From assembly GCA_030651305.1 (NCBI GenBank), contig JAUSCI010000075.1:1-64000 (forward strand): a DNA stretch of 64,000 bases, in the 5' to 3' direction. Below are positions 1 to 64,000 of this stretch, in pieces. The number at the start of each line of letters is the position of its first letter. Positions within the stretch are counted from its first letter, which is position 1. This DNA is from Sulfuritalea sp. Lineage in GTDB: Bacteria > Pseudomonadota > Gammaproteobacteria > Burkholderiales > Rhodocyclaceae. The notes beneath the pieces were generated by a model. It did not search any database, was not told the origin of the DNA, and was given only the letters and a program-made list of their open reading frames with translations. The translations under genes and the position numbers were made by a program.

Positions 1-178
1 GCCGCCTGAACCGTCCGCCAGGCGCGCCGTTGGGGGCGGAAACCGGCTTCGGGCTCCGCCCTCCGCCGCTTCCCGCCCCCAACAGAAAAAGCGGACAATT
101 CATGTGCTACAGAACCGGACAAGTCTAAAAACCCGCGACACCGACATGGAAATGGAATCCGGCTGCCGGACGCTCAAC

Positions 179-640
179 TCAGACCAGGTCGGGGTTCAAG
201 ACCGCGCGCAGCACGGTTTGCCGCTCGTCGCTGCGCGCGCGGCGGGAAAACCACCAGACGCCGCCCTTCTTGATCGACCAGTCCGCCTCCTTGCCGCCAA
301 GCAGCAGTGCGGCGACACGCCCCAAGGTCGGCTGATGCCCGATGATCAGCACCACGCCGCCGTGATCGGGCCAGCCGGCAGCGGTCAGTACATCCGTCGC
401 AGACGCGCCGGTGCCGAGTTTGGGCTCGATCTCATAGGCCAGTTCCAGTGCATGGGCCGTCTGCTGGGTGCGTTCGGCCGGGCTGACGAGGATTTTCCGT
501 TTGCGCGGCAAGTGCTGGCGCAGCCAGCGTGCGACCTGCTTCGACTGCTTTTCACCGCGCGCGGTGAGGCGCCGCTTGTTGTCGGGGATGGCGCCATCGC
601 CTTCCTCGGCCTCAGCGTGACGCCAGAGTATCAAGTCCAT
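179..640 (-). CDS. sixA: SixA-like phosphohistidine phosphatase (histidine phosphatase superfamily)
   Basis: 153 aa; N-terminal LILWRHAEAE (RHG-type motif) and IIGHQP motif. Confidence 0.85.
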   Translation of the reverse strand: MDLILWRHAEAEEGDGAIPDNKRRLTARGEKQSKQVARWLRQHLPRKRKILVSPAERTQQTAHALELAYEIEPKLGTGASATDVLTAAGWPDHGGVVLIIGHQPTLGRVAALLLGGKEADWSIKKGGVWWFSRRARSDERQTVLRAVLNPDLV

Positions 641-693
641 GTTCTGCCTCCATGTGTGGGTGCCAAGGCCGCATCGCGGGTGTTACGGGAATA

Positions 694-2205
694 TTACCCG
701 ACACATCCAGCAAGTTTCGGCAGGCGCAGCCGGGCCAGACGAACCAGCTCGCGCGATATGCCGGCCAGCAGGCTGGCATAGTGAGGGCCGTGCCAGCCGC
801 CGATCAGCGTTACCGCCTCGCGCAGCCGCGGATCGTCGCCGGCGCAATCCATCAACATGGCGCCGGCGCTGGACAGGTCATTGAGCTGGCCCAGTGTGTC
901 CTGCAAGGTGGCAAGCTGTTCCAGCACACGACTCAAGGCCCGTTCCGGCACCAGCGGCGAAAAGAATTCCAGCGCATAACGCAGGCGTTTGACGCCGATG
1001 CGCAGGGCGTGCAGCGATGCCGGATCGTCAATGCTTGCCGCCACCGCCAGTCGCCGTACCTTGTTGCGCAAGCGTTTCAGGCGCTCGGCGGCGAAACTCA
1101 GGAGCAGGATCGCGGGTCCGGATTCGACCGGCCTGGCGTGCAGCGATTCCAGCGCGGTCAGCAGCATGCGCCCGTAGTCGGGCGCCGCCAGCATCACGAT
1201 CGCCTGGGCGCGAGCCGTGTAGCGACGGTTGGTAATGTCGCTGGCCAGTGCCGGCAGCCGGGGTTCGTTGGGCAAGGCGGCCAGCACCGGGTTGGCAATT
1301 TCGGCCAGCAGCACATCCAGGTCGCGGGCGCGGCCCAGTTGCTGCATCAATGCCGACAGCGGCGGCCGCAGAGGTTCGGCAAAATGCTCCGGCAGCACCG
1401 GCGCGAAAAGCCGCAGCGCAGCCCGCAGCCGGCGCGCCGCGACGCGCATCTGGTGGATGTACTCGGCATCGTCGCTGCTCAGCGCCCCGCGATGATTCTG
1501 CTGCATGTGTTCGAGGCAGGACAGCGCAATGTGGTGGAAGGCCTCGAACGGAGTCATGGCGGCGGACAGCGCCACGGTTTCGGCTTTGAACGGCACCGGC
1601 GGCGCCCCGGTATGCAGGCGATAGCCGCGCTCTGCCTTGGACAATACCGAAGGCGTCAGCGTGACGCGTTCGGCGAGTTGCGCGGCGAGGCCGAAAATGG
1701 CGCTAACCGGCGCTCCGGCGAGTTCCAGTTCCACTTCGGAGATGGCTTCGCGGCGCCCGTTGGCAATGATCCAGCCTCGATCAAGGGTCAGCAGCACGGC
1801 GCCGGGACCGGCAGAAAAGTTCCAGGTGATGCGGCGAAAGCGGGTTTCGCAAATAGGCACGATGCGAGCCAGCAGCTTGGGTCGCTGCAGCCATTCGCGC
1901 ACGGTCGGCTGATCGACGCCGGAAAAGTCGAAATTTCCGGTGTAAGGCGTTTCCCACTCGGGTCGGCTGGAGAGGCCCGCGGCGGAACTGCCGGCCAGCT
2001 TGACCGTTTGCAGCCAGTCGCGCCCCTTGCGTCGCAGGCGCAGGGCGATGCCGCGTCGACGCAGGGAAAGATCCGCCGTGTCGTAATAAATGTTGTCGAG
2101 CGTATCGGCATGACGCAGGGTCGCCTGCTTCAGCAGCGGATGCCGCAGGAAGCGTGACTGATGGCCCTCGGCAAGTGCCAGCTTGAGTTCGACTTCTTCA
2201 GCCAT
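694..2205 (-). CDS. CYTH and CHAD domain-containing protein
   Basis: N-terminal EVELKLAL (CYTH ExExK); C-terminal His/Arg-rich helical CHAD region (HQMRVAARRLRAALRLF, LRIGVKRLRYALEFF). Confidence 0.9.
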   Translation of the reverse strand: MAEEVELKLALAEGHQSRFLRHPLLKQATLRHADTLDNIYYDTADLSLRRRGIALRLRRKGRDWLQTVKLAGSSAAGLSSRPEWETPYTGNFDFSGVDQPTVREWLQRPKLLARIVPICETRFRRITWNFSAGPGAVLLTLDRGWIIANGRREAISEVELELAGAPVSAIFGLAAQLAERVTLTPSVLSKAERGYRLHTGAPPVPFKAETVALSAAMTPFEAFHHIALSCLEHMQQNHRGALSSDDAEYIHQMRVAARRLRAALRLFAPVLPEHFAEPLRPPLSALMQQLGRARDLDVLLAEIANPVLAALPNEPRLPALASDITNRRYTARAQAIVMLAAPDYGRMLLTALESLHARPVESGPAILLLSFAAERLKRLRNKVRRLAVAASIDDPASLHALRIGVKRLRYALEFFSPLVPERALSRVLEQLATLQDTLGQLNDLSSAGAMLMDCAGDDPRLREAVTLIGGWHGPHYASLLAGISRELVRLARLRLPKLAGCVG

Positions 2206-2394
2206 GATTGTTTGCGCGACGGAAAGACTGAATTATCCATCATCCATGTGCGGAAATTGCTGCCTTGTCGCGGCCGATAGCCTTCATTCTGGCCATTCCT
2301 GTTTGGGGTTGCAATCCAGGCGGCACGCCGTGGCTGCGGTGCAATGAGTTTGTGTTGTTGTGCGGCGGATGGGCGCAGGCGATGAATAAAGCCT

Positions 2395-3249
2395 TCAGTG
2401 ATTTGATACCGGATGTTTGTTTCGCCGGGCAAAGCTCAGGACTCGAAAAACATAGGATTGGGTTTCGTAGTAGGGCGGGATGCCGCCATGACGGTCTACC
2501 GCACCTTCGCCTGCGTTGTAAGCGGCGACCACCTTGCTCAGGTCTCCGGCAAAGCGACGGTGGAGCCAGCGCAAATAAGCCAAGCCGCCACGGATGTTGT
2601 CTTCCGGATTCCAGACGTTGCGCACATTAAAACGTGCTGCAGTGGCAGGAATCAGTTGCATGACCCCCTGAGCGTTCTTGGGCGACAACGCGCGCGGGTC
2701 GAAGTTGGATTCGACCGCAGCGACGGCCATCGCCAGTTCAGGGGTAACGCCATACTCGGGAGCGAGGCGCAGGATCAGGGCGGCAATCTTGCTTTGGGTC
2801 AAAGGGAGTTGCCGGACATAACGTCCAAAATCGAAGGCAGCGACCTTCCGGTAGGCTTCGGTCTGAGTCAGGCAGACGGGTTGCCGAATGGGTTGTTCCT
2901 GGAGTTCGGGTAACAGGGAAACTGCCTGTTCATGTCCCAATTCCGTCGCGTAGGTCAGGAATGACTTGGCAGCGACCAGGTCGCGCACATCGCCTGGTCC
3001 CCTCAGGTAGATCAGCCCTGCCCGGTAATGCGCTTCCGGACTTCCATAACGAGCCGCTTCACAGTAGATGGCCCCGGCCAGTGCCTGGTCCTCGCTGCCC
3101 ATCGCCGATTGCTCCAGTGACCAAGCCTCCTCCAGCAATGCCTTGATGCGCGGCGGGACCATATCCATTTGGGGCGCCTGCAAAGCGACCGCAGCTTGGA
3201 CAGGCGCTGCAAACAGCATGATCAGCAAGACTAAATGTGAGAGATTCAT
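2395..3249 (-). CDS. Lytic transglycosylase SLT-domain protein with Sel1-like N-terminal repeat
   Basis: Signal peptide; AVAAVESNFDPRALSPKNAQGVMQLIPATAARF SLT motif; AYNAGEGAVDRHGGIPPYYETQSYV. Confidence 0.9.
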   Translation of the reverse strand: MNLSHLVLLIMLFAAPVQAAVALQAPQMDMVPPRIKALLEEAWSLEQSAMGSEDQALAGAIYCEAARYGSPEAHYRAGLIYLRGPGDVRDLVAAKSFLTYATELGHEQAVSLLPELQEQPIRQPVCLTQTEAYRKVAAFDFGRYVRQLPLTQSKIAALILRLAPEYGVTPELAMAVAAVESNFDPRALSPKNAQGVMQLIPATAARFNVRNVWNPEDNIRGGLAYLRWLHRRFAGDLSKVVAAYNAGEGAVDRHGGIPPYYETQSYVFRVLSFARRNKHPVSNH

Positions 3250-3417
3250 GCGCTAAATATTTCTTGGGCACATCACCACGGACAGTTCTTGCAACTGGAG
3301 CCGACAATCAACAACGCAATCGTTCTTTTCATTGAGTGACCCCTGTCGACCGCAACCTGAATCGAATTCTACCCCTTGTAGCGGCAGGCCCTCCCTGACG
3401 TCGGCCGCTCAAATCCC

Positions 3418-4323
3418 ATGTCTAAGGTATCGCCAATGACGGCGCCGGAGAAATCACGCCAAGCGAACGTCAGCAATGGCGAAGTGGCTGGACTGCCGCC
3501 GACAGCGATTGCAGGAAACCGTCAACCCGTCGGCCGACTGTCGATCTTCTGGTGGGATAATTACTCGGGACGTGACCAGCTTCTGGTCGAAACTTTCCGA
3601 ACAGGTACCGCATTGCTTATGCCCACGACCGAAAAGGCTGCGCCTGCAGCGGACCAGCTGCTGCGCTCACGGATCGAGATCAAGCGAGTGCTCGATGCAT
3701 TGGTCGCCCGGAACGAGGTTGTCACGGCAGAAATCCCGGGGAATAAAGATCCGTTCTCCGCGCAGATTATTGGCGCCGACGCACAATGGGGGTTCATCAT
3801 CGTCACCCGGGCTGCGGACGAATCGGCAAATAGTGCCTTGCTTGCCCGCGCCAATGTGACTTTCGTGTCGAGGCCGGGCGGTTGGCACATCGAGTTCGTC
3901 GCTGCCGGACCGAGCCAGGTAATCCACAAAGGCATTCCGGCCATCTGCTTGCGCTATCCGGATATCCTTGCCGTACAGCAGCGCCGTCAACACGATCGCC
4001 GCGAAGTGACCTCGCCGGCGCTGCTGCGGTGCGTCGCCGATGCCGGCGGCATCATGCCCTTCGAAGCGAAGATACGGGATATCAGCCTTGGCGGCATCAG
4101 TGCCCTCTTCTATTCTGCCGACATTGCGCTCGAGCCAGGCACGGTGCTCGTGGGCAGCCAGATCGAAATTCCGGGTTGCGCCCCGGTCACCGTCGACCTT
4201 GAAGTACGTTATTCAGAACTCGTTACGCTGCCGGATGGCAGCCGCGGACATTCCTCCGGGTTTCGCTTCATCAACCCGCCCGACGACCTCAGCAAACTCA
4301 TCGACGCAGTCGGCAAGCATTGA
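3418..4323 (+). CDS. YcgR-like flagellar brake / PilZ domain protein
   Basis: QQRRQHDRREVTSPALLRC ... IRDISLGGISALF, PilZ RxxxR and (D/N)xSxxG motifs. Confidence 0.8.
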   Translation: MSKVSPMTAPEKSRQANVSNGEVAGLPPTAIAGNRQPVGRLSIFWWDNYSGRDQLLVETFRTGTALLMPTTEKAAPAADQLLRSRIEIKRVLDALVARNEVVTAEIPGNKDPFSAQIIGADAQWGFIIVTRAADESANSALLARANVTFVSRPGGWHIEFVAAGPSQVIHKGIPAICLRYPDILAVQQRRQHDRREVTSPALLRCVADAGGIMPFEAKIRDISLGGISALFYSADIALEPGTVLVGSQIEIPGCAPVTVDLEVRYSELVTLPDGSRGHSSGFRFINPPDDLSKLIDAVGKH

Positions 4324-4356
4324 TCGCCGAAGCCGGTCGGTGAATCAGGCTAGCCG

Positions 4357-5592
4357 CTATTCGTAGCGCAGGGCCTCGATGGGCAGGAGGCGCGAGGCTT
4401 TCTTCGCCGGGTAGTAGCCGAAAAATATGCCGATCGCACCGGCAAAACCGGCGGCGAGCACGATCGAGCCGCCCGAGAGTTCGGTGCGCCAGCCGGCGAA
4501 CTGGGCGATCGCCGTGGCGCCGCCGACGCCGAGCAGGATGCCGATGGCGCCGCCGATCAGCGACAGGGTGACGGCCTCGACCAGGAACTGGGTCAGGATG
4601 TCGCGGCCGCGGGCGCCGACCGCCATGCGCAGACCGATCTCGCGCGTGCGCTCGGTGACCGAGACCAGCATGATGTTCATGATGCCGATGCCGCCCACCA
4701 GCAGCGAGACCGAGGCGACGGCCGCCAGCAGCAGCGACATCACCTTCGACGAGGCCTCTTGGGCCTGGAGGATTTCGGACAGGTTGCGTACGTAAAAGTC
4801 GTCGTCCTGTCCCTGCTGCAGCCGGTGGCGCTGGCGCATCAGCTCGCGCATGCGGGCCTCCGCTTCCGCCATGTTGGCGCCATCCTTGGTCTTGACCATG
4901 ATCGAGCCGACGTTGCGCCCGGCGGCGTAACGGCTGGAGCCGAGTACGCGTTTGCGGGCCGTGCTGATCGGCATCAGGATGATGTCGTCCTGGTCCTGCC
5001 CCATCATGTTCTGGCCCTTGCGGTCGAGCACGCCGATGATGGTCAGCGGCACCTTGTTGATACGCACCACCTGGTCGAGCGGACTGCTCTCGCCGAACAG
5101 GTTCTGCGCCACGGTCTGGCCGATCAGGATTACCTTGCCGGCGCCACTGACTTCCGCCTGTTCGAAGCCGCGGCCCTCGATCACCGGCCAGTCGCGAACC
5201 TGGAGATATTCCGGCGAGGTGCCGTAGAACACCGTGGACCAGTTGGTGTTGCCCAGCACCACTTGTCCGCTGCCGCGCAGCGACGGCGCCGCGGCCTGGA
5301 TTTCATCGATCTCGCGGTTTAGCGCGTAGGCGTCGTCCTCGGTGATGGTCGGCTGCGAACCGCTGCCACCGCGCGCGCCGCCCGAGGTCATTGAGCCGGA
5401 AAGGACCATGATGATGTTGGAACCGAGGCTCTTGATCTGGTCCTCGACCCGCGCCTGGGCGCCGTTGCCGACGGCGATCATGACGATCACGGCGGCGACG
5501 CCAATGATGATGCCGAGCATGGTCAGCGCCGAGCGCAGCTTGTTGATGCGCAGGGCGAGCAGGGCGATGCGCAGGGTGGCGGCGAAGTTCAT
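4357..5592 (-). CDS. MacB-type ABC transporter permease
   Basis: [34 protein letters not shown]; FtsX-like C-terminus. Confidence 0.93.
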
Positions 5593-6302
5593 AGTTGCGC
5601 CGCCGCGTCTTTCGGCGCGTTGCCGTGGTCTTCGATTACCTTGCCGTCGCGGAAGGAAATGATGCGTCCGGCGAAGTCGGCAATGTCGTGCTCGTGGGTC
5701 ACCAGCACGATGGTGATGCCCTCGCGGTTGAGCTGCTGCAATAGCGCCATGATCTCGACGCTGGTATGCGAATCCAGCGCGCCGGTCGGCTCGTCGGCCA
5801 GCACCAGTTGCGGATCATTGACCAGCGCGCGGGCGATGGCGACGCGCTGCTGCTGGCCGCCGGAAAGCTGCGACGGGTGATGGTCCATGCGATCCGCCAG
5901 GCCGATCTGGGTCAGGCGCCGTTCCGCGCGCGGATGGCGTTCCGACGCCGGTACATTGCCATACAGCAGTGGCAGCGCAACATTGTCCAGCGCCGAGGTA
6001 CGCGCCAGCAGGTTGAAGTGCTGGAAGACGAATCCCAGCTTGCGATTGCGCACTACTGCCAATTCGTCGCCCGAGAGCGCCGAAACTTTCTGGCCGCCGA
6101 GCCAGTAGCTGCCGGCACTCGGATGGTCGAGGCAGCCGAGCAGGTTCATGAAAGTGGACTTGCCGGAACCCGACGGCCCCATGACGGCGACGAATTCCCC
6201 GGCCGCAATGTCGAGCGTGACGCCGCGCAGGGCCGGCACCACGTTGCTGCCCATGACATAATCCTTGGCCAGTCCCTCGACCCGGATCAGCGGCTCGCTC
6301 AC
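5589..6302 (-). CDS. MacB/LolD-type ABC transporter ATP-binding protein
   Basis: GPSGSGKST Walker [16 protein letters not shown] signature, [10 protein letters not shown] Walker B; overlaps permease. Confidence 0.95.
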
Positions 6303-6313
6303 GGCTGCTGGGC

Positions 6314-7864
6314 CTAGAAAAGGCGCGGGCCGGGCATGCCGGCAGCCTTCGCTGCAGCTTGCTGCCCGACGATGACTTCCTGGCCCTCCTTGATATCGCC
6401 GGAAACGATCTCGGTCATGCTGCCGTCGGTGAGACCGAGACGCACCTCGATGCCCTTGGGTTTGCCGTCCTCGCCGACGATCCAGATGCGTCCGCTGCCG
6501 CCACCGCCGCCGGCTCGCGCGGCCTGCGATTCGCTGGCCAGTTCGTCGTAGCGCTTCTTCTGTTCAGGCGCGAGGATGGCCGCGATTTTCTCGCGGATCT
6601 CGGCGCGATTGCGCTCTTGCGCCTTGGCTTTTTCCGCCTCCGGCAGATCGCGGGCGGCCCTGAACTTGTCGCGCATGCCGGAGAAGATCGCATCGACCTT
6701 GCCCTGCTGGTCGGCATCGAGCTTCAGTTCGGCCACCAGCCGCTCGCGTAACTGGGCAAGCCCGCCGCCTCCGCCGCTGCTGCCTCCGGCACCAGCCGCT
6801 GCCGCAGGAGTCGGCGCTGACGGGACGGCGACGGTGGTCTTCCTGTCGTCGCCACTGCCCGTCGGGCGGTAACGCAGCGCCGCATTGGGCGCCTTGAGCG
6901 TCTTGTCCTTGTGCGCGGTGACGATGCGCACATTGGCTGTCATGCCCGGCAGCAAGGTGAGATCGGGGTTGGCCGCGGAAATCACCACGATGTAGGTCAC
7001 GACGTTCGATACCACGGTGGCGGCCTTGCGTACCTGGCGCACCTCGCCCTCGAAATGGCGGCCGGCGAAGGCATCCACCGTGAAGCTGGCTTTTTGGCCG
7101 ACGCGCACGCGACCCACGTCGGCCTCGTCGATCGAGGTTTCCACCTGCATGTCGGTCAGGTTCTTGGCGATGACGAACAGTTCAGGTGACTGGAGGCTGG
7201 CGGCCACCGTTTGCCCCGGCTCGATGCTGCGCTTGACCACGATGCCATCTACCGGGGCCGTGATCGAGGTGCGCTGCAGATCGACGCGGGCCGCCGCGAG
7301 CTGGGCCTCGCGCTGACGCACGACCGCTTCGCCGTTCTTCACCTGGGCTTCGGCCGAGGCCAGCGAGGCGCGCGCCGCGTCCAGGGTGTTCTGCGCCGTG
7401 TCGCGTTCGGCCGGGGAGATGAAGTTTTTCTCCACCAGCGTCTTCTTGCGCTCGTAGTCACGCTGGGCGTTGGACAGGTTGGCGCGGGCGCGGGACACCT
7501 CCGCCTGCTGCACTCCCTGAGCGGCGCGCGCCGCGTCGACGTCGGCCTGGGCCTGGCGTACGCGATGCTCATAGGTTTCCGGGTCCAGCCGCGCGATCAA
7601 CTGGCCGAACTTCACCGGCGAGTTGAAGTCGACCAGGATCTCCTTGATCTGGCCGGAGACTTGCGAACCGACCTGCACCGAAACCACCGGATTCAATGTG
7701 CCGGTGGCGGAGACAGCGGCCGTGAGCGGGCCGCTCTCGGCTTTGGCCAGTTTGAATTTCGGCGAGTCACCGTTCGTACCGTAATTGCGCCAAACCGCGT
7801 AGCCGGCTGCGGCAATGATGATCACGGCGAGGGACGCCAGTCCAAGACGGGAGGATGTTTTCAT
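6314..7864 (-). CDS. HlyD/MacA-type efflux periplasmic adaptor with inserted LTXXQ/Spy-like helical segment
   Basis: [16 protein letters not shown] start chosen; [24 protein letters not shown] and [29 protein letters not shown]; Gly/Ser/Pro-rich linker then helical insert. Confidence 0.9.
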
Positions 7865-8121
7865 GGTCGCGATTGTAGACGATCCGTTTGGTGAGGCATG
7901 TAACCGGATGTTAAGGAACAGCCCGCCGGAGCCGGCTGGCTGCCATGCGTGCTGACTGAACTGGCGAACCCGACGGCGCAAGTGTTCGCTGTCGCACAGA
8001 CCGCCGGCGTGGTGCGGAACAGGATGCTTGGCAGAGCAATGTCGGCGCGCAAATGTACGGCTACGCAGGTTGCCGATCATCCGCGGGTGGCATTTCCCAA
8101 TTACAAGAAGGAATAGAGATC

Positions 8122-8463
8122 ATGAAATCGACATCGTTTCGCAGTCGCCTCGTCACTGCTTCCGCCATGCTTCTGGTCGCCGGCAGCGCCGGCATGCTGG
8201 CAGCAGGAACGGCCCATGCCGATACGCCGCGACAGGAGACCGCAGGCGAACTGCTCGATGACACGGTGACCACCACCAAGGTGAAGACCGCGTTTTTTCA
8301 GGACGAGAAAGTGAGCGCCCTGCGCATCAACGTCCATAGCAACAGAGGTGTCGTGCAGTTGAGCGGATTCGCCAACTCGCTGCAGGAAGTCGACCGTGCC
8401 GCCGAGATCGCGCGTACCGTGCCCGGCGTCATCGCAGTAAGGAACGATATCCTGCTGAAGTAG
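8122..8463 (+). CDS. BON domain periplasmic protein
   Basis: Signal peptide; TTTKVKTAFFQDEKVSALRINVHSNRGVVQLSGFANSLQEVDRAAEIARTVPGVIAVRNDI. Confidence 0.9.
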   Translation: MKSTSFRSRLVTASAMLLVAGSAGMLAAGTAHADTPRQETAGELLDDTVTTTKVKTAFFQDEKVSALRINVHSNRGVVQLSGFANSLQEVDRAAEIARTVPGVIAVRNDILLK

Positions 8464-8496
8464 GGGCCGCGCTGACCATCAGCCTGGCCGACCCCG

Positions 8497-9399
8497 TCAG
8501 CGCTCTGTCTGCTGGCGCAAGTGCTCGGCGCGCTTCATCTCCAGATACTCGGCCCGATCCATCTCATGTAACTGCCGCGGATACCGCTCGACAGCCGTAA
8601 ACCAGCTCTGCAAACGGTGTTCAAGGCGGACCGCGGCTACCGCGTCGGAGGCCCCGAGAAAGCTGTCGATCGCGAGGTAATAACGCATCGTGTTGCGTTC
8701 CACGAGGCCGCGTACCCCGCCAATATGGCTGACTTGACCGCCGACTTGAGTACTGCTCAGGGTGAAGCCCACTTTGTCGTTGCCGACGGTGCCGAGATAG
8801 GTCTTCAAGGCCAGCCGTGCGGCAAGATTGATGGTGTAGGAGTAGGTCAGATGGACGAAGGTCCTGGCGTTCGGCAGCGCTACCGCTTCCAGGCGAACGC
8901 GATAGTCGCTGGTGCCGAGCGGTCCGTTTTCGGCGTCGAGGGCAATTGCAAAATAGTCCGGCGTCGCCGCGGCGGCGCTGAATCTGAATTCGATACGCTC
9001 TGAATCGGCGAGTGCTTCCTGCTTTTTGCTACCGACATTCACTCTCAGGACGGTGCCGGAAGGTCCTGCCACCGCATGGCAATACTTCGTGTTGATGTGG
9101 AGCAGCATCACGTCGCACCAGTGATCCGGACTGGCCAGACCGGCACTGACCTTGTCCAGCGGGTAATCGACGATTGCGTAGATGTCGCCCTGCAACCGGT
9201 CCGCGGTTTCAATGGAATCGAGAACCAGCGGCCGTCCGAATTGATTGGTCCGCAATTGTTCCTGCATCGACACATGGCGCTGGCGCAATGTCGCCCCAGG
9301 ATCCGGTCCCGGCGCAGCGGCCTCGGCGACAGCCGTAGCACAGATCAACAGCAGGCATGGCACCGCGCCCAGCGAGCCCGACCGCAAACGCTTATTCAC
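8497..9399 (-). CDS. Conserved hypothetical exported protein
   Basis: Long ORF with N-terminal signal sequence; no family recognised with confidence. Confidence 0.7.
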   Translation of the reverse strand: MNKRLRSGSLGAVPCLLLICATAVAEAAAPGPDPGATLRQRHVSMQEQLRTNQFGRPLVLDSIETADRLQGDIYAIVDYPLDKVSAGLASPDHWCDVMLLHINTKYCHAVAGPSGTVLRVNVGSKKQEALADSERIEFRFSAAAATPDYFAIALDAENGPLGTSDYRVRLEAVALPNARTFVHLTYSYTINLAARLALKTYLGTVGNDKVGFTLSSTQVGGQVSHIGGVRGLVERNTMRYYLAIDSFLGASDAVAAVRLEHRLQSWFTAVERYPRQLHEMDRAEYLEMKRAEHLRQQTER

Positions 9400-9432
9400 G
9401 TCGGTTGCCCCGCTGCAAACGTGGGAAGGGGG

Positions 9433-9843
9433 TCATATCGCCTGTATCGGCTGGCGCAGATCGAGGACAAAAACTTCGTGATCGTCCGCCATCCTTCGCG
9501 ATACGCTGACTTCCACTGCAAACCCTTGGCCGCGGGCGTCGGTTGCCTCGAATTTCCGCCAACCGGCGTCTGCGCCGAGATGGACGAGATACCTCGCGTC
9601 ATGGCCCGGTGATTCGGCATGCCCCAACAGGCCGGCGATAAACGCCGAAACCGGCTTCCCCAGCAGTCGGCCCCGGCTTGTCCCGAATATGTCTTCCACG
9701 GCAGCCCCGCAACCGCAGATCATGCCGGCGCCATCCACGATCAACGCGGTGTGCTCGCGGCCGCTCGCCGGGTTCGCTGCGGCATGGACCGGGTTGGGTA
9801 TCGAGTGGTACTGCTGCGGCGCAATTCTGGCGTGGGCGATCAT
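9433..9843 (-). CDS. PAS-domain-like protein
   Basis: TALIVDGAGMICGCGAAVEDIFGTSRGRLLGKPVSAFIAGLL; internal start MIAHARIAPQQ chosen. Confidence 0.6.
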   Translation of the reverse strand: MIAHARIAPQQYHSIPNPVHAAANPASGREHTALIVDGAGMICGCGAAVEDIFGTSRGRLLGKPVSAFIAGLLGHAESPGHDARYLVHLGADAGWRKFEATDARGQGFAVEVSVSRRMADDHEVFVLDLRQPIQAI

Positions 9844-9962
9844 GGTCGTTATCCTTTGCCGATTGACAATGAAACATCCGGTGCTGACAGGCCTGCTCTG
9901 ATTTTGACTGACGAAAATTGAAAATAGTTCAGGAACAATGTTTGTGCATCGAGCCCCGCGCA

Positions 9963-10586
9963 TTACTTCTTCGCTTCGTAGCCGCTCGTCCGGTTCTTGT
10001 TCTGCAGGGATTTGATCAGTCCGTCTATGCCGCCGCGACTCACCTCGGTGGCAAAGGAACTGCGATAGTTGGTCACGAGGCTGATGCCGTCGACCTCGAT
10101 GTCGAAAATCTTCCATCCAGCCTGCAGCTTTTCAAGGTAGTAGTCGAGCCCGATGGGTTTGCCGCTGCCCTGATTGACCTGGGTGCGTACCTTGGCGTCC
10201 GCGCTACCGGCACTCATCTTGAACGGTTTGAATTCGACGGTCTGGTTCTTGTACCCGGTCAAGGCCTTGGCATAGGTACGCACCAGCAGGGTGTGAAACT
10301 CGTCGTCCAACTGCTTCTTCTGAGCGACGTCGGCGCTTTTCCAGTTCTGTCCGACGGCGAGTTGGGTCATGTGGGTGAAATTGAAGTGCGGCAGCACCCT
10401 GGCTTCGATCAATTCGATCGCCTTCTTGCTGTTGCCAGCCTGGATATCCTTGTCGCTGCGGATGATTTGCAGGACCTCGTTGGTGACGTTCTTCACCAGG
10501 GCATCGGGAGCCACGCCCGCCGTCTGGGCTTGTGCCATCGTCGTAAGACCTGCCATGAGCAGCAAGACGAGACTGTTCAGTTTCAT
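9963..10586 (-). CDS. MlaC/Ttg2D family phospholipid ABC transporter substrate-binding protein
   Basis: VLPHFNFTHMTQLAVGQNWKSADVAQKKQLDDEFHTLLVRTYAKAL. Confidence 0.9.
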   Translation of the reverse strand: MKLNSLVLLLMAGLTTMAQAQTAGVAPDALVKNVTNEVLQIIRSDKDIQAGNSKKAIELIEARVLPHFNFTHMTQLAVGQNWKSADVAQKKQLDDEFHTLLVRTYAKALTGYKNQTVEFKPFKMSAGSADAKVRTQVNQGSGKPIGLDYYLEKLQAGWKIFDIEVDGISLVTNYRSSFATEVSRGGIDGLIKSLQNKNRTSGYEAKK

Positions 10587-10829
10587 TTGTTACCTCCTCG
10601 GGATGGGCGCGCCATTGTTCATCGTCGGTCACTGCGCAAGAGACACTGTGCAGTAACCAGGGCAGCGATGAATTGATGGTAGGCAAGGCTGCCCTGGCCA
10701 TCCGTCTGCCAGCGCACATAGCAATAGTCGACATCGCAGCGGATTGGACGCTGCTACAGCGAGGGACAGGAAAATCGATGTGTCCGCGCCGTCGTACCGG
10801 CCCGGATTCCGGACGCGCGGAAAGCTTGC

Positions 10830-11192
10830 TCAGGGGCCGATGCCGGCGCGAGCCCTGTCCTTGAATGAGCAGGTCTTGTCCTGAATGTGCCCCGCGTAAT
10901 GCTGCTGGAAGGCGCGGCAGATGTCCGGCTTGAACAGCCATTGCCGGTCGGACGTGGTAAAGAAGCCGGCATCGATCGGAAACTCCCGGTCGAGGTAGAT
11001 CTCGAACATCCTTACCCCATCGGACGGGATCTTGTGCCGGTGCAGATATTCGACCAGGCCGCAAACGGTGTCCGAGAAGTAGGACTTGTACTCCTCGCTT
11101 TCATCGAACATGCGAATCCTGGCCTCATAGGTATAGGGCAGACTCTTGTCGTATTTCGACTTCGGGCCCAGCACTGCTTCAAGAAAGCTCAT
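10830..11192 (-). CDS. Hypothetical protein
   Basis: 120-aa ORF with a plausible start; no family recognised. Confidence 0.5.
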   Translation of the reverse strand: MSFLEAVLGPKSKYDKSLPYTYEARIRMFDESEEYKSYFSDTVCGLVEYLHRHKIPSDGVRMFEIYLDREFPIDAGFFTTSDRQWLFKPDICRAFQQHYAGHIQDKTCSFKDRARAGIGP

Positions 11193-11298
11193 GATTGATC
11201 TCCTTGATCGGGGACTGTCATGGTACTCCGCGATGCGTTTTCAAGCACGCGCTTTCCGAAAATGCCGGCCGCTTGCCGGGCCGCGGATCATGACCCAC

Positions 11299-12402
11299 TC
11301 AGTTACCAAATTGCGCGATGAAGCGACGGTCGATCCTGTCCTTCCAGCGCCATGCCCAGGCGCCCGATGTGCTGAATCCGCCCCATGCCGCCAGCGCGTG
11401 CTGGTGGCCGGTGCTGAGCAGATACAGCGCGCGCTGTTGCGGTCGCCATGGCGTCAAGGCTTGTCTCTGGCAGATGGCGCGCAGGTTGTGCGCCAGCGGC
11501 GGACCGGCACGCACCGCGAACACGCCGGACTTGGGCCGGGCATCGGCATAGGCGGCGACATCGCCGACAGCGAATACAAAGGGGTGGGAAAGGCTCTGCA
11601 GCATCGCATTGACCCGGATGAAGCCTGCATCGTCGGTGGCGAGGCCGCTGGCGGCAGGCCAGGCCGGTGCGGCCGCGCCGGTGGCAATCAGGGTGGCGTC
11701 AGCGGCCAGTTGCGATCTGTCGTCAAGCTGCACGTGGCCGGGCCGCAGGGCGACGGCGTGCCGGCCGCCCAAGTGCGCGATGCCTTGCGCGGCAAGCAGC
11801 CTCGCTGCCTTGCGGCGCAACAGAAACGGAAAGCCGGTCAAGGGTTCGCGGTTGCTGCCGATCAACGTGAGGCGGACGCGGTTCAGCCCTTCCGTCGCAA
11901 AGCGAGCCTGGATGGCAAAGGCCAGTTCCGTCGCCGCTGCGCCATCGCCGACTATTGCCAGCCTGAACCCGTTCTGCCGGGCCCTTTCCAGCAGGCCGGG
12001 CCAGGCGGCGACGAAGCCCTCGATGGGTCGGATCGGCAGTCCGTGTTCGACGGCGCCGGCAAGTCCCGCGAGATTGGCAGCGGGGCCGGTATCGATCGAG
12101 ACATGGTCGAACGGAATGCTTGCGCCATTGGCGCAGCGTATCTGCTTCGTCGCCAGATCCAGCGCGGTACAGGATGTTTGCACGAAGCTAGCGCCGGCGC
12201 GCCGGGCCAGCGAATCCAGCGCCAGGGCGCACTCTTCGATCGCGTAGTGGCCCTCTATCCAGCCCGGCATCATGCCCGAATAAATCTGGCGTGCATACGG
12301 CGATACCAGGGTCACGTCGGTGTCGGCAAACGGAGCTTTGGCCAGCGCTGCCAGGACATGCACATGGGCATGTCCGCCGCCAATCAGGACCAGTTGTTTC
12401 AC
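11299..12402 (-). CDS. FAD/NAD-dependent pyridine nucleotide-disulfide oxidoreductase family protein (NDH-2-like)
   Basis: GTG start; KQLVLIGGGHAHVHVLAAL dinucleotide-binding motif; FVFAVGDVAAYADA. Confidence 0.8.
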   Translation of the reverse strand: MKQLVLIGGGHAHVHVLAALAKAPFADTDVTLVSPYARQIYSGMMPGWIEGHYAIEECALALDSLARRAGASFVQTSCTALDLATKQIRCANGASIPFDHVSIDTGPAANLAGLAGAVEHGLPIRPIEGFVAAWPGLLERARQNGFRLAIVGDGAAATELAFAIQARFATEGLNRVRLTLIGSNREPLTGFPFLLRRKAARLLAAQGIAHLGGRHAVALRPGHVQLDDRSQLAADATLIATGAAAPAWPAASGLATDDAGFIRVNAMLQSLSHPFVFAVGDVAAYADARPKSGVFAVRAGPPLAHNLRAICQRQALTPWRPQQRALYLLSTGHQHALAAWGGFSTSGAWAWRWKDRIDRRFIAQFGN

Positions 12403-13025
12403 GCGGTGGCCTCTGCCTGCTGCAACGCTTGCCAGCGCAAGACATCTTCCGCCCGATCGACATCCCACAGCGTCGCCACCTCCTGCCAGCGCAGCCCCTG
12501 TTCCGAGAGTCGGCGCCGTGTTTGCGCCATGACCCGTGTCGTGCTCCAGGCTATGCCTGTAAATATTTCGGGGCAGGGCTGCCTCAGTCCTGCCAGGAAA
12601 TAGCCGCCGTCTTCCGTCGTGATGAAAACGGCATCGAACCCCGAGCACAAGGCGCGCGCTGCCTGCTGAAGATGCGTGGTGCCGAGGGCGGGGCAATCGG
12701 TGCCGATCAGCAGCAGCGGTCGTTCCTTGCATTCCGCAAAGATGTGCGCCATGCGTTGCCCCAGATCGACCTCCGGCTGGGTGCGCAGATCGAGTCCGTA
12801 ACGTCGTTGCACGGCGCGGAAAAAACGGTGTTGCGTATCGGGTGCGCACCACAGCGTCACCGGGCCAAGGCCGGCGGCGCGGGCGGTGGTCAGCGTGCGC
12901 AGGGTCAACTGCCGATGCAGGCGCGCCGCGCCGCCGGCGCCGAGCGCCGGAATCAGCCGCGTCTTGGCGTAGCCAGCCTGCGGCGCCTTGGTCATGACGG
13001 CAATGGCGACGTCTTCAGGGAGCAC
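12399..13025 (-). CDS. TIGR04282-type glycosyltransferase (DUF2064; arsenosugar-type annotation)
   Basis: VAIAVMTKAPQAGYAKTRLIPALG ... LLLIGTDCPALGTTHLQQAARAL; start approximate. Confidence 0.8.
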   Translation of the reverse strand: MLPEDVAIAVMTKAPQAGYAKTRLIPALGAGGAARLHRQLTLRTLTTARAAGLGPVTLWCAPDTQHRFFRAVQRRYGLDLRTQPEVDLGQRMAHIFAECKERPLLLIGTDCPALGTTHLQQAARALCSGFDAVFITTEDGGYFLAGLRQPCPEIFTGIAWSTTRVMAQTRRRLSEQGLRWQEVATLWDVDRAEDVLRWQALQQAEATA

Positions 13026-13710
13026 GCGGCAAGTATCCGTAACGTTGCGCCAGACGCTTCGGATCGGCGCCGAAAAAGAAGGCGGCACGCAGCCACCACA
13101 TCAGCAGTATGGTGCGCAGCACGCCGTTTTTTTCCCAGCGCCGTCCGGAAGTGATGACGGTGTCCGCCAGGCAAGCAGGTGGCGCCACACGCTTGAGGGC
13201 GGAGCACAGGACAATGTCTTCCATCAGGGGCAGATCAGGGTAAGCGCCGGCGCTGGCGAAAACCTCCCGTCGCACAAAAATGCCCTGATCTCCGGTGGCG
13301 ATGCCGGTCAGGCGCGAGCGCCAGTTCATCATGCGTTCGACGATGCGCAGCAAGGGATGCCGGCTGTCGATGCGCACGTCGAAGCGGCCCCATGACGCGC
13401 CCTCGCGAATCGCAGCTAGTAGGGCCGGCAGCGCGGTTTCAGGAAGTGTCGTGTCGGCGTGCAGGAACAGCAGCACGCGGCCCCGGCTGGCGGCGGCCCC
13501 CGCGTTCATTTGCGTTGCCCGGCCACGCGACGCGGCAAGCACGCGATCAGCCAGTGCGGCGGCCAGTTGCGCCGTGTCATCGACACTTCCGCCGTCCACC
13601 ACGATCAATTCCACGCCCTGCGTCCGCAAGGCCTGCAGCCTTTGCAGCCGTCCGATGATCTGCGATGCTTCATCGAGCACCGGCATGATGATCGAAAGCT
13701 CAGGCGCCAT
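13015..13710 (-). CDS. TIGR04283-type family 2 glycosyltransferase (arsenosugar-type annotation)
   Basis: LSIIMPVLDEASQIIGRLQRLQALR ... FLHADTTLPETAL. Confidence 0.85.
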   Translation of the reverse strand: MAPELSIIMPVLDEASQIIGRLQRLQALRTQGVELIVVDGGSVDDTAQLAAALADRVLAASRGRATQMNAGAAASRGRVLLFLHADTTLPETALPALLAAIREGASWGRFDVRIDSRHPLLRIVERMMNWRSRLTGIATGDQGIFVRREVFASAGAYPDLPLMEDIVLCSALKRVAPPACLADTVITSGRRWEKNGVLRTILLMWWLRAAFFFGADPKRLAQRYGYLPRAP

Positions 13711-13713
13711 CGT

Positions 13714-15858
13714 TCAGCGGCGTCGCCAGGCGTGAAAGCGTTCCACCCACGCCAGCAGTTTCTGCGGCGCGTGAGCCTTCTTCCATGCGCCGGCGGCGTA
13801 CTTGTTGGCCTCGGCCAGGGTCGGATAAATGTGGATGGTGCCGAGTATCTTGTTCAGCCCGATGCCGTGGCGCATCGCCAGCACGTATTCGGCGATCAAC
13901 TCGGCGGCATGTTCGCCGACGATGGTGACGCCGAGTATCTTGTCCTTGCCCGGCACGGTCAGCACCTTGACGAAACCGTACGCTTCGCCGTCGGCAATCG
14001 CCCGATCCAGATCATCCATGCCATAGACCGTGATCTCGTGCGCAATGCCGCGTTCCTTCGCCTCGCTTTCGTTCAGCCCGACGCGCGCCACCTCGGGCTC
14101 GACGAAAGTGGCCCAGGGAATCACCGAATAGTCGGCGCGGAACTTCCTGAACGGATCGAACAGGGCATTGACAGCGGCATACCAGGCCTGATGCGCGGCG
14201 GTATGGGTGAACTGGTAGGGTCCGGCGACATCGCCGGCGGCATAGATGTTGGGATACTTCGTCTGCAGGAACTGGTTGGTCTCGATGGTCTTGCCGGTGG
14301 CGATGCCCAGTTCCTCCAGTCCGTAGCCCTTGAGATTGGCCACCCGGCCGACGGCGACCAGCACCGCGTCGAAGGGAATGCGGACTTCCACGCCTGCATG
14401 TTCGGCGACCAGGATTTTCTCGCCGCCATCGATCAGGAACTGTTTGGCGCGGTGCTCCAGCAGCACGTTGATGCCCTCGTTGCGGAATCTCTGCGTGACC
14501 AGTGCCGAGGCCTCGGGGTCTTCGCGCATCATCAGGCGCGGCAACATTTCAACTTGTGTGGTTTTGCTGCCCAGCCTGGAAAAGGCCTGCGTCAGTTCGC
14601 AGCCGATCGGACCGCCACCCAGCACGAGCAGTCGCTGCGGCAATTCGCGCAGCGCCCAGACCGTATCGGAAGTCAGGTAGCCGACCTCCTCGATGCCGGG
14701 AATCGGCGGCACGAAGGGCCGCGCTCCCGCTGCAATCACGATGCTGCGCGTGGTGAGGCGCCGGCTGCGGCCGTCCTTGCCGACCACGTCGACTTGCCAC
14801 GGCGAAACGATTTTCGCGCTGCCCGCTATCACCTCGACCCCGAGCCCGGCATAGCGCTCGGCGGAATCGTGCGGCTCGACTTGGTGGATGACGCGCTGCA
14901 CCCGCTCCATGATTTCGGCGAACGAAAAGTCGGCGCTGGCGCTACGGCAACCGAACTCCTGCGCCCGTGAAATGTGCGACAGCAGACGGGCGCTGCGGAT
15001 CAGGGCCTTCGACGGCACACAGCCAGTATTCAGGCAGTCGCCGCCGAGCTGGTGTTTTTCGATCAGCGTGACCTTGGCCTTGACTGCCGCGGCGATGTAG
15101 GCGGTGACCAGACCGGCGCTGCCGCCGCCGATGACAATCAGGTTGCGGTCGAAACTTCGCGGCCTGTTCCAGCCGGCATACACCTGGTGCGCCTTGATCG
15201 CCTCGACGATCTTCTTCGCGATCAGCGGAAAGATGCCGAGCAGGGCGAAGGAAACGATCAGCACCGGCGAGAGGATGCCCATCGGGCTGTCGATGTGCGC
15301 CAACTGGGTGCCGGCATTCACATACACCAGCGTCCCGGCCAGCATGCCGACCTGGCTGACCCAATAAAAAGTGCCAGTGCGGATCGGCGTCAGGCCCATC
15401 AGCAGGTTGATCATGAAGAAGGGAAACACAGGCACCAGGCGCAAGGTGAACAGATAGAAGCCGCCTTCCTTCTCGACGCCGAGATTGATCGCCCGCAGGC
15501 GCTCGCCGAAACGCTGCTGCACCCAGTCCCGCAGCAGAAAGCGCGAGGCGAGGAAGGCCAGCGTGGCACCCATCGAAGAAGCGAAGGACACCAGCACCGT
15601 GCCCCACAGCAGGCCGAAAATCGCTCCGGCGACGAGCGTCATCACCGCCGCGCCGGGCAGCGAGAGGCCGGTGACGGCGACATAGGCGAGGAAGAAAACC
15701 AGCGCCGCCGTTTCCGGTTGCGCGGCACGCCAGGCTTCGATCGCCGCCTGCTGGCTCTTGAAATAGTCAAGGTTCAGGTAGCGGCCGAGATCGAGCGCGA
15801 TGAAAGCCGCGCCGGCGGCAAGCAGCGCGACCAGCAGGATCAGGCGCCGGCGGGTCAT
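13714..15858 (-). CDS. Fusion protein: N-terminal TVP38/TMEM64 (VTT) membrane domain plus mercuric-reductase-like FAD oxidoreductase
   Basis: Membrane region FPFFMINLLMGLTPIRTGTFYWVSQVGMLAGTLVYVNAG then VIGGGSAGLVTAYIAAAVKAKVTLIEKHQLGGDCLNTGCVPSKALIRSA. Confidence 0.9.
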   Translation of the reverse strand: MTRRRLILLVALLAAGAAFIALDLGRYLNLDYFKSQQAAIEAWRAAQPETAALVFFLAYVAVTGLSLPGAAVMTLVAGAIFGLLWGTVLVSFASSMGATLAFLASRFLLRDWVQQRFGERLRAINLGVEKEGGFYLFTLRLVPVFPFFMINLLMGLTPIRTGTFYWVSQVGMLAGTLVYVNAGTQLAHIDSPMGILSPVLIVSFALLGIFPLIAKKIVEAIKAHQVYAGWNRPRSFDRNLIVIGGGSAGLVTAYIAAAVKAKVTLIEKHQLGGDCLNTGCVPSKALIRSARLLSHISRAQEFGCRSASADFSFAEIMERVQRVIHQVEPHDSAERYAGLGVEVIAGSAKIVSPWQVDVVGKDGRSRRLTTRSIVIAAGARPFVPPIPGIEEVGYLTSDTVWALRELPQRLLVLGGGPIGCELTQAFSRLGSKTTQVEMLPRLMMREDPEASALVTQRFRNEGINVLLEHRAKQFLIDGGEKILVAEHAGVEVRIPFDAVLVAVGRVANLKGYGLEELGIATGKTIETNQFLQTKYPNIYAAGDVAGPYQFTHTAAHQAWYAAVNALFDPFRKFRADYSVIPWATFVEPEVARVGLNESEAKERGIAHEITVYGMDDLDRAIADGEAYGFVKVLTVPGKDKILGVTIVGEHAAELIAEYVLAMRHGIGLNKILGTIHIYPTLAEANKYAAGAWKKAHAPQKLLAWVERFHAWRRR

Positions 15859-15862
15859 GAAC

Positions 15863-16480
15863 TCATTTACCGCTCCAGACTTCTTCCACTCTGGCGTCCC
15901 TGCCGCAAGACCTGCGGTAATAGTTGTAGCGGATCGGGTTTTTCTTGTAGTAGTCCTGATGGTAAGCCTCTGCCATCCAGAAGGCCGTGGCCGGAGCAAG
16001 TTCGGTATGAATGGTCTTGAACTTGCCGCTCTTGAGCAAGGCGTCGCGGCTTGCTTCGACGGCTTTGCGCTCGTCGTCGTTCGCCCAATATATGCCGCTG
16101 CGGTACTGGGTGCCATGGTCGCAGAACTGGCGATCCTTGACCGTCGGATCGATGTGCCGCCAGAAGTAGTCGAGCAGTTGCGGGTAACTGACCTTCTTCG
16201 GGTCGTAGATCACCATCACCGCTTCGGTGTGTCCGGTGGATCCCGAACTGACCTGTTCGTAGCTCGGATTCGGCGTCCTGCCGGCGGTATAGCCGGAGTT
16301 AACCGCGATGACACCGGGCAGCTTTTCGAAGTCGCTTTCGATGCACCAGAAACAGCCGCCGGCAAAAATCGCGGTGGCGCTGCCGGCGGGCACGACAGCC
16401 GGGGCGGCCGGTGCTTCGGCATGGGCGGCAGTCGCCAAGATCGCGCTGACGGCGAGAATAGTTTTGAGGAATGGGCTCAT
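15863..16480 (-). CDS. msrA: Peptide-methionine (S)-S-oxide reductase MsrA
   Basis: AIFAGGCFWCIESDFEKLPGVIAVNSGYTAG. Confidence 0.97.
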   Translation of the reverse strand: MSPFLKTILAVSAILATAAHAEAPAAPAVVPAGSATAIFAGGCFWCIESDFEKLPGVIAVNSGYTAGRTPNPSYEQVSSGSTGHTEAVMVIYDPKKVSYPQLLDYFWRHIDPTVKDRQFCDHGTQYRSGIYWANDDERKAVEASRDALLKSGKFKTIHTELAPATAFWMAEAYHQDYYKKNPIRYNYYRRSCGRDARVEEVWSGK

Positions 16481-16986
16481 GTCCGCAATGCCGGCAAGGT
16501 TTCGGTCTTCGCCACGAACTTCAGGGCGACGCCATTATTGCAGTAGCGTTTCCCCGTGGGTTGCGGGCCGTCGTTGAAAACATGGCCCTGATGCCCGCCG
16601 CAGCGCGAGCAGTGATATTCGGTGCGCGGATAGATCATTTTGAAATCGGTCGAGGTGCCGACGGCGCCCGGCAGCGGCTGCCAGAAACTTGGCCAGCCGG
16701 TGCCGCTTTCGTACTTCTGGGCGCTGTCGAACAGCGGCAGGTTGCATGCGGCGCAGATGAACGTGCCGGCACGCTTTTCGGCGTTCAGCGCGCTGCTGCC
16801 GGGCGCTTCGGTGCCTTCCTCGAAAAGCACGCGGTAGGAATCCGCCGCCAGCAGCCCTTTCCAGTCCTGCTTGCTCTTGTTCAGCGGAAATGCGCTGGCA
16901 GCTCTGGCGGAGCCCATGGGCAATATGGGCAGCGAGAATGCGGCCATTAGTCCGGACATGCCTGAAATCCAGTTGCGACGGTTCAT
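16477..16986 (-). CDS. msrB: Peptide-methionine (R)-S-oxide reductase MsrB
   Basis: FICAACNLPLFDSAQKYESGTGWPSF ... EYHCSRCGGHQGHVFNDGPQPTGKRYCNNGVALKF. Confidence 0.97.
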   Translation of the reverse strand: MNRRNWISGMSGLMAAFSLPILPMGSARAASAFPLNKSKQDWKGLLAADSYRVLFEEGTEAPGSSALNAEKRAGTFICAACNLPLFDSAQKYESGTGWPSFWQPLPGAVGTSTDFKMIYPRTEYHCSRCGGHQGHVFNDGPQPTGKRYCNNGVALKFVAKTETLPALRT

Positions 16987-17113
16987 CTTGCTCTCCTGAT
17001 GTCGGGGCTGACGTCCTCGGGCGAGGCGCTCAGCTTGCTTGAATTGCTGGCATTTGGTCTTGCCAGTCGCCTTATTCCTTACAGTTTGCCGATATTAGTC
17101 ATCCTGCGTCAAA

Positions 17114-17713
17114 ATGCGTTCCATGGAATTGGATCGTCAAGCCGAGCTGAATGCCCTGCGTCCCGACCTGCTGCGCTTCGCCCGCCTGCAACTGCGGGAC
17201 GCCGCCGCCGCCGAGGACGCGGTGCAGGAGACCCTGCTGGCGGCGCTGACGGGCAGCTATCGCTTCGAAAGCCGATCATCCTACAAGACGTGGCTGATCG
17301 CCATCCTGCGCAACAAGATCATCGACATCATTCGCGGCCAGAGCCGCGAAGTGGCGGCGACTTCGCTGGCCGACGACGAGGCCGGCGATGACCTGCTCGC
17401 CGAGACCCTGTTCGATCAGCGCGGCCACTGGCAGGCGGCGGCACAGCCGGGGCGCTGGGCCGATCCCGATGCCTCCTTCGAGCAGCAGCAATTCTGGCGG
17501 GTGTTCGAGGCCTGCCTCGATCATCTGCCGGAAAAGACCGCGCGTGTTTTCATGATGCGTGAAGTCCTCGGCTTCGAGACCGACGAAATTTGTAAGGAAG
17601 CCGGCATCAGTTCGTCCAATTGCTGGGTAGTGTTGCATCGCGCCCGCTTGGGCCTGCGCACCTGTCTTGAAACGAAATGGTTTGCCGGAGCGGGGACCGA
17701 GGGCCAGAGATGA
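17114..17713 (+). CDS. ECF-like sigma-70 family RNA polymerase sigma factor
   Basis: LRPDLLRFARLQLRDAAAAEDAVQETLLAAL ... VFMMREVLGFETDEICKEAGISSSNCWVVLHRARLGLR. Confidence 0.92.
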   Translation: MRSMELDRQAELNALRPDLLRFARLQLRDAAAAEDAVQETLLAALTGSYRFESRSSYKTWLIAILRNKIIDIIRGQSREVAATSLADDEAGDDLLAETLFDQRGHWQAAAQPGRWADPDASFEQQQFWRVFEACLDHLPEKTARVFMMREVLGFETDEICKEAGISSSNCWVVLHRARLGLRTCLETKWFAGAGTEGQR

Positions 17714-17895
17714 TGCTGAGTTGCAGGCAAGCCACCGAACTGATGTCGCAGGAGCAGGATCGCCCGCTGACGATCTCCGAGCGCGTCGCGCTGCGCCTGC
17801 ATGTCTGGATCTGCGCCGGCTGCACCAACTATCGCCGCCAGATGGGTGTGTTGCGCGCGGCCTGCCGGCGCTTCGGCAGCGGTGGCACGCCATGA
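17710..17895 (+). CDS. Zinc-finger (HC2-like) anti-sigma factor
   Basis: Overlaps sigma gene; MMLSCRQATELMSQ ... RLHVWICAGCTNYRRQM. Confidence 0.8.
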   Translation: MMLSCRQATELMSQEQDRPLTISERVALRLHVWICAGCTNYRRQMGVLRAACRRFGSGGTP

Positions 17896-18128
17896 GCGAG
17901 GCGCCCGCAACGGCCGCAGCCACCAACGTTTGCCCGCAATGCGGCGCGCAGTTTCGTTGCGGCATGGAAGGCGGCGACAAGGAGTGCTGGTGCGCGAGCC
18001 TGCCAGCCCTGATGCCGGTTCCCGCGACATCCGATGCAGGCTCGCCTGCCGCAAGCTGCCTCTGTCCGGTCTGCCTCAAGCTCAGGCTGGGGATCGCGAT
18101 GGACCATGGCACGGGTAGTCCTGGATGA
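17892..18128 (+). CDS. Cysteine-rich CWC family protein
   Basis: CPQCGAQFRCGMEGGDKECWCASLP; overlaps preceding gene by 4 bp. Confidence 0.8.
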   Translation: MSEAPATAAATNVCPQCGAQFRCGMEGGDKECWCASLPALMPVPATSDAGSPAASCLCPVCLKLRLGIAMDHGTGSPG

Positions 18129-18161
18129 TGGAATTCGCGCCTATGCTTTTCAGGTATTGAT

Positions 18162-19676
18162 GTGGCGACAGTGCACGACACGGAATTCGACCTGCTGATA
18201 GTCGGCGGCGGCATCAACGGCGCCGGCATCGCCCGCGATGCAGCGGGGCGCGGCGTCAAGACGGTGCTGATCGACCAGGGCGATTTCGGCGGTGCCACCT
18301 CATCGGCCAGCACCAAGCTGATCCATGGCGGCTTGCGCTATCTCGAGTACTACGAATTTCGCCTGGTCTGGGAGTCGCTGCACGAACGCGAGGTCATCCT
18401 GCGCCTCGCGCCGCATCTGGTCGCGCCCTTGCGCTTCGTCATGCCGCATGTGAAATCCCTGCGGCCGGCCTGGATGATACGCGTCGGACTCTGGCTCTAC
18501 GACACCATGGGCGGCAGACGCATCCTGCCCGGTTCGGAGGGTGTGCGACTGAAAGGCAAGGGCTTCGGCGCCGGGCTCAAGCCTGAACTCGCCAGGGGCT
18601 TCAGCTATTTCGATGCCCGCGTGGACGATGCTCGTCTGGTCATCGCCAATCTGAAGTCGGCCGAGCAGCACGGCGCCCGTCTGCTGCCGCGCATGCGTCT
18701 CGTCTCCGCCATGCGTGAGCATGGCCACTGGCGCGCCATGCTGGAAGATATGCTCACCGGGGAGCCGTCCGAAATCACCGCGCGGGTCCTGCTCAACGCC
18801 GCCGGACCCTGGGTCAGGGACGTGATCGACCACAGCGAAACCGAAGTTGCCGCCAGCGCGCGCCTGGTCAAGGGCAGCCATATCGTTGTGCCGCGGGTGC
18901 ATCAGGGCGAGCACGCCTACATCCTGCAAAACATCGACAGGCGAGTGATCTTCATCATCCCTTTTCACGAAAACTGGTCGCTGATCGGCACCACCGACAC
19001 CATCGTCGAAACCATGGCCGCGGCCGGAACGATCAGCGAGGAAGAAACACGCTACCTGCTGGACGCCGTCAACCGCTACCTGGCGAAGCCTCTCGCCGAG
19101 AGCGACGTAGTGTGGACCTACTCCGGCGTTCGGGCGCTGTACGACGACGGCAAAGGCGACCCGGCGGCGATAACCCGCGACTACACGCTGGTGGTCGATG
19201 ACCGCGATGGCGTGGCCCAGCTCGCGCTGTTTGGCGGCAAGCTCACCACCTACCGCAAGCTGGCCGAGACGGTGCTCGACAAGCTGTCGCCGTGGCTGGC
19301 CTACCGGCGCGCGCCGTGGACGGACGGCGAAGCCTTGCCCGGCGGCGATTTCGATCCGGCTCGGCTCGACGAGGAAGTGGCATGCCTGTGCACCGGCTAT
19401 CCGCAACTGCCGCGCGAACTGCTCAAGGACCTGTTCCACCGTCACGGTCTGGCTGTTGCGGCGGTGCTTGGCGATGCGCCGACCCTTGACGATCTGGGCC
19501 GGGATTTTGGCGGCGGCCTGTATCAGCGCGAAGCCGAATACTTCATCGAACAAGAATGGGCGATGGCGGCCGACGACATTCTCTGGCGACGCAGCAAGAC
19601 CGGTTTGCGCATGTCGGCGGCACAACGCGAAGACTTCGCGATCTGGTTTGCCGATTCCCGGGCGAGGCAGCCATGA
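18162..19676 (+). CDS. glpD: Glycerol-3-phosphate dehydrogenase GlpD
   Basis: FDLLIVGGGINGAGIARDAAGRGVKTVLIDQGDFGGATSSASTKLIHGGLRYLE. Confidence 0.97.
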   Translation: MATVHDTEFDLLIVGGGINGAGIARDAAGRGVKTVLIDQGDFGGATSSASTKLIHGGLRYLEYYEFRLVWESLHEREVILRLAPHLVAPLRFVMPHVKSLRPAWMIRVGLWLYDTMGGRRILPGSEGVRLKGKGFGAGLKPELARGFSYFDARVDDARLVIANLKSAEQHGARLLPRMRLVSAMREHGHWRAMLEDMLTGEPSEITARVLLNAAGPWVRDVIDHSETEVAASARLVKGSHIVVPRVHQGEHAYILQNIDRRVIFIIPFHENWSLIGTTDTIVETMAAAGTISEEETRYLLDAVNRYLAKPLAESDVVWTYSGVRALYDDGKGDPAAITRDYTLVVDDRDGVAQLALFGGKLTTYRKLAETVLDKLSPWLAYRRAPWTDGEALPGGDFDPARLDEEVACLCTGYPQLPRELLKDLFHRHGLAVAAVLGDAPTLDDLGRDFGGGLYQREAEYFIEQEWAMAADDILWRRSKTGLRMSAAQREDFAIWFADSRARQP

Positions 19677-20488
19677 ACACCGGGCACGGCATGCGGCCGC
19701 TGGCCGAATTCCCCTTGCCGGCGCGGTCGCGGATCGTTGGCGTGCTGGCCGACATCGACGACACCATCACCACGTCAGGTCGCCTCACCGCAGCCGCCTA
19801 TGCCGCGCTGGAGCGCCTCCATGCCGCCGGCATCATGGTGATTCCGGTCACCGGGCGGCCGGCCGGGTGGTGCGACCACATCGCCCGCATGTGGCCGGTC
19901 GCTGCCGTGGTGGGCGAAAACGGCGCCTTCTGGATGCGCTACGAGGCTGGCGCACGACGCCTGAAGACGGTGTTTGCCGGGCCGCCGGCGCCTGATCGGC
20001 AGCAGCGGATCGATGCGCTTGCCGCCGAAATTCTGGCAGCCGTGCCCGGCTGTGCGCTGGCTTCGGACCAGTTCTGCCGCGTCGCCGACCTGGCCATCGA
20101 TTTTTGCGAGGATGTGGCGCCCTTGCCGACGACGGCGGTGGACGCCATCGTGCGGCACATGGAAGCGGCCGGCATGCGCGCCAAAATCAGTTCCATCCAC
20201 GTCAACGGCTGGTTCGGCGACTACGACAAGCTGAGCACGACGCGACGCATGCTGGCCGATGAATTCGGCATTGCGCTGGCGAACGAGGCGGAACGGCAGC
20301 GCTGGGTGTTTGTCGGCGACTCGCCCAATGACGCGCCGATGTTCGGTTTTTTTCCCAACTCGGTGGGTGTCGCCAATGTGCATGATTTCGCCGATCGGCT
20401 GGAGGCAAAGCCCACCTGGGTCACCCGCGCCCGCGCCGGCGCGGGTTTCGTCGAACTCAGCGAAGCCTTGCTGACCTCAGGGCGATAG
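19673..20488 (+). CDS. HAD-IIB family hydrolase
   Basis: GVLADIDDTITTSGRLTAAAYAALERLHAAGIMVIPVTGRPAGWCDHIA ... FVGDSPNDAPMFGFF. Confidence 0.88.
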   Translation: MNTGHGMRPLAEFPLPARSRIVGVLADIDDTITTSGRLTAAAYAALERLHAAGIMVIPVTGRPAGWCDHIARMWPVAAVVGENGAFWMRYEAGARRLKTVFAGPPAPDRQQRIDALAAEILAAVPGCALASDQFCRVADLAIDFCEDVAPLPTTAVDAIVRHMEAAGMRAKISSIHVNGWFGDYDKLSTTRRMLADEFGIALANEAERQRWVFVGDSPNDAPMFGFFPNSVGVANVHDFADRLEAKPTWVTRARAGAGFVELSEALLTSGR

Positions 20489-20546
20489 CGCCACGGCGCG
20501 CGGCGCGAAAAGTCGGCGCTGGTGGTACGGCGAAATAGCGTGAGTA

Positions 20547-21092
20547 CTACCCATTTGCCGCCTTCGGCCAGCCCCGGCGCGCGGCGCGGCGCAAGCTGGA
20601 GCGGACCACGGCGCGATGGAATGGCGCGATGAGGAAAATGTACGTACGCCCCAGGCGGTTGTGACAGTGAACGACAGTCGACAACGTCAGGCGATGTGGC
20701 GCAGGCGTCGAGCCTGATGTCGTGCAGAGTACCGACAACCGAAAGTCGAGGTGACTGTCGTCCTCGCCGAGCACGATTTCGTTCTCGGTCGCGCTGTAGA
20801 TCCGAAAGAACCCGATGCGCCTCACCTTGCTTGCCGCATCTGCCTTCGCCAATCGATCGGAGGTCTTCAGGCCAAACCCGGCGACTAGCAGATCGCGGAC
20901 CTTCATCAGCCGGGAAACCCAGGGCGCCGGACCCGAAAAGATGAAGCTGGCCAATTGCTCCGGATTCGTCGTCGATCCGACGGGAATCGGAATCGAGTAA
21001 GCGTCCGCGAGGTCGGTACGCTCGTACGCGCGAAAGACTCCGGACTCGGCGGGCACGGCGACGCAGGTGACGGCAAGAAAGTCCGTTGGCAT
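20547..21092 (-). CDS. DUF2867-like protein (distal, eroded part of cassette region)
   Basis: MPTDFLAVTCVAVPAESGVFRAYERTDLADAYSIPIP ... RIGFFRIYSATENEIVLGEDDSHLDFRLSVL; start chosen inside longer ORF. Confidence 0.7.
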   Translation of the reverse strand: MPTDFLAVTCVAVPAESGVFRAYERTDLADAYSIPIPVGSTTNPEQLASFIFSGPAPWVSRLMKVRDLLVAGFGLKTSDRLAKADAASKVRRIGFFRIYSATENEIVLGEDDSHLDFRLSVLCTTSGSTPAPHRLTLSTVVHCHNRLGRTYIFLIAPFHRAVVRSSLRRAARRGWPKAANG

Positions 21093-21141
21093 GGTCAGAT
21101 TCTCGACGCGCCGAACGAATGAAACGGCGGCATGGCACCTC

Positions 21142-21543
21142 TCACGCGGTGGTGGGTGCAACGACCGGAGTGCGGCCGATGCGACCCAGGTGAGTAAAAC
21201 TGAAGCCGTCCGAATATTTGAGTCCGTAGCCAAGAGCGCGGTCGAAGCCAATGTGCGCGCACCAGATGAGGCCGACACAGAGAACGGTGGACTCGGGAAG
21301 AAGTATGCCGATAGCGAGGCAGCCGATAGCCCCGATGTATGAGTGCGCCAAATTGTAGCTGACAGCGCCGACCTTTGGCCCCGCCAGATAGCCGAGAAAC
21401 GAAAGGTCCGGCGTGAGGAAAAATAGTGCGAATGTCCCCCATCCAAGACCGAACTTTGAATAGGCAATCGATGCGGCGATCAAGGCGCACAGCCCTTCGA
21501 GCCGAAGCACTATGCGGACTGCCCCTACTGTGGCGCCGGACAT
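21142..21543 (-). CDS. DUF4260-like membrane protein
   Basis: LALFFLTPDLSFLGYLAGPKVGAVSYNLAHSYIGAI-type pattern; GFDRALGYGLKYSDGFSFTHLGRIG. Confidence 0.85.
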   Translation of the reverse strand: MSGATVGAVRIVLRLEGLCALIAASIAYSKFGLGWGTFALFFLTPDLSFLGYLAGPKVGAVSYNLAHSYIGAIGCLAIGILLPESTVLCVGLIWCAHIGFDRALGYGLKYSDGFSFTHLGRIGRTPVVAPTTA

Positions 21544-21622
21544 GTGGTCTCCTTATGTGCAATGTGGAAAGTGAGGCGCTTCAGCCAAGAGGTTCCTTGT
21601 GCGGCAGGGAACAGCGAGTTGC

Positions 21623-21703
21623 TCACGAATGGACCGGAGAAGCTGGGAGCTTCACACCGAGAGCATGAAGCAGCTTGAGCATCGTGTCGTAGCGCGGCTT
21701 CAT
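21623..21703 (-). pseudogene. C-terminal fragment of an addiction-module antidote-like (HigA-type) protein fused to half an attC
   Basis: Reading M-KPRYDTMLKLLHALGVKLPASPVHS-stop, which resembles the C-terminal tail of addiction-module antidote proteins. Confidence 0.45.
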
Positions 21704-21745
21704 CGCACAGCGTCCGTGTTGATGGATGGCTTGGGCATCTGTTGG
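21698..21745 (-). repeat. Degenerate/hybrid half attC site
   Basis: Minus strand GCCCAAGCCATCCATCAACACGGACGCTGTGCGATGAAGCCGCGC, near-identical to the corresponding half of the attC at 27607-27677. Confidence 0.65.
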
Positions 21746-22239
21746 CTTCGTGCTCGTCCACCCGACATAAGCCAGCGAAGAAACTTCACCCAGGGCGACC
21801 ACGGACGAACTACAGGAACAGCACCGACGGCTGCCTGGGCAAGCGCCAGTGCGTCTTCCAGCAGTGCGTCGTGAAGCGGACGGATAATCAGCGGCCAGGA
21901 TAGCAGCGCTGGTCCCTCGGCGCGCATCCCGATAGTGTGACGGAGAACCGACCTGTTCTCTCCCTTCGGCAGAACTTCAAGCCAGTGAGAACCATTGAAG
22001 CCGCGCGGGCCGAGAAAGCGGAACTTCACCATCTGACCGGGGCGGAATTCTTCGACAACGTAGGGGATAGGACCATGCCCGCCAACGGCTCCGACACTCA
22101 GCGGCCGGTCGAAGCGCATGGCTGGCCAGAACGCCTTGGGCCAAAGAGCATCATTGTCGGAAGCGAGCGAATCAATTAGCGCTCCGACTTCAGCGGCGTC
22201 AGCAGGAAGCTCGCGCTCGTGGATGTTTAGTACGTTCAC
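21700..22239 (-). CDS. SRPBCC family protein; C-terminus encoded by attC-derived sequence
   Basis: Polyketide cyclase-like sequence; last residues MPKPSINTDAVR read from attC half-site. Confidence 0.75.
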   Translation of the reverse strand: MNVLNIHERELPADAAEVGALIDSLASDNDALWPKAFWPAMRFDRPLSVGAVGGHGPIPYVVEEFRPGQMVKFRFLGPRGFNGSHWLEVLPKGENRSVLRHTIGMRAEGPALLSWPLIIRPLHDALLEDALALAQAAVGAVPVVRPWSPWVKFLRWLMSGGRARSQQMPKPSINTDAVR

Positions 22240-22754
22240 TCGCCTTCCCAGTAGTTGAGTGATTCACTCGCTCGGCCTACAAACATGAACCGTTGCGGCT
22301 TGCCATCGGCACCCGCAGGAAGCTCAGCGAGCACGCCAAACTTTCCAGAGTCTGGATACTCGGCCAGTTCGGGCGAGAGCTTTGTGCTCACCGCCAGATA
22401 GCGCAACTCGTCGGTGCCGGTGTTGACGATTTGGTGCGCTGTTTCGCTTCCGCCGGGCGGCAAAGCAACCACGTCTCCTCCGCGAAGTGGATAGGTGGCG
22501 TCACCGATGCGAATCTTCCCTGTGCCGTTCAGGACGAAGACCATCTCTTCGTTTACGCGATGGTTGTGAAATGGGAACGCTGTCTTGCCGGGAGGCACCG
22601 CAGTAATGTTGTAGCCGAGCTTCTGTGCCCCGATACGAGGGCCGATGAATCCCGTCTTTGCGTCAAATCGATCAGCGGCGGCCCCGATCGGAGCCATTGC
22701 GGGAGGCCGTGGCTCAAGGATCACTTCATCGATGTTGATGATCGGCTTAGGCAT
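22236..22754 (-). CDS. Cupin domain protein
   Basis: NITAVPPGKTAFPFHNHRVNEEMVFVLNGTGKIRIGDATYPLRGGDVVALPPG. Confidence 0.92.
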   Translation of the reverse strand: MPKPIINIDEVILEPRPPAMAPIGAAADRFDAKTGFIGPRIGAQKLGYNITAVPPGKTAFPFHNHRVNEEMVFVLNGTGKIRIGDATYPLRGGDVVALPPGGSETAHQIVNTGTDELRYLAVSTKLSPELAEYPDSGKFGVLAELPAGADGKPQRFMFVGRASESLNYWEGE

Positions 22755-22827
22755 GGATGTCTCCGGGTAACTGAAATTGTGGACAAACGCTCATGCGAAG
22801 CGGCTCGGCCCCTGAAACGCAGCCACG

Positions 22828-23175
22828 CTATGCAGCCTGCAACAGAAACTCAACTTTCACAGCCTCATACGGGAAAACAATCTGGCCGTCCTCTGTCTTG
22901 CTAAGCACACCGGCGTTGAGCAGCGCAGTAACGTCGCCGTGCACGGCCTTTACGTCGCGTTCAGCGCGGCGTGCGGCTTCGCGAATGGATACGGGCCCCG
23001 CCCCGCAAAGTACCTTGAGAAGTTCCCATCGCTTTTCGGTTAGCACCCTCCACAGCAACTCGGGAGTGGCAAAGCTGATACGCGCAGTCTTCTGAGCCTT
23101 TCCTGTCTTCCAGGCGCGCGCAAACTCAGCCATGGAATCGGCAGGGGTACGCACATCAAGAGTTACTGTTTTCAT
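22828..23175 (-). CDS. TumA/HVO_A0114-type winged-helix antitoxin or regulator
   Basis: LTEKRWELLKVLCGAGPVSIREAARRAERDVKAVHGDVTALLNAGVLSKTEDGQIVFPYEAVKVEF. Confidence 0.8.
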   Translation of the reverse strand: MKTVTLDVRTPADSMAEFARAWKTGKAQKTARISFATPELLWRVLTEKRWELLKVLCGAGPVSIREAARRAERDVKAVHGDVTALLNAGVLSKTEDGQIVFPYEAVKVEFLLQAA

Positions 23176-23332
23176 GGTTCCACCTCGCAATATCCTTCTG
23201 GAAGTCGGTGATCAATTGCTCCGGCGTAGCAAAAGCATAGACACTTTCCCTCTTGCCGAAATGCCGGTGATCGCCCTTCCCAACTTCGTTGTCGTAGCGC
23301 AGAACGCATTTTCCACGCACGACTGTTGTCAA
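23156..23332 (-). pseudogene. N-terminally truncated TumE/DUF6516-like toxin
   Basis: Minus-strand translation LTTVVRGKCVLRYDNEVGKGDHRHFGKRESVYAFATPEQLITDFQKDIARWNHENSNS-stop; in-frame stop lies immediately upstream. Confidence 0.7.
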
Positions 23333-23363
23333 TCAGTCCAACGCTTACGTATGCTGACAAGGG

Positions 23364-23432
23364 GCCGAACGTCCGACATAACCGGCGCTGCGCGGCTTCA
23401 TCGCGCAGCGTCCCCGCAACGAGTGGTTAGGC
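23364..23432 (-). repeat. attC site (69 bp)
   Basis: Terminal GTTCGGC/GCCTAAC boxes (minus strand); central GCTGCGCGATGAAGCCGCGCAGC hairpin. Confidence 0.9.
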
Positions 23433-23825
23433 CGGGTATGGAGAAAACTGGTCAGCAACGGCCCACCACCTTTCACTTTCCTTGACGAAGAAGAGCATGT
23501 CTCTACCGCCCATGTTGATTGTTTGACCACCCATTTCAAAAGACATGTCGAAGTAATACGCAACGACAGCCGAATTGCCGTAGACCTGGATGGTCGGGTC
23601 GATTTCCTCCCAGCGATGGATGCGAGCGGCGCTGCAAAAGTCCTTCCATCCGGCAATGCAGGCAGCGCCGCCTTCTAGACGGTTGCGATCCGTGGCAGTG
23701 ATAGCAACCATATTATGGTGAAAGAACTTGGAAAGGTCGTCGGGGTCTCCCTTCGTCCAAGCGTCATTCATTGCTCGGAGGGTAGACCAGATTTCTTGTT
23801 TGACTGGATCGGCAAAAGAGACCAT
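23427..23825 (-). CDS. SnoaL/NTF2-like (DUF4440-like) cassette protein
   Basis: WSTLRAMNDAWTKGDPDDLSKFFHHNMVAITATDRNRLEG; TAA stop lies in the attC R'' box. Confidence 0.85.
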   Translation of the reverse strand: MVSFADPVKQEIWSTLRAMNDAWTKGDPDDLSKFFHHNMVAITATDRNRLEGGAACIAGWKDFCSAARIHRWEEIDPTIQVYGNSAVVAYYFDMSFEMGGQTINMGGRDMLFFVKESERWWAVADQFSPYPA

Positions 23826-23862
23826 GGGTACCTCCTTGGAAAGTGTGTGGGAACGGCCTGAC

Positions 23863-23927
23863 GTCCAACGTCAGGGGCATTGCGCGACGCTTTATCGCGC
23901 AGCGTCCCCTGGACCACAGGGTTATGC
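23863..23927 (-). repeat. attC site (65 bp)
   Basis: gtccaac ... gcgcgacgctttatcgcgcagcg ... gttatgc. Confidence 0.85.
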
Positions 23928-23934
23928 CACGACG

Positions 23935-24273
23935 TCACTTGGCCCCCAATTTTGACAATGACAGCACGATTCCCTCAACAGATAGAAAGACATCTTCGCC
24001 AACTTCCTCGCGGCTGAGTATCCCGTCATGCAAGGCACTTGCCACGCCAAAAGCGGAATCCATACCAACAAACTGCGAATAGAGCTTTCGGGATATTCCG
24101 TTGTGGAATTCGTGAATTTTCTCATTCAGTTCGAAGATGTCAATTTCCTTGTCCTCCCACCGCACGAACTGGTCCTGTAGCGCACGAGTGGCGATAGACA
24201 ATTCTCTTTCATATGCAACTCCGGCGAATTGCCGAAGCGCCTTCACCAGTTTTCTCGACATCTTCCGTGACAC
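23935..24273 (-). CDS. Hypothetical cassette protein (112 aa)
   Basis: ORF fills cassette between two attC sites; helical, no domain recognised. Confidence 0.75.
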   Translation of the reverse strand: MSRKMSRKLVKALRQFAGVAYERELSIATRALQDQFVRWEDKEIDIFELNEKIHEFHNGISRKLYSQFVGMDSAFGVASALHDGILSREEVGEDVFLSVEGIVLSLSKLGAK

Positions 24274-24295
24274 GAAAGCACCTCAGGCAGTTGGG

Positions 24296-24390
24296 GCATA
24301 ACGTTCAAGGTCAGGGGCGCTGCGCGGCTTTATCGCGCAGCGTCCAGCGTCCAGCGACCGAAGGGAACGGGGTCGGCCGCCGGGTTGGGC
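24296..24390 (-). repeat. attC site (95 bp)
   Basis: gcataac ... gctgcgcggctttatcgcgcagc ... gttgggc; contains a small internal duplication cgtccagcgtccag. Confidence 0.92.
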
Positions 24391-24426
24391 CTCAAGGCCA
24401 GACACCAACCGGTTGTCAATCGCTTT

Positions 24427-24774
24427 CTAGCCGAAGAAGCAGCCATACTCATCTTTCTTGATGACGGACAGAAACTGGTCGAGTGTCTTTGCCTCGGGAT
24501 GCGGTTCGTAGCGGTGCCATTTTCCATCTGCACGATGCCAATAGACCTTCCATATGCCTTGGTTCTTTGTGAAGGTGGCCTTGGCCACCGGCTGCTCGGT
24601 TTTCTCCTTCGGATTTCTCCAAGACGGCCGAACTTCAAATAGCTCAACGCTTTGGTTTGTTAAACGGAAAACAAAATCGAGTTGATCTCGGATATGAGCG
24701 GGCGGGCGGATCTTCTCGATGAAGTCGTTCATCGTCTTTTCGATCCGCGCTACTTCGAGAGTTGACATCATCAT
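24427..24774 (-). CDS. DUF3024-like cassette protein
   Basis: Helical N-terminus, VFRLTNQSVELFEVRPSWRNPKEKTEQPVAKATFTKNQGIWKVYWHRADGKWHRYEP. Confidence 0.85.
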   Translation of the reverse strand: MMMSTLEVARIEKTMNDFIEKIRPPAHIRDQLDFVFRLTNQSVELFEVRPSWRNPKEKTEQPVAKATFTKNQGIWKVYWHRADGKWHRYEPHPEAKTLDQFLSVIKKDEYGCFFG

Positions 24775-24783
24775 TGGTAAGAG

Positions 24784-24853
24784 GCCCAACGTTTGAAATC
24801 ACCAGCGCTGCGCGGCTTCATCGCGCAGCGTCCGGTGGATTGATGGGTTGGGG
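24784..24853 (-). repeat. attC site (70 bp)
   Basis: gcccaac ... gctgcgcggcttcatcgcgcagc ... gttgggg. Confidence 0.92.
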
Positions 24854-24903
24854 CTCAACCGAACATCGCGAGAATCCGTGGCGAACGGTTACTTGCAATT
24901 GGA

Positions 24904-25560
24904 TCATCTTGCCAAGATCGCGAAGAATACGATCGGGGTCAGCGGAATATATAGAACGCTCATTACCCCGTCAGACATCTTCTTTACAGGACTACTGTTG
25001 TACTCGGCAAGCTCTTGTGTTGTAGGCCACTCTGTTAGGGTAACTTGATAAGTCCGGTTCAGCTTCTGCGATTCCGCGGGTTCGATACCGGACTGGTTAG
25101 CGTAGCGGTGACCGCGAATGGATATGCCCTCGGACCGCACTACAATCGCGGCTTGGTTGATGGTGTGTCTTGTGTGGGGAGCCAGTACGCGCAAAACCTC
25201 TCTATTCGACTCGTTGAAAGCACCGTCTGGTGTAGATACAGAAAGCATAATCTCTCCCGTTACGGTCCTATCAGGAAGCACTCTAAACCAATAGAAAGTT
25301 GCTTCCAACTTGGGTCGAAGTTGTGAATCCAGGATCTCGATGAGGCGAACTGGCATATCGAAGACGTAATGATGTTCCTTGCCGAAGAAAACTATCTTCT
25401 TCTTATCGGCGGATAGCATGATCGCGGACATGTTTTCGTTATAGGTCCGGTTGGGTGGCGGCGACGTTGCGCAACCAGATGCAATCAGTGAAATGGCAAC
25501 GCTTCCTATAGCCAATCCGAACAATTGCCGCCGAAGTGCGTTCGGAATTAAATAGTCCAT
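24904..25560 (-). CDS. Predicted lipoprotein, uncharacterised (218 aa)
   Basis: Cassette ORF; ISLIASGCATS lipobox. Confidence 0.8.
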   Translation of the reverse strand: MDYLIPNALRRQLFGLAIGSVAISLIASGCATSPPPNRTYNENMSAIMLSADKKKIVFFGKEHHYVFDMPVRLIEILDSQLRPKLEATFYWFRVLPDRTVTGEIMLSVSTPDGAFNESNREVLRVLAPHTRHTINQAAIVVRSEGISIRGHRYANQSGIEPAESQKLNRTYQVTLTEWPTTQELAEYNSSPVKKMSDGVMSVLYIPLTPIVFFAILAR

Positions 25561-25638
25561 TTTCTCTCCAATCTCAAACTAAGAGCTCGCTAACCGGATA
25601 GTGAGCGTAGCAATCTAGAGCACGGAACCTACTTAGAG

Positions 25639-25736
25639 CCCCAACGTTCAAGGTAACCGGCGCTGCGCGGCTTCATCGCGCAGCGTCCAGCGACCGAAGG
25701 GAGCGAGGTTGACCGCAGGGTTGGGCCTCTGACGGA
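25639..25736 (-). repeat. attC site (98 bp)
   Basis: ccccaac ... gctgcgcggcttcatcgcgcagc ... gttgggc. Confidence 0.93.
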
Positions 25737-25807
25737 ACCGACGCCGCAAGCTACAACGCACGGAGAAGAGTCGGCGCTGGCGACACGGCGACCGGGACGC
25801 CGAGCGG

Positions 25808-26308
25808 CTACTCGCGCATGGCCCCATCAACAAATGCCTCATACTCAGCCAACGAACCACAGTTTGAATTCTGCCCTTGACGCGATTGAACACGACATCC
25901 CATTGGGGCGGCATTTGCATTACTCGACAAATAGTGGGCCAATTCGCGTGAATCACCGACGTTAATCAATCCCTGCATCACTTGGGGAGAGATTACTTCC
26001 TTCAGACCGTCCTTCGTCATAACCATTGACTTATTAGTGAACGTTACGCTTACCAAGCAAACGCCTAGCCGCCTGTTGTAGTGCGCTACATGCTTGATTG
26101 ATCTTGGGGAACCCGGCGGATCGGCAAATTGTCGCGCAATAAACTTCTTTGCGTCGTCATTGCACTTAGTCTCAAGGTCTTCGGCTCTTGTAGTCGTTAT
26201 GGAGAATGAAGCAAAGAGCATGACGATGGTGAACGCAAGCAAGCGACGCTGCGTCTTGCAACAAGGAAGCTGTTGAGCCGATCCTTCAGGGGTGATTTTG
26301 ACTGACAT
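25808..26308 (-). CDS. Predicted exported protein, uncharacterised
   Basis: Cassette ORF; hydrophobic signal LLAFTIVMLFASFSITTTRA; start MSVKITPE chosen. Confidence 0.75.
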   Translation of the reverse strand: MSVKITPEGSAQQLPCCKTQRRLLAFTIVMLFASFSITTTRAEDLETKCNDDAKKFIARQFADPPGSPRSIKHVAHYNRRLGVCLVSVTFTNKSMVMTKDGLKEVISPQVMQGLINVGDSRELAHYLSSNANAAPMGCRVQSRQGQNSNCGSLAEYEAFVDGAMRE

Positions 26309-26364
26309 CGAATTGTCCTTGAATGTTTGGGAAGCAATTGGTCTTTGGCGACTTCGATAAAGAG

Positions 26365-26431
26365 GCCCAACGTCTGAAATCACCGGGCTGCGCGGCTTTT
26401 CGCGCAGCTCCGGTGGATTGATGGGTTGGGC
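26365..26431 (-). repeat. attC site (67 bp)
   Basis: gcccaac ... gctgcgcggcttttcgcgcagc ... gttgggc. Confidence 0.92.
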
Positions 26432-26472
26432 CTATAGACGGTACGGTCCGGCCACATCGGTAACAGAACAAT

Positions 26473-27558
26473 TCATTTGCCAATGGTCATGTGTTGCTGC
26501 GTTGAACCAGCGCCAATCTCGCCACCCGACATGCTTTGACCGCACGCGCTACCAGCGGTGCATTCCAAACTGATGGAATTTAAATCGTACACGCGGGAGT
26601 GGCCGTAATCACCAGTCGGCAATGGCACTCCTTTTGGAATGTAGAACGTCGCGCTGTGGCCACCGTAAAGCCCGCCTGGATAAGTGAATTTTTTCAGTAC
26701 AACGAAGGCGTTGTTCAAGTCAGGCGGAATGTTCGGAGGCGGTCGATTTTGCAGCTCATACTTCTTCTTGAGCGCATTGATCCAATTTGCCGCGTCATCC
26801 AAGTTGGCCCTACGCAGCATCCCGTTCTCCACAGCTTGTTCGAGCCCAGCTTGACCGGCTAGCGGCTCACGCTTGTTGTGAAACGATGCGGGCGTAGTGG
26901 TCGGCGACGTAACTAGCTCCTGACCTGTCTCAATCGGCTTCCCGATCAAGACACTGCCTGATTTTTCATTGACAGGGAAAATGCCGGTGATGGGTTGCGA
27001 GAAGAGCACCTGCGAGAGTTTTTGTTCTTTTCGCGCCTCGGCAGGTTTAGTGATTAGCCCGTAATTGAAGATCGCGAGAAACGACTCGTAACCTCCAAAT
27101 GTCTTATAGTTAAAAGCATTCGTCTCGCAGGGGCCTTTGTCCGTATAGGTACTGATGAGAAGCGGAGTGGAGGTTTTCAAGCCGGCCACTCTCTGCCTGT
27201 AATACCCGTTAACAAACACGGCAGTAATCTTCGTTTCCTCGGTCCAACTGATATTCCAGATGGTCGGATTGGAGGCCCCCAGCATCAGGGCCACCGGCGC
27301 ACTCGTGTGATTCACCACTACGTCAATCTGGCTAACTGTTCTGGCGCTTTGGTCAATTTGGAAATCAAGCTTTCTGCCTTCGAGTGCGCCCGCTCCCAAA
27401 ACAACCAAGTCGTTAGCGAAGGTGGTATCAGGGAATGCGCAAGCTGCCGGCACGACGTCCTGTGCTGGGGCCACCAGCCTTTCCTTTGGCTTGTCGGTAT
27501 GCGCACAGGCGCACAGGAAAGTTACGGTAGCGATTGCAGCGGTGATTGTCTTGGACAC
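26473..27558 (-). CDS. Predicted lipoprotein, uncharacterised (361 aa)
   Basis: Cassette ORF; TVTFLCACAH lipobox. Confidence 0.82.
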   Translation of the reverse strand: MSKTITAAIATVTFLCACAHTDKPKERLVAPAQDVVPAACAFPDTTFANDLVVLGAGALEGRKLDFQIDQSARTVSQIDVVVNHTSAPVALMLGASNPTIWNISWTEETKITAVFVNGYYRQRVAGLKTSTPLLISTYTDKGPCETNAFNYKTFGGYESFLAIFNYGLITKPAEARKEQKLSQVLFSQPITGIFPVNEKSGSVLIGKPIETGQELVTSPTTTPASFHNKREPLAGQAGLEQAVENGMLRRANLDDAANWINALKKKYELQNRPPPNIPPDLNNAFVVLKKFTYPGGLYGGHSATFYIPKGVPLPTGDYGHSRVYDLNSISLECTAGSACGQSMSGGEIGAGSTQQHMTIGK

Positions 27559-27606
27559 AAAGCCCCCTTCGTGGAATTAGATAAAGTTCGTACTGCACAA
27601 CATTAG

Positions 27607-27677
27607 CCCCAACGTTTGACATAACCGGCGCTGCGCGGCTTCATCGCGCAGCGTCCGTGTTGATGGATGGGTTGGGC
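27607..27677 (-). repeat. attC site (71 bp)
   Basis: ccccaac ... gctgcgcggcttcatcgcgcagc ... gttgggc. Confidence 0.93.
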
Positions 27678-27678
27678 G

Positions 27679-28332
27679 TCATGGCATAAGTTTGGTAATC
27701 ATGTAACCAACTATGCCACCCAAAATGGCTGATATGCCAGCAAGGGCGATGTCGTCTTTCTTGCGCTCAAAGAATGTTTTTACTTCACTACGTTGCTGGC
27801 TATGAACAATTACCTTGTTCTTCATGCCGGATCTAACGTTGAGTGGAATTGTCGCGAGTGACAGGAGAATGAGCAGCGCGCCAACGACGTATTCCTTTGA
27901 GACGATTTGCCATGTGCCTACAAGTACTGCGACGTTTGAAAGTGCAACGTAGAACCATCCGGGGTTTTTCTTCTTGCCACTATTTACGATATCTCGAACC
28001 TTCGAAACGATACCTCGCTGCACTAGCGTGTCTTCACTGATATATGCGCTGACACCATACGTTCGTAGATCAATTGAGATAAAAGGGTCGTAACCTTTCA
28101 AATACACATGGTCAAAGCGACCGGCCGGAAATTTTGACGCCAGCTCTGTGAGTTCGGATGGGTCTGTTATTTTGTATTCACCCGTCTTAATCTCAATCTC
28201 CTTACAAGCTTGGGCAAGGACTTCGACAATTTGTGCAAGATCGTCTAGGTAAAGAGTCGTGGGTGGAAAGTCTTCGCTTATCTTATTTGTTATTTTTTCC
28301 AATATCCTCTCCCTTGTTACTTTGACGCCCAA
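27679..28332 (-). CDS. Predicted membrane protein, uncharacterised (217 aa)
   Basis: Cassette ORF with hydrophobic segments around residues 120-165 and near the C-terminus. Confidence 0.8.
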   Translation of the reverse strand: MGVKVTRERILEKITNKISEDFPPTTLYLDDLAQIVEVLAQACKEIEIKTGEYKITDPSELTELASKFPAGRFDHVYLKGYDPFISIDLRTYGVSAYISEDTLVQRGIVSKVRDIVNSGKKKNPGWFYVALSNVAVLVGTWQIVSKEYVVGALLILLSLATIPLNVRSGMKNKVIVHSQQRSEVKTFFERKKDDIALAGISAILGGIVGYMITKLMP

Positions 28333-28414
28333 CGTTCAAGGTGACCGGCGCTGCGCGGCTTCATCGCGCAGCGTCCAGAGAGCGAAGCGAACGGGGTCGA
28401 CCGGCCGGTTAGCC
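28327..28414 (-). repeat. attC site (88 bp)
   Basis: gcccaac ... gctgcgcggcttcatcgcgcagc ... gttagcc. Confidence 0.93.
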
Positions 28415-28415
28415 A

Positions 28416-28850
28416 TCAATTCGATGCAGCGAGATTGGTTTCTAGCACGCCCTTCTTTCCTTCCTCTTCAGATACGAGATGCAACATGTTTCTGGCGTAG
28501 AGGAGACCCATTTTCACTTCTTGCCAAATGAATGCGAGTTTCCCTGGCTTGACTTCGACCTCCAAGGTGTCGGTATTCTCGGCAGTAGAAGAAACGATGT
28601 GTTTTCCGGGCGTCACTTCCTTGTAGAAGTAGGTGTTCGCAGCGGTCTGGCCTACGATTTGGTTGTCGATTGCTACGTCCATCCTTACCGCGGCGCCCAT
28701 GGATTCATTGCGGTAGATGTAGATTCCAGCTTTGTCTTTAGCGACAGCGAATGTCTTCGCTTGAGCGTCCTTCTTTGGGTCGCCCATTGGAACCGAGGCA
28801 CAGCCAGAAATCGCAAGCGCAACAATCACGGGAAAGAATTGGCGTTTCAT
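28416..28850 (-). CDS. DUF2846-like lipoprotein
   Basis: ALAISGCASVPMG lipobox; KDKAGIYIYRNESMGAAVRMDVAIDNQIVGQTAANTYFYKEVTPGKHIV. Confidence 0.88.
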   Translation of the reverse strand: MKRQFFPVIVALAISGCASVPMGDPKKDAQAKTFAVAKDKAGIYIYRNESMGAAVRMDVAIDNQIVGQTAANTYFYKEVTPGKHIVSSTAENTDTLEVEVKPGKLAFIWQEVKMGLLYARNMLHLVSEEEGKKGVLETNLAASN

Positions 28851-28889
28851 TGTGGTGCTCCTTTAGTGGTAAATGAGTGGAATTTTGAT

Positions 28890-28959
28890 GGCTAACGTTC
28901 AAGGTCAGGGACGCTGCGCGGCTTTATCGCGTAGCGTCCCCTGCACCGCAGGGTTCGAC
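28890..28959 (-). repeat. attC site (70 bp)
   Basis: ggctaac ... gctgcgcggctttatcgcgtagc ... gttcgac. Confidence 0.9.
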
Positions 28960-28964
28960 GTCTC

Positions 28965-30095
28965 TCAGAAGGGAATGTCATCGTCAAAGTCGCTGAATTT
29001 CTGAGGTTCGTACCGTCCAATAGCATCTAGGCGCGACTGAATGTTCGCCAAAATAATTCGTCTCTTTTCATCACTGGATGACTTCATCAAGGAAATGAAG
29101 TTCTTTACACAAGAGACCGCGAAGCCGCTCTTGTGATATCTAAAGCCGCCATTTAGAAAGCACCGTAAGACAGGGGCGCAGTCGGGTGCTTCATCTTCGA
29201 GCATGAAGTTTCGATATGCTGACTCGAGCTTGGCAACAATTTTCTCGTGGTCATCCGTGTATTTTGTTCCGTTCTCGATTTTTGCTACGTGCTCCGTTAA
29301 GCCATTCGCGAAGGCTCTGTAGCTGTTGCGTTCTTGCCCAAAAAATTCGATCTCGGATAGTTTGTTTGAAAGCACTTCCCTTTCAACATCGAGAAAGCTG
29401 ACAAAACGATTCTCTGGGGCGACTTGGCACATCTTTCGAACAACCGATCGATATGGGAAGTCTTCGATTGATAGGTCTTGGATAACCTTTTCGAACAACT
29501 TTCCGACGAAATACACTTCAGTAGCGAAGTCGTAGTTTTTCTCCGAGAACTCATTTGGTGGCTGGCACCACCAGTTCAAACTAATGCTTTTGTCAAAATC
29601 ATCGGCGACCTCGACTCTCTTTCCAAACCCAAGGTCAATGATCTTTACTGTTCCGTCATTAGTAACCATCAGATTCATTGGCCTGATGTCACGATGAAGT
29701 ATGTTCCTCGATTCGAGGTGGCAGAATCCCTTGATTGTTTGATTGAAAATGTCGGCGAGAGCACTTGGATTGTCATTGACGTATTCGTCCAAGTCGGAAC
29801 CGTCCACGTATTCCATGAGTATGTACCCGGTCAGCTTCTCAGGATACAAATGGTAGTTGAATATCCTTACGACGTTTTGGTGGTACACGTCATGCAGCAG
29901 CTTGATCTCTCGTAAGAAGTTATCGAAGAATTCTTGCTTATGCTCTTCGTAATACGGCGAGTATTTCTTGCAAACAAACAGCTCATCAATTACATCGTCT
30001 CGGAGAAGAACAGTTTTTCCGCACGCGCCCTGCCCAAGCTCCTTGACGAGGACGTAGTTTCGTTTTCGCACAAACTCAATGACGTTATCACTCAT
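28965..30095 (-). CDS. Eukaryotic-like Ser/Thr protein kinase with C-terminal extension, cassette-borne
   Basis: VKELGQGACGKTVLL glycine loop, VCKKY, LREIKLL, HRDIRPMNLMV catalytic loop, KIIDLGFGK (DLG). Confidence 0.92.
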   Translation of the reverse strand: MSDNVIEFVRKRNYVLVKELGQGACGKTVLLRDDVIDELFVCKKYSPYYEEHKQEFFDNFLREIKLLHDVYHQNVVRIFNYHLYPEKLTGYILMEYVDGSDLDEYVNDNPSALADIFNQTIKGFCHLESRNILHRDIRPMNLMVTNDGTVKIIDLGFGKRVEVADDFDKSISLNWWCQPPNEFSEKNYDFATEVYFVGKLFEKVIQDLSIEDFPYRSVVRKMCQVAPENRFVSFLDVEREVLSNKLSEIEFFGQERNSYRAFANGLTEHVAKIENGTKYTDDHEKIVAKLESAYRNFMLEDEAPDCAPVLRCFLNGGFRYHKSGFAVSCVKNFISLMKSSSDEKRRIILANIQSRLDAIGRYEPQKFSDFDDDIPF

Positions 30096-30119
30096 CGCGG
30101 GCTTGGCTCCTCACGTGAC

Positions 30120-30207
30120 GTCGAACGTTCAAGGTGACCGGCGCTGCGCGGCTTCATCGCGCAGCGTCCAGAGAGCGAAGCGAACGGGGTCGACCGCAGG
30201 GTTAGAC
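30120..30207 (-). repeat. attC site (88 bp)
   Basis: gtcgaac ... gctgcgcggcttcatcgcgcagc ... gttagac. Confidence 0.93.
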
Positions 30208-30222
30208 ATCGGGGCGGAATTA

Positions 30223-30654
30223 CTATGACCATCTGCGAGCGATATAGGCGAGCATGAAAAAGAAAGCACCGAGGACCACAACAATTACGAAAGCGGGAGC
30301 GCGGCGTTGCGGGTTCAAAAATGTACCAATGTATTCTGCAATGGTGTCCACGGCTCGCTGTCTAGCAACCCAACCGGCCGCGCATAAGCACGTATAGGTG
30401 ATGTAGGCGAGGAAGAGCACGACAAAGGTGTGATAGGCAACTGCAATCCAAAACGCCAAGGGATTGGAGACTCGACTAACCATCTCGTGGCCGTACTTGT
30501 GAATCTCGTGTATCGATCCAATAAGAATCCCATACGCGATCAGCGCGGCACCTATGGCTGTAAGTGCCATAAGTGGAAGCGCTCCAAGTCGAGCGACCCA
30601 AGTACCCGCCGATCCGGTAGTAGGAGAAGGTCGTGTGGAATTGTGATCCGGCAT
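30223..30654 (-). CDS. Predicted membrane protein, uncharacterised (143 aa)
   Basis: Cassette ORF with three hydrophobic segments. Confidence 0.8.
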   Translation of the reverse strand: MPDHNSTRPSPTTGSAGTWVARLGALPLMALTAIGAALIAYGILIGSIHEIHKYGHEMVSRVSNPLAFWIAVAYHTFVVLFLAYITYTCLCAAGWVARQRAVDTIAEYIGTFLNPQRRAPAFVIVVVLGAFFFMLAYIARRWS

Positions 30655-30665
30655 ATGGTGTCGAT

Positions 30666-30752
30666 GTCTAACGTGAAGATGACCGGCGCTGCGCGGCTTT
30701 ATCGCGCAGCGTCCAGTGACCGAAGGGAACGGGGTCGATCGCAGGGTTAGGA
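30666..30752 (-). repeat. attC site (87 bp)
   Basis: gtctaac ... gctgcgcggctttatcgcgcagc ... gttagga. Confidence 0.93.
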
Positions 30753-30762
30753 TGCATTCTTT

Positions 30763-31263
30763 TCAATACCCACTGTCTCTGGCGTTCATAGTGGGGTTGG
30801 GAAGTTCCTCAACACCATCATCTGGGCAAGAGCCATATTCGGGCGCCGCCTTACCGACATGCACTGAATAGAACACTCTGAACTTCTTACCTTGGGCTTC
30901 GACCGTGAAAGTCATTTGGTCAATACCTAGATAGCCTTCGTTAGGGTGATATATGTAACTGCTGTTGGGATATCGAGAATCCGGGACAAGCTCCCCATGT
31001 TTCGGTCCAAAGATGAGTGTTGTTTTCCACGACTCGACATCAAACTGCTGTTGTCCGAACTTCGTCATGAAGTAGCTCATCGGTGCCGTCGATGCGCTCA
31101 CTCCGTTGGCGAGAGAAAAATCAGGGTGACCTACGGGCACCATATTGTTACAAACTCTAAAAATCCCGTCGTAGTGTTCCTCTGAAGAGGCCGGCGCACC
31201 CATGGCATTGCTCTGGAAGGCGCAAAAACAGAGCGCAGCAAATATGTGAGAAGCGTACTGCAT
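30763..31263 (-). CDS. Predicted secreted protein with Ig/cadherin-like repeat (first cassette)
   Basis: Signal peptide; PKHGELVPDSRYPNSSYIYHPNEGYLGIDQMTFTVEAQGKKFRVFYSVHV. Confidence 0.75.
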   Translation of the reverse strand: MQYASHIFAALCFCAFQSNAMGAPASSEEHYDGIFRVCNNMVPVGHPDFSLANGVSASTAPMSYFMTKFGQQQFDVESWKTTLIFGPKHGELVPDSRYPNSSYIYHPNEGYLGIDQMTFTVEAQGKKFRVFYSVHVGKAAPEYGSCPDDGVEELPNPTMNARDSGY

Positions 31264-31369
31264 CCTAACGTGATGTAGACGTCGCTACAAAACTGCCATA
31301 TCTGGCAATTACTGGCCAGATATCGATATTTGTTTCCAAATATGGATGGGGCATTCTGTCCATATCTAG
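31261..31369 (-). promoter_or_regulatory. Putative attI-side boundary: core site plus cluster of three palindromes
   Basis: Core TCCTAAC (31263-31269); perfect inverted repeats 31298-31306/31315-31323, 31326-31332/31337-31343, 31340-31346/31359-31365. Confidence 0.5.
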
Positions 31370-31791
31370 GCTTTTTCTGAAATGATCCGATGCGTCAGTT
31401 TCAGCTTGCGTACCGCCGCCCTGGGTAGCAGCCACAGCTTGCGCTTGCCATCCCGGATGCCTCCGGCGTCCTTGACCTGGTTTCGCATTTCGACTTCCTG
31501 GTAGGCGACGCGCACAGCCACCGGTGGCGGCAGCGGCCGCTCGTCCACGATCAGTTCGACGGTGGTGAGGCGCCGGCCTCGCGCGGTGTCCTCGCGGTAG
31601 CGCACGCATACCAGGGACGACCCATAGCGCGTCGCCAGGCGCTTGGCGCCGGCGGCGGCCGGCGACAGTTTCTTGAGCACGACCCCGCCTGATGGCGTGT
31701 CAATGCCTGACAACAATGCCGTTTGACGCTGGACGATTGGGCTGACGGCCACTGCATTCCTCCCTGCTTTGCGTTCAGCAAAGCTGAACAT
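31366..31791 (-). CDS. Conserved hypothetical protein
   Basis: ORF with internal start MFSFAERKA; RYGSSLVCVRYREDTARGRRLTTVELIVDERP ... GKRKLWLLPRAAVRKLKL; family not identified. Confidence 0.6.
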   Translation of the reverse strand: MFSFAERKAGRNAVAVSPIVQRQTALLSGIDTPSGGVVLKKLSPAAAGAKRLATRYGSSLVCVRYREDTARGRRLTTVELIVDERPLPPPVAVRVAYQEVEMRNQVKDAGGIRDGKRKLWLLPRAAVRKLKLTHRIISEKA

Positions 31792-31936
31792 CTTTATTTT
31801 CGCTGAGAATAGTCGCGATTCATGCCGATGGCAAGCCTCGACATTGGCCGCGGCATTGTCCTGTGCCGTCCGCGGAACATCGGATGTGGCCTGCGACTCA
31901 ACGAATGCCGGATCGATTACCGGGCATGGATTTGTC

Positions 31937-32947
<1,011 letters not shown>

Positions 32948-33796
32948 CTATTTCTCCGTTTCCACCAGGCCCTTGACGAACCATTTCTGCATCAGGACTA
33001 CCACCGCCACCGGCGGCAGCATCGCCAGCATGGCCGTGGACATCACCAGATGCCACTCGGTCAGGGCGTCACCGCTGGTAATCATGCGTTTGATGCCGAT
33101 CACGGTGGTATACATGTTTTCATCGGTGGTGATCAGCAAGGGCCAGAGGTACTGATTCCAGCCGTAGATGAACTGGATCACGAACAGCGCCGCCATGCTG
33201 GTCTTGGACAGCGGCAGCAGGATGTCCTTGAAGAAGCGCAGCGGCCCGGCGCCGTCGATGCGCGCCGCTTCGGCCAGTTCGTCCGGGACGGTGAGGAAGA
33301 ACTGGCGAAAGAGGAAAGTGGCGGTGGCCGAGGCGATCAGCGGCAAGGTCAGGCCGACGTAGGTATTGATCATCCCCAGATCGGAGACCACTTTGTAGGT
33401 CGGGAAGATGCGCACCTCGACCGGCAGCATCAGGGTGACGAAGATCATCCAGAAGCAGAAGTTGCGCAGCGGAAAGCGGAAGTAGACGATGGCGAACGAG
33501 GCGATGATCGAAATGGAGATCTTGCCCACGGCGATGACCACGGCCATGATCAGGCTGTTGAGCATCATCGGCCCGACCGGGGCGCCGGCGCCGCTTGCCG
33601 CGCCCGCCGTCAGGACCTGGCTGTAGTTCTCCATCATATGCGAGCCCGGCAGCAGCGTCATCGGCACCTGGATGATTTCTTCGAGGGTGAGCGTCGAGGC
33701 GACGAAGGTGACATAGAGCGGAAAGGCGACGACGACGACGCCGAGGATCAGCGTGGCATGCGCGATGAATGTCAGCCAGGGCCGGTTCTCGATCAT
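32948..33796 (-). CDS. ugpE: UgpE permease
   Basis: [63 protein letters not shown]. Confidence 0.95.
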
Positions 33797-34677
33797 CAGT
33801 ACTGCACCTTGCGCTCGACGAAGCGGAACTGCACCACCGTCAGCGAGATCACGATCAGCATGAGAATGGCCGACTGCGCCGACGAACTGCCGATGTCGGC
33901 CGCCTTCATGCCGTCGTAGTAGGCCTTGTACACCAGGATCTGGGTCGCGCCGGCCGGGCCGCCCTGCGTGGTGGCGTCGATTACGCCGAAGGTATCGAAG
34001 AAGGCGTAGACGATATTGATGACCATCAGGAAAAAAGTGGTGGGTGAAAGCAGCGGAAAGACGATGGTCCAGAAGCGTCGTCCCGGCCCCGCGCCATCGA
34101 TGGCGGCGGCCTCGATCAGCGAGCGGGGGATCGATTGCAGACCGGCCAGGAAGAAAAGGAAGTTGTAGCTGATCTGCTTCCAGACCGAGGCGATCACCAC
34201 CAGCAGCATCGCCTGATCGCCTTGCAGGACCCAGTTCCAGTCGATGCCGTTCTTCTTCAGGACGTAGGTGATGATGCCGATCGAGGGGGCGAAGAGAAAG
34301 GCCCACAACACACCGGCCACGGCGGGCGCCACGGCATACGGCCAGATCAGCAGGGTCTTGTAGGCCAGCGCGCCTTTCACCACCCGGTCGGCCATGACCG
34401 CCAGCAGCAGTGCGATAAGGATGCCCGCCACGGCGACCAGTACGCTGAACAGCGCCGTGGTCTTGAAGGAATCCAGATAGTGCGAGTCGGCGAACAGCGC
34501 TGCAAAGTTGGCCAGCCCGACGAACTGCGTTTTCAGCCCGAAGGCATCCTGCAACTGGAACGACAGCCACACCGCCTGGCCGGCCGGCCAGAAGAAGAAG
34601 ATCAGCGTGACAGCGATCTGCGGCGCGAGCAGCGCGTAGGGCAGCCACGCCGAGCGGAAGAAAACGCGTTTTTCCAT
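33796..34677 (-). CDS. ugpA: UgpA permease
   Basis: [63 protein letters not shown]. Confidence 0.95.
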
Positions 34678-34723
34678 TCCGCCCGCTGTTGCGTGCCTGG
34701 CTGGAGTTGCGCTCCGGCCCGGC

Positions 34724-36037
34724 CTACTTGTTGGCCGCCTCGAATTTGCGCAGGATCTCGTTGCCGCGCCGCACGGCCTCGTCCATCGCCGTCTTGGCGT
34801 CCTTCTTGCCCTGCAGCACGGTCTCGATCTCTTCTTCGATCACCTCGCGGCCCTGCACGAAGTTGCCGAAGCGCAGCCCCTTCGAGTTCGCCGTCGGCGC
34901 CTTGTTGTTCAACTGGCGGATGGCGACGTCGACGCCCGGATTCTTCTCGTAGTAGCCGGATTTCTGCGTCATTTCGAAGGCGGCCAGGGTGATCGGCACG
35001 TAACCCGTGGCGGTGTGCCAGTCCATCTGCACTTCGGGACGCGACAGGTAGGAGAAGAACTTGGCGATGCCCTTGTACTCGTCGGCCTTCTTGCCGGACA
35101 TCACCCATAGCGTGGCGCCGCCGATGATGGAGTTTTGCGGCGCGCCCTTGATGTCGTCGTGGTAGGGCAGGAAGTGGGCGGAAAAGTCGAATTTCGCGCC
35201 CTTGCGGATCTTGCCCATGGCCGAGGAACTGGAGGTGAGCATGGCGCATTCGCCGCTGATGAAGCGGTCCTCGCCCTCCTGCTTGCGCCCGGCGTAGGTG
35301 AACCAGCCCTTCTTCGCATAGTCGCCGAGCATGGCGATGTGCTTGACGTGCGCCGGCGAATTGACCTGGAACACGGTGTCGATGCCGGCCATGCCATTTT
35401 CCTTGGTGCCGATCGGCAGGTTGTGCCAGGCGCTGAAGTTCTCGACGTGCACCCACGACGGCCAGCCGCTGGTATACACGCAGGACTGCCCGCTGGCCTT
35501 CAGCTTCTCGGCCGCAGTGGCGAATTCCTTCCAGGTCTTCGGTGCCTTGGCCGGATCGAGGCCGCCCTTCTTGTAGGCATCCTTGTTGATGTAGAAGATG
35601 GCGCTGGAACTGTTGAACGGCATCGACAGCATGTTGCCCTGGCTGTCGGAGTAGTAGCCGGTCACCGCCGGCAGATAGTTCTTCGGATTGAACGGCTCGC
35701 CGGCTTCTTTCATGATCTCGTAGACGGGCTTCACCGCGCCCTTGGCCGCCATCATGGTGGCGGTGCCGACCTCGAACACCTGCACGATGTGCGGCGCGTT
35801 GCCGGCGCGGAAGGCGGCGATTGCCGCTGTCATCGACTCAGGGTAGCTGCCCTTGAACACCGGGCTCAGCTTGTAGTCCGACTGGCTGGCGTTGAAACCC
35901 CTGGCGATCTCATTGATCTTGTCATTGTGCTGGCCGCTCATCGAATGCCACCACTGGATCTCGGTGACGGCCTGAGCGGCGGAAGTGCTGAGGATGCCCG
36001 CGGCGAATAGCGTGACGGTGAGTGCGTTGAAGCGCAT
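34724..36037 (-). CDS. ugpB: UgpB substrate-binding protein
   Basis: [82 protein letters not shown]. Confidence 0.96.
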
Positions 36038-36171
36038 GGTGTTCTCCTCTAGGTGTTCGGGATTCCGGGTTTCGCTCCGGAAAATGCTATCGCAGTATAT
36101 CGCGACACCATGCGGTCCATGTTGCCGCTCGCTGGGGGTCGTCGAGTATCGGGTTGGCCGGCGCGGGCGAT

Positions 36172-36858
36172 CTACTGCCCGAGCATGGCAGGCAGTTGCG
36201 ACAGGTTGATGATCTCGCCGTCCGGCGCCGCCGGTATCCGCTCGGGTACTTGCGCGAAGCGGTTGCACCAGATCACGCGAAAGCCGAAGGCCTTGGCCGA
36301 GCAGGCGTCCCAGCCGTTGGACGACAGGAAGCAGATGCGCGACGGTGCGAGCTTGAGGCGCTTCGCTGCCAGGTCATAGACCGACGGGTGCGGCTTGTAG
36401 ACGCCCACCTCCTCGACCGACAGCACGGCATCGAAGACGCCGTCCAGTGCCGAGTTGGTGACCACCGCGGCCAGCATGGTCGGCGAGCCGTTGGACAAGA
36501 TCGCCAGCTTCATTCCTCGCCTCTTCAACTCGCGCAGCATGGCCGGCACTTCGGGGTAGGTGCCGAGTTGCAGGTAGAGTTTCATCAGGCGTTCACGCAA
36601 GCCGGGTCGTTCGATCTTCAGCGTGGCGAGGGCAAAGTCCAACGCGTCGCCGGTCACCTGCCAGAAGTCGGCGTGCTGCTGCGTCAGGCCGCGCAGCCAG
36701 GTGTATTGCAGTTGTTTCAGGCGCCACAGGTCGGAGAGGCGCTGCCAGTCATCGCCCAGTTCATCCCGGGCGGCGCTGGCCGCGTTGTTGAAGTCGAACA
36801 GCGTGCCGTAGGCGTCGAAGACGCAGGCATCGATGTCGTGCAGTTGAAGGCTGGGCAT
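36172..36858 (-). CDS. Haloacid dehalogenase type II
   Basis: DIDACVFDAYGTLFDFNNAASAARDELGDDWQRLSDLWRLKQLQYTWLRGL. Confidence 0.95.
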   Translation of the reverse strand: MPSLQLHDIDACVFDAYGTLFDFNNAASAARDELGDDWQRLSDLWRLKQLQYTWLRGLTQQHADFWQVTGDALDFALATLKIERPGLRERLMKLYLQLGTYPEVPAMLRELKRRGMKLAILSNGSPTMLAAVVTNSALDGVFDAVLSVEEVGVYKPHPSVYDLAAKRLKLAPSRICFLSSNGWDACSAKAFGFRVIWCNRFAQVPERIPAAPDGEIINLSQLPAMLGQ

Positions 36859-36883
36859 GGTTTGTCCTTGCTTGGCGTTGGTC

Positions 36884-37843
36884 TTATCGCAGGGGCGCAT
36901 CGAGCCGGGCAGGGGCGGCGAAGGCCTGCTGCGGAGTGTAGTCCGGACCGTGGGCGATGCGCTCGAAGTAGGACAGCCAGGCCGGCGAGCCGGCCGGCCA
37001 GTTGCGCAGAAAGCTTTCCTGCCACGCCGCTGGGTCGTAGTGGATGGGCAGCGCATCGATATGCACATCCCTGAGGGTGTGGCCGAAGAGCGCGCGTTGG
37101 GGCGAAGCCTGGAGCCCGATTCGGGTCAGGATGCCGAAGCGGGTGCCGGCGAAATTGGGCATGCCGGCGGCGCCGTTGTTGGCGATCAGCTTTTCGCCGT
37201 GATGGTCGAAGCGCCGCATTGCGGGCAGGCAGGTGTGGGTGCTGGCGAAGACGTCGACCCTGGCGCCGGCAAATGCCGCGGCCTGCCATTCATGCTCTGC
37301 GGGATCATCGAGGCGGGCGGCATCGAAACGCCAGCCGGCAAGCGAATCGGCGTCGCCGTGCACCACCCCGATGCCCAGCTCGCCCACCCGCCACCGTGCC
37401 ACCAGCGCCGACTCTTGCAGGCCGGCGAGCAGATCGGGGTGCCGCGCGGCGGTCCGTTTGAGCGTGGCGTGAATCCGGTTCGAGCGCTCGACGGTGCCGT
37501 CATCGACCGACTCCGGATAGGCGCAACCGCAACCCGCCTCATCCGAATCCGCGCCCAACTCGGCCTCGACGTTGCCGAGAATGGCAGTGTGCCGCAGCAC
37601 GCGTTCATTGATCGCGCGAAAGCCGGCATCATCCACATTGAACCAGTTGAAGTCGCCGTTGAAGCACAGCTCGACGGGCCCCGGCTCGGCCGCGGCCATG
37701 GCCTCGATGGCATCCAGCGCGGGCAGGTTGCCGTACAGCCCGCCGATCACATACAAAGTCTGCGCCGGGCGTTCCGGCGCATTGGCAATTGCCGTTGCGC
37801 CATGGCGATAGCGCGTCGGACACATGCGGCCGGCTACGCTCAT
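36884..37843 (-). CDS. Metallophosphoesterase-like protein
   Basis: TLYVIGGLYGNLPALDAIEAM ... CFNGDFNWFNVD ... NNGAAGMPNF; the longer 738-aa ORF extends out of frame of the symporter gene. Confidence 0.75.
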   Translation of the reverse strand: MSVAGRMCPTRYRHGATAIANAPERPAQTLYVIGGLYGNLPALDAIEAMAAAEPGPVELCFNGDFNWFNVDDAGFRAINERVLRHTAILGNVEAELGADSDEAGCGCAYPESVDDGTVERSNRIHATLKRTAARHPDLLAGLQESALVARWRVGELGIGVVHGDADSLAGWRFDAARLDDPAEHEWQAAAFAGARVDVFASTHTCLPAMRRFDHHGEKLIANNGAAGMPNFAGTRFGILTRIGLQASPQRALFGHTLRDVHIDALPIHYDPAAWQESFLRNWPAGSPAWLSYFERIAHGPDYTPQQAFAAPARLDAPLR

Positions 37844-39240
37844 GCCGTGCCCGATGCCGACGACATGCGCGTGCGCGGCAACAGCAGCGGCACGAAGAAT
37901 CCCGCCGTACACAGCAGCAAGCCGTAGAGGTTGGTGCCGAGCAGGCTGGCGTATTTTCCGTCGCCGATGGCCCAGCCTGGCGGAATCAGATTCATCAGCT
38001 GCAACACGCCCAGCGTCATTCCGGTCCAGAAGGCGAGGTGAAACGAAAGCGGCGAGTAGCCCACCCGGCGCGAGAACAGAAAGATCGGGGCCAGTCCGAT
38101 CACCATGGTGCCGCTGATGGTGGTCGCCTTGAGAATGTCCGTACCCGCAATCATCGGCAGATTGCCCAGCAGGGCGAATGCCACCATGGTTAGCGAACCT
38201 ATGGTCATCGCCCGGGGCGAGGGCAGGCGTCCGGCCAGCAGCGGCAACTCGCGTGCGACCAGTTTGGACAGCGAGGTGAAGGTCGAATCCAGTGTCGACC
38301 CGGCCGACGAAACCATCACCACGATCATCGCGAAGAAGCCGGCGAATCCCAGCCCACGCGCGACGTCGGCCGGCACATTGCTGCCGATCTTCATGCCTTC
38401 GAGGCGGGCATGCACGCCGACCAGGCTGAACGCAAAAATCGCCATGAAGCCCAGCACTCCGGCCAGGATGAAGGCGCGCAGCATGGCTTTTTCGCGGGTA
38501 ATGAAGCCGCGGTCGGTCAGCACCGGATCGTGGAATGGATAGGACAGGGTCTGCAGCAGCGCCACCAGCAGGAGATCGACGCCGGAGGCCAGGGTGAAGC
38601 TGCCTTGCGTCAGCAATTCGGCTGGCGCATGGGCCGGCAGGACGAAGGCCAGCACCACGCCGACGAAAAGAACGAAGACCACCGCCTGTATCACGTCGCT
38701 GAAAATCGAACTGCGCAAGCCGCCCTTGAGGCTGTAGAACAGCACGGCGGCGGTGAACAGCAAGGCCGAGCCGATGAAGCCGGGCGACCCGGTTTCGCCG
38801 TAATAGCCGCCGACGACGGCCGTGTTGCTCCAGACTTCGTTGAACAGGCGCACCAGGATCGCGGCCGAAAAAGCCAGCGCCGCGCCGCGGCCATACTTGC
38901 TCACCAGAAATGAAACCAGACCCGTGGCGCCTTCGCGCGTGCGCAAACGGTAGATGACCACGCCCGCCACCGGAATCGACAGCCAGTAAGCCGCATAGGC
39001 CAGCCCGCCGACGACACCGTAGGCGGCGCCCAGATTCGCCGCGTTGGTCACCGACTTGGCGAATATCCAGCTGATGAAGATGCTCATCATCAGCGCCCAC
39101 TCCGAGGCCGGACGACCCTGAGCGTCATGGCCGCTGAAAAAGCCGGGTTCGTCGGTGGCGCGCGGCGCCACCAGATACATGCCGGCGCCGAAGACCAGCA
39201 GGAAGCCCCAGAAAAACAGTCCCTGAAATTCGCTCATCAA
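37840..39240 (-). CDS. Sodium:solute symporter family protein
   Basis: Multi-TM; SIFISWIFAKSVTNAANLGAAYGVVGGLAYAAYWLSIPVAGVVIYRLR. Confidence 0.88.
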   Translation of the reverse strand: MMSEFQGLFFWGFLLVFGAGMYLVAPRATDEPGFFSGHDAQGRPASEWALMMSIFISWIFAKSVTNAANLGAAYGVVGGLAYAAYWLSIPVAGVVIYRLRTREGATGLVSFLVSKYGRGAALAFSAAILVRLFNEVWSNTAVVGGYYGETGSPGFIGSALLFTAAVLFYSLKGGLRSSIFSDVIQAVVFVLFVGVVLAFVLPAHAPAELLTQGSFTLASGVDLLLVALLQTLSYPFHDPVLTDRGFITREKAMLRAFILAGVLGFMAIFAFSLVGVHARLEGMKIGSNVPADVARGLGFAGFFAMIVVMVSSAGSTLDSTFTSLSKLVARELPLLAGRLPSPRAMTIGSLTMVAFALLGNLPMIAGTDILKATTISGTMVIGLAPIFLFSRRVGYSPLSFHLAFWTGMTLGVLQLMNLIPPGWAIGDGKYASLLGTNLYGLLLCTAGFFVPLLLPRTRMSSASGTA

Positions 39241-40239
39241 TCAGTTCCCGCAACTCGGCGCCGGCGCCGTCTCGTTGCCCAGCGCGCCGCCGCAACTCGA
39301 CCCCTGGCCGGCGGTGCAGCCATAGCAGTGATCGGCGACGCGGATCGGGCGCTCGTCGAGCAGGGCGGCGGTGACTTGGGTGATATGCAGGCGGGATCCC
39401 GACGGGTTGGCCAGGGCCAGGCCGAGTTGCTGGTTGAAGTCGCAGTCGTAGAGATAGCCTTGCCAGTCCACGCTGACCAGGCTGCGGCACATCACCTGCT
39501 CCAGATTCTCTTCGCGGTGGGCCTCGCGCAGCGTGCTCATGTAATCGTTGAACTGGCCTTTCGAGATCAGCATGCTGCCGAAGCGCTGGATCGGCATGTT
39601 GGCCAGAGAGAAGAGCTGGTTGAAGACGATGCCGTAATTCTCGCCGAGATGCTTCTTGTAGTCGGCTTCCAGCGCGGCCTGGGGCGGCGGCAGGCTGGCG
39701 CCTTGCGGGTTATAGACCAGGTTGAGGCTGAGCCCGCTGCCGGCTTGTCCGTAGCCCAGGGCGTTGAGTTGCCTGAGCCCGCGCAGGCTGGCCTCGAACA
39801 CGCCCTTGCCGCGTTGCCGGTCGACGTTTTCCTCCAGGTAGCAGGGCAGCGAGGCGACGATTTCAACCCGGTGACCGGCCAGAAACGCCGCCATGTCTTC
39901 GAAGCCGGGTTCTTCCAGAATGGTCAGGTTGCAACGGTCGATGACGCGCAAGCCGCGCGCCCGTGCCGCCACTACCAGACGGCGAAATCGCGGGTTGAGT
40001 TCGGGCGCGCCGCCGGTCAGGTCGACCGCGCTGACTTCCGGGCTGGCGGCGAGAAAGTCGATCACGGCGTCGATGGTTTCGGCCGTCATTTCTTCCGTGC
40101 GATTCGGTCCGGCATTGACGTGGCAGTGCAGGCAACTCTGGTTGCAGCGGTAGCCGAGGTTCAATTGCAGTGTTTCAACGGCGCGCCGTTTCAGGGCCGG
40201 GAAATCGGTACGGGTGAGCAGGTGCAGGGTGGCATGCAT
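39241..40239 (-). CDS. arsS: Arsenosugar biosynthesis radical SAM protein ArsS-like (DUF3641)
   Basis: LNLGYRCNQSCLHCHVNAGPNRTEEM CxxxCxxC motif; ADHCYGCTAGQGSSCGG C-terminus. Confidence 0.92.
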   Translation of the reverse strand: MHATLHLLTRTDFPALKRRAVETLQLNLGYRCNQSCLHCHVNAGPNRTEEMTAETIDAVIDFLAASPEVSAVDLTGGAPELNPRFRRLVVAARARGLRVIDRCNLTILEEPGFEDMAAFLAGHRVEIVASLPCYLEENVDRQRGKGVFEASLRGLRQLNALGYGQAGSGLSLNLVYNPQGASLPPPQAALEADYKKHLGENYGIVFNQLFSLANMPIQRFGSMLISKGQFNDYMSTLREAHREENLEQVMCRSLVSVDWQGYLYDCDFNQQLGLALANPSGSRLHITQVTAALLDERPIRVADHCYGCTAGQGSSCGGALGNETAPAPSCGN

Positions 40240-40406
40240 GCAGGTTCTCCAGGAGGTGTTCCTGTTTGGTCGGCAAAACCGCCAATTGCTTACAGTGTGC
40301 ATCAAAATTGCGGCAGACCATTCCGGCGTTCCGTGCGGATGCCTTGAGGTATTTTGGACGCAGGATATAGTGGAGCCTTGCCGGTTTCGCCGGACGCGGA
40401 GTATCG

Positions 40407-41027
40407 ATGATGGATTTCACCCATTTGCCGCTGGACTTTGCCGGGCTCCTGGCCCTGGCGGCGGGGCTCGGCTGGGCCTCCGGTTTCCGCCTCTATACGA
40501 CCCTGTTCGTCGTCGGGCTGGCCGGCCATCTGGGCTGGATAGTTTTGCCGGAGGGGCTGCGCGTGCTGGAGCACCCGTGGCTACTGGGCGCCGCCGGACT
40601 CATGCTGGTCGTCGAGTTCTTCGCCGACAAGATTCCGCTGCTCGATTCGGTCTGGGACACCGTGCACACCTTTATCCGCATTCCGGCCGGCGCGGCGTTG
40701 GCGGCCATGGTGTTCGGCGGTCAGGGGATCGAATGGCAGACCGCGATGGCGCTGCTGGGCGGCACGCTGGCGGCCGGTACGCACTTCACCAAGGCGGGCA
40801 CGCGAGCCATGATCAACGCCTCGCCCGAGCCATTCACCAACATCGCCGCATCCTTCGGCGAGGACTTCGTCGCCCTCACCGGATTGTGGCTGATGTTCGC
40901 CCATCCCTGGCTGATGCTGGCCCTGCTGCTGATGCTGGCGGCACTGATCGCCTGGCTGCTGCCGATTCTCTGGCGCGGGATCGTCGGGGTTCTTCGCGGC
41001 CTGTCGCTGCCTCGCTCGCCAGCGTAG
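40407..41027 (+). CDS. DUF4126-like membrane protein
   Basis: ALAAGLGWASGFRLYTTLFVVGLAGHLGW ... VEFFADKIPLLDSVWDTVHTFIRIPAGAALAAMVFG. Confidence 0.88.
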   Translation: MMDFTHLPLDFAGLLALAAGLGWASGFRLYTTLFVVGLAGHLGWIVLPEGLRVLEHPWLLGAAGLMLVVEFFADKIPLLDSVWDTVHTFIRIPAGAALAAMVFGGQGIEWQTAMALLGGTLAAGTHFTKAGTRAMINASPEPFTNIAASFGEDFVALTGLWLMFAHPWLMLALLLMLAALIAWLLPILWRGIVGVLRGLSLPRSPA

Positions 41028-41035
41028 ATTCCGCT

Positions 41036-41974
41036 GTGGAAACTCACGGCGTTCGCCTGACGAGGATCAGAAATCTGGCATTGCTGCTGGCGGCCTTGTC
41101 GTTTCTGATTGTCCTTATCAGCGCGTACATCCGCTTGAGCGGAGCGGGCCTGGGCTGTGACGGCTGGCCCGACTGCTACGGCCAATTGCTGGTCGGCGGG
41201 CCGCACCCGCATGTCGGCGCGGTCCGCATCCTGCATCGCGTCACCGCATCATTTTCGCTCCTGCTGGCGTTCTACACCGCCTGGCATTGCATTCGTCCCG
41301 ACCCGATTCAGCCGGCGGCGCGCTGCGCCACCGCGCTGCTGGCCTTGATGATCCTGCTTACCTTCGTCGGCATCTGGAGCGCCGATCCGCACCGGGCGTG
41401 GGCCGGTTTCATCAACATCCTTGGCGGCACCGTTCTGGTCCTGCTGTCCTGGCGCACCGTGCTTGCCGCCGGGCCTGAACACGCTGCGGCCACGCCGCGT
41501 CGAAGCTCCGCCTTGCTGCACGCCGGGCTGGGGCTGCTGGCGCTGACCATCGCTCTGGGTGCGCTGATCGGCGCGCGCTACGCGGCCATTGCTTGCCCCA
41601 CGCTGCCCGGCTGCGGCGATGCCGCCTGGCCCGCGGCGACCGGCTGGAGCGCGCTCAATCCCTTCGCCAGCGTGGCCACAGCGACCGCGCTGGGCGATGA
41701 CGGTGGCGTCGCACTGCATCTGCTGCATCGCTACTGCGCGCTGACTACCTTGCTGCTGCTCGGAATCGGCGGCCTGCAGGCTCTGGCGCATGGCACGGCG
41801 CGCGCCAGCGCCGGCCTGATGCTGGCCTTGCTGCTGGTGCAGTTCGCGCTGGGTGTGCTGACCGTGATGAGCGGCTTCAGCCTCGGCCTCGCGGTCGCCC
41901 ACGGCGTCTGCGCCACGGCGCTGCTGGCGGCGGGCATGCAGGTGTTGGTCAGGGTCAAGGCCGCGCCTGCCTGA
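41036..41974 (+). CDS. COX15/CtaA heme A synthase family protein
   Basis: YIRLSGAGLGCDGWPDCYGQ ... VRILHRVTASF; GTG start. Confidence 0.9.
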   Translation: METHGVRLTRIRNLALLLAALSFLIVLISAYIRLSGAGLGCDGWPDCYGQLLVGGPHPHVGAVRILHRVTASFSLLLAFYTAWHCIRPDPIQPAARCATALLALMILLTFVGIWSADPHRAWAGFINILGGTVLVLLSWRTVLAAGPEHAAATPRRSSALLHAGLGLLALTIALGALIGARYAAIACPTLPGCGDAAWPAATGWSALNPFASVATATALGDDGGVALHLLHRYCALTTLLLLGIGGLQALAHGTARASAGLMLALLLVQFALGVLTVMSGFSLGLAVAHGVCATALLAAGMQVLVRVKAAPA

Positions 41975-42049
41975 AGTTGGACGCCGCTTGCAGGCGGCAT
42001 GGCGCCGTATCATCGGCGCCGCCCGAGTGGATGCCGCTGCGCATAACGA

Positions 42050-43465
42050 TCAGTCCGCGACCAGCTTCCCCAGGCGCCGTATCGCGTCGTCCAGCATGCC
42101 GCTCCACGGCTGGCCGCAGGCCAGGCGCAGGCAGTTGCGGTACTGGCCGCTGGCGGAGAACATCTCGCCCGGCACGAAGGCGATGCCTTCCTTCACCGCG
42201 CGCCGGTGCAGCGCCGTGCAATCGACTTCGCGCGGCAGTTCCAGCCAGAGCACGAAGCCGCCCTGCGGATCGGTGACGCGGGTTTCCGCCGGGAAGTGGC
42301 GCGCCACCGCATCGCGCGTGCGCGCGATCTGCTCGGCAAAGCGCCGCCGCAGCGTGCGCAGATGCAGGTCGAAGCCGCGCGACTCCATCAGCCCGGCGAT
42401 CACGTGCTGGGTCAGCGGATTGGTCTTGCCGCTGGTCAATGTCTTCTGCAACACCACCTCCGCCGCGCGCCGGCCGGCGGCGACGAAGCCGACGCGCAGG
42501 CTCGGGCACACCGTCTTCGAAAACGACGTGCACAGCATGGTGTTGCCGCTCTTGTCGAAGGCGTGGATCGGTCGCGGCCGCGCGCTGGTGAAGCAGATGT
42601 CGCCGTAGATGTCGTCCTCGATCAGCGCGACATTGCGTGCCGCCAGGAGCTCCGCCAGCCGCTCCCTGGCCGCGTCGGGCATTACGCTGCCGAGCGGGTT
42701 GGCGCCGCTGGGGATCAACAGGCAGGCACTGACGCCGCCCTCGGCGGCGGGTTTCCGAGTCGCCAGTTCCAGCGCATCCACCGACACGCCGCTCAGCGGA
42801 TGGGTGGGGATCTCCAGTGCGCGCAGGCCCATCGATTCCAGCAACTGCAGCATCACGTAATAGGTCGGCGATTCAACCGCCACCGTGTCGCCGGGCCGGG
42901 TCACGGCGCGCAGGCAAAGCGCCATCGCCTCGGTGCAGGAATTGGTCACCACCAGTTCGTCGGCGGCGAGCGGACAGCCCCATTCCAGCGCGCGCCGGGT
43001 GATCGCATGCAGCAACGGCGCCTCATTCAGGTTGCTGTGGCTGCTGCCGGCCAGCAGCCCCGGATGGCGGCGGACGATGCTGGCGTAGAGCCGGTTCAGG
43101 CGTGGCCCCAGTTGCAGTTCCGGCGCCGGCAGGGCCGAACCCAGCGGCACCATGCCCGGCGCCTCGTTGGCGTGCAGCACTTGCACCAGGCGACGGCTGA
43201 CGCCCACCGCCACCGGCGCCGCCGCCGGCGCTCCGGCATGCGCCTCGACCATGCGCGCCGGGCGTCGCCGCACGTAGTAGCCCGATTGCGGCCGCGCCTC
43301 GACCATGCCCCGGCTTTCCAGGGTGCGCAGCGCCTGCACCACGGTCGAGATCGACAGCGCGCGCTGTCGCGCCAGGTGGCGCACCGAAGGCAGGCGGTCG
43401 CCCGGCTGCAACTGGCCGCTGCCGATCAGGGTGGCGAATTCGTTGGCGAGGTTTTCGTAAAGCAT
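42050..43465 (-). CDS. MocR-type (GntR-aminotransferase fusion) regulator
   Basis: N-terminal GntR wHTH (LQPGDRLPSVRHLARQRALSISTVVQALRTLESRGMVEARPQSGYYVRR), C-terminal PLP aminotransferase fold. Confidence 0.95.
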   Translation of the reverse strand: MLYENLANEFATLIGSGQLQPGDRLPSVRHLARQRALSISTVVQALRTLESRGMVEARPQSGYYVRRRPARMVEAHAGAPAAAPVAVGVSRRLVQVLHANEAPGMVPLGSALPAPELQLGPRLNRLYASIVRRHPGLLAGSSHSNLNEAPLLHAITRRALEWGCPLAADELVVTNSCTEAMALCLRAVTRPGDTVAVESPTYYVMLQLLESMGLRALEIPTHPLSGVSVDALELATRKPAAEGGVSACLLIPSGANPLGSVMPDAARERLAELLAARNVALIEDDIYGDICFTSARPRPIHAFDKSGNTMLCTSFSKTVCPSLRVGFVAAGRRAAEVVLQKTLTSGKTNPLTQHVIAGLMESRGFDLHLRTLRRRFAEQIARTRDAVARHFPAETRVTDPQGGFVLWLELPREVDCTALHRRAVKEGIAFVPGEMFSASGQYRNCLRLACGQPWSGMLDDAIRRLGKLVAD

Positions 43466-43681
43466 CGTGGCTGGATTGTGACGCCGTGAGCGGCGGGGCG
43501 ACCCGCACAGTAGTCTGCATTATCGATCGGCACAGTTGCAGATTGGCGCAACTGTCACGGTCACAATTTCGCCGGGGTGCATCTGTATCGGCCGCGCGAC
43601 ACTGCCTAGCATGGCGACATCGACCAAGGATATATATGGACCCCCACGCTCACATTCGTTCGCTGCCCCCCAAGGGGGCGC

Positions 43682-43714
43682 ATGCCTCCCTTGGGGCGGC
43701 CCTGCGGGAGGCAT
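43682..43714 (+). promoter_or_regulatory. Hairpin that would sequester the ribosome-binding site of the next gene
   Basis: ATGCCTCCC (43682-43690) / GGGAGGCAT (43706-43714); GGGAGG lies 7 nt before ATG at 43719. Confidence 0.4.
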
Positions 43715-43718
43715 AGCC

Positions 43719-44132
43719 ATGCCCGCCGGCGAAACCCTGCTGCTGCATCCCGACCGGCCGCTGCGCCTGGATGCCGCGCGGCATGCGGAACTGCATGTCG
43801 AATCGGGCACAGTGTGGATCACCGCCAGTGGCGCGGCGGGCGACTTGTTTCTCGCCGTCGGCGAAAGCTATCGAGTGCCGCGCGAAGCGATGGTGCTGGT
43901 GGAGGCGGTGCGGGGCGCGGCGGGGGTGAGGCTGGTGGCGCGCAAGCGCCGATTGGTGGTGGCGGTGGAAGCTTGGTGGCGCGAGCTGCTGCCGGGGGCC
44001 ATTGCTCAGCCCCCAATCGCCGTATTGCCAGCGCCGACTCCTGGGCCGACCAATGCGAGTTCTTGGCCGGTACTTGTTGCTTCCCGCCGCGCCGCGATAA
44101 GCTGTCGCGAAGCCCGATGGAGACGGACATGA
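43719..44132 (+). CDS. DUF2917-like protein
   Basis: GETLLLHPDRPLRLDAARHAELHVESGTVWITASGAAGDLFLAVGESYRVP. Confidence 0.8.
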   Translation: MPAGETLLLHPDRPLRLDAARHAELHVESGTVWITASGAAGDLFLAVGESYRVPREAMVLVEAVRGAAGVRLVARKRRLVVAVEAWWRELLPGAIAQPPIAVLPAPTPGPTNASSWPVLVASRRAAISCREARWRRT

Positions 44133-45055
44133 AAATACTGGTACTTGGCGCCGGCGGCGTTGGCGGCTATTTTGGCGCCAAACTCATGCGCGCCGGAGCG
44201 GATGTGACATTCGTGCTGCGCGACAAACGGCGGCGGCTGATCCAGGAGCACGGGTTGAGCATCGAGGCGCCGAATGACAGCTTTACCGTGTTCCCGAGGT
44301 GCGTCACGAGCGAGGAACTTGCGCCGGACTACGATCTGATCATGCTGGCGCCAAAATCCTACGACCTCGCCGATGCGCTGTCGTCGATTGACGGCGCCAG
44401 CAGCAAAGGCGCGATCCTGCCTTTTCTCAATGGGCTGAACCACATCGCGCTGCTTGACCAGCGCTTCGGCAGGCGGCGGGTGCTCGGCGGTGTCGCGCAC
44501 ATCGCCGCCACCCTCACCGCGACAGGCGCCGTCAGGCGGCTCACCGCACTGCACTCGCTCACCGCAGGGCATCGTCACGCCGACCACGAATCGATTGCCA
44601 GGGAGTTCATTGCGCAGTGCGCGGACGCGGATTTCGACAGCTACTATTCGGATGACATCGAGCAGGTGCTGTGGGACAAATGGGTTTTCCTGGCGACCCT
44701 GGCCGGCATGACGACGCTTTTTCAGGGCACGGTTGGCGAGATCGTTGCAACGCCTTACGGCGCCGCGCTGGCCTGCAAGATCCATGACGAATGCTGCGCT
44801 ATCGCGGACCGCTGCGGCTATCCCGTCAATCAGTCGTCGCGCGACAAGGCGCTGGCCATGCTGACGGAGCCCGGTTCAACGTTCACTTCATCCATGCTGC
44901 GCGACATGAAGGCGGGGCAACGGACCGAACACGAGCACATTCTCGGCGAAATGGTCCGCCGCGGAATCGAACATCATGTGGCCTGCGATCTGATCGCCAT
45001 GGCGTACACGCGGATGGCGGTAAGTTCCCCGACTTCAGGACAGGATGCGGCCTGA
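44129..45055 (+). CDS. Ketopantoate reductase (PanE/ApbA) family protein
   Basis: MKILVLGAGGVGGYFGAKLMRAGADVTFVLRDKRRRLIQEHGL. Confidence 0.93.
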   Translation: MKILVLGAGGVGGYFGAKLMRAGADVTFVLRDKRRRLIQEHGLSIEAPNDSFTVFPRCVTSEELAPDYDLIMLAPKSYDLADALSSIDGASSKGAILPFLNGLNHIALLDQRFGRRRVLGGVAHIAATLTATGAVRRLTALHSLTAGHRHADHESIAREFIAQCADADFDSYYSDDIEQVLWDKWVFLATLAGMTTLFQGTVGEIVATPYGAALACKIHDECCAIADRCGYPVNQSSRDKALAMLTEPGSTFTSSMLRDMKAGQRTEHEHILGEMVRRGIEHHVACDLIAMAYTRMAVSSPTSGQDAA

Positions 45056-45112
45056 TCGTTGGCGTTCCGGCGCGTCACGGTCGATGATCCTGTTTGTGCC
45101 AAGACGCTTCGA

Positions 45113-46006
45113 TCATCCTTTCCGGGCCAGGGCGGCGCGCACTCGCGGCCACAGCAGGTTGAGCGCCAGGCCGGCCATCACCAGCGCCGCGGCGGCCAGC
45201 TTCCAGGGCGGCAGCGGTTCGTCCAGCATGAGCGCCGACGCGCCCATGCCGAACACCGGAATCAGCAAAGCCATCGGCGTGATCGTCGCCGCCGGATGCC
45301 GGGCCAGCAGCCAGCCCCAGGCCGCATAGCCGAAGATCGAATTCGCCCATGACTGCCAGGCGACGGTCGCCCATGTCGCCGCATCGGCCGCCTGCAGGCC
45401 GGCCGCCACGGCATCCCAGCCTTCGACGAAGAGCGTGAGCGCAATCAGCGGCGGTACGGCGAAGGCGCTGGACCAGACCACATAGGCGACCATATTGGCC
45501 GGGGCGCCCCGTATCGCGGCGATGTTGCCGCCGGCCCACGCCAGCGCCGCCAGCAGCACCAGCAGCAAACCGAGAGGCGTCGTGGTGCCGTCGGTATGCA
45601 GGATGATGACGGTGATGCCTGCCGATGCGAGCAGCAGGGCGAACCACTGGAAGCCGCGCACCCGTTCGCCGGAGAGGCGCATCGACAGGCCGATGGTAAA
45701 GAACACCTGGACCTGGATCACCAGCGAGGCAAGGCCCGGCGAGATATGGCCGTTCATGGCGACATAGAGCAAGCCGAACTGGCCGACCCCGATCAGCAAG
45801 CCATACAGCGCGAGGTTGCCCAGGCGCACCGCCGGGCGCGCAAGGAAGAACATGGCCGGAACCAGCACGAGGCAGAAGCGCAAGGCCGCAAACAGCAGCG
45901 GCGGCAGATGCCCGAGGGCGAGCTTGATGACCACGAAATTGGTGCCCCAGACGGCGACCACGGCGAGCGCGAGCAGGAAGTGTCGCAAGGGAAGGGCGGC
46001 GGGCAT
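45113..46006 (-). CDS. EamA/DMT family transporter
   Basis: VVAVWGTNFVVIKLALGHLPPLLFAALRFCLVLVPAM; MPAALPLRHF start chosen because the upstream part of the ORF is repeat-derived. Confidence 0.92.
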   Translation of the reverse strand: MPAALPLRHFLLALAVVAVWGTNFVVIKLALGHLPPLLFAALRFCLVLVPAMFFLARPAVRLGNLALYGLLIGVGQFGLLYVAMNGHISPGLASLVIQVQVFFTIGLSMRLSGERVRGFQWFALLLASAGITVIILHTDGTTTPLGLLLVLLAALAWAGGNIAAIRGAPANMVAYVVWSSAFAVPPLIALTLFVEGWDAVAAGLQAADAATWATVAWQSWANSIFGYAAWGWLLARHPAATITPMALLIPVFGMGASALMLDEPLPPWKLAAAALVMAGLALNLLWPRVRAALARKG

Positions 46007-46062
46007 GCGGGGATTGTCGCATGCGGGAATTAGGTCAAGCCGGAGTCTCGTCTTGTGGCTGG

Positions 46063-46163
46063 CCCCGGCCGTCCCCGGCAGGCCCGTGGCTCCGTCAGAT
46101 TTTTGATTCCTCCGCCCCGGGCCAGCCGGCGCCGGCCTGAGTGCCGTGTCGCCAGCGCCGACT
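46063..46163. repeat. 101-bp direct repeat, copy 1 (contains stem-loop and dispersed motif)
   Basis: 6 mismatches in 101 bp by eye against 46926-47026. Confidence 0.95.
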
Positions 46164-46254
46164 TTCAAGGCGCTGCCGGCCTCATCGCGGACGATTTGCG
46201 CTCCGGCTCGAGTCGGCATAAACTAGTCAGATGACTGGTCATCGGAGATACGCC

Positions 46255-46509
46255 ATGAATACTTGGCCCGTGCAAGACGCCAAAGCCCGTTTCAGCGAAC
46301 TGCTGGATGCCTGCGTCAGCGAAGGTCCGCAGGTCGTTACGCGGCGCGGTTCGGAAACGGCCGTGCTGATTCCCATCGCGGAATGGAAACGGCTGCGCGA
46401 CGCGGCGCGCCCGTCGCTGAAGGAACTGCTGCTGTCCGCCTCCACTCGAGCGAATCTGGCGCTGCCGGCGCGCGGCAAGGCAAAGCGTCGCGCCCCGCCC
46501 GCGCTTTGA
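46255..46509 (+). CDS. Phd/YefM-type antitoxin
   Basis: MNTWPVQDAKARFSELLDACVSEGPQVVTRRGSETAVLIPIAEWKRL. Confidence 0.93.
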   Translation: MNTWPVQDAKARFSELLDACVSEGPQVVTRRGSETAVLIPIAEWKRLRDAARPSLKELLLSASTRANLALPARGKAKRRAPPAL

Positions 46510-46516
46510 CGTTGCG

Positions 46517-46918
46517 ATGTATCTGCTCGACACCAACGTCGTTTCGGAATTGCGCAAGCCGCGCCCGCAGGCGGCCGTGATTTCCTGGCTGGAAGGCATC
46601 GACGACTCCGATCTGCACATTTCCGTGGTCACCTTGGGCGAGATCCAGACCGGCATCGAAATCACGCGCGAGCAGGATGCGGCCAAGGCGGCCGAGATCG
46701 AAGCATGGGCGGACCAGGTCGCCGCCGCCTACAACGTGCTGCCGATGGATGCCGTGACGTTTCGGCAGTGGGCGAAGCTGATGCACCGCCAATCGGATAC
46801 CGTGTATGAATATGCGATGATCGCGGCCACTGCGATGGTGCATAAGCTGACCGTGGTGACGCGAAACGTAGGCGACTTCAAGCGCTTCAACGTGCCCGTG
46901 TTGAATCCGTTTCGCTAG
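46517..46918 (+). CDS. PIN-domain (VapC/FitB-type) toxin
   Basis: MYLLDTNVVSELRKPRPQAAVISWLEGI ... VVTLGEIQTGIE ... NVGDFKRFNVPVLNPF. Confidence 0.95.
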   Translation: MYLLDTNVVSELRKPRPQAAVISWLEGIDDSDLHISVVTLGEIQTGIEITREQDAAKAAEIEAWADQVAAAYNVLPMDAVTFRQWAKLMHRQSDTVYEYAMIAATAMVHKLTVVTRNVGDFKRFNVPVLNPFR

Positions 46919-46925
46919 GCACAGC

Positions 46926-47026
46926 CCCCGGCCGTCACCGGCAGGCCCGTGGCTCCGTCAGGTTTTTGATTCCTCCGCCCCGGGCCTGCCGGCGTCGGCC
47001 TGAGCGCCGTGTCGCCAGCGCCGATT
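46926..47026. repeat. 101-bp direct repeat, copy 2 (perfect 12-bp stem CCGGCAGGCCCG/CGGGCCTGCCGG)
   Basis: Alignment to 46063-46163. Confidence 0.95.
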
Positions 47027-47152
47027 TTTCCACGGACGATCGGAGTCGACTTCAGCCCAGCTGATCTGATTCGGACTGGCTCATCCAGTGAGCTTTCGCA
47101 AGCGTAGATTGCAATCGGTGGTGACGATTCGGCATTTCTATGGAGGCGAACA

Positions 47153-47314
47153 ATGATCAGCTTTCTGAAGGGAGCAATGTGGGGATTTATCATCGTCGCG
47201 GTGATACTGTCGTCCATCGGCGGCTTATGGTGGCTTTTCCCGGCAGCCGTTTTATTCGGCTGGGTGGTCGACCGTGTGGCAAGGTTGATTTTTCAAGGGG
47301 ATAAACAGCAATGA
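47153..47314 (+). CDS. Small two-TM membrane protein (53 aa)
   Basis: MISFLKGAMWGFIIVAVILSSIGGLWWLFPAAVLFGWVVDRVARLIFQGDKQQ; ATGA overlap with next gene; GGAGG upstream. Confidence 0.7.
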   Translation: MISFLKGAMWGFIIVAVILSSIGGLWWLFPAAVLFGWVVDRVARLIFQGDKQQ

Positions 47315-47721
47315 AGACGATTGTTCTGATTTCCTGCGTGAGCAAGAAACTGGCACATGCGGCCAGGGCGAGAGACATCTATGTCAGCCCTTTGTTCCGG
47401 CTCAACCTCGCGTACGCCGAATCGTTGAAGCCGGACGCGATCTACGTGCTATCCGCAAAGCACGGCCTTCTGGCGCTGGAAGATCAGATCGAACCCTACG
47501 AACTTACGCTCAACACCATGGGAATCGGGCAGATCAGAGCATGGGCCAGCGGCGTGGTGTCGCAGCTTGCAGCGGTGGCCGACCTGAAGCGCGACCGTTT
47601 CGTGTTTCTGGCCGGTGACAAGTACCGGAAGTTTCTGGTTCCCCACATGGTTCATTCCGAGGTGCCGATGCAGGGCCTTACCATCGGTCGGCAACTTCAG
47701 TTTCTCAGCCAGCGGACATGA
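47311..47721 (+). CDS. DUF6884-like protein
   Basis: KTIVLISCVSKKLAHAARARDIYVSPLFRLNLAYAESLKPDAIYVLSAKHGLLALEDQIEPYELTL. Confidence 0.75.
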   Translation: MKTIVLISCVSKKLAHAARARDIYVSPLFRLNLAYAESLKPDAIYVLSAKHGLLALEDQIEPYELTLNTMGIGQIRAWASGVVSQLAAVADLKRDRFVFLAGDKYRKFLVPHMVHSEVPMQGLTIGRQLQFLSQRT

Positions 47722-48353
47722 GCGACATCTGCGCCCAGTTGCATCAAGCCTTGCGGGTACCGGAGCGGCATCGATTCCCCTTCGACACCAAACGGATTCC
47801 ATCGAATGGACTTTACGTGTTGTTCGAGAAGGGCGAGACGGGCCACGGCGGTGATCGGATCGTGCGCATAGGCACGCACACTGGCGAAGCGCAACTGCGA
47901 TCCCGACTCAAGCAGCACTTCATCACGCCCAGCAAGGACCGCAGCATCTTCCGCAAAAATATCGGTCGCGCCCTGCTGAACCGCAATCACGACCCGTTCA
48001 TTCGCGAATGGGAATTCGACCTGACTACAAGGAAGGCAAAGGACGAGTTGGGGCCGCTGGTTGATTTCAGGAAGCAGGCCGAAGTGGAACGGCAGGTATC
48101 GGCCTATATCCGGGAACGATTCGAGTTCGTGGTGATAGGTGAAGCCGAGAAATCTTCTCGCATGAACCTTGAGGCGAAGATGGTTTCAACAGTGTCGGTT
48201 TGCCGCGATTGTGGGGCCTCGGCGGGATGGCTTGGCTTGTCGTCGCCCAAGGACAAGATTCGCGCGAGCGGCCTCTGGCAGGTAAATGAACTCTACGGTG
48301 AAGGGCTTTCCGCGTCGGAGCTGGCAAGAATCCTGGCCAAGGTCAATAACTGA
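47718..48353 (+). CDS. GIY-YIG-like nuclease superfamily protein
   Basis: GLYVLFEKGETGHGGDRIVRIGTHTGEAQLRSRLKQHF (degenerate GIY-YIG core); ATGA overlap with upstream gene. Confidence 0.7.
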   Translation: MSDICAQLHQALRVPERHRFPFDTKRIPSNGLYVLFEKGETGHGGDRIVRIGTHTGEAQLRSRLKQHFITPSKDRSIFRKNIGRALLNRNHDPFIREWEFDLTTRKAKDELGPLVDFRKQAEVERQVSAYIRERFEFVVIGEAEKSSRMNLEAKMVSTVSVCRDCGASAGWLGLSSPKDKIRASGLWQVNELYGEGLSASELARILAKVNN

Positions 48354-48595
48354 TCCAGATGGAGGCCAATCGATTTCCGAAGCGGCATTGAGGTCGACTG
48401 GTGGTGATTACCAGGGCGGCCTGATCGCCGTACCGCCAGCGCCGACTTTCTTGCGGATCTATACCGCGCCAATTGAATTCGACGCCGACCCCTAATCGAT
48501 TGATGTTGAATCCGTTTCGATGAATGCAATCTGTCGCGCTCAAAATCAACGCTGAGATTTCCGAAGGAAGAATACCGACGCGACGTAGCATGTCA

Positions 48596-48666
48596 GGCGG
48601 TCAGAAAGTCAAATCACTCTGACCCTTTGGTTCAGGCGGGCAGAAAGTGAAATTACTCTGACCCCA
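48596..48666. repeat. Two tandem REP-like units
   Basis: caGGCGGTCAGAAAGTCAAATCACTCTGACCctttggttCAGGCGGGCAGAAAGTGAAATTACTCTGACCcc. Confidence 0.6.
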
Positions 48667-48718
48667 ATGACAATTCATTTGATTCACTAGCGTGAAGCAG
48701 ACTCGTATAGTTACGCGT

Positions 48719-49993
48719 ATGAAGTTTTCAATTGATGTTCACGACACAGAAGTATCACAGTTGCTGACGAGCTTGATTCAGATAACCGGAATTGAGCCGT
48801 GGAGCCGTCGTTTTGAATGGCTTCATCGTGAATTCGCCGAAAACCCGTTTATGGAAGAGTGGCTTCGGGAACGGTGCTCTATTGAGTGGACTTTCAATGA
48901 GGTGCTTTGTAGCCAACCCTTGACCCCGCAGTCGCCATTTCGAGTCGAAAACATGGCGCAGTACGAGTTGGTGGCATTTGCAGCAGGCGTAGTACGTATA
49001 TACGAGCGTCTCAGCGCGGTTGGGAAGCACAGACTCCGCGGAATGTTGTTAGACGGAATAAAGGAGGACAAGGGACTCCTGTCAATTCAGCATGAGGTCT
49101 CGACCGCAGTCCACCTCATGTGCCGCGGATTTGATGTCGAATTCCACGACTTGGAGCAGGGCGGTGGATTTGACTTCGTAGCTCGAAAGGATAGTGTCGA
49201 GATCGAAATTGAATGCAAGATGTTTTCAGCAGACTTGGGTAGGAAAATCCATCGTCGACGTATGGCTGTACTCTTTCGAGAATTAGCCAGCACACTCGCT
49301 CAGATATATCGATCGGCGTCTACGGGCCTGATCGTACGAATAATAATTCCGGATCGTTTGACGCCTTCTCCTGAGCAACATCAGGAAATAGATCAGGCGC
49401 TTCGGTTTGGCATACTTGGTGGTAAAGCAGTTACGCGGACAGAGTCCATTGAAGTTCAGGTGTCGAACTTCTCAATCGAGAGCAGTTCTTTCAGTAAGAG
49501 TCCCCAACAGCTTTCTCAGAGAGAGATACAAGACTTCGTTTCCGGGTACACCGGTCGCTCGAACTCAAACCTAATGATCCAATTTTCTCCGGGTCAGCGC
49601 GCTGTCGTTCTGTCTCTCGAAAGCCGAAAATCAGACGAAGTACTCAACGGAATGCACCGTCAGTTGCGGGAGGCAGCAAAGGGGCAGTTCACCAAGACTC
49701 GTCCGGCAATTCTCGCTGTTCAACTTCACGACCTTACAGTAGAACAATTCGCCGATCTCGCGCAATCGGACAGCCCATGGAGAGGAAATGCCACAGGGTT
49801 ACAGTTGATGACCTCTGATTTTCTACAAAGCCCTTCGAGAGCGCACATCCACAGCGTAGCCTACCGCTCGCATGGTTTGCTCACTGACAATCAAGCTGAA
49901 GGTCAGAAGCGAGTAGAAGGACTTTCTTATCAGATCGGGAATGGCTATCACCCGCTGTACAAAGACCCAAAGTATTCGGTTTTCGGCATCTAG
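48719..49993 (+). CDS. Putative PD-(D/E)XK nuclease-fold protein
   Basis: GGGFDFVARKDSVEIEIECKMFS matches a D-x(n)-ExEcK catalytic pattern; otherwise unfamiliar; start could be 48692. Confidence 0.65.
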   Translation: MKFSIDVHDTEVSQLLTSLIQITGIEPWSRRFEWLHREFAENPFMEEWLRERCSIEWTFNEVLCSQPLTPQSPFRVENMAQYELVAFAAGVVRIYERLSAVGKHRLRGMLLDGIKEDKGLLSIQHEVSTAVHLMCRGFDVEFHDLEQGGGFDFVARKDSVEIEIECKMFSADLGRKIHRRRMAVLFRELASTLAQIYRSASTGLIVRIIIPDRLTPSPEQHQEIDQALRFGILGGKAVTRTESIEVQVSNFSIESSSFSKSPQQLSQREIQDFVSGYTGRSNSNLMIQFSPGQRAVVLSLESRKSDEVLNGMHRQLREAAKGQFTKTRPAILAVQLHDLTVEQFADLAQSDSPWRGNATGLQLMTSDFLQSPSRAHIHSVAYRSHGLLTDNQAEGQKRVEGLSYQIGNGYHPLYKDPKYSVFGI

Positions 49994-50040
49994 GTTGTAC
50001 CGATTCGTCGACGGTTCTGGATCAAGCGTCGAATGACGGA

Positions 50041-50424
50041 CTAACCTAAATTCGCCACCCCACTAACCACATGCCCTGTCGGCACCAGCCTTGACGCCGG
50101 CTCGCAGTGCCGGGTCTGGTCGTCGAAGAAGAAGTCGGGTTCGAATTCGCGCAGGAAGTGACTTTTCTGCAGACCGCCGAGAAACATGGCTTCGTCGACC
50201 TCGACCTTCCATTCCATCAGGGTGCGGATCGCGCGTTCATGCGCGGGGGCGCTGCGCGCGGTGACCAGCGCGGTGCGGACTTTCATTTTGCATCCGGCGC
50301 TGTCGGCGCGCAGGCGGTGCAGGGCGTCGAGCAGGGGCAGGAAGGGGCCGGGAGGCAGCGGCTTGAGTGCCTGGCGTTCCTCGTGGTCCTGGAAGGCGGC
50401 GAGGCCCTGTTCCTGAAGAATCAA
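50041..50424 (-). pseudogene. 3'-fragment duplicate of the 5'-nucleotidase gene
   Basis: EQGLAAFQDHEERQALKPLPPGPFLPLLDALHRLRA ... near-identical to the C-terminus encoded at 51059-51961. Confidence 0.9.
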
Positions 50425-50445
50425 ATGGGCCAGGCTCGACTTTAT

Positions 50446-50661
50446 TCAGGCTGCTTCGAGATGAACGAGTGGCATGTGGTTAATTGCCAACTGGTGGATA
50501 TCGGCACGTTGCGAGGCATGCTGCACGTCGATCCCAACCAGGGCTCCTGCCGCGTCGTAGTCCAGTACCACTCCATCCACGACCTCGTCGGAGTCCACCG
50601 AAGGCCGCTCGGCCAGGTGGATATAGAGTGAATCGGTCGCCGCGTCGTAGTTGAGTTTCAT
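50446..50661 (-). CDS. DUF2283-like protein
   Basis: MKLNYDAATDSLYIHLAERPSVDSDEVVDGVVLDYDAAGALVGIDVQHAS. Confidence 0.9.
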   Translation of the reverse strand: MKLNYDAATDSLYIHLAERPSVDSDEVVDGVVLDYDAAGALVGIDVQHASQRADIHQLAINHMPLVHLEAA

Positions 50662-50894
50662 GGCTTGAATCTCCTGTCGGGGAATGCATTGTGCAGCGTG
50701 ACACCATCCGGCAGCGTTACGACACGTAGATGGCGTCCGAGTTCCTCAATCCAGATCCAGTATCGCACGCGCCCGTCCTCGGGCTGGACTTCGCGTCGTA
50801 CCGGATTCCGTAGCGCCTCGATACACCATTCCAAACGAATGTAGGGTCGCTTTTCTATCACATCGTTGCGGAAGTAGTCGGTCATCGGCTGCAT
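50658..50894 (-). CDS. DUF4258-like partner of the DUF2283 protein
   Basis: Overlaps DUF2283 gene start; WIWIEELGRHLRVVTLPDGVTLHNAFPDRRF. Confidence 0.65.
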   Translation of the reverse strand: MQPMTDYFRNDVIEKRPYIRLEWCIEALRNPVRREVQPEDGRVRYWIWIEELGRHLRVVTLPDGVTLHNAFPDRRFKP

Positions 50895-51058
50895 GCAAGC
50901 ATGTTGCCGGCCATCCCGTGCCACGTCAAGCCAAACGCCGCGACAGCCAAACGCCGTGCCACCAGCGTCGACTCCCGCGACTCGCGCTTTTAGCCGGTAG
51001 GACTCACCATTAGTGACATAAGGTTGGCTTGAGATAGACCGGCTGATCCGTTTGGATG

Positions 51059-51961
51059 CTAAGCAGAATTCGCCACCCCGCTAACCACATGCCCCGTCGG
51101 CACCAGCCTCGACGCCGGCTCGCAATGCCTGGTCTGGTCGTCGAAGAAGAAGTCGGGTTCGAATTCACTGAGGAAGCGTGATTTCTCCAGGCCGCCGAGG
51201 AACATCGCCTCGTCGACTTCCACCTTCCATTCCATCAGGGTGCGGATCGCGCGTTCGTGTGCGGGGGCGCTGCGCGCGGTGACCAGCGCGGTGCGGACTT
51301 TCATTGTTCCGCCGGCGCTGGCGGCGCGCAGGCGGTGCAGGGCTTCGAGCAGGGGCAGGAAGGGGCCGGGCGGCAGCGGCTTGAGTGCCTGGCGCTCTTC
51401 GTGGTCCTGAAAGGCGGCGAGGCCCTGTTCCTGGAACACGCGCTCGGCCTCGTCGGAAAACAGCACGGCGTCGCCGTCGAAGGCGATGCGCACTTCCAGC
51501 GGGTGCTTTTCGGCCTCGGTCAGCGATGCTGCATACACTCGTGCGGCGGGGAAGCCGGCGTTGAGCGCTTCGCGCACGTCGACTTCGTTGGCGGACAGGA
51601 ACAGGTTGGCGCCCAGCGGCTTGAGGTAGTGGTAGGGCGGCCGGCCGCGCGTGAAGACGCCGCGTTCGAGTTCGAGGCCGGCGGCACTGGCGGACTTGAA
51701 TATGCGCAAGCCCGAGACCGGGTCGTTGCGCGAGAGGATCACTACGGCCACGCGCTGGCGTTCGGGCGTGTTGAAGGCCAGCAGCTTCTGCACCAGCGGG
51801 AAGGCGACGCCGGGCCGCGCCGGCTGGTCCATGCGTTCGAGTTGCAGGCGCATGTAGGTGGAATCGTCCTGATCTTCGAAGACGCGGTTTTCCTCCTCGA
51901 AATCGAACAGCGCGCGCGACGAGAGCGCGACGACGAGCTGGCCTTCGAGACTGGCGGGCAT
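51059..51961 (-). CDS. 5'-nucleotidase (cytosolic cN-I like)
   Basis: LVVALSSRALFDFEEENRVFEDQD ... FLSANEVDVREALNAGFPAARVY ... FDGDAVLFSDEAERVFQEQGLAAFQDHE. Confidence 0.9.
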   Translation of the reverse strand: MPASLEGQLVVALSSRALFDFEEENRVFEDQDDSTYMRLQLERMDQPARPGVAFPLVQKLLAFNTPERQRVAVVILSRNDPVSGLRIFKSASAAGLELERGVFTRGRPPYHYLKPLGANLFLSANEVDVREALNAGFPAARVYAASLTEAEKHPLEVRIAFDGDAVLFSDEAERVFQEQGLAAFQDHEERQALKPLPPGPFLPLLEALHRLRAASAGGTMKVRTALVTARSAPAHERAIRTLMEWKVEVDEAMFLGGLEKSRFLSEFEPDFFFDDQTRHCEPASRLVPTGHVVSGVANSA

Positions 51962-52188
51962 CAGGGTCTTCCTTGGGCGTTGCGGTCGCCGTGCCGCCAG
52001 CGCGGACTTTTGTGGGTAAGCATGATTGGAAACCGATGCCGGCAAGTATACAGCTAAACACCGCGAATCCTGTGATGACCATGATGTAATTATGGGTTTG
52101 ACATTTCCGATCAGCGATCTATGCTGACGAAGCCTGCCGCGTCCGCAGCGGTTGGAGTTCGTTAATAAAACCAGTCAAGGAGACTATG

Positions 52189-52428
52189 ATGAAAAGGTTT
52201 ATGACGCTGATTGCCATGTTGGCATTTTCGGGTGCTGCGCTGGCCTTTCACTGCCCGGCCGACATGAAGAAAATCGATGCCGCGCTCGACAAGAAGCCGA
52301 CGCTTTCCGCCGACCAGATGGCCGAAGTGAAGAAGCTGCGTGCCGATGGCGAAGCCTTTCACAAAGCTGGCAAGCATCAGGAGTCGGTGGATACGCTCGC
52401 CAAGGCGATGAAGATCCTCGGCGTTTGA
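52189..52428 (+). CDS. Small exported hypothetical protein
   Basis: Signal peptide MKRFMTLIAMLAFSGAALAFHCPADMKKIDAAL. Confidence 0.7.
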   Translation: MKRFMTLIAMLAFSGAALAFHCPADMKKIDAALDKKPTLSADQMAEVKKLRADGEAFHKAGKHQESVDTLAKAMKILGV

Positions 52429-52560
52429 GCCGTTGAGCAGGGCGCCGCGTTCCGTGTGGTCCTGGAAAGCGGCGAGGCCCTCATTGCGGTACCCGCGCCG
52501 GGCGTTGGCGGCAAGCGCCGCTTCGGTGGAGATGACCATGCGCCGGCCCAAGACGCTCTC

Positions 52561-53388
52561 GTGACCGGCCGCGACTTCGCCCTGTTCGCGGTGGCCGCGC
52601 TGCTCGCGTCGTGTTCCGCCACGATGCCCGATTTGCCCCCGGCGCCGTCACCGGTCGTGGTCGCGCAACTGGCGCCGGGCGGCAAGCTGCGCGCCGCCAT
52701 CAACTTCGGCAACCCACTGCTGGCGACGCGCGATGCAAGCACGGGCGAGCCGCGCGGCGTCTCGGTCGATCTGGCGCGCGAGCTGGCGCGGCGGCTGGGC
52801 GTGCGCGTCGAGCCGGTGATCTACACGGCGGCGGGCAAGGTGGTCGAGGGCATCAAGGCCGGCGCCTGGGATGTCGGCTTCTTTGCCATCGATCCGGTGC
52901 GCGCGGCGGATACCGATTTCAGCGCGGCCTATCTGGTGATCGAGGGCGCCTACGTGGTGCCGCAGGATTCGACCATCCACCGCAACGAGGACGTCGACCG
53001 CGCGGGCGTGCGCGTGGTGGTCGGGCGCGGCAGCGCCTATGACCTTTATCTCAGCCGCGAATTGAAGCAGGCGAAGCTGCTGCGCGCAACGACATCGCAG
53101 GCGGTCACCGACATGATGGTGGCGGAGAAGGTCGAGGTGGCGGCGGGGGTCAAGCAGCAGATGCAGGCCGACGCCCGGCGCGTGCCCGGCTTGCGCCTGC
53201 TCGACGGGCGCTTCATGGAAATCAACCAGGCGATGGCGGTGCCGAAGGGCCGCGCGGCGGGTGCGGCCTACGTGGCGAAATTCGTCGAGGAGATGAAGGC
53301 CTCGGGCTTCATTGCCGATGCGCTCAAGCGCCACGGCATCGAGGGCGCCATGGCGGCAAACCCGGTAGCGGGGCTAGCGCGCCAATGA
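52561..53388 (+). CDS. Amino-acid-type ABC transporter substrate-binding protein
   Basis: GTG start; lipobox-like LLASCS; GKLRAAINFGNPLLATRDASTGEPRGVSVDLARELARRLGV. Confidence 0.85.
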   Translation: MTGRDFALFAVAALLASCSATMPDLPPAPSPVVVAQLAPGGKLRAAINFGNPLLATRDASTGEPRGVSVDLARELARRLGVRVEPVIYTAAGKVVEGIKAGAWDVGFFAIDPVRAADTDFSAAYLVIEGAYVVPQDSTIHRNEDVDRAGVRVVVGRGSAYDLYLSRELKQAKLLRATTSQAVTDMMVAEKVEVAAGVKQQMQADARRVPGLRLLDGRFMEINQAMAVPKGRAAGAAYVAKFVEEMKASGFIADALKRHGIEGAMAANPVAGLARQ

Positions 53389-53441
53389 AACGGGGCGACG
53401 CCTTGCCCGCGTTGCCCCAAGAAGGTTTATGCGGCCCTGGC

Positions 53442-54416
53442 TCAGCAGCCGGCGACGCACTTGCCGCCGCCGTCGAACTCCATGGTCTTGTCGCTCAGCG
53501 GCAGATGCACGGGCACCTTGACGGCCTTGATGAAGCTGTCAGTCTTGCTCCCCGGCAGCACCTTGCCGCCCTTGGTCGCGACTTCATTGACGTGCGAGGG
53601 GATCACCGAGGCGGGCCTGACCAGGTCGTTGATGACGTAGGCTGCTTCGTTCGGGCCGGTGGTGAAGGTGTCGCCGATGTTCATGACGGCCAGTTTTGCG
53701 GCGTAATGGCCGCGCACGACCTTTTCCTGCTCGCCGGTGATGCCGGTGTCGCCGGAGAGATAGGCCACCAGGCCGTTGCTGAACTTCAGCACGTAGCCGG
53801 TTGCCTCGCCGACATAACCGGCGATGCCGGCGTCCTTCATGTGCTTGCCCAGCTCGCCGCCGATGTAGTCGGGATCGAGGCCGTTGCTGTGAATCGCCTG
53901 CACCGTGGCGATCGTCACGCCGCCGATTTTCACGCTGGCGCCAAAGCGGGCGAGGATGGAGTTCTTCGGGTCGCCGCCGGCGGCCTTGAGCTTGTTGGCG
54001 AAGAAGGGCGGCATCTCGCTGCCGGTGACGATCCTGGCATTCTTGGCCACAGCGATATTGACGGCGCTCGAATTCGGCAGGGCCGAGACCGAGGTGTCGG
54101 GCTTGTCGCAGCTGCCTGCGTTGGGCGCCTTGTTGTGGGCGTTGCCGACGTGGTCGCCATGCATGTGGCTGATGAGGATGATGTCGATCTTGCCCAGGCG
54201 CGGATCGTCCGCGCCGGCCACGGTGCGGCCCGGATCGTAGAGGATGCGCGTGCCGCTCGGGTCCTCGAAGATCATGGCGCGGTCGAGCGGGCAGAGTTCG
54301 CCCTCCTGGCCGCCGAGCGGCGTGACTTTCACGGTGGTCGCCGCCAAAGCCGGCTGCGCCATCAGCGCGGCAATGTAGCCGACGGCGAGCGTTCGAAGCA
54401 ATGAACTGATTTTCAT
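53442..54416 (-). CDS. Exported MBL-fold metallohydrolase
   Basis: IDIILISHMHGDHVGNAHNK. Confidence 0.92.
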   Translation of the reverse strand: MKISSLLRTLAVGYIAALMAQPALAATTVKVTPLGGQEGELCPLDRAMIFEDPSGTRILYDPGRTVAGADDPRLGKIDIILISHMHGDHVGNAHNKAPNAGSCDKPDTSVSALPNSSAVNIAVAKNARIVTGSEMPPFFANKLKAAGGDPKNSILARFGASVKIGGVTIATVQAIHSNGLDPDYIGGELGKHMKDAGIAGYVGEATGYVLKFSNGLVAYLSGDTGITGEQEKVVRGHYAAKLAVMNIGDTFTTGPNEAAYVINDLVRPASVIPSHVNEVATKGGKVLPGSKTDSFIKAVKVPVHLPLSDKTMEFDGGGKCVAGC

Positions 54417-54559
54417 GGGGCTCTCCTGTTGGGCATTTATTGTGATTTGGGACCTGCGCCAAAACACTACCATAGTTTAGGTTTGAACGAATGCACGTTC
54501 GGGGAGATTTGCCATGCAATGCGCATGGGCATGCCGGCCATCGACGGCCGGCTGCTTCT

Positions 54560-55597
54560 TCAAGCTGCCGAAGGCGATCCGGAGGATCGGGATTTCCTTG
54601 GCCTGGCGGTCTTCGGCGCGGCGGCATAGAGCTGCGTCATGCGCGCGGCCTCGTCGGCGACGCGCTGCCTCAGGTTGGCCGGGGCCAGCACCTCGACGTC
54701 GGCGCCGAACTTGAGGATGTCCATGATCAGTTCGCGATGGTCGGCGTAGGGGAAGTCGAGCAGCCACGAGCCGTCGGCATCGAAGCGGCCCTTCTGCTTC
54801 GGATGCCAGGTTTCCTGCGCCACCCAGCGCGCGCGTTCGGCCGTGAAGCGGAGCTTGGCGCGCTGCAGGGATCGTCCGGAGAAGATGCCGTAGCCGGGAC
54901 CGAGCGCTTCGTCCATGGTGCGCCGGGAAACCTCGCGGGCTTTTCGTTCGACGACGTTTGCCTGCCGGATCGAGTCGAGGGCAAAGTTGCGCAGGCTTCC
55001 GCGCAAGTGGCACCAGGCGTCCAGGTACCAGTTCTCGCGGTAATAGACCAGGCGTTGCGGCGACACTTCGCGCTCGGTGGTTTCGCCGCTGCCGCGGGCG
55101 AAGTAGGTGATGGCCAGGCGCTTGCGGCGCAGCAGCGCGGCGCCGACTTTCTCGAAATGCGCCAGCTTGAGGTCGCGCTTGCCGAGGCCGACGATCAGCA
55201 CGCGGCGGCGGATTTCCTCGGCGGTGTTTTCGGCGCTGCCGAGCAGGTTGTTGAGGCGGGCGATCAGCGGCTGGATGTGCGGCGTCAGTATGCCGCCGGG
55301 ATCGAGGTCAACCAGCAGATGCTGCATGGTCAAGAGCGCATGCACTTCGCCGGAGTTGAACCACAGGCCGGGCAATTCGTACTGCGCGCCGCCGTCGGGA
55401 TGCGGGGTGTCGAAGCGATAACCGCCGGCATCGCGATCCCAGACGATCGGCGCGTTGAGGCGGTTGCGCATGTATTCGAGATCGCGCTTGAGCGTCGCGC
55501 GCGAGATTTCGAGCGCCGCCATGAGGTCGACGAACGACACCAGGCGCCGCTCGTGAATCATCTGGTCTATCTTGTAGAAACGCTCAGTGCGATCCAT
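54560..55597 (-). CDS. WYL-domain transcriptional regulator
   Basis: HTH N-terminus RFYKIDQMIHERRLVSFVDLMAALEISRATLKRDLEYMRNR; YYRENWYLDAWCHLRGSLRNFALDSIRQ. Confidence 0.93.
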   Translation of the reverse strand: MDRTERFYKIDQMIHERRLVSFVDLMAALEISRATLKRDLEYMRNRLNAPIVWDRDAGGYRFDTPHPDGGAQYELPGLWFNSGEVHALLTMQHLLVDLDPGGILTPHIQPLIARLNNLLGSAENTAEEIRRRVLIVGLGKRDLKLAHFEKVGAALLRRKRLAITYFARGSGETTEREVSPQRLVYYRENWYLDAWCHLRGSLRNFALDSIRQANVVERKAREVSRRTMDEALGPGYGIFSGRSLQRAKLRFTAERARWVAQETWHPKQKGRFDADGSWLLDFPYADHRELIMDILKFGADVEVLAPANLRQRVADEAARMTQLYAAAPKTARPRKSRSSGSPSAA

Positions 55598-56474
55598 GGC
55601 GGGATTCCGAGGTGAATTGGCGGAAGTGTTCGAGGCGGCGCGGGTGGATGACGCCGCTGGCCACGGCAGCCTTGATCGCGCAGTCCGGCTCGGCCATGTG
55701 CTGGCAGTCGCGGAAGCGGCATTGACCGAGGAAGGGACGGAACTCGACGAAGCCGAATTCGATTTCCTGCGGCGTCAGGTGCTTGAGGCCGAACTCCTGC
55801 AGGCCGGGACTGTCGATCAGCGTCCCGCCGTTCGGAAGTTTGTAGAGGCGGGCGTAGGTGGTGGTGTGCTTGCCGCTGTCGAGCGCGGTCGACAGTTCGC
55901 GCGTCGGCGCGGCGGCGCCGGGCACCAGGGCGTTGATCAGGGTCGATTTGCCCATGCCGGATTGGCCGACCATGACCGAGCTTTCGCCGGCCAGCAGCGG
56001 CAGCAGCGGAGACGGATCGAATTTCGCCGAGAGTTCGACGACGCGGCAGCCGAGCGCGATGAAAGGTGCCAGCAGCTTTCTCGCATTTGACAAAACTGAG
56101 GGAAGTGCGGCGGCGAGGTCGCACTTGTTGAGGACAATGACCGGTTGCAGGCCTTCATGCTCGGCGGCGACCAGCGCGCGACTGAGCAGCATGTCGGAAA
56201 ACGATGGATCGGTGGCGACCACCAGCAGCAATTGCGTGGCATTGGCGGCGATTAGTTTTTGCCGGTAGGCGTCGCTGCGATAGAGCAGGCTGCGCCGTAC
56301 TGCGTGGCCGGTGATTTGGCCGTCGGGGGTAAGGTCGACTTCGTCGCCGACGGCGAAGGGGCTTTTCTTGCCGAGCGGATAGCCGGTAGCAAGGCTGCCG
56401 CCGACGAACTCGATTTCGTAATGCCGGCCGAAGGCGGCAACGATGGTGCCGCGTTTGAGCAAAGTGCTGGTCAA
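55584..56474 (-). CDS. rsgA: Ribosome small-subunit GTPase RsgA
   Basis: GQSGMGKSTLINALVPGA; LIDSPGLQEFGL; circularly permuted G motifs; C-terminal zinc-binding region. Confidence 0.95.
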   Translation of the reverse strand: MTSTLLKRGTIVAAFGRHYEIEFVGGSLATGYPLGKKSPFAVGDEVDLTPDGQITGHAVRRSLLYRSDAYRQKLIAANATQLLLVVATDPSFSDMLLSRALVAAEHEGLQPVIVLNKCDLAAALPSVLSNARKLLAPFIALGCRVVELSAKFDPSPLLPLLAGESSVMVGQSGMGKSTLINALVPGAAAPTRELSTALDSGKHTTTYARLYKLPNGGTLIDSPGLQEFGLKHLTPQEIEFGFVEFRPFLGQCRFRDCQHMAEPDCAIKAAVASGVIHPRRLEHFRQFTSESRHGSH

Positions 56475-56480
56475 CGAAAA

Positions 56481-56819
56481 CTACAGCGCGAGCAAGGCAT
56501 CGATCTTGGCCGCGCAGATGAAGTCGTTTTCGGAGAGGCCGCCGATGGCATGCGTGGTGTAGCTGACGGTGCACCGGCCCCAACTGACGGCGAGGTCGGG
56601 GTGATGGTCCTCGCGGTGCGAGATCCAGGCCGTGGCATTCACGAAGGCCATGGTCTCGTGGTAGTTCTTGAAACTGTAGGTCTTGCTGATGATGTTGCCT
56701 TCGCGCTGCCAGCCGTCCAGCGTGGCGAGCATCTTGGCGGCTTCATCGTCGCTGAGTGGCGGCACGCCGCCTTCGCAGGGCTTGCATTTGCCCTTGGATA
56801 GATCGCAAACCAATGTCAT
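56481..56819 (-). CDS. 4a-hydroxytetrahydrobiopterin dehydratase
   Basis: KTYSFKNYHETMAFVNATAWISHREDHHPDLAVSWGRCTVSYTTHAIGGLSENDF. Confidence 0.95.
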   Translation of the reverse strand: MTLVCDLSKGKCKPCEGGVPPLSDDEAAKMLATLDGWQREGNIISKTYSFKNYHETMAFVNATAWISHREDHHPDLAVSWGRCTVSYTTHAIGGLSENDFICAAKIDALLAL

Positions 56820-56829
56820 GGCATTTCCT

Positions 56830-58086
56830 TTACGAGGCATTCAGCCGTGCGATGCGCTGGCTGGCAGGTGGATGGGAATCATGGAACAGGGAGTGTAGCG
56901 GGTCCGGGGTCAGGGTTGCCGCGTTCTCGCGATAGAGCTTGACCAGGGCGGTAATCAGGTCTGTCGCCGCTGTCTGTTTTGCGGCATAGGCATCCGCTTC
57001 GTATTCGTGGCGGCGCGAAAGGGCGGAGGTGAGAGGCGCCAGCGGAAAGAGGAATACCGGCAGCACCATCGAAAACAGCAGCAGGCCCATCGCCGTGCCC
57101 GACGCCGTTTCGCCAGCGCCGACTCCCAGTCCGGCGAAGAACCACGGCTGATCGATCAATTGTCCGAGCAGCCAGAGAAAGGCCAGGCTCAAGACGCTGC
57201 TGAGGGCGATGCGCTTGACGATGTGGCGGTGGTGGAAATGGCCGAGTTCATGCGCCAGCACGGCTTCGATTTCCTCGGGCGCCAGCTTGTCCAGCAGGGT
57301 GTCGAAGAACACGATGCGCTTGGCGCGGCCGAAGCCGGTGAAATAGGCATTGCCATGCGCCGAGCGCTTCGAGCCGTCCATGACGAACAGACCGGAGGAG
57401 GCGAAACCGCAGCGCTTGAGCAGGGCTTCGATGCGGGCTTTTAGCGAGGCATCTTCCAATGGCGTGAATTTGTTGAACAGCGGCGCGATCACCGTCGGGT
57501 AGAGGAACAGCACCAGCAGGTTGAAGCCGAGCCAGAGCAGCCAGACATACAGCCACCAGGACTTGCCCATGACGTCCATCAGCCACAGCACGGCGAGCAG
57601 CAGCGGCCCGCCGATCAGCACGGCGAGCGCGATGCCCTTGGCCAGATCGGCAAGCCACAGCGGCCAGGTCAGCTTGTTGAAGCCGAAGCGCGCCTCGATG
57701 CGGAAGGTGCGGTAGAGGCTGGCGGGCAGGCCGATGATGAAGCCGATCAGGCCGACACTGGCGAACAGGGCGAGGCCGTGCACATAGCCACGGCCCAGCC
57801 AGGCGTCCAGCCCTTGGTCGATCAGGCTGAGCGCGCCGCCCAGCGTCAAGGCCAACAGGACCACGGTGTCGACCACGATTTCGATCAGGCCGATGCGCAC
57901 TTTGGCCACCGTGTAGTCGGCGGCCTTGCGATGATCGTCCAGTTCGATGCGACCGGCAAAGCCGGCCGGCACCCAATCGCGATGGAGGACAACATGGCGC
58001 AGATGCCGGAGGTCGAGCCACAGGCGCAGGGCCGTGGATGCGGCCAGAGTGACGAGAAAGATCAGTGTGAAGTGATATGCGGTCAT
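56830..58086 (-). CDS. M48 family metallopeptidase (STE24-like)
   Basis: [16 protein letters not shown] HExxH motif; N-terminal CAAX-protease-like TM domain. Confidence 0.95.
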
Positions 58087-58142
58087 GGGCAGGGGTCTGC
58101 TGTGCGAAAATGCGACGACACAGGAATGGGCAATCAAAAATT

Positions 58143-58688
58143 ATGGCACAGGATCAGAACGCGCTCGTCTGGCTGGACATGGAAATGACCGGCCTCAGTC
58201 CCGACAATGATCGCATCATAGAGCTGGCGATGGTTGTCACCAACTCGAATCTGGAGGTGGTGGCCGAAGCGCCGACCTGGGTGGTGCATCAGTCCGATGC
58301 GGTGCTCGACGCCATGGACGACTGGAACCGCAAGACCCATGGCCGCTCCGGCCTGATACAGCGGGTCAAGGATTCGATTCTCAGCGAGGCCGAGGTCGAA
58401 GTCCAGGCGCTGGTATTTCTGCGGCGTCACGTGCCGCGCCAGACGACGCCGATGTGCGGCAATTCGATTTGCCAGGATAGGCGCTTCATGGCGCGCTACA
58501 TGCCAAAACTCGAAGACTGGTTCCATTACCGGAATCTCGACGTATCGACCCTCAAGGAATTGTGCAAGCGCTGGAAGCCGGAAGTGGCGAAGGGACTGAA
58601 GAAGCATGGTCGGCACGAGGCGCTGGCGGATATCCTTGAGTCGATCGACGAACTCAAGTATTACCGCGAGCATTTCCTCAAGCTGTAA
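58143..58688 (+). CDS. orn: Oligoribonuclease
   Basis: [37 protein letters not shown]. Confidence 0.98.
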
Positions 58689-58700
58689 TCGGAATAATGA

Positions 58701-60308
58701 TCACTCGGCACGGCGATACAGCCGCAAGCGTTCGCTCTTGTCGCCGGGGCGCGAGGTTTCGCGGATCAGCGTCCATCCGGCGAGTTCTTTTTCGGAGCGC
58801 GGCGCGGTCTGCATGATGAGGTAGCGGCAATCCTTGGCGCGGTTGCCGCCGATGGTGCGGATGCCGTTGAAGTAATCCAGCGAGGCGCGTTGCGCCAGAC
58901 CGAGGTTGCGTCGTGCGATGCAGCCGGGATGATTGCCCAGTGCGTGGCGAAAGTCGGCGCTGACACTACGGTAACTTTTTCCGTAATCGATCCAGGGCAG
59001 CCAGAGTGCCATCAACAGCAGCCAGATGGTCGTCAGCCCGACGCTCCAGCGCGCTGCGGCGCGCCAGGGCGAGCGCGGGGTGCGCAGCATCACCGCTATC
59101 CAGCCGACACTGGCCGCGATTGCCAGCACGATGGCAAGGGTGGATGCCTCGGCAATGAAACCCGGAGCCGGTTTGCTGAAGTTCTTGGCGATCCGCGCCG
59201 GTTCCCCGGTCAGCATGGAAATTCCGCCGAGCCAGATCAGCGCCGCGATGAGTGTGAAGGTCATCATGCCGAACCAGTCGAAAGCGCTGGCGGCCCCGCG
59301 CCGCAGGCGGCCCGCGCCAGCCGCCGCCAGCAGGGTGAGGGGGACGAGGGCCGGCAGGAGCGCAGTCGCTTTGGGCTCGTCCGCAAAAAACGCCACCAGT
59401 GCGGCTACGCTGGCAGCCAGCAGCATGACGGTTGGCGGCTTGACGAGGTGCCTGCGTTCCAGCCAAAGGCTCCACACGGCCAGCGGCAGCACGGGCCAAC
59501 TGGCCCAGGCCAGCAGTTCAAAATGATTGCGACTGAAACCGCCGCGCAATGTCGCGCTGCCCTTTTCGGCGATCCACCAGAGATCGAACAGGGCGGGGGC
59601 TTGCTGCCAGAGCAGGAACGGCCACGGCACCATCAGCATGAGCGCGATTGCTGCCGCGGCCAGCCAGGCGACGAGGCTGCCCCGCGTGCGCCAGGCCGGG
59701 TGCAGGGCCAGCATCAGCCCGGTCGCCAGTTGAATGGCGGCGCTATCGATACCGGCACCGAGAAAGCCGATACCGATCCCGGCGCCAAAGAGCAATCCGC
59801 CATGCAATGGCACTTGTTGCCAGCGGGAAAGGCCCCAAAGGGAGATGATGAAACCGGAAATGGAGACTATCGCCGGTTGGGCCTCGTGCAGCGGCACCAG
59901 CAGGCCCAGCGTGCCGATGGCGAGCAAGGGCGCGGCCAGAGCGGCGCTGGCGCCGAGAAGTTGCTGCGCCATGCGCGAAAGGATGGCGAGGAAGACGCCG
60001 CCGAACAGAACCGAAGCGAGACGGGCAGCATCGTGCCAAGGCAGCAACCCTCCCAGCAACTTGCCGCACAGTGCCGCCACCCAGTGATACAGCGGCGGCG
60101 AAACCAGCCAGGGGTCGCCGGCGATGCGCGGCACCAGCCAGTCGCCACCAGCCATGCCGAAAGCGACACCGAGGTGCAGGACGTCGTCCGCCTTCCAGGG
60201 GTCATGCCCTACCGTTCCCGCCAGCAGCCAGATGGCGCACAGAAGCAGTGTGCCGTACCGGGCCAGGGCTGGTGCGGGGGAGTGGTTGCGGTCGGTCAGA
60301 TCGGGCAC
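58701..60308 (-). CDS. ArnT-like glycosyltransferase family 39 protein
   Basis: VGHDPWKADDVLHLGVAFGMAGGDWLVPRIAGDPWLVSPPLYHWVAALCGKLLG. Confidence 0.85.
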   Translation of the reverse strand: MPDLTDRNHSPAPALARYGTLLLCAIWLLAGTVGHDPWKADDVLHLGVAFGMAGGDWLVPRIAGDPWLVSPPLYHWVAALCGKLLGGLLPWHDAARLASVLFGGVFLAILSRMAQQLLGASAALAAPLLAIGTLGLLVPLHEAQPAIVSISGFIISLWGLSRWQQVPLHGGLLFGAGIGIGFLGAGIDSAAIQLATGLMLALHPAWRTRGSLVAWLAAAAIALMLMVPWPFLLWQQAPALFDLWWIAEKGSATLRGGFSRNHFELLAWASWPVLPLAVWSLWLERRHLVKPPTVMLLAASVAALVAFFADEPKATALLPALVPLTLLAAAGAGRLRRGAASAFDWFGMMTFTLIAALIWLGGISMLTGEPARIAKNFSKPAPGFIAEASTLAIVLAIAASVGWIAVMLRTPRSPWRAAARWSVGLTTIWLLLMALWLPWIDYGKSYRSVSADFRHALGNHPGCIARRNLGLAQRASLDYFNGIRTIGGNRAKDCRYLIMQTAPRSEKELAGWTLIRETSRPGDKSERLRLYRRAE

Positions 60309-60331
60309 GTTGCCAAGTTCCGGTCACCAGT

Positions 60332-60362
60332 AAAAAAGGCAGCCCGCAGGCTGCCCGTTTTG
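60332..60362 (-). terminator. Rho-independent terminator downstream of rpmE
   Basis: Minus strand GGCAGCC-TGCG-GGCTGCC-TTTTTT. Confidence 0.85.
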
Positions 60363-60387
60363 CACTGCCTGCCGCGCTGGCGCAGCT

Positions 60388-60597
60388 TCAGGCCGCCTTC
60401 TTGCTGTACTTCTGGCGGAAACGCTCGACACGGCCGGCGGTGTCGACGATCTTCTGCTTGCCGGTGTAGAACGGATGGCAGGCGGAGCAGACTTCGATGT
60501 GCAGCGGCTTGCCGCTGGTGGAGGCGGTGGTGAACTTGTTGCCGCAGCTGCAGGTAACTTCGATTTCGGCGTATTTGGGGTGAATGCCGTCTTTCAT
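60388..60597 (-). CDS. rpmE: 50S ribosomal protein L31
   Basis: [60 protein letters not shown]. Confidence 0.99.
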
Positions 60598-60690
60598 TTG
60601 ATTTCCTTTCGGGGTGCGAGCGCGGCTCGTGGGTTTGGCGAACCGACAGAGCGCGGGATTATCCGCTAATTTTCAAGTATGTGCAATCAA

Positions 60691-61950
60691 TCAGCGTTGG
60701 CGCATGGCGTCGAAGAACTCGCCGTTGTTCTTGGTTGCCTTGACCTTGTCGAGCAGGAACTCCATGGCTTCCATATCGTCCATGTTGTACAGGAGCTTCC
60801 TCAGGATCCACATTTTCTGCAGCACGGCGGGTACCAGCAGCAGTTCCTCGCGGCGCGTACCCGAACGGTTGACGTTGATCGCCGGATAGACGCGTTTCTC
60901 CGCCATCTTGCGGTCGAGGTGGATTTCCATGTTGCCGGTGCCCTTGAATTCCTCGTAGATCACGTCGTCCATGCGCGAGCCGGTTTCGATCAGCGCCGTG
61001 GCGATGATGGTCAGCGAGCCACCCTCCTCAATGTTGCGCGCGGCGCCGAAGAAGCGCTTGGGCTTTTGCAGGGCGTTGGCGTCCACGCCGCCGGTCAGGA
61101 CCTTGCCCGAGGCCGGCTGCACCGTGTTGTAGGCGCGCGCCAGGCGGGTGATGGAATCGAGCAGGATCACCACGTCGCGCTTGTGCTCGACCAGGCGCTT
61201 GGCCTTTTCGATGACCATTTCCGCCACCTGGACGTGGCGCGTGGCCGGTTCGTCGAAGGTGGAGGCGATCACTTCGCCCTTGACGGTGCGGGACATTTCC
61301 GTCACTTCTTCCGGTCGCTCGTCGATCAACAGGACGATCAGCGTGACATCGGGATGGTTGGTGGTGATGGCGTGGGCCACGTGCTGCATCAGCACGGTCT
61401 TGCCGGCCTTGGGCGGCGATACGATCAGGCCGCGCTGGCCCTTGCCGATCGGCGCGATCATGTCGATGTTGCGGCTGGTGATGTTCTCTTCGCTGCGGAT
61501 GTCGCGCTCCAGCAGCATGTGATTCGTCGGGTGCAGCGGCGTCAGGTTTTCGAACAGGATCTTGTGTTTCGAAGCTTCCGGCGATTCGCCATTGACGCGA
61601 TCCACCTTGACCAGGGCGAAATAGCGTTCGCCTTCCTTGGGCGAGCGGATTTCGCCTTCGATGGTGTCGCCGGAACGCAGGTTGAAGCGGCGCACCTGGC
61701 TCGGGCTGATGTAGATATCGTCGGTGCTGGAGAGGTAGGACTCCTCGGGCGCGCGCAGGAAACCGAAGCCGTCGGGCAGAATTTCGAGGACGCCGTCGCC
61801 GAAGATGGTTTCGCCCTTCCTGGCCTGGTTCTTCAGCAGGGCGTAGATCAGTTCCTGCTTGCGCAACCGGTTGGCGCCTTCAATGTTGTTGGCGGCCGCC
61901 ATCTCCAGCAACTGGCTGACATGATGGGCTTTGAGCTCGGATAGGTGCAT
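60691..61950 (-). CDS. rho: Transcription termination factor Rho
   Basis: [19 protein letters not shown] ... [23 protein letters not shown]. Confidence 0.99.
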
Positions 61951-62121
61951 GGACTACCTGCGCAGAAATTCCGGCGGGAAGCGTCGGAACAGAGGGGTAT
62001 AGGGGATGAATTCAGGAAAGAATTCGATCGGGGGGGAATCGAATCGGCGCCCTTAAGGCGTGGGCGCCTGCCTTGCTTTTCAGCGGCCCGGAACTAGACT
62101 CCGGGACCGAATGTAACGGGA

Positions 62122-62448
62122 TCAGAGATTGCTGTCAATGAATGCTGTAAGTTGGGATTTGGACAGGGCGCCCACTTTTTGCGCCTCGACGCTGCCGCCC
62201 TTGAACAGCAGCAGGGTCGGGATGCCACGGATGCCGAACTCTCCGGGAACCTTCGGGTTGTCGTCAATGTTCAGCTTGGCCACGCGCAGCTTGCCCGAAT
62301 AATCCCTGGCTACCTCGTCGAGAATCGGGGCGATCATCTTGCAGGGGCCGCACCACTCGGCCCAGAAGTCGACCAGAGTGGGCAGGGCGGAGTCAAGCAC
62401 TTCCGTCTTGAAAGTACTGTCGGTAACGTGGTGAATGTGTTCGCTCAT
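62122..62448 (-). CDS. trxA: Thioredoxin
   Basis: [23 protein letters not shown]. Confidence 0.98.
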
Positions 62449-62630
62449 GGATTCCTCGGGAAGTTTTGCGTTCCGCTTGCCGCATCCGCGGCCGGGTGGC
62501 GCGATGAATTGCAGCGAAGCAGCCGCATGCATGACCGAATCCTAGCAAAAAAAAGCCGCCATGGCGAACTCTGCCTTGCGCCAATAGCGCATGACGATGG
62601 TACATTGTCTGCTGAAACTGGAGCGAAGCC

Positions 62631-62954
62631 ATGACCTACGTTGTCACTGAATCCTGCATCAAATGCAAATACACCGATTGCGTGGATGTTTGCCCCGTGG
62701 ATTGTTTCCATGAGGGGCCGAACTTTCTCGTGATAGATCCCGAGGAATGCATCGACTGCACGTTGTGCGTTGCCGAGTGCCCGGTCGAGGCTATCTGTGC
62801 CGAGGATGATGTTCCGGCCGGACAGGAGCACTTCATAGCCCTGAATGCCGAACTGGCGAAAACCTGGCCGGTCATCATCGAGCGCAAGGAGCCGCCGCCC
62901 GATGCCGACGAATGGGTTGAAAAGACTGACAAGCTGAAGTTGCTGGAGCGCTGA
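62631..62954 (+). CDS. fdxA: 7Fe ferredoxin FdxA
   Basis: [55 protein letters not shown]. Confidence 0.97.
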
Positions 62955-63032
62955 AACGGCCTCGGCTGTGAGGCGTTGCCTGGCTGGCGGGGCATCGCCG
63001 GGTCTCTGGCTGATTCCCGGTAGTCGCGCCGG

Positions 63033-63935
63033 ATGATCTCCCGCAAATATCTCTACCTGATTGCGCTGGCGCGAGAGAAGCACTTCGGCCGCGCGGCTGC
63101 GGCCTGCCATGTTTCGCCGTCGACGCTTTCAGCCGCGATCCGCGATCTGGAAACCGAACTGGGCGTCGCGGTAGTAGAGCGCGGCAAGCAGTTCGCCGGG
63201 CTGACGCCGGAAGGCCGCAGCGTGGTCGAATACGCCCAGCGCATGGCGGCCAGCGCGGAAGGTCTCAAGCAGGAACTGGCGAAGCAGCGCGACGGGCTCA
63301 CGGGGCGTTTGCGCCTCGGCGTGATACCCACCGCGCTGACCGTGGTCGCCGCGCTGACGGCCTCGTTTGCCCGGCGCCATGCGCGGGTCACGGCGGAGGT
63401 GCTCTCGCTTGCCACCGACGAGATCCTTGCGCGCTTGCGCCGCTTCGAACTCGATGCCGGCATCGTCTATGTGGAATCGGCGCAGGCTCCCGGATTCAGT
63501 ATCGTCCCCGTCTGGCGCGAGCGCCACGTGCTGCTGACGGCTGCCGATGGCCGCTTTGTCGGTCGCGAGACCGTGAGTTGGGCCGAGGCGGCCAGTGTCC
63601 CGTTGTGCCTGCTGACACCCGACATGCAGAACCGCAAGACCATCGACGCCGTCTTCGCAAAAGTCGGCGCCGGCGTTGCGCCGATGCTGGAAACCAATTC
63701 CATCATCAGCATCCTGGCCCATGTTGGCTCCGGCCATTGGTCGTCGATCGTGCCGCGCAGCGTGCTGGAGCAGGTCGGTACGCCGCCCGGGGTGATCGCC
63801 ATCGAACTGGTCGAGCCGGCTGTGGATTGGGCCACAGGACTCGTCACCCTTGCCCGTGAGCCGCAGCCGCCGATGGTGGTGGCGCTGATCGCCGAGGCGA
63901 AAGCGCTGGCCGAGTCGTTCGAGAAACCCGCATAG
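63033..63935 (+). CDS. LysR family transcriptional regulator
   Basis: ALAREKHFGRAAAACHVSPSTLSAAIRDLETELGVAVVERG. Confidence 0.95.
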   Translation: MISRKYLYLIALAREKHFGRAAAACHVSPSTLSAAIRDLETELGVAVVERGKQFAGLTPEGRSVVEYAQRMAASAEGLKQELAKQRDGLTGRLRLGVIPTALTVVAALTASFARRHARVTAEVLSLATDEILARLRRFELDAGIVYVESAQAPGFSIVPVWRERHVLLTAADGRFVGRETVSWAEAASVPLCLLTPDMQNRKTIDAVFAKVGAGVAPMLETNSIISILAHVGSGHWSSIVPRSVLEQVGTPPGVIAIELVEPAVDWATGLVTLAREPQPPMVVALIAEAKALAESFEKPA

Positions 63936-64000
63936 GCCTTCGTTATTTCCCGCTTTCGCTTTTGCCGCAGGCAGGGTACAAAGCACCATGGATAGCCTTG

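What the first reader, a model, noticed from the sequence alone, without database searches (positions are those of the whole stretch)
28965..30095. Eukaryotic-like protein kinase carried as a single integron cassette
Clean attC sites at 28890-28959 and 30120-30207 bracket one 376-aa ORF. The kinase keeps the glycine loop, VAxK-like lysine, HRDIRPMN catalytic loop and a DLG (not DFG) metal site, then about 130 residues of unrecognised C-terminal sequence. Large regulatory enzymes are unusual cassette cargo. A mobile kinase could be anti-phage or stress signalling, but this is speculation.
Basis: partly seen in the sequence, partly recalled or inferred. Interest (0 to 1): 0.7.

Follow-up and report, generated by a model that had tools for sequence, protein, structure and literature searches.

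The report
Integron kinase with an SSB-like tail
A mobile gene cassette carries an intact protein kinase whose last residues copy the tip that the bacterial single-strand DNA-binding protein uses to recruit replication and repair enzymes, and this tip is kept in all ten distinct relatives found, which suggests a previously undescribed way to bring a kinase to replicating or damaged DNA.

Summary
Window 28965-30095 (minus strand) encodes a 376-aa Hanks-type kinase with all catalytic residues, carried as one complete integron cassette (28896-30125) in an array without a local integrase. Ten distinct full-length homologs (including this one), down to 37% identity, all end in DD[IM]PF at the exact C-terminus, while the linker before it is unconserved (mean pairwise identity 0.25 against 0.96 for the tip). 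In the 3.9-Mb home genome only SSB and this kinase encode that ending. The family is rare, patchy and horizontally moved; one more member probably also sits in a cassette, beside TIR and Fic genes, and another lies near Lamassu genes. Most likely it is a mobile kinase that docks on SSB-binding replication/repair proteins and phosphorylates a partner there, probably as anti-phage defence, less probably as a replication-stress regulator. Docking is inferred from sequence; substrate, trigger and phage protection are untested. It is not a member of PD-T4-6 or MADS by the tests run. A kinase cassette alone would be a new member of a known kind; the conserved SSB-tip mimic makes it a new variant, testable with two point mutants.

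The parts
28965..30095 (-). Kinase gene, 376 aa
   Evidence: ORF list; Pkinase E=2e-30; ten-member family alignment
29367..30056 (-). Kinase domain, residues 14-243; beta3 Lys43, alphaC Glu63, HRDIRPMN 134-141 (29673-29696), DLG 154-156 (29628-29636)
   Evidence: Pfam match; catalytic residues invariant in ten members; end of domain inferred from the conserved R230 region
29010..29348 (-). C-terminal helical region, residues 250-362, no Pfam family above its cut-off
   Evidence: mean pairwise identity 0.46 in ten members; low-confidence helical models
28968..28988 (-). SSB-type C-terminal tip FDDDIPF, residues 370-376, directly before the stop
   Evidence: DD[IM]PF in 10 of 10 distinct homologs, mean pairwise identity 0.96 against 0.25 for the linker; host SSB ends NFNDFEDDIPF; only two such ends in the genome
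28896..30125 (-). Complete integron cassette holding the kinase alone
   Evidence: R'' GTCGAAC of its own attC is the exact inverse complement of the cassette start GTTCGAC
28890..28959 (-). attC of the kinase cassette, 70 nt
   Evidence: Hairpin z = -2.9 as DNA; scan
30120..30207 (-). attC of the preceding cassette, 88 nt
   Evidence: weaker fold, z = -0.8
23366..30752 (-). Array of nine attC sites without an integrase on this contig (CALIN-like)
   Evidence: Cores at 23386, 24318, 24806, 25661, 27629, 28349, 28912, 30142, 30687; integrase over cut-off only at G000:C32:56888-57832

Best explanation
The cassette encodes an active soluble Hanks-type kinase that ends in a mimic of the SSB C-terminal tip. 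The tip, on a short variable linker, docks into the SSB-Ct pockets of host (or phage) replication and repair proteins and so places the kinase at replication forks or SSB-coated DNA, where it phosphorylates one of these partners. I think it serves as a mobile, abortive-infection-type anti-phage kinase that blocks replication when forks are abnormal. Shown by sequence: intact catalytic residues, conserved tip, cassette carriage, horizontal spread. Inferred: catalytic activity (about 0.9), docking (about 0.8). Least certain: the defence role (about 0.5). The substrate is unknown. The confidence given is for the whole chain.
For: Tip: DD[IM]PF at the exact C-terminus of all ten distinct members, the others 38-91% identical to the window protein, with synonymous codon changes inside the tip and a diverged, length-variable linker before it; no run of five columns beyond residue 244 is as conserved, and nine of ten also keep Phe seven residues from the end as in FDDDIPF. 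Five main SSBs read from home genomes of the kinase (own, G238, G933, two MAGs) end DDIPF. Only SSB and this kinase end in DD[I/L/M]PF in the own genome. Five other plasmid kinases, two phage kinases and three own-genome kinases read to their stop lack the tip. SSB-Ct docks through its final Phe side chain, its alpha-carboxylate and upstream Asp residues (PMC10238739). Defence: LmuA/LmuB nearby (1e-57, 1e-201), TIR and Fic, Fic and DUF1016; foreign composition (GC 0.45 in a 0.62 window). Precedent: prophage kinase Stk is activated on HK97 infection and excludes that phage (PMC3681748).
Against: No binding, kinase or phage data. Several homologs have only housekeeping neighbours (mutL, fadJ, recQ), and the other cassettes of this array are not recognisable defence genes. 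No conserved partner gene. Structure models are poor (pLDDT 47 and 54). The ten members are related, so the conserved tip is one lineage's property, although over deep divergence.
Confidence: 0.5

Rival explanations
1. Same docking, but the role is host-oriented: a kinase that tunes replication or recombination under DNA damage (as YabT phosphorylates a recombinase in Bacillus), kept as a useful accessory gene rather than as phage defence.
For: Relatives lie beside recQ (L032), mutL (L033, L034) and fadJ (L065-L067), mostly without defence genes; YabT precedent PMC3708118 (abstract).
Against: Rare, patchy and horizontally moved; Lamassu, TIR and Fic neighbours elsewhere.
Confidence: 0.28
2. 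The C-terminal DD[IM]PF has nothing to do with SSB partners: an autoinhibitory or stability tail of this kinase family that resembles SSB by convergence.
For: No binding data; the motif is short; many other phage proteins also end this way.
Against: Exact C-terminal position, Phe seven residues from the end as in SSB, variable linker, and a match to the host SSB tip; calculated chance of such an end about 1.3e-6 per protein with assumed residue frequencies.
Confidence: 0.14
3. SSB decoy: the tail competes with SSB for its partners and the kinase merely controls this switch.
For: The tip resembles the peptide known to bind these pockets (PMC10238739).
Against: All catalytic residues are kept in ten members, which a pure decoy would not need; one tip per chain should compete poorly with tetrameric SSB (inference).
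Confidence: 0.08

Closest known systems
Bacterial SSB C-terminal tip (SSB-Ct, MDFDDDIPF in E. coli)
   Same: Same last residues, same distance of the upstream Phe, variable linker before it; matches the host's own SSB
   Different: No OB fold, a kinase domain instead; docking not shown
Prophage Stk kinase of 933W and phrog_2361 kinases
   Same: Mobile stand-alone eukaryotic-like kinase; window protein matches phrog_2361 at 1e-29 over residues 3-239; Stk excludes phage HK97
   Different: About 23% identity; two annotated phage kinases are 255-259 aa and end without the tip
PD-T4-6 and MADS MAD6 defence kinases
   Same: Best PADLOC matches by kinase domain (MAD6 6.8e-33, PD-T4-6 2.5e-28)
   Different: Match stops at the kinase core; MAD6 scores 75.8 against a cut-off of 460
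CapK/VapK (DNA-damage-activated kinases of immune operons)
   Same: Kinase that couples single-stranded DNA stress to immunity (PMC13373217)
   Different: GHKL fold, binds ssDNA directly, has a STAS partner; unrelated kinase fold
DdrB of Deinococcus
   Different: An ssDNA-annealing protein, not a kinase; its motif is reported as not needed for radioresistance

Membership tests
Integron gene cassette | Single gene bounded by attC sites with matching cassette ends | tested here: met
Integron gene cassette | Integron integrase in the genome with the same attC type | tested here: met
   TIGR02249 485 bits at C32:56888-57832 with the same attC core beside it; none on the window contig
Hanks-type protein kinase | Catalytic Lys, Glu, HRD, Asn and metal-binding Asp | tested here: met
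   Pkinase 2e-30, residues invariant in ten members
Hanks-type protein kinase | Phosphotransfer activity | not testable with these tools
   Needs an assay
SSB family | OB fold (PF00436) | tested here: not met
   No SSB match in the Pfam scan
SSB family | C-terminal tip of the DDDIPF type | tested here: met
   Ten of ten homologs end DD[IM]PF
PD-T4-6 | Full-length match to a PADLOC PD-T4-6 model | tested here: not met
   Best match covers residues 12-157, model 10-157 of 327
MADS MAD6 | NCBIfam NF047741 cut-off 460 bits and the MADS operon | tested here: not met
   75.8 bits; single-gene cassette
Phage Stk-type exclusion kinase (phrog_2361) | Same overall architecture and phage exclusion | tested here: inconclusive
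   Kinase-level match only for the window protein; two phage kinases have no such tail; exclusion not tested

The most novel reading that the evidence does not exclude
A family of mobile kinases has captured the SSB tip as an address label, so that the whole set of SSB-binding replication and repair proteins becomes accessible to phosphorylation at forks: a new mode of kinase targeting and probably a new type of fork-sensing phage defence spread by integrons and islands.
Probability: 0.45. Interest if true: 0.85.

Novelty: new variant of a known kind. Interest (0 to 1): 0.7.

Why it matters
SSB-Ct docking is a central hub of bacterial DNA maintenance, with at least 17 partners in E. coli (PMC10018359, abstract), and no paper in the held library contains both 'SSB-Ct' and 'protein kinase'. 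A kinase that uses this hub would show how phosphorylation can be directed to the replisome, give a short list of candidate substrates, and suggest that accessory genes exploit the SSB hub. The central claim needs only two mutants: final Phe removed, and catalytic Asp changed.

Tried and rejected
Housekeeping kinase: rejected, patchy and horizontally moved. Degenerate kinase: rejected, catalytic residues intact. Phage or plasmid core gene: no match covering 80% of the query in the phage or plasmid collections, only one IMG/VR contig, no nucleotide match in E. coli genomes. Tail homology to solved structures: nothing significant. AlphaFold2 of the whole protein and of the tail: pLDDT 47 and 54 with only five usable sequences, so no fold search was run. 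Conserved partner gene: none; neighbours differ at nearly every locus except among related Gallionellaceae. A promoter just upstream of the gene: none seen by consensus. My first attC scans were too strict and missed the known sites; the scan is the valid one. Chance tip: judged unlikely, but DD[IM]PF ends are common on phage proteins that an SSB model does not match, so the tip is not exclusive to SSB.

Full report
What is there. The window holds a row of nine attC sites with the same core (first core 23386, last 30687), genes all on the minus strand. One cassette, 30125 to 28896, holds a single gene, 28965-30095 (376 aa). Its own attC (28890-28959) begins GTCGAAC, the exact inverse complement of the cassette start (G)TTCGAC, as expected for one circularised cassette. 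A scan for paired ends plus a hairpin finds three sites around the gene and none in shuffles. No integron integrase lies on this contig; the genome's integrase is at C32:56888-57832 beside attC sites of the same type. The array is therefore an integrase-less cluster in a genome that owns a matching integron. The gene's GC is 0.45 in a window of 0.62.

The protein. Pfam Pkinase matches residues 14-203 (2e-30). Lys43, Glu63, HRD, Asn141 and Asp154 are invariant in ten distinct homologs; the DLG is DFG in four of them. Residues about 250-362 match no Pfam family above its cut-off and were modelled as helices at low confidence.

The overlooked feature. The protein ends FSDFDDDIPF. The tip of SSB, MDFDDDIPF in E. 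coli, is the docking peptide for replication and repair proteins; its final Phe side chain and alpha-carboxylate sit in a pocket with basic residues (PMC10238739). The home genome's own SSB ends NFNDFEDDIPF. A search of the whole 3.9-Mb genome for DNA encoding DD, then I, L or M, then PF and a stop gives exactly two places, SSB and this kinase, with one hit for the backward control pattern.

The family. Full-length relatives were found in MAGs of Gallionella and of an unnamed Proteobacterium (91, 82, 77%), in further genomes of the order, of another family of the class and of the Gallionellaceae, and on one IMG/VR contig (37%, GC 0.25 in the gene, so probably from a low-GC Firmicute). Ten distinct proteins, this one included, all end DD[IM]PF. 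Mean pairwise identity is 0.63 for the kinase domain, 0.46 for residues 250-362, 0.25 for the linker 363-371 and 0.96 for the last five residues; no other run of five columns beyond residue 244 reaches this. The tip codons vary synonymously while the residues stay, so the tip appears to be under purifying selection. Nine of ten also keep the Phe seven residues from the end. Five main SSBs read in home genomes end the same way; two second SSB copies do not. As a control, seven mobile kinases of other kinds and three own-genome kinases read to their stop lack the tip. As a caution, most phage ORFs found by a DD[IM]PF ending are not matched by an SSB model (matched: 7 of 111 and 22 of 116), although by eye many look like other ssDNA-binding or replication proteins; none of them resembled a kinase.

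Mobility and neighbours. The window kinase is 91% identical to that of L032 although the hosts' SSB cores are 64% identical, so the gene has moved. In genome G238 (L040) the kinase is 57% identical and lies 12 nt from a perfect attC (10243-10338; fold z = -4.4), and the end expected for its own attC, ATCTAAC read on the minus strand, occurs on the other side, but the rest of that second site is degenerate and does not fold better than shuffles. So it is probably, not certainly, a second cassette, next to TIR and Fic genes. The IMG/VR relative lies a few genes from Lamassu LmuA and LmuB. L067 lies between a Fic gene and a DUF1016 gene. Other relatives lie near mutL, fadJ or recQ. Prevalence is low: 4 of 399 genomes of the order including the own one, none besides the own in 369 of the class sample, 1 of 299 in the family of G933, 5 of 158 Gallionellaceae.

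Mechanism. I infer that the tip tethers the kinase to SSB-Ct-binding proteins and that a partner at the fork is phosphorylated. Defence is my best guess for the purpose because the gene is mobile, rare and repeatedly near defence-type genes, and because the prophage kinase Stk is a precedent for phage exclusion by a mobile kinase (PMC3681748 and PMC6356687). Host regulation of replication or repair is the main rival.

Membership. It is an integron cassette and a Hanks-type kinase by tests met. It is not an SSB (no OB fold), and not PD-T4-6 or MAD6 by coverage or cut-off. It shares a kinase-level match with phage serine-threonine kinases (phrog_2361).

Limits. No interaction, activity or phage data exist. 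The held papers are open-access only, so earlier reports of SSB-tip kinases elsewhere cannot be excluded.

Noticed in passing
L040 (G238:C1:932000-951900), 9072-12038: Probable small cassette array Fic - TIR - kinase with attC-like sites at 10243-10338 and about 11229-11285, of a different attC type from the window.
   Followed up: partly
L044, 47-6116: Lamassu LmuA/LmuB genes (padloc 1e-57 and 1e-201) a few genes upstream of the 37% identical kinase on an IMG/VR contig.
   Followed up: partly
L078-L317 (IMG/VR contigs): Many phage ORFs of 100-1166 aa end in DDMPF or DDIPF but are not matched by an SSB model; SSB-tip endings on phage proteins look widespread.
   Followed up: partly
L032, 9734-11596: RecQ, a known SSB-Ct-binding protein, lies tail to tail with the kinase; in L033 and L034 mutL lies upstream. 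May be coincidence.
   Followed up: no
window 23427-28850: Other cassettes encode a SnoaL/DUF4440 protein, DUF3024, a DUF2846 protein and several ORFs without a family.
   Followed up: partly
G000:C32:56888-64080, C56, C59, C27, C47: Main integron integrase with attC sites running to the contig end, and further attC sites of the same type elsewhere in the genome.
   Followed up: no
L034 and L066, beside the kinase: A REP-associated tyrosine transposase-like ORF lies next to the kinase in two genomes with different neighbours (read by eye, not by a family search).
   Followed up: no

Follow-up and report, generated by a model that had tools for sequence, protein, structure and literature searches.

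This locus raises the question of what three small, overlapping genes do together, and whether they make up a new defence system, as a first-pass annotation had proposed. Within the window (the whole 64,000-nucleotide stretch of Sulfuritalea sp. DNA that was analysed), the sequence and ORF calls place three plus-strand genes joined by ATGA overlaps exactly where that annotation had put them, in the following setting:

46063-46165, plus strand: 103-nt dispersed repeat, copy 1 (copies also in the related genomes L005 and L006)
46231-46509, plus strand: Phd/YefM-type antitoxin, upstream of the trio (PF02604, 1.8e-15)
46517-46918, plus strand: PIN-domain toxin, VapC-like, upstream of the trio (PF01850, 3.9e-15)
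46926-47028, plus strand: 103-nt dispersed repeat, copy 2 (94%), upstream of the trio
about 47142-47147, plus strand: GGAGG, Shine-Dalgarno-like, just 5' of the ATG of the first gene (from the sequence)
47153-47314, plus strand: ORF1, 53-aa small membrane protein (sequence and ORF calls)
47311-47721, plus strand: ORF2, M57A, 136 aa (sequence and ORF calls)
47718-48353, plus strand: ORF3, M57B, 211 aa (sequence and ORF calls)
48417-48450, plus strand: 34-nt piece of the 103-nt repeat (88%), downstream of the trio

The ATGA overlaps lie at 47311-47314 (ORF1/ORF2) and 47718-47721 (ORF2/ORF3). Because both are retained in the two closest relatives, L005 and L006, and overlap or adjacency of the second and third genes recurs across phyla, they are not due to chance. 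The 103-nt repeats and the 34-nt piece flank the Phd-PIN toxin-antitoxin pair (46231-46918) and the trio. These intergenic repeats are possibly sites of cassette gain or loss. A Phd-related stretch also lies 5' of the trio in L005 (blastn, 85.5% over 46253-46494), and L006 has the trio and the 5'-nucleotidase flank in common with the window. This flank turned up in few relatives; within the genus, a clean empty site could not be delimited.

Several other features were observed on the 3' side of the trio. Copies of a tandem 33-nt motif, TCAGGCGGTCAGAAAGTCAAATCACTCTGACCC, stand 39 nt apart at 48593-48664. A 433-aa ORF (48692-49993, plus strand) contains a stretch, GFDFVA...EIECK, that by eye is like a PD-(D/E)xK nuclease core; in Pfam, NCBIfam and PADLOC nothing rose above noise for it, and its PDB matches were at chance level. 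Pieces of the 5'-nucleotidase gene are duplicated at 50041-50424, 51059-52045 and 52447-52514 (367 bp, 91.6%, plus a short third piece) and bracket a small ORF pair at 50446-50924. This pair comprises two overlapping minus-strand ORFs (50446-50661 and 50658-50924), which we take to resemble a DUF2283/DUF4258 toxin-antitoxin-type pair.

The second and third genes correspond to a catalogued defence candidate, PDC-M57 of PADLOC, with both proteins matched at full length and adjacent. M57A aligns to the PDC-M57A model with an E value of 3.5e-58 (residues 1-135 to model positions 1-135 of 138), and M57B to PDC-M57B with 1.2e-89 (1-208 to 1-208 of 211). The defence-like layout read from the sequence agrees with the PADLOC entry. 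The suggested novelty of the combination does not survive: the pair is already present in PADLOC-DB of 2023, and the trio is not the unit. The two-gene content is the same, and the locus here differs in having an additional, overlapping 53-aa membrane gene 5' of the pair. PDC-M57 is itself a computational candidate. PDC entries are the output of a guilt-by-embedding screen, and validation is still pending for the majority (PMC12988326); two other PADLOC candidates gave no defence in native-host tests (PMC12409345). Our search of the open-licence literature returned no paper naming M57, no test or mechanism of PDC-M57, and no paper pairing DUF6884 with a GIY-YIG nuclease.

A profile search with the third gene yielded 94 loci (80 kept of 166 in genome contigs and 14 in viral contigs), among which L064/L065, L086/L087 and L091/L092 are near-duplicates. 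The archaeal loci belong to Pacearchaeota, Micrarchaeota, Marsarchaeota, Thermoplasmatota, haloarchaea and methanogens, and the bacterial ones to Treponema, Bacteroidetes, Actinomycetes and Proteobacteria. M57A lies directly upstream of M57B in 57 of the 94 loci and downstream in 5 (4 within range, one 1 kb away). At 14 loci the two are fused in one ORF, including in the isolates Treponema bryantii (L026) and Capnocytophaga sputigena (L043), and at 18, about a fifth, M57A is absent from the vicinity. The two genes adjoin or overlap in 61/94. Across 51 separate pairs, the distance matrices of the two proteins correlate with r=0.763, the top value of 1000 shuffles being 0.148. The third gene is patchily distributed, present in 3/31 genomes of the genus and in 4 of the 369 genomes in a sample of the class. 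Archaeal and bacterial sequences are 45-60% identical, which implies transfer. M57B had no match in the phage record collection, and its plasmid matches were haloarchaeal only, at about 30%; E. coli genomes gave nothing at the DNA level.

Two side observations concern archaeal members. The Haloferax volcanii control genome matches both the PDC-M57B and the DpdC models, which suggests a tractable homologue in an archaeon with good genetics. In two methanogens, a 470-aa protein is fused to or near M57B at loci with no DUF6884 gene nearby (L068, 6565-8034; L052, 2223-3626, minus strand); the two copies are 29% identical (8e-60). A nitrilase-like reading of the L068 protein, made by eye, was dropped after PDB searches gave no confirmation.

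The membrane gene is a separate case. Its 53-aa product, with a top 19-aa mean hydropathy of 2.14, is probably a two-helix membrane hairpin. The dN/dS of the gene is 0.31 against L005 and 0.51 against L006 (rough values, from about 36 synonymous sites), compared with about 0.07-0.16 for the second and third genes. In both relatives the length (53-55 aa) and the overlap with the second gene are kept. On these grounds, the ORF is a real gene, with a dN/dS that points to purifying selection on its protein. By sequence, homologues besides the window's copy were found only in L005 and L006, making three genomes of the genus in all, and no convincing overlapping hydrophobic ORF was found at any other M57 locus. 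We therefore rejected the trio as a conserved unit, since the membrane gene was found at just 3 loci and the A+B pair alone is conserved. The pair recurs across phyla, and the membrane gene is a local, genus-limited addition.

M57A was predicted to be DUF6884-like and matches that Pfam family, PF21818, well above the threshold (6.1e-45; 153.1 bits against a curated cut-off of 30). The protein carries a CxxxK motif (C9-K13) and an LSAxxG motif (residues 47-52). Over 79 aligned rows, conservation is 98% for C9 and K13, 94% for L47, 98% for S48, 94% for A49 and 88% for G52, and C9, K13, Y24, S48, Y63 and Y105 are near-invariant. Profile comparison relates M57A to YaaA (probability 64%, E 6e-5), and the best PDB match is a YaaA structure (5caj, E 0.015). 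M57A also matches the DpdC model (5e-6), and the DpdC of a genome of the same order (PADLOC E 1.7e-90) reads MNIVLTNCSNRK...VVSAGLG, containing both CxxxK and SAxxG motifs. The core of ArcS has a C-x3-K motif too (PCSA[RK]KPY); an hhalign comparison of M57A with this core was not significant, though its alignment is colinear and places the CxxxK motifs on each other. DpdC converts dPreQ0 to dADG in DNA (PMC12839542). The Pfam authors' account of DUF6884 covers the two motifs, CxxxK and LSAxxG, a cleft with positive charge and a base predicted to be flipped; they also report that the DUF6884 protein YfjM of B. subtilis turned up among proteins that bind abasic and RNA-base lesions (PMC11701544). 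Taken together, the kinship with YaaA and DpdC, the common motifs, the described cleft and flipped base, and the YfjM precedent support a predicted base-reading role for M57A. In two Pseudomonadales genomes, a conserved 373-aa protein is encoded 3' of the pair (L046, 6661-7782; L047, 6676-7797; plus strand). It starts with LTNCSLTK, a CxxxK motif, and had no match in a PADLOC search; it is possibly a second DUF6884/DpdC-like protein.

For M57B, the earlier assignment as a GIY-YIG-like nuclease is supported as probable by conserved residues, predicted element order and one homologue, and not by structural or profile searches. The homologue alignment retains G31, Y33, R47, R50, G52, H54, R63, H67, S76, R79, G83, E124, R148 and E152, of which G31, Y33, G52, R63, H67 and E152 are conserved at 95-100%; the position of the YIG tyrosine is R50. 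We take the R63-x3-H67 spacing and the helix bearing E152 to fit the GIY-YIG plan (compare R27/H31/E75 of I-TevI). An AlphaFold2 model (pLDDT 95.9, pTM 0.91) contains strands at 31-42 and 45-52, helices at 60-68 and 77-89, a strand at 135-141 and a helix at 145-160. This beta-beta-alpha-alpha-(insert)-beta-alpha arrangement is the one expected of GIY-YIG, in which the last helix bears the metal-binding Glu, judged by element order only and not by superposition. The window's M57B had no match in Pfam. Five Pfam families were matched by at least three of its homologues, including GIY-YIG, GIY_YIG_2 and DUF123 (presumably a member of the GIY-YIG superfamily), and L043 exceeds the curated GIY_YIG_2 cut-off. 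Foldseek gave nothing significant for the M57B model against the PDB and viral models, with a few named GIY-YIG proteins among the weak viral-model matches, nor for a model of the fused L014 protein against the PDB. Comparison by hhalign with UvrC/YhbQ-type GIY-YIG domains was also not significant. Given these Foldseek and hhalign results, M57B is divergent, and it is probably a GIY-YIG-type nuclease with a predicted cutting activity.

Neighbouring genes point in two directions. Defence neighbours were picked by eye, so the following are selected islands: HmaC (1586 bits) beside the pair in Pandoraea terrae (L059), AbiEi/AbiEii beside L013, where the third gene occurs without the second, and IIG/DrmMI-like and HEC-05-like genes beside L067. 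On viral contigs, the pair has a head/protease gene on one side and a head-decoration gene on the other (L096), or lies near head or portal genes (L094 and L097). In the window's own subfamily, the inspected neighbours are mostly ordinary genes, with some for DNA repair. Read from their sequences, the neighbours in this close subfamily include exonuclease III-like (L027), UmuC/UmuD-like (L031) and RNase HII-like (L037) proteins, together with two HhH-GPD proteins.

Considering the PADLOC catalogue entry, the scattered distribution, the copies in prophages and the selected islands, we favour a defence reading. In it, the second and third genes form one unit, the PDC-M57 sensor-nuclease, acting in a type IV-like manner, most likely against phage or mobile DNA, and tethered to the membrane in this genome; we give this reading about an even chance. 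M57A would survey DNA and capture a non-standard base in flipped form (a modified, abasic or otherwise odd guanine or nucleotide) in a pocket built of C9, K13, the LSAxxG loop, Y63 and Y105. M57B would then cut the DNA marked by M57A, as in type IV modification-dependent restriction. In this genus, the 53-aa protein, translationally coupled to the pair, may anchor both proteins to the inner membrane at the site of DNA entry. Such a role is suggested by SNIPE, a membrane-anchored GIY-YIG nuclease that cuts DNA at entry (PMC13190303). CMoRE shows such a mode of action, with a modification sensor joined to a GIY-YIG nuclease (PMC12923530). No methyltransferase appeared among the family matches of the six ORFs at 46.2-50.0 kb, as would be expected for type IV restriction. 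A narrower version, in which PDC-M57 restricts phage DNA with 7-deazaguanine or otherwise modified bases, M57A reading or processing the base, M57B cutting and, in this genus, the membrane protein positioning the complex at the point of phage DNA entry, seems unlikely at present. It draws on the kinship of M57A with DpdC and on its CxxxK motif, which resembles those of DpdC and archaeosine synthase. Among the scanned ORFs at the locus, neither DpdA/B nor other dpd genes were found, the sole trace being the weak DpdC match of M57A itself.

The ordinary and repair-related neighbours in the window's own subfamily and the fifth of M57B loci that have no M57A weigh against the defence reading, and the main rival is a DNA-repair incision pair. 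Here the target of M57A would be the cell's own DNA, at a damaged base, a ribonucleotide or an abasic site, with M57B nicking next to it, like UvrC or AP endonucleases. The lesion binding of YfjM (PMC11701544), the exonuclease III-, UmuC/UmuD- and RNase HII-like and HhH-GPD neighbours, and the fused form, which suits a repair enzyme, all accord with such a function. A repair pair would not be expected to be so patchy (4/369), to show an archaeal-bacterial identity implying transfer, or to occur in phage head modules and next to Hma, AbiE and IIG-like genes, and we consider it somewhat unlikely. The lack of significant Foldseek and UvrC/YhbQ hhalign matches and the arginine in place of the YIG tyrosine would suit a nucleic-acid-binding protein of GIY-YIG-like look that is not a nuclease. 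The near-invariant GxY, RxG, R63-x3-H67 and E152, and the fact that GIY-YIG, GIY_YIG_2 and DUF123 make up three of the five Pfam families matched by at least three members, make that decidedly improbable.

The first-pass annotation had left the choice between abortive infection and restriction. Type IV-like restriction by a DNA-recognising nuclease pair, or incision in DNA repair, fits the families better, and abortive infection is not specifically indicated. In a toxin or abortive-infection module, M57B would cut host nucleic acid once M57A or the membrane protein detects an infection, with the 53-aa protein as sensor or restraint. An operon with a small membrane protein, the adjoining Phd-PIN module and the toxicity of SNIPE delta-TM, in which a GIY-YIG nuclease is freed of its membrane tether (PMC13190303), lend this some appeal. 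However, the membrane gene was found at only 3 loci, and the two proteins are often fused in one, unlike a toxin-antitoxin pair, so we hold it quite unlikely. GIY-YIG nucleases are common homing enzymes, and copies of the pair lie between phage structural genes, as they might in a selfish homing-type unit, a free-standing nuclease with a DNA-binding partner spreading through target-site cutting. Against this stand the many unrelated chromosomal neighbourhoods, the defence-island copies and a DUF6884 partner that is no homing DNA-binding module, and such a unit is highly improbable. For the favoured sensor-nuclease reading, the natural fusions, the parallel divergence of the two proteins, the conservation of candidate active-site residues in both, and the kinship with DpdC, which handles bases, give the PDC-M57 catalogue entry a concrete mechanism that can be tested, one that would be truly interesting should the 7-deazaguanine link prove correct.

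Among known systems, DpdC resembles M57A in the profile match and the common CxxxK and SAxxG motifs; it is longer, modifies the host's own DNA, and belongs with dpd partners not seen at the window locus. YaaA (PF03883) and YfjM (DUF6884) belong to a related fold family by profile comparison and the Pfam account (PMC11701544). They differ in not being described as nuclease-paired, YaaA being an oxidative-stress DNA-binding protein. SNIPE likewise combines a membrane part, a DNA-binding DUF and a GIY-YIG nuclease (PMC13190303), but as one polypeptide with DUF4041, which had no match among the scanned ORFs; here the parts are on separate chains and the membrane protein is genus-limited. CMoRE/PD-T4-3, a type IV restriction system, also joins a GIY-YIG nuclease to a DNA-modification sensor, and its direct degradation of phage DNA is the parallel proposed for M57 (PMC12923530). 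CMoRE differs in being a single protein that carries a GIYxY-YIG motif and senses 5hmC/5ghmC through an unrelated fold, whereas the M57 sensor would be DUF6884. If M57 does restrict base-modified DNA, it would add a further sensor fold to type IV restriction, beside CMoRE and SNIPE, two recently reported GIY-YIG systems.
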